Position numbers and translations under genes: made by a program. From an uncultured Candidatus Pelagibacter sp. (GTDB lineage: Bacteria; Pseudomonadota; Alphaproteobacteria; Pelagibacterales; Pelagibacteraceae), in contig CAJQRS010000016.1 of NCBI GenBank assembly GCA_905612375.1, forward strand, positions 1-34,824: 34,824 nucleotides of DNA. The letters run 5' to 3'. Under the pieces are notes generated by a model that was not told the DNA's origin, made no database searches, and saw only the letters and a list, made by a program, of their open reading frames with translations. Positions 1 to 34,824 of this stretch are shown here, in pieces (the first letter of the stretch is position 1; the number at the start of each line of letters is the position of its first letter).

Positions 1-497
1 TGTTCTTTTATTTTTTTTAATTCTTTAACTTTATCCAATACTTCAGGTATAAACTTTTGCCCACCAAACCCGGGATTTACACTCATAATTAAAACTACAT
101 CAATTTCATTCAACAAATCAGCTATCAAATCAATTTTTGTTTTAGGATTTAATGAAACCCCTACTTTTTTATTTAAGCTTCTGATGTGTTGAATAGAGCT
201 TTTCAAATCTTTTGTAGCTTCTGGATGTATTGTAATAATGTCTGCTCCAGCATCAGCATAATCTTGAATATACTTATGAACAGGAGATATCATCAAATGA
301 ACATCGAATGGTAATTTTGTATACTGTCTTAAAGCTTTAATAATTGGAGGTCCCATAGTTAAATTTGGAACAAAATGACCATCCATTACATCTACATGAA
401 TCATGTCAGCACCACCGTCTTCTAATCTTCTAATCTCATTTCCTAGTTGACTAAAATCAGCAGATAAAATGGAAGGTGAGATTTGTATTTTTTTCAT
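1..497 (-). CDS. rpe: Ribulose-phosphate 3-epimerase, truncated by the left window edge
   Basis: My translation of the minus strand starts [50 protein letters not shown] and contains [15 protein letters not shown], both diagnostic of Rpe. It is not in the ORF track because it runs off the window. Confidence 0.96.
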
Positions 498-542
498 TGA
501 TTACTTCATCAGTAGTATCAATTTATTTTTAATTTGAATTAA

Positions 543-887
543 TTATTTACCAAAAATACGATAAATTTCTGTAGCTATTTCACTTTCTAAAGGAAAAGAT
601 AACATTCCCATGACAGAATATCCTAATAGGTAGGGCATAAGGTAAAATCTGATCATATAAAAAAACCAAGCCACATAAAGTGGAACAAGAGGATCTATAA
701 TGAAAGAGGGCGTGATGGGTTTAAATAAACTGATTAACGGGTTTGTTAACTTTACAAATGCTTTCATAAAAAAAAACTCTGAGTTCTCTCTTTGAAAAAT
801 ATTCATCGCAACTCGTCCAATAAGAGTCCACATAACAACACCTAAAATATAATCAATTATGAGAATAGAAGGATGCATTTCTGGCAT
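543..887 (-). CDS. Small YggT-like integral membrane protein (tentative)
   Basis: 114 aa, hydrophobic; the LTNPLISLFKPITPSFIIDPLVPLYVAWF block resembles the YggT pattern (T-P-ll-P-R-P-iDlsP). Confidence 0.5.
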   Translation of the reverse strand: MPEMHPSILIIDYILGVVMWTLIGRVAMNIFQRENSEFFFMKAFVKLTNPLISLFKPITPSFIIDPLVPLYVAWFFYMIRFYLMPYLLGYSVMGMLSFPLESEIATEIYRIFGK

Positions 888-960
888 AAGTATAAAAAGG
901 AATTTTGTTTTTTAACTTAACTAAGGGGCGAAATGAATCGCCCCTCAATATAAAATTTAA

Positions 961-2775
961 TTAGTGTTGTTTTCCAAGAATTGTTTTACCACTTGGAATA
1001 CGAAGCTCATCAATCATATCTTGAGTAGCTTGGTTTGGTGCCTTAGTCGCTAAACTAACAACCACCATTGAAACTAAACTCACTAATGCTCCGACGATAC
1101 CGAATGTAAGTTGAGTAATACCCCAGAATCCAGCTCCACCAGTACGTACCCAAATTAGATACCAAGTACCAGCTGCCAATCCTAGAAGCATTCCTGCAAC
1201 AGCACCAGGACCATTCGCTCTTTTCCACCATACACCTAATACAAGTGGGAAGAACAATCCTGACATCGCAAAGTCAAAAGCCCAGATTACTGAACCTAAT
1301 ATACCTTGGATACCCATTGCGGCAATAGTTGCTCCAGCAAAACCAATTAATACAAGTAACACCCTTGCAACAATCAATCTTTTCGCAGCTTCTGCTTTTG
1401 GATCAATGATCTTGTAATACAAGTCATGAGACAAAGCATTTGCAATTGCTAAAACTAAACCATCAGCAGTAGACATGGCAGCAGCCATACCTCCAGCAGC
1501 AACCAGACCTGAGATTACATAAGGTAATCCAGCAATTTCTGGTGTAGCTAACACAACGGCTTTACCACCCATGAAAAACTCATTTAATTCAAGAGTTCCA
1601 TTTCCGTTAAAGTCGCTAACAAACATTAAGTTAGCTTGGTTCCAGTTTTGATACCAATCTATCGCTTGAACGTCAGCTATTGATTTACCAATAATCCCTG
1701 TTGAAAGTGTCGGATCAATCAGTGATAGTTTTGATAATGTCGCTAACATCGGTGCAGTTGAGTATAAAATAAAGATGAAAAGTAGCGACCATGCTACTGA
1801 TCTTCTAGCTGATTTTACACTTGGAGTAGTAAAGTATCTCATCATAACGTGAGGCAAAGAAGCTGTTCCTGCCATCATACAAATTGCTAGAGAAATGAAT
1901 CCCCAGTTTGTTCCATTAACTGATGAGTGTGCTTTAGTTATTCCAGCTAAACCTTTTGGTACTGTAGCTAAGTCGGCAGCAGAGTTTTTCACAAAACCAA
2001 ACTGACTTTCTAGTTCAGCAATTCTAGCTACCTCATCTCCCAACATCAAATGTGGAAAGAATCCGGCACCCATTTTACTACTGATCCAGAATACAGGAAG
2101 TAAGTAAGCAATAATTAAAACTATGTATTGCGCAACTTGCGTCCATGTAACTGCTCTCATTCCACCAAGCATAGAACAAAGTAATATACTTGCTAATCCA
2201 ACATACACAGCAATTTTAAAAGGAATATCTAAAGCTACCGAAGCGATAGTTCCTGTTGCATTGATTTGCGCAGTCACATATGTGAATGAAGCTACTGTTA
2301 ATACTAGTACTGCAGAAAGTCTTGCTGCGTTACCACCATACCTTGTACCGACAAAATCTGGAACCGTGTAACAGCCAAATTTTCTCAAGTAAGGTGCTAA
2401 CAAAGTAGATACAAGTATATATCCGCCTGTCCAACCAACTAGCAGTGCCATATATCCATAGCCCTTAAAGTAGATACCACCTGCCATTGCAACGAATGAT
2501 GCACCAGACATCCAGTCTGCTGCAGTAGCCATTCCGTTAAACACAGTAGGTACCTGTCTTCCTGCAACGTAGTACGCATCCATTTGAAGTGTACGTGATA
2601 ACCAACCGATTATTGCGTAGATAGCAATAGTGAATACAACAAAAGAAATTCCAATTGCTTTTGCAGTCATTCCCATTTGTTCAGCAATCGCCATTAATAT
2701 TATGAATCCTATAAAACCACCTGTATAGATTCCATAAACCTTTGGTAGATTGTCTATAAATTTACCTTTTATCAT
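961..2775 (-). CDS. Sodium:solute symporter family protein (VC_2705/ActP-like large subunit, probably acetate or another monocarboxylate)
   Basis: 604 aa, multi-TM SSS family; motifs MDAYYVAGRQVPTVFNGMATAADWMSGASF and GGMRAVTWTQVAQYIVL; adjacent to a DUF4212 small subunit. Confidence 0.9.
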   Translation of the reverse strand: MIKGKFIDNLPKVYGIYTGGFIGFIILMAIAEQMGMTAKAIGISFVVFTIAIYAIIGWLSRTLQMDAYYVAGRQVPTVFNGMATAADWMSGASFVAMAGGIYFKGYGYMALLVGWTGGYILVSTLLAPYLRKFGCYTVPDFVGTRYGGNAARLSAVLVLTVASFTYVTAQINATGTIASVALDIPFKIAVYVGLASILLCSMLGGMRAVTWTQVAQYIVLIIAYLLPVFWISSKMGAGFFPHLMLGDEVARIAELESQFGFVKNSAADLATVPKGLAGITKAHSSVNGTNWGFISLAICMMAGTASLPHVMMRYFTTPSVKSARRSVAWSLLFIFILYSTAPMLATLSKLSLIDPTLSTGIIGKSIADVQAIDWYQNWNQANLMFVSDFNGNGTLELNEFFMGGKAVVLATPEIAGLPYVISGLVAAGGMAAAMSTADGLVLAIANALSHDLYYKIIDPKAEAAKRLIVARVLLVLIGFAGATIAAMGIQGILGSVIWAFDFAMSGLFFPLVLGVWWKRANGPGAVAGMLLGLAAGTWYLIWVRTGGAGFWGITQLTFGIVGALVSLVSMVVVSLATKAPNQATQDMIDELRIPSGKTILGKQH

Positions 2776-3038
2776 TAGCTATCCTCTCTTTCAGTGAAAC
2801 CAAACTCTTCATCTATTTTCTCTTGTCTACCCGCAAACCAGAAATTCAAAATTACAAATGCTAATAATGAACCCTGACATGTCATATAATATGACAGTGG
2901 ATAACCAAAAGGTCTAAAGCTAGATGCTTCCATTTCAGTTCCGAAAAAAAAGATGCCAATTGAGAATACAAACCAGATTGCTAAAGTTATAAACAATAGC
3001 CCTCTAGTTTTTTCCCAGTGTTTTGCTTTATTTGACAT
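2775..3038 (-). CDS. DUF4212 domain-containing protein, putative small subunit of the sodium/substrate symporter
   Basis: 87 aa, two TM segments; motifs KHWEKTRGLL..LAIWFVFSIGIFFFG and GYPLSYYMTCQGSLLAFVILNFWFAGRQEKIDEEFGFTE; directly upstream of and abutting the symporter. Confidence 0.9.
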   Translation of the reverse strand: MSNKAKHWEKTRGLLFITLAIWFVFSIGIFFFGTEMEASSFRPFGYPLSYYMTCQGSLLAFVILNFWFAGRQEKIDEEFGFTEREDS

Positions 3039-3158
3039 TTTACTCTCCCTATATAGTTAAGAGAGAAACATTACCTATAATGAGATAGATTGAAAGCCTT
3101 TAAATAGCTCGAATTAGGGCCATTTTTATAATATAAAGCGCCCAAAAAGAAGGTAAAC

Positions 3159-3782
3159 TTGCTTAAATATAAACTTAAAATAAAAGACATAAAACTAGAA
3201 GATATTAGAGTCTATCTATTTGCTTTGTTTAAGGGAGTACTTCCAAAGAAAAAAATTAAGAATATTGAAGATCTTACATCATTTGTTCAAAAACAATCAG
3301 CTTGGGTATCGCAGGTTACTTTATATAATTATTTAAAAACAAGAATGGGGACAAAGTGGGTACTGCATTTTGATGATGAAATATTTTTAGCATCTATTAA
3401 TGAAGCTAAATGGAACATTTATTCTATAGCACTTCAGGATCTTACTTTTTATAGCCTATCATATTTAAAAGTGTTTTGTAACTATCAAGACATGGATAAA
3501 TCCAACAAAATTTATGATGAAATTTTAATTAAAGAAACTGAAAATGGGATGCCAAAAAAAATTATTTTACAAGCAAAAAAAAAATTTACAGAACGATTAG
3601 AAAAGATAGATTGGAGTACATACTATAAATCTTGGCCATTTAATGAAAGTGCTCTGACTTTATATAAGTGGGCACCAGTGGCTGAAGAATTAAAAATTTT
3701 AGATAGAAAAATCGTATTAAATTCTATGATATTAAAATGGGAAAATATCGAAAAAGAATTTAAAGAATTAATTAAGATTTAA
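3159..3782 (+). CDS. Conserved hypothetical protein (207 aa)
   Basis: Long ORF from a TTG start with an AGAAGG upstream; no family recognised. Its stop codon overlaps the convergent acs stop. Confidence 0.7.
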
Positions 3783-5827
3783 ATATTTTTTCTATTGTCA
3801 ACTAAGCTTTGAACAACACTTGGGTCAGCTAAAGTGGATGTGTCACCCAATTGATTATGTTCATTGGCGGCAATTTTTCTTAAAATTCTTCTCATAATTT
3901 TTCCAGATCTAGTTTTAGGTAGTCCAGGTGAAAAATGTATAATGTCTGGTGTAGCAAGGGGTCCAATTTGTTTCCTAACCCAAAGTTTAAGATCTCTTTC
4001 AAGATCTAAATCTGATCTTTCCCCAACATTTAGAGTTACATAGCAATATAGACCGTTACCCTTAATATCATGTGGGTATCCAACTACAGCAGCTTCAGCA
4101 ACTTTTGGATGAGCAACAAAAGCACTTTCTATTTCAGCAGTTCCTAAATTGTGACCAGAGACAATAATTACATCATCTACACGACCAGTTATCCAGTAGT
4201 AGCCATCTTTATCTCTTCTAGCCCCATCGCCTGTAAAGTATTTTCCATCGAACTGAGAAAAATAAGTATCAATAAATCTTTGATGATCACCATAAACAGT
4301 TCTCATTTGTCCAGGCCAAGATTGAGAAATACATAGTTTACCTTCACCAACTCCTTTAATTTCTTTTCCATTTTTATCAACTATAGAAGGTTTAATCCCA
4401 TAAAAAGGTTTACTTGCAGAACCAGGTTTTAAATTCATAGCTCCTGTCTGAGGGCTAATTAAAATTCCACCTGTTTCAGTTTGCCACCATGTATCAACTA
4501 TTGGACATTTGGAGTTACCAACTGTTTTATAATACCACATCCAAGCCTCAGGATTAATAGGCTCTCCAACAGTTCCTAATAATTTTAAGGATTTTCTTGA
4601 AGTTTTCTTAACAGGTTTATCACCCTCTCTCATTAATGCTCTAATAGCAGTGGGTGCTGTATAAAAAATATTAACTTTGTATTTATCAATAATTTGCCAC
4701 CATCTTGAACTGTCAGGGTAGGTTGGAATTCCCTCAAACATTATTGTTGTTGCACCATTAGCAAGTGGTCCATAAATAATATAACTATGGCCCGTTACCC
4801 AACCAATATCAGCGGTACACCAATAAATATCTTTTGGTTTATAGTTAAAAATATATTGATGTGTCATGGATGCATAAACCATATATCCACCTGTTGTATG
4901 CAAAACTCCTTTTGGTTTTCCAGTAGAGCCAGATGTGTAGAGAATAAATAAAGGGTCTTCCGCATTCATTTCTTCAGGTTCACATTTATTTGGTACATCT
5001 TTAATCAAATCATTGTACCAAACATCTCTTCCTTTAACCCAACTAACTTTATTTCCAGTTCGTTTTACAACGATACATTTTTTAACATCTGGACATTTTT
5101 TTAATGCTTCATCAGTGATTGCTTTTAGAGGAATAGTTTTTCCACCTCTAACTCCCTCATCTGCAGTAATGATGTACTGTGACTCACAGTCATTAACCCT
5201 TCCAGAAATAGAACCTGCTGAAAATCCCCCAAAAATAATAGAGTGAACTGCACCAATTCTAGCACAAGCCAGCATTGTTACCGCCAGTTCTGGGATCATA
5301 GTTAAATAAATCGTAACTCGATCACCTTTTTTAATTCCCAGTTTTTTTAAACCATTTGCAGCTTTAGAAACCTCAGTATGCAATTGTTTGTATGAAATCT
5401 TTTTAGTATCTTTTGGACTATCACCCACCCAAATAATTGCCGTTTTATCTTTTTTATCTTTAAGGTGACGGTCAATACAATTGGCAGAAGCATTTAATGT
5501 TCCGTCTTCATACCATTTAATTTTAACTTCTTTTTTACTGTATTTTACATCTTTAATTTTTTTGTATGGCTTAATCCAAGATATTCTTTTTCCTTCTTTT
5601 TTCCAAAAGTCATTATTATTTTTAATCGAGTCTGAGTATTTTTTTTGATATTTTGATTTATTTACTAGAGCACTTTTCACCCACTCAGGTTTAGTTTTAA
5701 AAACTAATTCTTTATCTTCAATTTTTTTTAAAACTTTTTTTTTGATAGGTTTAATCTTTTTTTTAACCTTAGTCTTTTTAGGAATTTTTTTTTTTACTTT
5801 TGTTTTAACTTTATTTTTTTTTGGCAT
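3779..5827 (-). CDS. acs: Acetate--CoA ligase (acetyl-CoA synthetase) with a Lys-rich N-terminal extension
   Basis: 682 aa; [77 protein letters not shown] and [18 protein letters not shown] are canonical Acs motifs. Confidence 0.97.
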
Positions 5828-5835
5828 AAAATTTT

Positions 5836-6255
5836 TTAAACAATACTCATCTTATTTAAAATTTTCCAGCTTTTAGAATCGATTGGCATGACAGACAATC
5901 TGCTTTGCTTAACAAGTGATAAATGCCCAAGAGCCTTGGTTTTCTTTACTTCTTCAAGGGTAACACTTTTCTTTAGTTTTTCTTTAAATTTTACTTGAAC
6001 AGCTACAAACCTTCCACCTTTGTCAGTTTTATCTAAAAATGCCTCTTTAATTATCTCAACTATTCCAACAATTTCTTTGCCAATATTAGAATGATAAAAA
6101 AAACAAAGATCTCCTTTCTTCATACTTTTTAAATTTTTGGCTGCTTGATAATTTCTCACACCATCCCAAGGAGCACCTTTGGCGCCAGCTTTTTTTTGCT
6201 GATCAATAGACCAGACATTAGGTTCAGATTTCATTAACCAGTAGGATTTTGTCAT
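5836..6255 (-). CDS. EVE domain-containing protein
   Basis: [18 protein letters not shown]...[39 protein letters not shown] is characteristic of EVE/thymocyte nuclear protein 1-like proteins. Confidence 0.93.
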
Positions 6256-6349
6256 ATTTTTTAGAATAAATTTTTCTCCAATGCTTATTATTTTCTCTTA
6301 ATTAATAACCAGTATTGCATAAGTGGTAATAACTATTTATATTAATTTT

Positions 6350-6898
6350 ATGCGAGAAGCCACATACTCATACGTAAAAAATTTATTTAATATCGAGCAG
6401 ATTAAAGAAATTAACATTAATATTAAAATAAATCTTAATGTTAACGCAGAAGATGCACCTGCGATAAGTGCTAAAAAAACCTCAGATGTAAAATTTCTTA
6501 AGCTTGGTACAATACAAAGACATATATTTCCATTTATTGACTATTGTCAAACAGCAAATATATCTAGTTTTGGATTTGATTTACATCAATTAACTTCTCA
6601 AAAAATTTTAAATTATAATTCTTATGAACCAGGAAGTGAATATACCTGGCATATAGATGCGACTCCAAAATCTCCTATAAAAGATATAAAACTAACCTGT
6701 CTATTAAATCTCTCAGAGGAAAAATACGAAGGAGGAGAATTAATTTTATTTAAGGGAGAAGAGGTTTTATGTAAAGAGTTTAATGAACCAGGTAGTGCAG
6801 TAGTATTTCCTTCTTTTACAAATCATAAAGTAAATAAATTAATTTCAGGAACTAGAAGCACTTTAGCACTATGGATGTCAGGACCAAAGTTTAGGTAA
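6350..6898 (+). CDS. 2OG-Fe(II) oxygenase family protein (PKHD-type hydroxylase-like)
   Basis: HxD motif in YTWHIDATP plus a distal H and R in VVFPSFTNHKVNKLISGTRSTLALWM. The ORF track starts at 6323; the internal ATG at 6350 (MREATYSYV) looks like a better start. Confidence 0.87.
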   Translation: MREATYSYVKNLFNIEQIKEININIKINLNVNAEDAPAISAKKTSDVKFLKLGTIQRHIFPFIDYCQTANISSFGFDLHQLTSQKILNYNSYEPGSEYTWHIDATPKSPIKDIKLTCLLNLSEEKYEGGELILFKGEEVLCKEFNEPGSAVVFPSFTNHKVNKLISGTRSTLALWMSGPKFR

Positions 6899-6980
6899 CA
6901 TTTATTGAAACTTAATTTAGTATTAGTTTTTAGATTAATTGATCAAATATCATGTACAAACTTTATTAACGAGTACTGAA

Positions 6981-8054
6981 TTATAATCTGACTCCAGCAC
7001 CCTTTAAAAAAGCAGCATCTTCATCTAAAGGCCACCTAGGTTTTGCTGGATGATCTAGCTCACTAAATTGACTTAATTTAAATTTTTCTAATCCAACCAT
7101 TGCAATCATTGCAGCATTATCCCCACAAAGATTAATTGGAGGAAAGATTGCTTCAAAGTTTTCTTCCTCACAAAGGTTAGTTAATACCTCTCTAATTCTT
7201 TTATTTGCAGCAACACCACCCGCAACTACAAATTTATTTTTATTTGTTTGATTTATTTTTTTAAATTCTTCAAAAGCAATTTTACTTTTCTTATATAGTA
7301 TTTCTTCAATAGTCCTTTGAAAAGATGCTGCTAAATCATATTTTTCTTGATCAGTTTTAATTTGCTTTGAAATTTTTAAAACAGCAGTTTTTAATCCTGC
7401 AAAAGATAAATTGCATCCACCTCTATGAAAAATTGGCTTAGGTAATTCATATTTTTTTGGATTACCTTTTTTTGCATATATTTCTATCTGGGGTCCTCCA
7501 GGAAATTCTATACCTAATAATTTAGCTGTTTTATCAAAAGCTTCACCCACAGCATCATCAATAGTTGTTCCTAATCTTTTATAATTCCCCAAACCTTTAA
7601 CACTTAAAAATTGAGTGTGTCCTCCTGAAATTAAAAGTAATAGGTAGGGGTAATTTAATTCAGAATTTAGCTTAGGACTTAATGCGTGACCCTCTAAATG
7701 ATTAACAGCAATGAAAGGTTTGTTAAGTGAAGAAGCCATAGCTTTTCCAAAACTTAAACCAACTGATAAACAAACTATAAGACCAGGACCAGCCGTCGAT
7801 GCTATGGCATCTATCTCTTCCATTTTTACTCCACTGTCATCAATAGCTTTTTTTGTGATTGAATCTATTTTTTCTATATGTGATCTTGCAGCAAGTTCAG
7901 GAACAACTCCCCCAAATTCTTTATGAACATCAACCTGGCTCGAAACAATACTTGATAAAATTGTTGGGATGCCTTGCTCATTTTCAGTTATGATAGAAGC
8001 AGCTGTTTCATCACAGCTTGATTCAATTCCTAGTATTATGGGCTTTTTATTCAT
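6981..8054 (-). CDS. tsaD: tRNA N6-adenosine threonylcarbamoyltransferase TsaD
   Basis: MNKKPIILGIESSCDETAASI, VVPELAARSHIEKI, AVNHLEGHALSP, LLLISGGHTQF, DDAVGEAFDKTAKLLG and VAGGVAANKRIRE. Confidence 0.98.
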   Translation of the reverse strand: MNKKPIILGIESSCDETAASIITENEQGIPTILSSIVSSQVDVHKEFGGVVPELAARSHIEKIDSITKKAIDDSGVKMEEIDAIASTAGPGLIVCLSVGLSFGKAMASSLNKPFIAVNHLEGHALSPKLNSELNYPYLLLLISGGHTQFLSVKGLGNYKRLGTTIDDAVGEAFDKTAKLLGIEFPGGPQIEIYAKKGNPKKYELPKPIFHRGGCNLSFAGLKTAVLKISKQIKTDQEKYDLAASFQRTIEEILYKKSKIAFEEFKKINQTNKNKFVVAGGVAANKRIREVLTNLCEEENFEAIFPPINLCGDNAAMIAMVGLEKFKLSQFSELDHPAKPRWPLDEDAAFLKGAGVRL

Positions 8055-8113
8055 TAAATTAGTTTTTATTAATAATACAATCTCAATATAAGTATGAAGT
8101 ATAAAGCAAATAA

Positions 8114-9037
8114 ATGAAAAATAAAAAAATTATTATAGGCTCAAGAGGAAGTAAATTAGCCCTGATCTACGCTGAAAAAGCTAGGGAAAAAATTCTAACC
8201 TATGCAAAAGATTTTGGAATTGAAGAGGTAACCATTAAAAAAATTGTAACTAAGGGTGATCAGGTAAAAGATAAAAGATTATCAGAAGTAGGTGGTAAGG
8301 GACTTTTTTCCAAGACTATAGAAGATGAATTACTAGATAATAAAATAGATATAGCTGTTCATGCATTAAAAGATATGCCTTCTGAGGAAACTAAAGGATT
8401 GTTAACAAATTGTTTTTTAGAAAGAAATGACCCAAGGGAAATTTTAATCAGCAAAGATAATAAACATTTAAAGGATTTGGCCTCAAACGCAATTGTTGGA
8501 ACCTCTTCATTTAGAAGGGAGTTTCAAATAAAACAAATAAGAAAAGATCTTGAGTGTAAATTAATACGAGGAAATGTTGATACAAGGATAAAAAAACTTA
8601 ATGAGAATTTATATGATGCAATCATTTTATCTTATGCGGGAATTAATTCTTTAGGTTTAAATCAAAATATATCTCAAACCTTTTCTACTACTGAAATAAT
8701 TCCTTGTGCAGGACAGGGTGTTATTGCTTTGCAATGTAGAAATAACGATGAAGAGTTAATTCAATTATTAAAAAAAATTAATCACCAACAAACATACAGT
8801 TCCATAAAAGCAGAAAGAAATGTTTTAAAAGTTTTGGAGGGAGACTGCGAAACAGCAGTAGGAGTATTTGCTGATATTAATGGTGATAAAATTAATCTTG
8901 AAGCTGAGCTTTTTTCGCTGGATGGTAGTAAAAGGTTCCATCTAAAATTATCTGAAAATATAGATAAAGCTGATGAATTAGGAATAGAGATGGGAAAAAC
9001 TCTCAAAAAGATATCTAATAATTCTTATAAAAAATAA
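8114..9037 (+). CDS. hemC: Hydroxymethylbilane synthase
   Basis: IIGSRGSKLALIYAEKA, KGLFSKTIEDELLDNKIDIAVHALKDMPSE, GTSSFRREFQIKQIR, RGNVDTRIKKL and CAGQGVIALQCR. Confidence 0.98.
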   Translation: MKNKKIIIGSRGSKLALIYAEKAREKILTYAKDFGIEEVTIKKIVTKGDQVKDKRLSEVGGKGLFSKTIEDELLDNKIDIAVHALKDMPSEETKGLLTNCFLERNDPREILISKDNKHLKDLASNAIVGTSSFRREFQIKQIRKDLECKLIRGNVDTRIKKLNENLYDAIILSYAGINSLGLNQNISQTFSTTEIIPCAGQGVIALQCRNNDEELIQLLKKINHQQTYSSIKAERNVLKVLEGDCETAVGVFADINGDKINLEAELFSLDGSKRFHLKLSENIDKADELGIEMGKTLKKISNNSYKK

Positions 9038-9038
9038 T

Positions 9039-9737
9039 ATGCATATCTTGTTTACAAGACCACTAGAAGATTGTCATGAAATGATATTAAAATTTCAATT
9101 ACTTGGTCATGAAGTTTCTCATCTACCTTTAATTAATATTGAGGGTTTAAAATATGAGCCTTTAAATTATTCTGATTTTAGAGGGATTATTTTTACAAGT
9201 GCTAATGCTGTTAAATTTTTAGATATAAAAAATATTGATAAAAAGATAGCATGTTTTTGTGTGGGAAGTGCCACTGAAAAGAAAGCCAGAAGCATTGGCT
9301 TTCAAAATGTTTTTGCTGCCGATGGGAATGTAAATAATTTAAAAGAATTAATTTTACTAAATTTTAACTCTTCTGAAGGAAAGCTCCTTTATATTAGTGG
9401 AGAGGTCATCTCTAGTAATTTAGATCAGTATCTAATTTCAAATGGTTATACTCTAAAAAGAGTAATTAATTATAGAGCCAACCCAATTGAAAAATATGAT
9501 GAAGACTTTATTGAGAAATTAAAACTAAAAATGCCAGAAATTACTTACATTTACTCACAAAATAGTGCCATTAACTTTTTAAAAATAATTAAAAACTATC
9601 AGCTAGAAACCCTGTGGATGAATACTAATTTAATGTGCATTGGTGAAAAAACCTCTTCAATTCTTAATGAAATTAAGTGGAAAAAAATTTTTCTTTTTAA
9701 CCCTGGAGAAGAAGAATTTTTGCTATATAAAATTTAA
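9039..9737 (+). CDS. hemD: Uroporphyrinogen-III synthase (divergent)
   Basis: Directly downstream of hemC; MHILFTRPLEDCHEMILKFQLLGHEVSHLPLI, IIFTSANAVKFL and CVGSATEKKARSIGFQNV match the HemD pattern. Confidence 0.9.
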   Translation: MHILFTRPLEDCHEMILKFQLLGHEVSHLPLINIEGLKYEPLNYSDFRGIIFTSANAVKFLDIKNIDKKIACFCVGSATEKKARSIGFQNVFAADGNVNNLKELILLNFNSSEGKLLYISGEVISSNLDQYLISNGYTLKRVINYRANPIEKYDEDFIEKLKLKMPEITYIYSQNSAINFLKIIKNYQLETLWMNTNLMCIGEKTSSILNEIKWKKIFLFNPGEEEFLLYKI

Positions 9738-9739
9738 TC

Positions 9740-10825
9740 ATGGATATATTTAGTAATTTTAGCGACCTGTTTATCTCTGTTTGGTCTAATGGAATTCGTG
9801 GAGTTGATATTTTTCAAATACTTATTGGTATTGGAATATTTTTTATTTTCTTAGTTTTTAGAGGAATAATAAGTAAAGTTATTATTAAAAGATTAGAAGC
9901 CATCGCAAAGAGAACTACAAATAAATTAGACGATACTTTCGTTCATGCAATGGTAGGACCTGCTAGATTTTTACCAATCGTTTTGGGATTTTTTATTGCA
10001 AGTTACTATATGTCTTTTGGTGAAGATGCTAGAGCTGTAGTTGATACAATTAACAGAACACTGATCACTATTTTAATTTTCTGGTTAATCCATCAAATTG
10101 TTGAACCAATTTCTTATATCTTAAGTGGATTGGATAAAATGTTAACTCGTGAGTTAATTGGATGGATTATTAAATCTTTAAAAATTTTAATTTTTATTTT
10201 AGGTTTAGCTGCTGTTCTTGAACTTTGGGGAATAAAGATAGGACCAATTATTGCTGGACTTGGTTTATTTGGTGTTGCAGTTGCGTTGGGTGCGCAAGAT
10301 TTATTTAAAAATTTAATTTCAGGAATTTTAGTATTAGTAGAAAAAAGATTTAAGATTGGAGACTGGATTTTAGTAGAAGGTATCATTGAGGGTATTGTTG
10401 AGAAAATTGGCTTTAGATCAACTGTCTTAAGAAAGTTTGACAAGTCTTTAGCAATAATTCCTAATTTTCAGTTTGCAGAGAATGCAGTTATAAATATTAG
10501 TGAAACTACTAATTGGAGAATAGATTGGGCGATAACTCTTCAATATGACACTACAGTTGATCAACTAAAAAAAATAAGAAATGAAATTGAAGACCATATT
10601 ATGAAAAGTGATGATTTTGATAAAGCTGTAGGGATTGCGGTGCGAGTTGAAAAGTTCTCAGATAGTTCTATTGATATGAGGGTTAGATGTTTTACTGACT
10701 CTAATAGCTTTGCCACATGGTTGGAAGTTAAGGAAAAACTTGCAATTGAAATAAAACAAATTGTAGAAGGAAATAGTGCAGCTTTTGCTTTTCCAAGTCA
10801 GTCAATTTATATTGAAAAGAAATGA
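9740..10825 (+). CDS. Mechanosensitive ion channel family protein (MscS-like)
   Basis: MscS core: GLGLFGVAVALGAQDLFKNLISGILVLVEKRFKIGDWILVEGIIEGIVEKIGFRSTVLRKFDKSLAIIPN. Confidence 0.95.
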   Translation: MDIFSNFSDLFISVWSNGIRGVDIFQILIGIGIFFIFLVFRGIISKVIIKRLEAIAKRTTNKLDDTFVHAMVGPARFLPIVLGFFIASYYMSFGEDARAVVDTINRTLITILIFWLIHQIVEPISYILSGLDKMLTRELIGWIIKSLKILIFILGLAAVLELWGIKIGPIIAGLGLFGVAVALGAQDLFKNLISGILVLVEKRFKIGDWILVEGIIEGIVEKIGFRSTVLRKFDKSLAIIPNFQFAENAVINISETTNWRIDWAITLQYDTTVDQLKKIRNEIEDHIMKSDDFDKAVGIAVRVEKFSDSSIDMRVRCFTDSNSFATWLEVKEKLAIEIKQIVEGNSAAFAFPSQSIYIEKK

Positions 10826-11112
10826 TAGCCATTTTTTACTTAGCTCTTCAAATATTAAAGCTTTATTCTTATGTGGTAATTGCAAATGTAGTTATCAGCT
10901 GGTTAGTTTCCTTTAATATTATAAATACTCAAAATAGGTTTGTTTATTCAATACTAGAAATGACTTATCGATTAACTGAGCCAATGCTTAATAGAATAAG
11001 ACGATTTCTTCCTAACTTAGGATCACTAGATATTGCACCGGTAGTATTACTGTTATTGATTTGGTTTATAGAAATGTGTATGAAACTTTACATTGCACCA
11101 ATGATTTTTTAA
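10822..11112 (+). CDS. YggT family protein
   Basis: 96 aa; VVIANVVISWLVSFNIIN and TEPMLNRIRRFLPNLGSLDIAPVVLLLLIWFIE. Overlaps the mscS-like 3' end by 4 nt. Confidence 0.9.
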   Translation: MIAIFYLALQILKLYSYVVIANVVISWLVSFNIINTQNRFVYSILEMTYRLTEPMLNRIRRFLPNLGSLDIAPVVLLLLIWFIEMCMKLYIAPMIF

Positions 11113-11120
11113 GGAAATTT

Positions 11121-11966
11121 ATGATTTTAATAGACGGAAAAAAAATAGCAGCTGAACTTAGAGAAGAATTGAGACAAGAGGTTGTAGAACTAAAAGCTAA
11201 ACACAATAAAATTCCAGGGCTTACAGTAATATTGATTGGAGATATGGCTCCTAGTCAAATTTATGTACGTATGAAAGAAAAAGCTGCGAATGAAGTTGGG
11301 TTAAAATCTGAAGTAATAAGATATCCAGGAACTGTGGAAGAAAAAACAGTATTAGATAAAATTGAAGAGCTAAATAAAGATGAAAGTATTTCAGGAATTT
11401 TAGTTCAATTGCCTTTACCAAAACACATTGATAAGCAAAAAGTTATCGAAACTATTTTACCTGGAAAAGATGTTGACGGGTTTCACCCAATGAATGTTGG
11501 AAACCTTTCATCAGGCTATGAAAGTTCAGTGCCTTGCACCCCCTTAGGATGCTATCTAATGATTAAAAAAATTGAACCTAACTTGAGTGGAAAAAAAGCA
11601 GTTATGATTGGTAGATCAAATCTAAATGGTAAACCAATGGCACAATTACTTTTAAAAGAAAATTGTACGGTAACAATAACTCACTCAAAAACTAAAGATT
11701 TAAAAGCAGAATGTTTAGAAGCAGATATTATCGTTGCTGCAGTTGGTATTCCGGAACTTGTAAAAGCAGACTGGGTTAAAAAAGATGCAATTGTAATCGA
11801 TGTAGGTATCAATAAAACTGATAAAGGAATAGTAGGAGATGTTGCTTTTGATGAAGTTTCAAAAGTTGCAAGAGCTTTAACCCCTGTTCCAGGTGGAGTA
11901 GGACCAATGACAATTGCTTGCTTGTTAAAAAATACTATTGAGTGTTTTAAAAGATTCCAAAAATAA
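11121..11966 (+). CDS. folD: Bifunctional methylenetetrahydrofolate dehydrogenase/methenyltetrahydrofolate cyclohydrolase
   Basis: VILIGDMAPSQIYVRMKEKAANEVGL, GILVQLPLPKHID, GKDVDGFHPMNVG, PCTPLGCYLMIKK, VMIGRSNLNGKPMAQLLL and TPVPGGVGPMTIACLLKNT. True start is likely ATG 11121, not the extended 11061. Confidence 0.97.
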   Translation: MILIDGKKIAAELREELRQEVVELKAKHNKIPGLTVILIGDMAPSQIYVRMKEKAANEVGLKSEVIRYPGTVEEKTVLDKIEELNKDESISGILVQLPLPKHIDKQKVIETILPGKDVDGFHPMNVGNLSSGYESSVPCTPLGCYLMIKKIEPNLSGKKAVMIGRSNLNGKPMAQLLLKENCTVTITHSKTKDLKAECLEADIIVAAVGIPELVKADWVKKDAIVIDVGINKTDKGIVGDVAFDEVSKVARALTPVPGGVGPMTIACLLKNTIECFKRFQK

Positions 11967-12638
11967 GTGTTAAAAAAGATAATAAGAAAACTTCATATAT
12001 TTCATAGTATTTATATAAAGCATAAATTTTTTATTAAAAAAAAATCCTATGCAATGGATAATGAGGACTTAGCAGTAATAGATTATTTTAAAGATAAAAA
12101 AAATGGTTTTTATGTTGATGTTGGGTGCTATCATCCTACACATAGAAACAACACCTACTTACTCCATAAAAAAAATTGGAGTGGTGTTAATATAGATACA
12201 AGTGAATTTTCTATTGATTTATTTAATCACATGAGACCTAAAGATCTTAATTACAATTGTGCAATTTCTAATAAGAATGAAATTATAAAGCTGTTCTACC
12301 AAAAAGAACTCAGCCAACTAAGCACAACTGAAAGAGATCAAGCAGAGACCGTTTTTCAAGGCAACATTAAAGAAAAAGAAGTACAAGCTTTTACTTTGGA
12401 TGAAATATTGGATAGAGATAAATTTAAAGACATCAAAATCGACTTTTTAGACATTGATGTTGAGGGAGCTGACCTTAAGGTTTTAGAAGGTCTATCATTT
12501 GACAGGTTTAAACCTGAATTAGTATGTGTCGAAATTCACGCTAAAGAGATAAAACAAAGTGATGTCTATAAGTTTTTAATTAAAAAAAACTATGAATTAC
12601 TTTGGTCTGGTGTTTTTAGTCACATTTTTAAAAAATAA
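11967..12638 (+). CDS. FkbM family methyltransferase (copy 1)
   Basis: GTG start; DYFKDKKNGFYVDVGCYHPTHRNNTYLLHKKNWSGVNIDTSEFSIDLFN and IDFLDIDVEGADLKVLEGLSFDRFKPELVCVEIH. Confidence 0.9.
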   Translation: MLKKIIRKLHIFHSIYIKHKFFIKKKSYAMDNEDLAVIDYFKDKKNGFYVDVGCYHPTHRNNTYLLHKKNWSGVNIDTSEFSIDLFNHMRPKDLNYNCAISNKNEIIKLFYQKELSQLSTTERDQAETVFQGNIKEKEVQAFTLDEILDRDKFKDIKIDFLDIDVEGADLKVLEGLSFDRFKPELVCVEIHAKEIKQSDVYKFLIKKNYELLWSGVFSHIFKK

Positions 12639-12671
12639 AAATAAGTGATAAAATTTATAACTTTTTTTAAT

Positions 12672-13382
12672 TTAAGATAATTTAGATCTTCCGCCATCAA
12701 CAGCAATTATCTGTCCAGTTATCCAAGAACTTTCTTCAGTAATCAAAAATTTAGCAAGTGCGGCAGAATCTTTTCCTTCCCCCAGTCTCTTAAGAGGATG
12801 TGCTTTAGCAATTCCTTCAGCAATTGCAGGATTTTTCAACATTGGTTCTGCAATCTTAGATTTAGATAAGCTTGGTGCAATACAATTTACTCTAATATTT
12901 GGAGCAAACTCTGCAGCTAACGTTACAGTCAACCCTTCTACAGCAGCTTTCGCAGATGCAATAATTGTGTGATTAGTAAATCCTCTTTGAGCCGCAACAG
13001 TTGAAAATAAAACAACTGAGCCTTTATTTTTTTTTAAAGTTTCTTGATAACCCTTTATGGCTTCAATTGCTGAATAAAGGTTTAATTTCATACATTTATT
13101 CATGTCAGCCTCCGTAACCATTCTTAATGGTTTTAAATCAATTGAACCTACGCAGTAAGCCATACCTTTGATTTCATTAATATCAGATTTTATTTTTTCT
13201 ATAAAGCCATCTTCTAAAACATCAGCAACAGTATAAGAGCAACCCAATTTATCTGCGATCACTTTAACTTCACCTTCATTTCTAGCAACTAAGTGAATAT
13301 CACTTCCTGAATTTTTCAATAGTTCGGCCAAGCTAGAACCAACAGAACCTGTCGCACCAAAAATAAGATATTTTTCTGACAT
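12672..13382 (-). CDS. SDR family oxidoreductase
   Basis: Rossmann motif YLIFGATGSVGSSLAELL; VVLFSTVAAQRG; RVNCIAPSLSKS; SSWITGQIIAVDGGRSKL. The classical catalytic Tyr-x-x-x-Lys region reads TIIASAKAAVEGL (Tyr not evident). Confidence 0.93.
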   Translation of the reverse strand: MSEKYLIFGATGSVGSSLAELLKNSGSDIHLVARNEGEVKVIADKLGCSYTVADVLEDGFIEKIKSDINEIKGMAYCVGSIDLKPLRMVTEADMNKCMKLNLYSAIEAIKGYQETLKKNKGSVVLFSTVAAQRGFTNHTIIASAKAAVEGLTVTLAAEFAPNIRVNCIAPSLSKSKIAEPMLKNPAIAEGIAKAHPLKRLGEGKDSAALAKFLITEESSWITGQIIAVDGGRSKLS

Positions 13383-13409
13383 ATAATTTTTATTTAGTTA
13401 TATTTAACT

Positions 13410-14900
13410 ATGAATTTGTTTTTTATACTTGGCAACCAATTATTTCCATTAAAATATGTAGACCGCTTCAAAAAGGACCACCTATTTTATATGGCTGAAG
13501 ACTACGAGTTATGTACCTATGAGAAGCATCATAAGCAAAAGATACTGCTATTTCTATCTTCTATGAGGTCATATGCGGATATGCTTAAGGTGAATAAATA
13601 CAAAGTTGAATATTCTAAAATTGAGGACAAAGATTTTAAAGATACTTATTTTAAGAAATTAAAAATTATCATTGATAAAAAAAAAATTACTGAAATTAAA
13701 AGCTTTGAGGTTGAGGATAAATTTTTTGAAAAGAAAATTTCGCAATTTTTAAAAAAAGAAAAAATTAACTGGAATATTGTTCAAACTCCAATGTTTCTAA
13801 ATTCAAGAGATGAGTTTAAAAATTATTTAGCAAAATCAAAAAAACCTTTTATGGCAACATTTTATAAGGAGGTTCGTAAAAAATCTGGAATATTAATGGG
13901 AGCAGATGGAAATCCTATTGGAGGTAAATGGAGTTTTGATGAAGATAATAGAAATAAGTTGCCGAAAGATATATTAATACCAAAATTTCCAAAAATTAAC
14001 GAAACCAGTCATACTAAAAAATTAAAACCTATTATTGAAAAGTTTTTTAAAGATCATCCTGGTAACACAAGTGATTTTTGGCTTGCAACTGAATACAGGG
14101 ATGTCGTTAAACTTTTAGATTTTTTTATTAAAGAAAAATCAAATTTATTTGGTGACTATGAAGATGCTGTTAATCAAAAAGATAATATTTTATTTCATAG
14201 TGCATTAAGTCCGTACATTAATTTAGGATTGATAACTCCTGAAATTATCATTCAAAAAATTTTAGAATTTCATAAAAAACACAAAATTAGAATGAACTCG
14301 CTAGAAGGTTATATTCGTCAGGTAATTGGCTGGAGAGAGTTTATGCGTGGAATTTATCAAGGGTATTCCAATGAAATGGAAACTAAAAATTTTTTCAAAC
14401 ATGAAAGAAAAATGAAAAATTCTTGGTATGAGGGCACAACAGGTTTGCCACCACTTGATCATGCAATTAAGAATGCAGTTAACCACGGCTGGTCTCATCA
14501 TATTGAAAGATTGATGATTTTATCAAATATAATGAACCTTTGTGAGGTGAAACCAACTGTTGTTTACAAGTGGTTTATGGAGATGTTTGTAGATTCTTCT
14601 GACTGGGTGATGGTTCCCAATGTTTATGGAATGGGTCTGTTTAGTGATGGTGGTATTTTTGCAACAAAACCATACATCTGTGGATCAAGTTACTTTATGA
14701 AGATGATGGATTTTAAAAAAGGCGAATGGTGCAATACGATGGACGGCCTTTATTGGAGATTTATAGATAAAAATAGAAAATTTTTTTTAAAGAACCCCAG
14801 ATTATCAATGATGGTTTATGTATTTGATAAAATGAAAGATGAAAGAAAAAAAATGATTTTATCTGAAGCAGATAAATTTATTAAATTAAATACTGCATAA
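13410..14900 (+). CDS. Cryptochrome/photolyase family protein (bacterial (6-4) photolyase/CryPro-type fold, apparently without the Fe-S cluster)
   Basis: 496 aa; MNLFFILGNQLFPLKYV, FYKEVRKKSGILMG.DGNPIGGKWSFDEDNRNKLP, QVIGWREFMRGIY, NHGWSHHIERLMIL and DWVMVPNVYGMGLFSDGG match the family. Confidence 0.93.
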   Translation: MNLFFILGNQLFPLKYVDRFKKDHLFYMAEDYELCTYEKHHKQKILLFLSSMRSYADMLKVNKYKVEYSKIEDKDFKDTYFKKLKIIIDKKKITEIKSFEVEDKFFEKKISQFLKKEKINWNIVQTPMFLNSRDEFKNYLAKSKKPFMATFYKEVRKKSGILMGADGNPIGGKWSFDEDNRNKLPKDILIPKFPKINETSHTKKLKPIIEKFFKDHPGNTSDFWLATEYRDVVKLLDFFIKEKSNLFGDYEDAVNQKDNILFHSALSPYINLGLITPEIIIQKILEFHKKHKIRMNSLEGYIRQVIGWREFMRGIYQGYSNEMETKNFFKHERKMKNSWYEGTTGLPPLDHAIKNAVNHGWSHHIERLMILSNIMNLCEVKPTVVYKWFMEMFVDSSDWVMVPNVYGMGLFSDGGIFATKPYICGSSYFMKMMDFKKGEWCNTMDGLYWRFIDKNRKFFLKNPRLSMMVYVFDKMKDERKKMILSEADKFIKLNTA

Positions 14901-15229
14901 TGTATATTTCTATAACAGGTATAAAAGTTAAAGGCTTTTTTGGAATGTTAAGATTTATGAGATACACAACACCAAGTTTTGCAGCAGCAAGAAAAGCGAA
15001 TGGTAATTTGTTTTGTGACTCAAAAAAGATCAATAAGTATTATCATACTCTAACTGCTTGGGAGAATAAGAATAAGATGATGGATTACTTAAGAGGTAAA
15101 CATCATGCGTTGGCAATGAAGAATTTTAGATCTATTGGAACAGGTTCTGTTTATGGATATGAAGACGACTTAATGCCGAGTTGGGAAGATGCAATAAAAA
15201 AATGGAAAAAAAATTTTAAAGAAATTTAA
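14900..15229 (+). CDS. Small DUF3291/monooxygenase-like protein linked to the photolyase
   Basis: 109 aa; start overlaps the photolyase stop by 1 nt (TAATG); LTAWENKNKMMDYLRGKHHALAMKNF resembles dimeric alpha-beta barrel monooxygenase-like proteins. Confidence 0.65.
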   Translation: MYISITGIKVKGFFGMLRFMRYTTPSFAAARKANGNLFCDSKKINKYYHTLTAWENKNKMMDYLRGKHHALAMKNFRSIGTGSVYGYEDDLMPSWEDAIKKWKKNFKEI

Positions 15230-15230
15230 A

Positions 15231-15353
15231 TTGAAAAAAGAAAATCTACCCTCAAAGATTTGTATTACCTGTAAGAGATCTTTTACATGGCGAAAAAAGT
15301 GGAAGCTAAATTGGGATAAGGTTAAATATTGTTCTAAGAAGTGTTCTGGATGA
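15231..15353 (+). CDS. DUF2256 domain-containing zinc-ribbon protein (40 aa), absent from the supplied ORF track
   Basis: My translation from TTG 15231: MKKENLPSKICITCKRSFTWRKKWKLNWDKVKYCSKKCSG*. The CxxC...FTWRKKW...W..VKYCS..C pattern is the DUF2256 signature. One nt after the upstream stop; its TGA overlaps the next ATG (ATGA). Confidence 0.9.
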   Translation: MKKENLPSKICITCKRSFTWRKKWKLNWDKVKYCSKKCSG

Positions 15354-15766
15354 TTTATTTATCTTTATTTTTAATATCCTTTTTAGCAGCGACTATCCTA
15401 CCATTTTCATCTGAACTGACATTGGCTGGCTTAGTTTCAACATCTAATTATGATAATTTATTGTTATTAGCAGTTGCAAGTTTGGGAAATGTTTTGGGCT
15501 CAGTTGTTAATTGGATTTTAGGTTTTTATTCAAGAAATCTTTCAACAAAAAGATGGTTTCCATTTAAAGACAAACAAATAAAAAAGTCTTCTAAGTGGTT
15601 TAATAAATTTGGAAGATGGTCATTATTATTTGCTTGGGTACCAATTATTGGAGACCCTTTAACTTTAGCAGCAGGATTGCTTAGAGTTAAATTTATAGAA
15701 TTTTTAATCTTAGTAACAATTGGAAAAGTTAGTAGGTATCTAGTTATTTTTTATTTACTTAGTTAA
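15350..15766 (+). CDS. YqaA family membrane protein (DedA/SNARE-associated-like)
   Basis: LAATILPFSSELTLAGLVS, LGNVLGSVVNWILGFYSR and PIIGDPLTLAAGLLRVKF. Likely start is ATG 15350, overlapping the DUF2256 stop. Confidence 0.9.
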   Translation: MIYLSLFLISFLAATILPFSSELTLAGLVSTSNYDNLLLLAVASLGNVLGSVVNWILGFYSRNLSTKRWFPFKDKQIKKSSKWFNKFGRWSLLFAWVPIIGDPLTLAAGLLRVKFIEFLILVTIGKVSRYLVIFYLLS

Positions 15767-15792
15767 TTGTACTGATTGTGTTAAGTACTTAA

Positions 15793-16401
15793 ATGCTTGA
15801 AATATTTATTCAAACTTTTTTCTTGTATTTTATTGTTATTGATCCTTTGGGAACAACTCCATTATTTTTGATAGTTACTCAACACATGGAAACTAAAGAT
15901 AAGATTAAAACTGCTTTAAGTGCCACAACAATTGCAGCTGTTATACTACTATTTTTTGCATTGCTTGGCAGTTCTTTATTAAGATATTTAAACATATCTT
16001 TCCCAGCCTTTACAATTGCTGGTGGGATTATTTTATTTTTAATTTCTATGGAGATGCTGTTTGATAAGAGACAACAAAGAAAAGAAGACGATCTTGATTA
16101 TAACTCTGAAAGAGTAAGTGTATTTCCTTTAGCAACACCCTTAATAGCTGGGCCAGCTGGGATTACCTCTGTTATTGTTTCTGTTTCAGATATAGGTGAT
16201 AGCTTTACAAATCAAGCAGTAGGAATATTAGCGTTAGTTTTAGTTTTGCTTTTAACTTTTACAATTTTTTTTATTGCTTCAAAATCTTCAAAAATAATTA
16301 ATAAAAAAATAATTAGTGTAATTTCAAGAGTAATAGCAATCATTCTAGCTGGGCTAAGTGTTCAATACATTTTAGATGGGTTGAAAACTTTTTTAGTGTA
16401 G
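15793..16401 (+). CDS. MarC family protein
   Basis: FFLYFIVIDPLGTTPLFLIVT, FPAFTIAGGIILFLISMEML and FPLATPLIAGPAGITSVIV. Confidence 0.95.
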   Translation: MLEIFIQTFFLYFIVIDPLGTTPLFLIVTQHMETKDKIKTALSATTIAAVILLFFALLGSSLLRYLNISFPAFTIAGGIILFLISMEMLFDKRQQRKEDDLDYNSERVSVFPLATPLIAGPAGITSVIVSVSDIGDSFTNQAVGILALVLVLLLTFTIFFIASKSSKIINKKIISVISRVIAIILAGLSVQYILDGLKTFLV

Positions 16402-16407
16402 GTACCT

Positions 16408-17115
16408 ATGAGTAAAATATCTAAAAACAATATTTTTTATAAATTGTATTTATATTACAATTTGTACATCCGGCATAAAGCCCTAAAGTTAAGAAGCACA
16501 TATTCCCAGCATCAAGAAGATTTATTTATTAATGATTATTTTAAAGATACAAACAATGGTTTTTATCTTGATGTGGGGTGCTACCATCCGATTAAGTATA
16601 GTAATACAGCACTACTTAATAACCGGGGTTGGCAAGGAATAAATATTGATATGAATCAAACGTCGATAGATTTATTTAATATATTAAGAAAGAAAGATAA
16701 AAATATATGTGCAGCTATTTCGAACGAAAATAAAGAAGCTATACAATATTTGGATCACGCATTTAGCCCAATAAATACATTGGTAAAAAAATTTTCCGAT
16801 ATGACTTCTAAAACTATTTCTTTCAATAACCATTCAGAAAAAAAAATTTTCATACATAAATTTAGTCAAATTGTTCAAGCACAAGAATTAAAAATAAATC
16901 AAATAGATTTTCTTAATATTGATGCAGAGGCTCATGATTTTGAAGTTTTAGAAGGTATTGATATAAGCTTTTATAAGGTCAAACTGATTTGTATAGAGAT
17001 GTTTGATTCTCAAAATCAAATTAATGAGGTAAAATTCAAGGATTATTTGATCAAATATAATTATCATCTAATAAAAATAATTGGCCCAAATGGTTTTTTT
17101 GAATTTAGAAGTTAA
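16408..17115 (+). CDS. FkbM family methyltransferase (copy 2)
   Basis: YSQHQEDLFINDYFKDTNNGFYLDVGCYHPIKYSNTALLNNRGWQGINIDMNQTSIDLFN and IDFLNIDAEAHDFEVLEGI; same layout as the copy at 11967. Confidence 0.9.
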   Translation: MSKISKNNIFYKLYLYYNLYIRHKALKLRSTYSQHQEDLFINDYFKDTNNGFYLDVGCYHPIKYSNTALLNNRGWQGINIDMNQTSIDLFNILRKKDKNICAAISNENKEAIQYLDHAFSPINTLVKKFSDMTSKTISFNNHSEKKIFIHKFSQIVQAQELKINQIDFLNIDAEAHDFEVLEGIDISFYKVKLICIEMFDSQNQINEVKFKDYLIKYNYHLIKIIGPNGFFEFRS

Positions 17116-17154
17116 TTTATTTTTTTTTAACTTTTTTTATATAATATAACTTCA

Positions 17155-17886
17155 GTGGTAAATATAATTATTCTACAGCATATCAATATTGAAGACCCAG
17201 GTTATATCAAAGATTTAATGTTGGCTGATAATGTTAATTTGACCACTATAGAACTAGATGAAGGTGAGAAGATACCAGGTGATTTATCAAAGTTCGACGG
17301 TATGTTTTGTATGGGAGGACCCATGGATACATACATGGAAAAAGAACATCCTTGGCTAGTTGGGGAGAAAAAAAAAATTAAAGAATTTGTTGTTGATCTT
17401 AAAAAACCCTATTTAGGATTTTGTTTAGGCTGTCAGCTGTTAGGTGAAGTTGTTGGTGGTAAAGTTGTGCAATCCGAAACCCCAGAAATTGGAATAATGG
17501 ATATAAATTTTTCTAGAGAAAAAGAGAATGATATTTTGTTTTCTGCTTTCCCAGAAAAAATTAAAAGTCTACAATGGCATTCTTATGAGGTTGATGGTCT
17601 TGACAATAATAAAGATGTAACAATTTTAGCTTCATCTCCAGTTACCAAATATCAAATTTTCAAATACCAAAATCATGCTTATGGAATTCAATTTCATATA
17701 GAAATTAAAGATACAACAGTTAATGAATGGGGCTGTGTTCCTGAGTATAAACAGGCTTTAGAAGATCAATTAGGAGATGGTGCTCTAGATAAATTTGATC
17801 AAGAAGCAAAAGATAATATGCAAAGCATGAACGATTACTCTAGAATTTTATACTCGAATTTTAGGGATAAAATTATTTCTAAATAA
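17155..17886 (+). CDS. Class I glutamine amidotransferase-like protein (GMP synthase GATase-related)
   Basis: GTG start; FDGMFCMGGPMDTY, PYLGFCLGCQLLGEVVGGKV (nucleophile Cys) and YGIQFHIEI. Confidence 0.92.
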   Translation: MVNIIILQHINIEDPGYIKDLMLADNVNLTTIELDEGEKIPGDLSKFDGMFCMGGPMDTYMEKEHPWLVGEKKKIKEFVVDLKKPYLGFCLGCQLLGEVVGGKVVQSETPEIGIMDINFSREKENDILFSAFPEKIKSLQWHSYEVDGLDNNKDVTILASSPVTKYQIFKYQNHAYGIQFHIEIKDTTVNEWGCVPEYKQALEDQLGDGALDKFDQEAKDNMQSMNDYSRILYSNFRDKIISK

Positions 17887-17889
17887 TAT

Positions 17890-18267
17890 TTATTTTTTTC
17901 TTTTTTTAAGACCCAGCTTATCACTATGTCTTAGTCTTAAAATAACTATAGCAGATGCTATTAAGACGATTGCAACTGCCTCATAAACTAATGCAGAAGG
18001 ATCCATTTCTTTTCCTTGCAATATAATAAACCGTGCTAATGCAGTGATAGCAATCAAAAGAGGTAAAGTAATACTGATTGATTGTTGAGACCAAAAAACT
18101 CTAACCATTGCTAATACCTCTAAGTATAGAAACATCAGTAGTAGGTCAGCTAACATTACAGATTGATTTAGAAACATATTCTTAATCTCCATAACAACAG
18201 CTATTACTGTGCTAATTAAAATAATACTTAATAATACTAGCTGTAAGGTTTTAGCAATTTTTTCCAT
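17890..18267 (-). CDS. PsiE family (phosphate-starvation-inducible E-like) membrane protein
   Basis: 125 aa, four hydrophobic segments; LADLLLMFLYLEVLAMVRVFW and ITALARFIILQGKEMDP fit PsiE. Confidence 0.85.
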   Translation of the reverse strand: MEKIAKTLQLVLLSIILISTVIAVVMEIKNMFLNQSVMLADLLLMFLYLEVLAMVRVFWSQQSISITLPLLIAITALARFIILQGKEMDPSALVYEAVAIVLIASAIVILRLRHSDKLGLKKRKK

Positions 18268-18725
18268 TATTTTACTTTACTAAAAGGTAGCCATTTTTCA
18301 AATGCTGATTTAGATGGTCCATCATAGGGAATAGAATAAGAGTTAGAGTGAGGGCTTGTTAATATCTCTATCCCTTTAGAAAATACAAAAATAAATACGA
18401 TCACAAAAACTATTACCATTATCTTAAAAGGATCAAAATTTTTTGTTTGAAATACACTATTGGATTTTTGCTCAGCCTTATGAAATTGTTTGAAGGTCAT
18501 GTAAACTGCAAATATTAAACCGACGTGCGCAACGTAGAGACCAGCCCAACCAAATGCAAAGGTTGTATAAGAAAATATATAAAGACTGAAAACAGTTGTC
18601 CAAACAAAACTTAGAACCAATAGAATTTGTAACCTTACTGATCTTGGTAATGCTCTTAAATCATTCTTACTGTCATCAAATAAGATGTTGGCACTATCTA
18701 TCATCCAATTTTTTAATGAATCCAT
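18267..18725 (-). CDS. Integral membrane protein of unknown function
   Basis: 152-aa ORF, three predicted hydrophobic segments, start abutting psiE-like gene; no family recognised. Confidence 0.7.
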   Translation of the reverse strand: MDSLKNWMIDSANILFDDSKNDLRALPRSVRLQILLVLSFVWTTVFSLYIFSYTTFAFGWAGLYVAHVGLIFAVYMTFKQFHKAEQKSNSVFQTKNFDPFKIMVIVFVIVFIFVFSKGIEILTSPHSNSYSIPYDGPSKSAFEKWLPFSKVK

Positions 18726-18779
18726 GTAATTATTTTAATTGTTTTCAAGACTAAAACAAAGGTCTATTTGTCCATTTTG

Positions 18780-19397
18780 TCATTCTAAGTTGGCTTTTAT
18801 TACATTTTCTAAGTTTGCAGAACTTTGAGCTCCCGAAACAACATCTTTTCCAATTTCAAAGAAGGGGACACCATTAATTTCTTTTTCTTTTGCAATACCA
18901 ATATAAGAATTAACTTTTTCAACATTGTTTGAATTTAAAAAATTATTTACCTCACTTTCTTTAATATTAAATTCTGTTGCAATATTAATTAAAATTTCTT
19001 TATTTCCAATATCAAGACCTTCAACAAAGTATGAGTGATATATTTTTTCTTTAACCTGATTTTGTACATTTGTCTGCCCAGCTAATTTGATCAATAGATG
19101 AGAAAGTACTGTATTGGGTGTTTTCTTGATATTATTAAGATTAAAATTAAGATCTTCTTTTTTAGCTTCTTCAGTCATACGATCATACATTGGTTGAGCA
19201 AATTCTTTTCCACCAAATTTCATTTTTAAATATTGATTTCTTTCAACTCCTTCTTTTGGCATATCTGGATTTAATTGATATGGAACATGCTCTATCTCAA
19301 ACTTAGTTTCAGGAAAATTTTTTACAGCCTTATTTAGTTTTGTCTGACCAATAAAACACCAACCACAAATCGTATCTGCAAATACTCTTATAATCAT
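18780..19397 (-). CDS. DsbA family oxidoreductase (FrnE-like)
   Basis: MIIRVFADTICGWCFIGQTKLNKA with a CxxC; KEINGVPFFEIGKDVVSGAQS with cis-Pro GVPFF. Confidence 0.92.
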   Translation of the reverse strand: MIIRVFADTICGWCFIGQTKLNKAVKNFPETKFEIEHVPYQLNPDMPKEGVERNQYLKMKFGGKEFAQPMYDRMTEEAKKEDLNFNLNNIKKTPNTVLSHLLIKLAGQTNVQNQVKEKIYHSYFVEGLDIGNKEILINIATEFNIKESEVNNFLNSNNVEKVNSYIGIAKEKEINGVPFFEIGKDVVSGAQSSANLENVIKANLE

Positions 19398-19400
19398 TTT

Positions 19401-20546
19401 TTAATTAAACTTTGTAACTATCTTGGGTATATAATTTTTAAAATTAAAAAAACCTTTATTACAAAACTGCCATGAAAATTGATCTATTTCACGATAAATA
19501 AATTCTATATTCTTTAATTCACAAAGTTGTAAGTAGTCTAAATTCTCTCCAACTGTTGGATAAAGTGCATAAACTGGTTCTTTAATATTCTTAAGTTCAT
19601 CAATTTTAATTACTTCCGTTGTAATTGATTTTTTTTTAAGCCTATTTAACTGGTCATTAATTAAAAGAGTTTTAAAATTTAGTGTATTTTCACTTAATTG
19701 AATTTGTCGTGTTTCATTTGTATTTGAAATTATTAAGATCTTTTTAAAGTTGTGGCCCTTAAAATCAGTAAACTCCATTGCAAGATTGTTATCAAACACT
19801 AATAATACCTTGTCTTCTAATAAATGAGGGTTGGTAAAGCTCTTTTCTACAACTGAATAGCTTTTTTCAGTAATTTTTGGAGCAGCTTCTTCATTTATTT
19901 TAATATTTTGAAATCGATTATTAGTAAATTTTTTTATATTCCATTCTGTAGCTAGATAATTTTTCCCCTGTGTTTGAATTCCAGCAACCCATCTCCAACC
20001 TAAAGTATTAGAAGCGGCATCTCCATCAAATAAATGTTTCATAAAAAATTCTGCACCAAGTTGCCAGGGTAAATTTAATGTAAAAATCCAAATACTAGCA
20101 AACCACATTCGTGTATGATTATGAAGATAGTTAAATTCCTTAAGTTCATTTACCCATTGATTAAAACACTCAATACTTGTTTTACCTTCTGTAGCATCAA
20201 GGTAATCCTTATTATCTTTCAAGTTTTCTTTTATATCTTTTAATTCTTTTAAGTAGTCTGTCCAAACGTTTGGCCTTAATTCGAGCCAACCTTTCCAATA
20301 AACTCTCCAAAGAACCTCTTGAATAAATTTTTCATTTTTTACAAATGAAAACTTTTTTAATGATTTATTAATAATCTCCAGCTCATTAATTAAACCATGG
20401 TTTACATAGGGTGATAAGCATGAGGTGTTAACTCTTTTTTGAGGACCAAAATCAAAATTTCTTAACTTAGAATATTCTAAAAGATTATTTTCAATAAATT
20501 GATTTAACTCCCCAACAGCCTCAGTCCTTGAACCTTTAAATTTCAT
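19401..20546 (-). CDS. Photolyase-family FAD-binding protein with apparently swapped domain order
   Basis: Residue 3 onward already matches the photolyase FAD domain: FKGSRTEAVGELNQFIENNLLEY..R, TSCLSPYVNHGLI, VLWRVYWKGW and YLHNHTRMWFASIWIFTLNLPWQLGAEFFMKHLFDGDAASNTLGWRWVAGIQTQGKNYLA. The remaining ~140 aa (KVLLVFDNNLAMEF...KKILIISN...VYALYPTVGENLDYLQ) looks alpha/beta. Confidence 0.88.
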   Translation of the reverse strand: MKFKGSRTEAVGELNQFIENNLLEYSKLRNFDFGPQKRVNTSCLSPYVNHGLINELEIINKSLKKFSFVKNEKFIQEVLWRVYWKGWLELRPNVWTDYLKELKDIKENLKDNKDYLDATEGKTSIECFNQWVNELKEFNYLHNHTRMWFASIWIFTLNLPWQLGAEFFMKHLFDGDAASNTLGWRWVAGIQTQGKNYLATEWNIKKFTNNRFQNIKINEEAAPKITEKSYSVVEKSFTNPHLLEDKVLLVFDNNLAMEFTDFKGHNFKKILIISNTNETRQIQLSENTLNFKTLLINDQLNRLKKKSITTEVIKIDELKNIKEPVYALYPTVGENLDYLQLCELKNIEFIYREIDQFSWQFCNKGFFNFKNYIPKIVTKFN

Positions 20547-20552
20547 AATGAA

Positions 20553-21737
20553 TTATCTTAATTGTTTTTTATGAAAATTAATAAACTTTTCTACGTTTGA
20601 TTTATTAAAAGTTTTGTTTTCTTCAAAAGAAACTTTTTTCATTGAGTAAGCACTACTTTTTGTTTGTCTAGACATTATAGTTATATTGCCCTTGTATAGT
20701 TTGAGTTTAATAGAACCATTTACTTTACTCTTTTTAAGATCCACAATCTTTTGAAGTTTTAATCTTGCTTTTGAGTACCAGTAACCATTGTAAATAAGTG
20801 CAGCATATTTTGGCATAATTTCATCTTTTTTATGCATGGTTTCTTTATCTAAAGTAACTGATTCAATAGCTCTATGTGCTGACATCAGTAATGTGCCACC
20901 TGGTGTTTCATAAACACCTCTAGATTTAATCCCAATAAATCTATTTTCAACTAAATCAACTCTACCTATTCCATTTTTACCAGCAACCTCATTAAGTTTT
21001 TCCAACAAGTTTCCAGGCGATAATTTTTTACTATTTACAGTTATTGGATCTCCATTTTTAAATCCTATAGTTACGAAGGAAGCTTTGTTAGGTGCTTTTT
21101 CAGGAGACACAGTTCTTTGAAAAAGAAATTCTGGAGCTGCGTTTTTTGGGTTTTCTAAAACCTTACCTTCAGTTGATGTATGATATAAATTATCATCAAT
21201 AGAAAAAGGGGGAGCACCTTTTTTATCTGTTGGAATTGGGATATTATTTTCTTTTGCATATTTAATTAAATCAGTTCTAGAGTTTAATTTCCATATTCTC
21301 CAGGGAGCAATAATTTTTATCTTAGGACCAAAATAATGATAGCCCAATTCAAATCTTACTTGGTCATTCCCTTTTCCAGTTGACCCATGTGATACAGCAT
21401 ATGCACCATATTTTTTTGCAGCAGCAATTTGACGTTTTGCAATTAATGGTCTTGCAATTGAAGTGCCCAATAAATAAACACCCTCATAAATTGCGTGACC
21501 TCTAAGCATTGGAAAGACATAATCTTTTACAAAAACATCCTTTAAATCTTCAATAACAATATTTTTAACACCTAATTTTTTAGCATTCTTTATAATTTTT
21601 TTTCTATCAATTTTTTGACCAACATTAGCTGTGTAACAGATAACTTCAGCATCGTAATTTTCTTGAAGCCATTTTAAAATAATAGATGTGTCTAACCCAC
21701 CCGAATAAGCGAGTACAATTTTTTTTTTGGGTTTCAT
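20553..21737 (-). CDS. argG: Argininosuccinate synthase
   Basis: KKKIVLAYSGGLDTSIILKWLQENY, AVSHGSTGKGNDQVRFELGY, APWRIWKLNSRTDLIKYA and GRVDLVENRFIGIKSRGVYETPGGT. Confidence 0.98.
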   Translation of the reverse strand: MKPKKKIVLAYSGGLDTSIILKWLQENYDAEVICYTANVGQKIDRKKIIKNAKKLGVKNIVIEDLKDVFVKDYVFPMLRGHAIYEGVYLLGTSIARPLIAKRQIAAAKKYGAYAVSHGSTGKGNDQVRFELGYHYFGPKIKIIAPWRIWKLNSRTDLIKYAKENNIPIPTDKKGAPPFSIDDNLYHTSTEGKVLENPKNAAPEFLFQRTVSPEKAPNKASFVTIGFKNGDPITVNSKKLSPGNLLEKLNEVAGKNGIGRVDLVENRFIGIKSRGVYETPGGTLLMSAHRAIESVTLDKETMHKKDEIMPKYAALIYNGYWYSKARLKLQKIVDLKKSKVNGSIKLKLYKGNITIMSRQTKSSAYSMKKVSFEENKTFNKSNVEKFINFHKKQLR

Positions 21738-21741
21738 TTAT

Positions 21742-22248
21742 TTAGCTACAGTTTGCTTTGGTAGCCTTATATGCTTTCGTAAAACCTAATAATGAGTAAT
21801 GATCAATTGTCTGGGACCCTTTTAGGTTATGCGCCTTAACCATTATTCGGGATCCTTTTTGCATAGTTTTGATCATTTTTTTTTCAAATTTATTATCTGT
21901 AATCCAGGCAAAATTTTCTTGAATAATATCGAATATATATTTATTTTTTCCTGATATTGCCTTTATAGAATTTTTATTATTAAAATCATAACCACTAGTA
22001 ATACTAATTTCATTGGTTATATCTTCCCCCGGTCTAAAACTAATAAATAATCTTGCTTCTCGAGTACTTGTTTTTGGAGCCTGTAACACAGGTTTAGATT
22101 GTGCAAAACAAACTTTACCTTTTTCATTATTAATTACATATGTTTCCCAGTCTTTATGGGTACCCATTTTTTTAACTTCTTCAGCATTAACTTGATTAGC
22201 AAAAGTAGCTAAGAATATTATAAATATAAATTTTTTAATTATGGACAT
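21742..22248 (-). CDS. Invasion-associated locus B (IalB) family protein
   Basis: Signal peptide (FIFIIFLATFANQVNA), HKDWETYVINNEKGKVCFAQSKP, C-terminal Cys; matches the IalB family layout. Confidence 0.85.
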   Translation of the reverse strand: MSIIKKFIFIIFLATFANQVNAEEVKKMGTHKDWETYVINNEKGKVCFAQSKPVLQAPKTSTREARLFISFRPGEDITNEISITSGYDFNNKNSIKAISGKNKYIFDIIQENFAWITDNKFEKKMIKTMQKGSRIMVKAHNLKGSQTIDHYSLLGFTKAYKATKANCS

Positions 22249-23273
22249 GGATTAGGATATATAGCCTGTACTTCATTAATTTCATTAAAAATATCGTCTG
22301 TTAATTTTATATTTACACTTTCTATATTTGTTTTCAACTGTTCCATGGTTGTAGCTCCAATAATAACTGATGTTACAAAAGGTTGGATTTCTAGAAACTT
22401 TAAAGACATTTGGGCTAAATCAAGATTGTGTTTTTTAGCTATTTTATAATACGCTTCTACTACCTTATCAGTGTTTGGTTTTTGATATCTGGTCCAAAAA
22501 TTACCATCTCTTTCCATTCTAGAGTTTTTTGGTATTTGGTTATTTCTGTATTTTCCAGACAAGTAACCACAAGCCAAAGGAGAGTATGCTAATAAACCAG
22601 CCTTTTCTCTGATAGATATTTCTGCAAGACCAACTTCATATGTTCTATTTAATAAGTTGTAAGGGTTTTGAACTGAATGCACTCTTGGAAGATTTTTTTC
22701 TTTAGACAATTCTAAATATTTAGATAGTCCCCAAGGAGTTTCATTGGATACACCAATATGTTTAATTTTCCCTTGATCTATAAATTTTTTTAAACATCCC
22801 AAGATATCTTCAAATTTAGTCCACTCGCTATCATTATGTTCATATCCCAGTTTACCAAAAAAATTTGTTTTTCTTTCAGGCCAATGCAATTGATATAAAT
22901 CAATATAGTCAGTTTTTAATCTTTTTAAACTTCCTTCAAGAGCTGTTGTAATATTTTTTTCGCCAAACTGATTTCCACCACCCCTTACATATTCTCTCAT
23001 GGGCCCACAAACTTTAGAGGCTAAAATTACCTTGTCTCTCTTTTTAGTTTTTTCAAACCAGTTTCCAATAATTACTTCTGTGTCTCCAAATGTTTCTTGT
23101 TTAGGAGGTATTGAATAAATTTCTGCTGTATCCCAAAAGTTTACACCATGATCTAAAGCATAATCCATTTGCTCAAAACCTTCTTCTTGAGTGTTTTGCT
23201 CACCCCAAGTCATTGTTCCTAGACAAATTGTGCTAACTTTTAGGTCGGTATTTCCTAATTTTTTATAATTCAT
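22239..23273 (-). CDS. Aldo/keto reductase
   Basis: MNYKKLGNTDLKVSTICLGTMTWG, FWDTAEIYS, ASKVCGPM, YIDLYQLHWP, KHIGVSNETPWG and LLAYSPLACGYLSGKY. Confidence 0.96.
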   Translation of the reverse strand: MNYKKLGNTDLKVSTICLGTMTWGEQNTQEEGFEQMDYALDHGVNFWDTAEIYSIPPKQETFGDTEVIIGNWFEKTKKRDKVILASKVCGPMREYVRGGGNQFGEKNITTALEGSLKRLKTDYIDLYQLHWPERKTNFFGKLGYEHNDSEWTKFEDILGCLKKFIDQGKIKHIGVSNETPWGLSKYLELSKEKNLPRVHSVQNPYNLLNRTYEVGLAEISIREKAGLLAYSPLACGYLSGKYRNNQIPKNSRMERDGNFWTRYQKPNTDKVVEAYYKIAKKHNLDLAQMSLKFLEIQPFVTSVIIGATTMEQLKTNIESVNIKLTDDIFNEINEVQAIYPNPCP

Positions 23274-23332
23274 AATTTTTAACCTTATTAAGACATCTTG
23301 AAATAATAGTAAAAGGCTATTATATGTAAGTC

Positions 23333-24094
23333 ATGATATTCAATAAACAAAATTTGCTAAACAAAGTAAAAGAAGCCCAACAATCAACAGTAGTAATGGA
23401 TGAGGGCTTAAGAGCCTACATGCTTAAAGTTTATAACTACATGGCTTCTGGTATTCTATTAACTGGACTTGTGTCTTTAATATTTTTTAAATTGTCTGTA
23501 GTAACAGATGCTAACGGATCTATTGTTGCTTTAACAAGCATAGGAAACACAATTTTTCTTTCAGGTTTTAAATGGATTGTAATGTTAGCTCCGCTTGGAG
23601 TTGTTTTTTACATGAGTGCTAAAATTAATAAAATGGCGGCATCTACTGCACAAACAACCTTTTGGGTTTTTGCTTCATTAATGGGAATTTCACTATCCTC
23701 TATATTTCTAACTTATACTGGTGCCAGTATTACTAGAGTATTTTTTATTACTTCAATTACTTTTGGTGCAATGAGTCTGTATGGTTACACAACTAAAAGA
23801 GATCTTACAAAATTAGGATCTTTCTTGATGATGGGTCTAATAGGAATTATTGTAGCATCAGTTGTTAATATGTTTATGAAATCTACGATGATGGATTTCG
23901 TTATCTCAATCTTAGGAGTTTTAATTTTTGTAGGCCTTACCGCTTATGATACTCAAAAAATTAAAAACATGTATGCAGCAAGTGATACAGGTGAGTTGAT
24001 GGGTAAAAAAGCTGTAATGGGTGCCTTAACTCTTTACTTAGACTTTATAAACTTATTTATAATGTTATTAAGATTATTTGGTCAAAGACGATAA
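23333..24094 (+). CDS. Bax inhibitor-1/YccA family protein
   Basis: MLKVYNYMASGILLTGLVSL, WVFASLMGISLSSIFLTYTGASI and FVGLTAYDTQKIKNMY. Confidence 0.96.
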   Translation: MIFNKQNLLNKVKEAQQSTVVMDEGLRAYMLKVYNYMASGILLTGLVSLIFFKLSVVTDANGSIVALTSIGNTIFLSGFKWIVMLAPLGVVFYMSAKINKMAASTAQTTFWVFASLMGISLSSIFLTYTGASITRVFFITSITFGAMSLYGYTTKRDLTKLGSFLMMGLIGIIVASVVNMFMKSTMMDFVISILGVLIFVGLTAYDTQKIKNMYAASDTGELMGKKAVMGALTLYLDFINLFIMLLRLFGQRR

Positions 24095-24114
24095 TTAAAT
24101 TTTCAGTTTCTTAA

Positions 24115-24417
24115 GTGACCTTAATACCTAAAATCATGGTGTTTTTTTTGATAGTTTTAAGCTCACTACTTTATTGGGCTTCTTCGAATGTGTGTAAATA
24201 CAACCTTGCATTAGAGAGACATACTAATTTAATAAATTCTATTACTGAAGAAATTGATCCTTCACTAGGCAATGTAAAATATTACATTTATAGAGAGTTA
24301 GACTGCACAGATATAAATTTAGATTGGGACGCAGAAAGAGTGCTGAATAATTTAAGAACACTATCAGTAATTGTATACCAAGCGCTTACTACCGATATAA
24401 AAGGCAATCCAAATTAA
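24115..24417 (+). CDS. Small hypothetical secreted or membrane-anchored protein
   Basis: 100-aa ORF from GTG 24115 (alternative ATG 24136), N-terminal hydrophobic segment VFFLIVLSSLLYWASSNVC; no family recognised. Confidence 0.55.
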   Translation: MTLIPKIMVFFLIVLSSLLYWASSNVCKYNLALERHTNLINSITEEIDPSLGNVKYYIYRELDCTDINLDWDAERVLNNLRTLSVIVYQALTTDIKGNPN

Positions 24418-24462
24418 ATAAGTCAAGCAGACCAGAAGACAGATATAAAGTATTAACTATTT

Positions 24463-24807
24463 TTATTTCTTAAGGTTTTTCCAATTAGTATTTTTAAGTA
24501 GAATTTCTAGATCAAAAGAATTTTTTAAAACTTTACCATTAGAGTCTGTAATTAAATATTTTAGGTTTTTGTTGCTTGGTTTAAAATTTTTACAAATTTT
24601 ATATAAAGCATTTTCTGCAGCATTTTTAAAAACACTAAAACTCACTTGTCTGCTAGAAATATTTAAACCATAATCTTTCCACGATCCTTCAGAGACCATT
24701 TTTGCATATAAGTCCAAAATAACTTTAAGCTCATTTTTTTCAAAAAATTGTCTTTCTTCTATCTGTTTATGTGGATTATTAACGACAAGTTTTAGGTTTC
24801 TATTCAT
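24463..24807 (-). CDS. DUF2794 domain-containing protein
   Basis: FFEKNELKVILDLYAKMVSEGSWKDYGLNISSRQVSFSVFKNAAENALYKICK is characteristic of this alphaproteobacterial family. Confidence 0.9.
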   Translation of the reverse strand: MNRNLKLVVNNPHKQIEERQFFEKNELKVILDLYAKMVSEGSWKDYGLNISSRQVSFSVFKNAAENALYKICKNFKPSNKNLKYLITDSNGKVLKNSFDLEILLKNTNWKNLKK

Positions 24808-25351
24808 TAATTTTATGCTTGTTAATTAAAGATACTTGAAAAATAGTAAAAATTAGTGTGATTGGAAGCATTCCCCAAACTTTAAAGTTAACCCAAAACT
24901 CTTCAGTTTGTGTTCTCCAAATACATTCATTTAAGATTGCAAGACCAAAGAAAAAATACATCCATCTTCTATTTAGTAGCTCCCAACCACTATCTGTTAA
25001 GGCAATTGATTTACCCATAATTTTTTTAAGGATAGGCTCATTTGTAAAATATCTTCCAAAAAGTAAAGCAATACCAAACAAAGTATTAATAATTGTTGGC
25101 TTTATATAAATAAAAATTGGATCATTAAAATAAATTGTAAGACCTCCAAAGAGTGTAATTAAGATGCCACTTATTAATGGCATCATTGGAATTCTTTTTT
25201 CAAAAAACCAAACAATAAATAGTGCAATTAATGTTGCAACTATAAGTGGTGGAATAGCTACTGATAAATTCTTATCATTATTGTAATAATAATAAAAGAA
25301 TATCGCTAAAGGTCCAAAGTCTGTTGCAAATTTAAGAAATGATTTATTCAC
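24800..25351 (-). CDS. yciB: Inner membrane-spanning protein YciB / septation protein A
   Basis: KFATDFGPLAIFFYYY, LISGILITLFGGLTIYFNDPIFIYIKPTIINTLFG, DSGWELLNRRWMYFFFGLAILNECIWR and WVNFKVWGMLP. GTG 25351 (VNKSFLKF) is a more family-like start than the upstream one. Confidence 0.92.
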   Translation of the reverse strand: MNKSFLKFATDFGPLAIFFYYYYNNDKNLSVAIPPLIVATLIALFIVWFFEKRIPMMPLISGILITLFGGLTIYFNDPIFIYIKPTIINTLFGIALLFGRYFTNEPILKKIMGKSIALTDSGWELLNRRWMYFFFGLAILNECIWRTQTEEFWVNFKVWGMLPITLIFTIFQVSLINKHKINE

Positions 25352-25430
25352 TTGACAGATATTAACATAATAAAAAAACATTTATATTTTTTTTATTGAT
25401 TTTTATTTTTTAACCCCCATATTAATACTC

Positions 25431-25751
25431 ATGGCAATTCAAAAAGCAAAATTTTCAATAGGAGACATTGTGAAGCATAAACACTTTGAGTTTAGGGGTG
25501 TAATTTATGATGTTGATTTTGAATTTAATAACTCTGAAGAGTGGTACCAATCTATCCCAAAAAATGTTCGTCCAAGAAAAGACCAGCCTTTTTACCATTT
25601 ACTTGCTGAAAATGATGAGATTACTTATGAGGCCTATGTTTCAGAGCAAAACCTGCTGATGGATGATTCAGAAGACCCTATTAAACACCCTTTAATTGAA
25701 GAGATTTTTTCAGGCAGAAAAGGATCTAGCTATTTTAAGCCTTCTAATTAA
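25431..25751 (+). CDS. hspQ: Heat shock protein HspQ
   Basis: FSIGDIVKHKHFEFRGVIYDVDFEFNNSEEWYQSIPKNVRPRKDQPFYHLLAEN and YVSEQNL. Confidence 0.96.
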   Translation: MAIQKAKFSIGDIVKHKHFEFRGVIYDVDFEFNNSEEWYQSIPKNVRPRKDQPFYHLLAENDEITYEAYVSEQNLLMDDSEDPIKHPLIEEIFSGRKGSSYFKPSN

Positions 25752-25810
25752 TTCATTTTTCAAACACAATTAATTCAAATCTTAGACACAAATAGTTGTT
25801 ATCTGTAATT

Positions 25811-25887
25811 ATGTTCTGATCAAGAGTATTAAATAACGTTTTTCGCATTATTGACTCCCTCTACATTCTTGATCAGAATGTTTTTTC
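25811..25887. promoter_or_regulatory. Intergenic inverted-repeat element; candidate terminator or attenuator-like structure
   Basis: TTCTGATCAAG (25814-25824) is an exact inverted match to CTTGATCAGAA (25868-25878). The right arm can also fold locally as CATTCT-TGATC-AGAATG followed by TTTTTT. Confidence 0.5.
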
Positions 25888-25931
25888 ATAATAAAACCAA
25901 ATAATCTTTTTTTAATATATATAATTTAAAA

Positions 25932-26642
25932 ATGTTTAAATCTTTTGAACCTAATAAAGTTTTTGCAATCACGTCTAAAGCTTCAAAATATGTATTATTT
26001 TTATTTATTATAGTCTTAACAATTGGTTTAACAGAAGCACTTGTTCTGTCCCCAGAAGATTATAAACAAAGTGATGTAGTAAGAATTATGTATGTTCATG
26101 TTCCAGCTGCATGGATATCACTTGGAATATTTTCAAGTTTAGCTTTGTTATCTATTGGAAGTTTTATTTTTAAGAATAAAAATTTTGCTTTAATTGCTAA
26201 AAGTTTAGCACCATCCGGGTTTGTGTTTAATATAATTGCACTAGTTACTGGCTCAATTTGGGGTAAACCGACTTGGGGTACATGGTGGGCTTGGGATGCG
26301 AGAATAACTTCTATGTTAATTTTAGCTTTATTTTATGGAATGTATCTGTTGGCCTGGAGAATTTATGAGAATAAAGAACAAGTAATAAAAGTGACTTCTT
26401 TAATTGCAATTTTAGGAGCAATAAATATTCCTATTATCAAATTTTCAGTTGATTGGTGGAATACCCTTCATCAACCAGCCTCAATTAACATTTTATCAAC
26501 CAAAACAGCAATTCATCCATCCATGTTAATTCCTTTAGGCATTATGACTGTGGCATTTGCTCTTTTTTCACTACTCATTTTTTTGATGAAATATAATACT
26601 GAACTGATAAAAGTTAAAAATAAAGGATTAAATAGATTATGA
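25932..26642 (+). CDS. ccmC: Heme exporter/cytochrome c maturation permease CcmC
   Basis: MYVHVPAAWISLG, GSIWGKPTWGTWWAWDARITSMLILALFY (WWD-type) and VDWWNTLHQPASI. Confidence 0.97.
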   Translation: MFKSFEPNKVFAITSKASKYVLFLFIIVLTIGLTEALVLSPEDYKQSDVVRIMYVHVPAAWISLGIFSSLALLSIGSFIFKNKNFALIAKSLAPSGFVFNIIALVTGSIWGKPTWGTWWAWDARITSMLILALFYGMYLLAWRIYENKEQVIKVTSLIAILGAINIPIIKFSVDWWNTLHQPASINILSTKTAIHPSMLIPLGIMTVAFALFSLLIFLMKYNTELIKVKNKGLNRL

Positions 26643-26866
26643 TTAATGAAATAATTTCAATGAATGGATATGAAGCCTATGTATGGTCAGCTTTTTCATT
26701 TACGTTGATTAGTTTTATAGCTTTATATTTTGTAACTAAACTACAACTTTCAAAAGAACAAAAAAAATTTGCTTCTAAATTTGATTCTCTAAATGTAGAG
26801 AAAGCTAGAGTTGCAAGATCACAAAATATTAATAGAGAAATATTATCCAATATATCTAATATTTAA
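26639..26866 (+). CDS. ccmD: Heme exporter protein CcmD
   Basis: 75 aa, single TM; NGYEAYVWSAFSFTLISFIALYF; located between ccmC and ccmE. Confidence 0.9.
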   Translation: MINEIISMNGYEAYVWSAFSFTLISFIALYFVTKLQLSKEQKKFASKFDSLNVEKARVARSQNINREILSNISNI

Positions 26867-26876
26867 CTAATAAACC

Positions 26877-27296
26877 ATGTACGGTAAAAAAGTTAAATTA
26901 CGAGTTTTATTTTTAGCTTTATTTTTAAGCTCAGTAATTTTAATAGTTTTTTTAATTTTACAGTCATTGAAAGATAACGTTATATACTTTCAGTCTCCAT
27001 CAGAAATAAAATCTTTAATAGAGTTGGATAAAAAAAAGATAAGAGTAGGAGGAATGGTTAAAGAACAATCAGTTTTTGTAAATTCTGAGGAAGTTAATTT
27101 TATTATTACTGATTTTAAAAATGAGATTAATGTTATTTATTCAGGAGCTGTGCCAAATTTATTTGCAGAAGGAAAAGGTGTAGTTGCTGAAGGTTTTTTA
27201 AAGGATAAAAATTATTTTTTAGCTACTAAAATTTTAGCAAAACATGATGAAAATTATATGCCCCCAGAAGTTAAAGAAGCTATAGGAGATAAATAA
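26877..27296 (+). CDS. ccmE: Cytochrome c maturation protein CcmE
   Basis: [35 protein letters not shown] and the heme-binding region [14 protein letters not shown]. Confidence 0.97.
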
Positions 27297-27297
27297 A

Positions 27298-29175
27298 TTG
27301 TTAGCTAGTCAGATAGGTTATTATTCTTTAACTTTAGGTTTACTACTTTCAGTTTTACTTTGTGGTGTTTCAGTTAAAGATCTAAATAGTAGTAGCAAAC
27401 AGATTAACCAAAATGTGTTATCCCTGTCTTTTTTGCAGCTAGTTTTTGTAATTATAAGCTTTTTGAGTCTGATTTTATCTTTTATCAACTCAGACTTTAG
27501 TAACGAAACAGTTTTTAATAATTCTCACACAACGAAACCATTATTTTATAAAATTTCAGGAACCTGGGGAAATCATGAGGGAAGTTTATTGTTATGGTTA
27601 CTAGTATTAACTTTGTTTATTTTTATTTTTTTAATTAAATCAAGAGGCCAACCAAAAAAATATAGAATTTTAACTTTATTATTTCAACAAATAATAATTA
27701 TTGGATTTTTTTTATTTGTCTTGATGACATCAAATCCATTTAATTATTTATTTCCAATTCCAACTGAAGGCCTGGGTCTTAATCCGATTTTACAAGATCC
27801 GGCGTTAGCAATTCACCCCCCAATTTTGTATTTAGGTTATGTCGGTACATCAATAATATTTTCATCATCACTTGCGGCTATTACGCAAAATTATGTTTCA
27901 AAAGAATGGGGTCAACACATTAAAAAATGGATTCTAGTTTCATGGATTTTTTTAACTATAGGAATTATGCTTGGTTCAATTTGGGCATATTATGAGTTAG
28001 GATGGGGGGGCTTTTGGTTTTGGGACCCAGTTGAAAATGTTTCTTTAATGCCTTGGTTAACATTAACAGCTTTATTACACTGTATTATAGCATTGGAGAA
28101 AAGAGCCGCACTTACATCTTGGGCGGTTATATTGTCTATTACAACATTCACCCTAAGTATGTGTGGAACCTTTTTGGTTAGATCTGGAATATTAAATTCT
28201 GTACATACATTTGCAAACGATCCTGCAAGAGGAATTTTTATATTAATATTTTTATTTATTTTAATCATTTTATCTTTAGGAATATTTTTTATATTTCAAA
28301 AGGAAAATAACAAAAGTTTAAATAGTTTTTTCTGGCTTAGTAAAGAAACCTCTATCTTAATAAATAATTGGTTTATGATGTATTTTCTTTCTGTTATTTT
28401 AATTGGTACAGTGTATCCAATTTTTCTAGATGTAATATCTTCAGAAAAAATTTCAGTAGGACCTCCTTTTTATCAAAAATTAATAGTCCCCTTTTTAATA
28501 CCATTTCTGCTATTCATGTCACTTGGGCCAAGACTCAAATGGATTAGATCAAAAATTGAGAACAAAAACTCACTAATTATCACCTTTATAATTTCATTAA
28601 TGTTAGCATTTTTTATAATTAAAAATTTAACGACAGACTTACTTTTTTATACAATTTTAGTTTCAGCTGCCTTTTTTCTTTTTTTTACAACCTTGAAAGA
28701 ACTGTTTATCAAAAAATTCAATAATGTCTCTCAAACGGTAGCACATTTTGGTTTTAGTTTATTAATATTAAGTATTTTATTTAACAATCTTTTATCTACA
28801 GAAATAATAACAAATATAAAGATTGGTGAAAAATATAAATATAATAAAAGTGAAATTTTTTTTAAAAAGATAGAGGAAAGTAAAAAAAGTAATTTTAACT
28901 CCATAATAGCTTATTTTGAGATAAAAGATGAAAATGGAAAAACTATTAAATTACAGCCTGAGATTAGAATCTATAATCAGCCTGTAATTATTACAAGTGA
29001 AGCAGATATAAAAACAACATTATTAGAAGATAAGTTTTTAGTAATGAACTTTGTAAAAGGTAATGAATATTTTAATATTAGATATCAAGTGAAGCCATTT
29101 ATGATTTTGATTTGGATTTCAGTCTTATTATTAAGTCTTGGGGGATTAATGAGTTTATTTAAAAAAAAGATATGA
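27298..29175 (+). CDS. ccmF: Cytochrome c-type biogenesis protein CcmF
   Basis: KISGTWGNHEGSLLLWLL, ILQDPALAIHPPILYLGYVG, YYELGWGGFWFWDPVENVSLMPWL and FLVRSGILNSVHTFANDPARG. TTG start. Confidence 0.97.
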   Translation: MLASQIGYYSLTLGLLLSVLLCGVSVKDLNSSSKQINQNVLSLSFLQLVFVIISFLSLILSFINSDFSNETVFNNSHTTKPLFYKISGTWGNHEGSLLLWLLVLTLFIFIFLIKSRGQPKKYRILTLLFQQIIIIGFFLFVLMTSNPFNYLFPIPTEGLGLNPILQDPALAIHPPILYLGYVGTSIIFSSSLAAITQNYVSKEWGQHIKKWILVSWIFLTIGIMLGSIWAYYELGWGGFWFWDPVENVSLMPWLTLTALLHCIIALEKRAALTSWAVILSITTFTLSMCGTFLVRSGILNSVHTFANDPARGIFILIFLFILIILSLGIFFIFQKENNKSLNSFFWLSKETSILINNWFMMYFLSVILIGTVYPIFLDVISSEKISVGPPFYQKLIVPFLIPFLLFMSLGPRLKWIRSKIENKNSLIITFIISLMLAFFIIKNLTTDLLFYTILVSAAFFLFFTTLKELFIKKFNNVSQTVAHFGFSLLILSILFNNLLSTEIITNIKIGEKYKYNKSEIFFKKIEESKKSNFNSIIAYFEIKDENGKTIKLQPEIRIYNQPVIITSEADIKTTLLEDKFLVMNFVKGNEYFNIRYQVKPFMILIWISVLLLSLGGLMSLFKKKI

Positions 29176-29693
29176 AGAATAAGTTTATCTTACTCATTAT
29201 AATCATATTTTTAAGTTTTTGTTTTATAATTTTTTATAAAGGGTTGGATAACTCAACTATTTATTCACCTAATATTAGCAATAAAAAAATTATACCTACT
29301 TTTGAAGCAAAAGATTTTAACTCAATGGCTTACCTTAATTCAGAAAAAATTTTTGAAGAAGATATATACTACATTGTAAATATTTGGGCTTCTTGGTGTG
29401 TTCCATGCAGAACAGAGCATCCTCTATTAATGAGACTAAGTAAAAATCAATCTGTTAAATTAATAGGGCTAAATTATAGAGATAATTTAAATAACGCCAA
29501 AAATTTTATTGATGAATTTGGAAACCCTTACTCTCAAATTATAATTGATAATGATGGCACTTTAAGTTTTGAGTTTGGAGCTTACGGTGTGCCAGAAACT
29601 CTCATAATAGATAAAAATAAAAGAATTATAAAAAAATTTATAGGACCAATTAATAAAAAAATAGTAGAAGAAATAAAATTGATTATCAAATGA
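29172..29693 (+). CDS. ccmG: Thiol:disulfide interchange protein CcmG/DsbE-like
   Basis: YYIVNIWASWCVPCRTEHPLLMRLS, IGLNYRD and FGAYGVPETLIIDK. Confidence 0.95.
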   Translation: MKNKFILLIIIIFLSFCFIIFYKGLDNSTIYSPNISNKKIIPTFEAKDFNSMAYLNSEKIFEEDIYYIVNIWASWCVPCRTEHPLLMRLSKNQSVKLIGLNYRDNLNNAKNFIDEFGNPYSQIIIDNDGTLSFEFGAYGVPETLIIDKNKRIIKKFIGPINKKIVEEIKLIIK

Positions 29694-30058
29694 AAATTTT
29701 AAAAATATTAATAATTTTATTTTTAACGATAGGTTTTTCTCACTTAAAATCTTACGAAAAAAATAATGAATTAAAAAGTAAAATTTTAAAAAATATCCGT
29801 TGTCTAATTTGCCAAGGCCAATCTGTTTATGATTCAGAATCAGAATTTGCTACTACCATCAAGTTAATTGTCGAAAGAAAAATTAATAAAGGACTAAAAG
29901 AGCAGGACATATATAAATTTTTAAGAGAAAAATATGGTGATTGGATAATTTATGATCCAAAATTAAACAAAAACACTTATATTTTATGGTTATTACCTTT
30001 GTTGTTATTTTTACTAGGTGGTGTCATAATGAGAAAAAAATTAAAATTCAAAAATTAA
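29690..30058 (+). CDS. ccmH: Cytochrome c-type biogenesis protein CcmH (N-terminal CcmL-type)
   Basis: ILKNIRCLICQGQSVYDSESEFA (CxxC) and IYKFLREKYGDWIIYDPKLNKNTYILWLLPLLLFLLGG. Confidence 0.95.
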   Translation: MKILKILIILFLTIGFSHLKSYEKNNELKSKILKNIRCLICQGQSVYDSESEFATTIKLIVERKINKGLKEQDIYKFLREKYGDWIIYDPKLNKNTYILWLLPLLLFLLGGVIMRKKLKFKN

Positions 30059-30069
30059 ATATTCATTCA

Positions 30070-30588
30070 ATGAACTTAAAAAAGTACAATTTATTATTAT
30101 TATTATTTCTTCTTTTTTCTCCTGCAAATAGTGAGGAACAAAAAATTTTAAAAAGTGACACGGAGTACTCTTTTTATACAGGCACTTTTGATCTCATTGA
30201 TAAAGAAGGTGATGATAAAGCCACCATATATGGTTTTGAACACAACAACCCAATTTTATTACGAGAGACTTTTGTGGGAAAATTTTCTCCAATTAGTGGA
30301 GGTTTTATTACAAATAAAGATTCATTTTATTTATACACAGGTGTGCAGGCTAAATATGAGGTAGGACCTTTAAACATAGTACCAAGCTTTGCGCCAGGAT
30401 ATTATGACAATGGTAAAGGGAAAGATTTAGGAATGGCTCTAGAATTTAAAAGTGAAATAAAACTTAGCATTGATGTCTTAAAAAACTATACTTTAGGATA
30501 TTCTTATAGTCATATTTCAAATAATGACTGGGGAAAAAAAAACCCAGGTGTAAATAATCAAACTTTTTCACTTTCAAAAGTTTTTTAA
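30070..30588 (+). CDS. Acyloxyacyl hydrolase / PagL-like lipid A deacylase
   Basis: Signal peptide, beta-barrel-like sequence, and C-terminal SYSHISNNDWGKKNPGVNNQTFSLSKVF with a PagL-type HxSN motif. ATG 30070 is a better start than the track's 29986. Confidence 0.85.
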   Translation: MNLKKYNLLLLLFLLFSPANSEEQKILKSDTEYSFYTGTFDLIDKEGDDKATIYGFEHNNPILLRETFVGKFSPISGGFITNKDSFYLYTGVQAKYEVGPLNIVPSFAPGYYDNGKGKDLGMALEFKSEIKLSIDVLKNYTLGYSYSHISNNDWGKKNPGVNNQTFSLSKVF

Positions 30589-30645
30589 AAAACTGAGACA
30601 AATAGCTATATGTTTAATTATCTTGAAAAGGTTTAGTAAAGTCAG

Positions 30646-31797
30646 ATGAATTTAAAAGACTGCCACAATTTTAGTGATTTCAGAAAATTAGCTAAAAAAA
30701 AATTACCCTCTCCTATATTTCATTACATTGATGGTGCTGCTGATGATGAAACTACTTATGACAGAAATACAAGTTCATTTAATGATGTTGATCTAGTTCC
30801 CAATGTTTTAAGGGGTGTTGATAATGTTGATTTATCTACAACCATCTTTGGAAAAAAATTAGACTTACCTTTTTACCTAGCACCTACAGCATTACAAAGA
30901 TTATTTCATTATGATGGAGAAAGAGCAGTTGGAAAAGCAGCTCAAAAATTTAACACTATGTTTGGTGTTTCGGCTCTTGCAACTGTAAGTGTAGAAGAAA
31001 TAGCCTCTTTAGTTGACACACCTAAGATGTTTCAATTTTACTTTCATAAAGATAGAGGTTTAAATGATTCTTGTTTAGAAAGAGCAAAAGCAGCTAAATT
31101 TGATGTTATGGCTTTAACAGTAGACACAATAACTGGAGGAAACCGTGAAAGAGATTTAAGAACTGGTTTCACGTCACCTCCAAAGCTTACACCTTCAAGT
31201 CTTTTTAGTTTTGCAACAAAACCAATGTGGGGAATAAACTATTTAACAAAAGGTAAATTTGAATTACCTCATCTGCAAGATTATGTGAAAGAGGGTACGG
31301 ATACTAATACTTCAATAGGACAATACTTTTCTACCATGTTAGATCAATCCATGAACTGGAAAGATGCTGAAAAACTTTGTTCTCAATGGGGAGGTCACTT
31401 TGCTCTAAAAGGTATAATGAGTGTTGAGGATGCAAAACGTGCAGTAGATATTGGATGCACAGGAATAATGGTTTCAAATCATGGTGGAAGACAACTAGAC
31501 GGATCTAGAGCACCCTTTGATCAGCTTGCTGAAATCGTTGATGCCGTTGGTGATAAATTAGATGTAATTTGCGAAGGTGGATTTCAGAGAGGAACTCATA
31601 TGCTTAAAGCGTTATCATTAGGTGCAAAAGCATGTTCAGGAGGAAGACTTTATTTATACGCTCTAGCTGCTGGGGGACAAGCAGGTGTAGAGAGAGCTAT
31701 TGAAAAATATAAAGCTGAATTGGTTAGAGATATGAAATTAATGGGTTGTACAAAAATTAGCGACCTAAACAGAGATAATTTAAGATTTAGAAGATAG
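30646..31797 (+). CDS. FMN-dependent alpha-hydroxy-acid oxidizing protein (lactate dehydrogenase-like), copy 1
   Basis: LPSPIFHYIDGAADDE, PFYLAPTALQRLFHYDGE, ALTVDTITGGNRERDLRTGF, LKGIMSVEDA and VSNHGGRQLDGSRAPFDQL. Confidence 0.94.
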   Translation: MNLKDCHNFSDFRKLAKKKLPSPIFHYIDGAADDETTYDRNTSSFNDVDLVPNVLRGVDNVDLSTTIFGKKLDLPFYLAPTALQRLFHYDGERAVGKAAQKFNTMFGVSALATVSVEEIASLVDTPKMFQFYFHKDRGLNDSCLERAKAAKFDVMALTVDTITGGNRERDLRTGFTSPPKLTPSSLFSFATKPMWGINYLTKGKFELPHLQDYVKEGTDTNTSIGQYFSTMLDQSMNWKDAEKLCSQWGGHFALKGIMSVEDAKRAVDIGCTGIMVSNHGGRQLDGSRAPFDQLAEIVDAVGDKLDVICEGGFQRGTHMLKALSLGAKACSGGRLYLYALAAGGQAGVERAIEKYKAELVRDMKLMGCTKISDLNRDNLRFRR

Positions 31798-32948
31798 TGA
31801 ATTTAAAGGACTGTCATAACTTTAATGATTTTAGAAAATTAGCTAAAAAAAAATTACCTTCACCAATTTTTCATTACATAGATGGTGGTGCAGATGACGA
31901 GTTAACACTAAGAAGAAACACTGAATCCTTTAATGACTGTGATTTAATTCCAAATATACTTGCAAGTGTTGGGAAACCAGATTTATCAACAACTGTTTTT
32001 GGAAAAAAAATTGATATGCCAATTTTACTATCACCTACCGCAATGCAAAGACTTTATCATCATGACGGGGATAAAGCTTCTGCAAGAGCTGCAGAAAAAT
32101 TTGGAACTTTTTATAGCATGTCAACAATGGCAAATAATAGTATTGAGGAAATTGCTGATATTTCAAGTGGTCCAAAACTATTTCAACTTTATGTTCATAA
32201 AGATAATTCCATTACTGATGACTTGATAGATAGATGTAGAATATCCAAGTTTGATGGAATGTGTTTAACAGTAGATACATTAGTTGCGGGTAATAGAGAA
32301 AAAGATCATAGAACAGGCTTTACCACCCCTCCCAAACTTACACTTCAAAGTTTGATGAGTTTTGCTATGAGACCTGAATGGGTATTTAATTATTTTACTC
32401 ATAAAAAATTTGAATTATCTAATGTTAAAAATAAAACAGACAAAGGTACAAATATTTCAAAATCAGTGATTGAATACATAAATGAACAATATGATCCAGC
32501 CATGAGCTGGAAAGATGCAGAATATTGTGTAAAAAAATGGAACGGACCCTTTGCATTAAAAGGAGTGATGTCAGTTGAAGACGCAAAAAAAGCTATAGAT
32601 ATTGGATGCACTGCAATAATGGTTTCAAATCATGGAGGAAGGCAGTTAGATGGGTCAAGATCACCTTTTGATCAGGTTGCAGCCATTAGAGATGCTGTTG
32701 GAGATAGATTAGAAATAATTTTAGATGGGGGAGTAAGAAGAGGAACCCATGTTTTAAAAGCCTTAGCCGCTGGCGCAACAGCCTGTAGTTTTGGAAAGAT
32801 GTTTCTGTTTTCTTTAGCTGCAGGTGGTCAAAAAGGAGTTGAGCATTTATTACAAAATATGCACGATGAGATTAATAGAAATATGGTTTTAATGGGCTGT
32901 AAAAACTTAAAAGAATTAAATAATTCTAAATTAATTTATAGAAAGTAA
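31797..32948 (+). CDS. FMN-dependent alpha-hydroxy-acid oxidizing protein (lactate dehydrogenase-like), copy 2
   Basis: Near-identical N-terminus to copy 1 (MNLKDCHNF.DFRKLAKKKLPSPIFHYIDG.ADDE); LTVDTLVAGNREKDHRTGF; VSNHGGRQLDGSRSPFDQ; DGGVRRGTHVLKALAAGA. GTG start overlaps the copy 1 TAG. Confidence 0.94.
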   Translation: MNLKDCHNFNDFRKLAKKKLPSPIFHYIDGGADDELTLRRNTESFNDCDLIPNILASVGKPDLSTTVFGKKIDMPILLSPTAMQRLYHHDGDKASARAAEKFGTFYSMSTMANNSIEEIADISSGPKLFQLYVHKDNSITDDLIDRCRISKFDGMCLTVDTLVAGNREKDHRTGFTTPPKLTLQSLMSFAMRPEWVFNYFTHKKFELSNVKNKTDKGTNISKSVIEYINEQYDPAMSWKDAEYCVKKWNGPFALKGVMSVEDAKKAIDIGCTAIMVSNHGGRQLDGSRSPFDQVAAIRDAVGDRLEIILDGGVRRGTHVLKALAAGATACSFGKMFLFSLAAGGQKGVEHLLQNMHDEINRNMVLMGCKNLKELNNSKLIYRK

Positions 32949-33033
32949 ATTTAACCCTTATAATTTTTATTATTAAAAAATATATATATATATAATAAAT
33001 TTTTTATTAAAAAATAAACCATAAAGTTAGATT

Positions 33034-34197
33034 ATGAAATTAGCAAAAAGTTTAGATAGATTAGGAACAGAGTCAGCATTTAGTGTATTGGCTGAAGCAA
33101 AAAAATTAGAAGCTCAAGGTAATCCAATGATTCATTTAGGATTGGGTCAACCAGATTTTAAAACACCCAAACATGTGGTTGAGGCAGCAAAAAAAGCTTT
33201 AGATGATGGACATCATGGATATGTATTATCAAATGGAATTTTAGAGTGCAGACAATCAGTTTCTAGAAAGATAAAAAAGCTTTATAATCAAGATGTTGAT
33301 CCTGAAAGAATTTTAATAATGCCAGGCGGAAAACCAACAATGAGTTATGCAATTCAATGTTTTGGTGAGCAGGGTGCAGAGATAATTCACCCAACTCCTG
33401 CTTTTCCAATCTATGAATCCATGATTAATTATACTGGCTCAACGGCAGTACCATATGACCTAACAGAAGATAAGGATCTAAAATTTAACCCAGAAAAGAT
33501 TTTATCCTTGATTACAGATAAAACCAGATTGTTGATATTAATAAATCCAAATAACCCAACAGGAAGCTTTGTAGAAAAGGCAGATGTTGATGTATTAGCA
33601 GAAGGTCTTAAAAAACATCCACATGTAACAATCTTAAGTGATGAAATTTACAGTAGACAAATTTTTGACAATAAAGAAATGCCATCATTTTTTAATTATC
33701 CAGAATTGAGAGAAAGATTAATTGTTTTAGAAGGTTGGAGTAAAGCATACTCAATGACTGGATGGAGACTAGGGTGGAGTTTTTGGCCTAAAGAACTAGT
33801 TCCACATGTAAATAAACTTTTAATAAATAGTGTCTCCTGTGTAAACGCAGCAGCTCAATTTGCAGGTATTGCAGCTTTAGATGGTCCAGATGACTCAATT
33901 AATGAGATGATGAAAGAATTTACTATAAGAAGAAAGTTAATTCATAAAGGCTTAAATAGTTTACCAGGTGTAGAATGTAGTTTACCAGGTGGAGCTTTCT
34001 ACGCTTTCCCTAAAGTCATTGGCACTGGAATGAATGGTTCAGAATTTGCAAAAAAAGCCATGCATGAAGCTGGTGTTGCTATAGTTCCTGGAACTGCTTT
34101 TGGTAAAACATCTAATGATTATGTAAGATTTAGTTTTGCTGCTTCACAAGATAATATTTCTCAAGCGTTGGAGAATATTAAAAAGATGTTGGTTTAA
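33034..34197 (+). CDS. Pyridoxal phosphate-dependent aminotransferase, class I/II
   Basis: MIHLGLGQPDFKTPKHVVEAA, LINPNNPTGSF, SDEIYSRQIF and GWSKAYSMTGWRLGW with the PLP lysine. Confidence 0.95.
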   Translation: MKLAKSLDRLGTESAFSVLAEAKKLEAQGNPMIHLGLGQPDFKTPKHVVEAAKKALDDGHHGYVLSNGILECRQSVSRKIKKLYNQDVDPERILIMPGGKPTMSYAIQCFGEQGAEIIHPTPAFPIYESMINYTGSTAVPYDLTEDKDLKFNPEKILSLITDKTRLLILINPNNPTGSFVEKADVDVLAEGLKKHPHVTILSDEIYSRQIFDNKEMPSFFNYPELRERLIVLEGWSKAYSMTGWRLGWSFWPKELVPHVNKLLINSVSCVNAAAQFAGIAALDGPDDSINEMMKEFTIRRKLIHKGLNSLPGVECSLPGGAFYAFPKVIGTGMNGSEFAKKAMHEAGVAIVPGTAFGKTSNDYVRFSFAASQDNISQALENIKKMLV

Positions 34198-34205
34198 AAA
34201 TATTT

Positions 34206-34824
34206 TTAATTAAGGTCAAAAATTTTACCAGGATTCATTATGTTATTTGGATCAAGGCTTCTTTTAATCGATTTCATCAAAGGTAAATTATCCGGATGTT
34301 CTTTCAGTAAATAAGCTTTTTTCTGTAAACCAATACCATGTTCCCCTGTAATCGTGCCTTCTAGTTCTAAAGTTTTATCAATAAGTTTGTCACTAAAATC
34401 TCTAATTTTTTGATAAGAACCCTCAACTGCTGGGTCGTACATTATAATTGCATGAAAATTTCCATCACCAACATGACCAACCATTGGAGCCTTAAGACCA
34501 AATTTTTTAATTTCTGTTTCGGCAAAATTAATACATTCGACTAAATTAGAAACAGGCACACATACATCTGTTGAGTATATTTTTACATTTTTACCTTGTG
34601 CTTTTACTGACCAGTAAACATCATGTCTTGCTTGCCATAATTTATTTCTATCCTCCAGTGACTCAGCCCATTTAAAATCACTACCATTATTATTTTTTGA
34701 TAACTCTTCAACAATTTTAATTGCCTCTTTATTTGATTCTTCACTACCATGAAATTCAAAAAAGAGTGTTGGCTTTGCTTCCATATTGTCTAATTTTGAG
34801 TACTCAATACAAATTTCCATTTGG
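34206..34824 (-). CDS. FAD-linked oxidase C-terminal portion (D-lactate dehydrogenase/GlcD-like), truncated by the right window edge
   Basis: LWQARHDVYWSVK, VCVPVSNLVECI, GHVGDGNFHAIIMYDP, GTITGEHGIGLQKKAYL and KRSLDPNNIMNPGKIFDL. The ORF probably continues beyond 34824. Confidence 0.94.
   Translation of the reverse strand, partial: QMEICIEYSKLDNMEAKPTLFFEFHGSEESNKEAIKIVEELSKNNNGSDFKWAESLEDRNKLWQARHDVYWSVKAQGKNVKIYSTDVCVPVSNLVECINFAETEIKKFGLKAPMVGHVGDGNFHAIIMYDPAVEGSYQKIRDFSDKLIDKTLELEGTITGEHGIGLQKKAYLLKEHPDNLPLMKSIKRSLDPNNIMNPGKIFDLN

Follow-up and report, generated by a model that had tools for sequence, protein, structure and literature searches.

A photolyase with inverted domain order, very probably of the NewPHL type, in SAR11 bacteria

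Results and discussion

The window analysed here, a stretch of 34,824 nucleotides from an uncultured Candidatus Pelagibacter sp. (GenBank assembly GCA_905612375.1, contig CAJQRS010000016.1), carries a complete gene (positions 19401 to 20546, reverse strand) for a 381-residue photolyase in which the FAD domain comes first and an alpha/beta domain last. Compared through published descriptions of traits, this protein is very probably a NewPHL. We consider it likely that the whole is explained by an inverted photolyase of that type, with cyclobutane pyrimidine dimer (CPD) chemistry in the FAD domain, a degenerate antenna-type domain at the C-terminus, and a history in which two genes were joined or, in reverse, one was split. 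The inverted layout is already in print for NewPHL/Phr7 and for the Phr4/5 and Phr6 proteins of picocyanobacteria (PMC9426592). What this analysis adds is the spread of the gene through SAR11, an apparent distant homology of the C-terminal domain to photolyase alpha/beta domains, and the putative two-gene intermediates.

The gene and its FAD domain

According to the ORF list, the reading frame is intact, starts with ATG and lies where the first-pass annotation had placed it. Orthologs of equal length occur across SAR11. The argG gene ends at position 20553, 6 nt ahead of this ATG, so that no alpha/beta domain precedes the FAD domain, and an overlooked in-frame domain upstream, a possibility that had been raised earlier, is thereby ruled out. 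Beyond the other end, a DSBA-like gene (PF01323; positions 18780 to 19397, reverse strand) begins 3 nt past the photolyase stop. In the window and in close relatives it comes immediately after the photolyase gene; at other SAR11 loci it is usually absent or else sits between that gene and argG.

The FAD (catalytic) domain comprises residues 1–213 (positions 19908 to 20546, reverse strand). Pfam places FAD_binding_7 (PF03441) at residues 74–198 (E = 4.1e-17), and residues ~7 to ~197 align with the C-terminal FAD domain (residues ~205–395) of class I photolyases of known structure. An AlphaFold2 model built from 80 SAR11 orthologs (pLDDT 81.5, pTM 0.84) contains solely helices up to residue 207. 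The proposal that the FAD domain comes first and the alpha/beta domain last is borne out by the Pfam match, the structural alignment and the model, and the FAD_binding_7 domain together with the FAD-contact residues places the protein in the photolyase/cryptochrome superfamily.

Active-site residues were mapped from E. coli photolyase onto 48 members of the family. The equivalents of Y222, E274, W277, R278, N341, R344, M345, D372, D374 and N378 (E. coli numbering) are invariant (48/48), and that of W384 is kept in 46 members. Those of W382 and W359 are also retained; the tryptophan dyad formed by W184 and W161 is invariant in the 48 sequences, as is N180, the conserved Asn at FAD N5 (48/48). 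The position of the third tryptophan (E. coli W306) is mostly Leu, Phe or Tyr, and Trp is never among the residues listed there. At the R342 position all members have His, and Trp (Trp95 in the SAR11 protein) occupies the C292 position in 44 of the 48. No conserved set of Fe-S cysteines was found among these members.

The invariant FAD- and CPD-contact residues and the Trp dyad lead us to predict light-driven CPD repair with a photoreduction chain of two tryptophans. In the proposed mechanism, the N-terminal helical domain would bind FAD and carry out the chemistry: reduced FAD, excited by blue or UV-A light, would donate an electron to a flipped-in dimer, which would then be split, while the photoreduction of FAD would run through W184 and W161.

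Two-gene relatives and comparison with known classes

The nearest relatives outside the family are FAD-only proteins of about 245–300 residues. At nine loci (L102–L109 and L267, of which L106 had its small-protein candidate identified in a later comparison), the ORF immediately downstream of the FAD-only gene, mostly overlapping it by 4–8 nt, codes for a small protein of ~130–180 residues. This gene pairing is the one known as phr4/phr5 from marine Synechococcus. These loci are located in Alphaproteobacteria and on a Deinococcus plasmid. A profile of eight of the free-standing alpha/beta proteins matches the class I alpha/beta domain (score 57.1, E = 1e-8, 130 columns); the Deinococcus protein gives a weak match to PF00875, under the cut-off (E = 2e-4).

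In the FAD-domain tree, all fused proteins fall into one clade (support 100/99), which joins the two-gene form at 88/80. Class I (93/94) and PhrB (100/99) are separate from this group, and the join between those two carries a long-branch warning. Since the closest relatives consist of a FAD-only gene and a separate alpha/beta gene, the reversed order most likely arose by the joining (or splitting) of adjacent genes: a FAD gene and the alpha/beta gene downstream of it, which the relatives still keep apart, would have become a single reading frame, or a single frame would have been divided. Of the two, fusion, a direction that we infer, is the simpler history. The first-pass annotation had described the alpha/beta domain as moved to the C-terminus; its C-terminal position stands, but two adjacent genes joined (or split) make a likelier history than a displacement. 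The two-gene relatives also offer a direct route to testing how photolyases acquired either domain order.

The name NewPHL reportedly goes back to Emmerich et al. (2020), who are said to have described a reversed topology in which one domain seals the FAD site. NewPHLs, also called SPL, include Prochlorococcus Phr7 as a protein of the same type, and have been named from Dinoroseobacter shibae (A8LJA9), Methylobacterium mesophilicum (M7YZC8), E. litoralis and R. centenum, other accessions being Q2N8F4 and B6IPR5. They have an N-terminal FAD domain and a C-terminal Z-domain, carry no Fe-S cluster and repair CPDs in single-stranded DNA (PMC9426592); the D. shibae protein has a Trp dyad (PMC8948257), and a conserved Asn lies at FAD N5 (PMC12083526). 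The SAR11 protein likewise has an N-terminal FAD domain and a second domain at the C-terminus. As read from the sequences, W184 and W161 correspond to the two-tryptophan electron-transfer chain, and N180 matches the Asn beside FAD N5. Fe-S cysteines are absent, as in Phr7, and the fused family resembles NewPHL in being abundant in Alphaproteobacteria. The probable assignment to NewPHL rests on these published traits, found wherever they were checked, and on the presence of the fused gene in family f23 (136 of 397 genomes, nearly all matches extending across both domains). This family is probably Rhodobacteraceae, because one of its proteins is an ortholog 70% identical to that of Ruegeria, and D. 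shibae and Ruegeria are members of one order. No clear two-gene form was found among the 397 genomes of f23, and a literature search on circularly permuted photolyases gave nothing relevant.

The inverted layout is shared with Phr4/Phr5 and Phr6, in which the FAD part also comes first and the alpha/beta part second; phr4 and phr5 are split genes in marine Synechococcus, and phr6 is a fused gene in two Cyanobium strains (PMC9426592). These proteins carry Fe-S cysteines, whereas the SAR11 protein lacks the four, and Phr4/5 takes up two reading frames where the SAR11 photolyase takes up one. In the FAD-domain tree, the split (Phr4/5-type) domains are the sister of the fused clade. Class I CPD photolyase (E. 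coli PhrB) has its catalytic and FAD-contact residues in common with the SAR11 protein. Its domain order is however the opposite, the SAR11 ORF starting at the FAD domain with no alpha/beta domain at the N-terminus; its third Trp is not conserved in the SAR11 protein, nor are R342 and the C292 position, and the fused clade falls outside the class I clade. The PhrB/CryB prokaryotic (6-4) photolyases (DPRP, PF04244) provide the best direct profile match for the SAR11 C-terminal domain with their alpha/beta domain, but have the opposite order, a distant FAD domain and, in most, an Fe-S cluster.

Since Phr4/5 and Phr6 are also inverted, the layout possibly has more than one origin, and the likeness to NewPHL was drawn from published descriptions. 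The fused proteins could then be a separate, undescribed class, a permuted CPD photolyase similar to NewPHL but of independent origin and acting on double-stranded DNA. We regard this as unlikely, as the architecture, the Trp dyad, the lack of Fe-S cysteines and the alphaproteobacterial range are all those of NewPHL, and the fused proteins form a single clade.

The C-terminal domain

A poorly conserved linker (residues 214–245; positions 19812 to 19907, reverse strand; mean column identity 0.41) leads to the C-terminal alpha/beta domain (residues 246–381; positions 19404 to 19811, reverse strand). In the AlphaFold2 model, residues 247 to 350 form five beta strands alternating with helices, and two helices continue to residue 380, in agreement with the alpha/beta fold expected for residues ~240–381. 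For a protein with two domains this pTM is high, and it speaks for a defined placement of the modelled domains relative to each other.

Neither the Pfam search nor the PDB profile search gave a match for the C-terminal domain, and Foldseek with this domain alone returned nothing below E = 1e-3. The lowest Foldseek E-values belong to generic Rossmann-like proteins, with eIF2B and dehydrogenases also listed, while the two highest query TM-scores listed (0.55 and 0.56) are those of the PhrB-type photolyases 8ijy and 3zxs.

Profile comparison with hhalign, weak at the outset with fewer sequences, became clear after more members and the free-standing alpha/beta proteins had been included. With 48 family members, the domain scores 33.8 against the PhrB/DPRP alpha/beta domain (E = 9e-5, 126 columns), the E-values of these comparisons being single-comparison values in the 1e-4 range and the homology remote; the best of 100 column shuffles reaches 20.7. 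The score against the free-standing alpha/beta proteins is 30.8 over 135 columns, the GFFxFKxxIP end included. Compared directly with the class I alpha/beta domain, the C-terminal domain gives only a marginal match (19.7, best shuffle 19.3), and the unrelated Rossmann-like controls IF-2B, USP and ETF score 11.3–14.9. For calibration, the alpha/beta domains of class I and PhrB were compared with one another and reach a score of only 18.8. These profiles support a remote homology between the C-terminal domain and the antenna (alpha/beta) domains of photolyases, as had been suggested from its alternating character. A chance fusion with an unrelated Rossmann-like domain would account for the generic proteins at the lowest Foldseek E-values and for the lack of a Pfam match; it is nevertheless very unlikely, given that the PhrB-type and free-standing scores clearly exceed those of the shuffles and of the IF-2B, USP and ETF controls, and that the two-gene relatives have an alpha/beta photolyase domain in the matching place.

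The motif D-x3-W-x5-G-F-F-x-F-K-x2-I-P (residues 355–375; positions 19422 to 19484, reverse strand) stands out among the conserved columns, and the GFFxFKxxIP-type tail aligns with the KRFFRYWxxxKK end of the free-standing proteins (hhalign, 135 columns). By region, the tail is conserved above the domain core (0.55 vs 0.42), which suggests a role in an interface or in sealing rather than a retained antenna pocket. In the most likely arrangement, the degenerate antenna-type domain would lie against the FAD domain, close the FAD site and complete the fold; a conserved antenna chromophore is probably absent. It is an even call whether the same two modules were joined in alternative ways to give the canonical and the inverted photolyases, with the two-gene FAD and alpha/beta operons as intermediates; the 'sealing' domain of SAR11 and NewPHL proteins would then be an antenna domain that has degenerated rather than a new invention.

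Distribution, selection and predicted function

In sunlit sea water, SAR11 ranks among the most abundant groups of bacteria. The best 80 of 572 related GTDB stretches are all from SAR11 and span practically the whole query, with 69–93% identity. In the window's family, 104 of the 147 genomes sampled have a match at E ≤ 1e-20; for 15 of these it is a weaker, canonical-type match only, and 89 carry the FAD-first gene, a few of them in truncated form. The gene is nearly universal in the window's genus (25/27 genomes sampled). The fused form occurs in 21 of 289 genomes of the class sample, and full-length matches in the phylum sample are confined to the window's class. Named orthologs are borne on plasmids of Ruegeria, Novosphingobium, Niveispirillum, Peteryoungia and Asticcacaulis, and those with a gene table are annotated merely as FAD-binding domain-containing protein. 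The earlier belief that relatives exist in other marine alphaproteobacteria is thus confirmed by the class sample, the named orthologs and family f23. A scan of viral contigs found no relative of the FAD-first gene; matches in phage-labelled records are partial, lie in the FAD region and are of the canonical type.

Against four close relatives, dN/dS is 0.07–0.09 for the FAD domain and 0.11–0.17 for the C-terminal domain; both domains are under purifying selection. A chance ORF or a misassembly is ruled out by these low values and the 80 intact, end-to-end orthologs.

The most likely function is CPD repair in single-stranded DNA, the strand preference being one that we infer. If the protein is a true single-stranded-DNA CPD photolyase, it would be a third photo-repair enzyme in a highly streamlined genome. 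At ~4.5 kb from the FAD-first gene, the window carries a gene for a prokaryotic (6-4) photolyase of the PhrB type (DPRP, PF04244; positions 13410 to 14900, forward strand), and such a gene is found close by in 68 of 80 SAR11 loci. The window's PhrB-type protein lacks the four Fe-S cysteines retained by most alphaproteobacterial relatives; they are likewise reported absent from Prochlorococcus PromaPL. The third photolyase of the same genome is a canonical class I protein of 475 residues (L002, G000:C7:29314-30477).

Because the class I and PhrB-type enzymes could cover repair without the FAD-first protein, because conservation is lower in the core of the C-terminal domain than in the FAD domain, and because the Ruegeria homolog lies near sensor and response-regulator genes, a cryptochrome-like light sensor whose C-terminal domain signals to a partner rather than aiding repair might be considered, but it is highly improbable, as all the CPD-contact residues tested, including the equivalents of E274, W277, N341 and M345, are invariant or nearly so, and no recurring signalling partner was seen in the SAR11 neighbourhoods examined. 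The signalling role envisaged in the first-pass annotation hence finds no support in the invariant CPD-repair residues.

On alphaproteobacterial plasmids, fused orthologs (L262, L263, L265 and L266) are repeatedly found near AarF/UbiB-kinase and DUF3429 genes, a vicinity that may point to a common regulon for light or oxidative stress. In the window, two similar methyltransferase-like ORFs with a VDVGCYHP motif (positions 11967 to 12638 and 16408 to 17115, forward strand), recognised by eye, flank the PhrB gene region.
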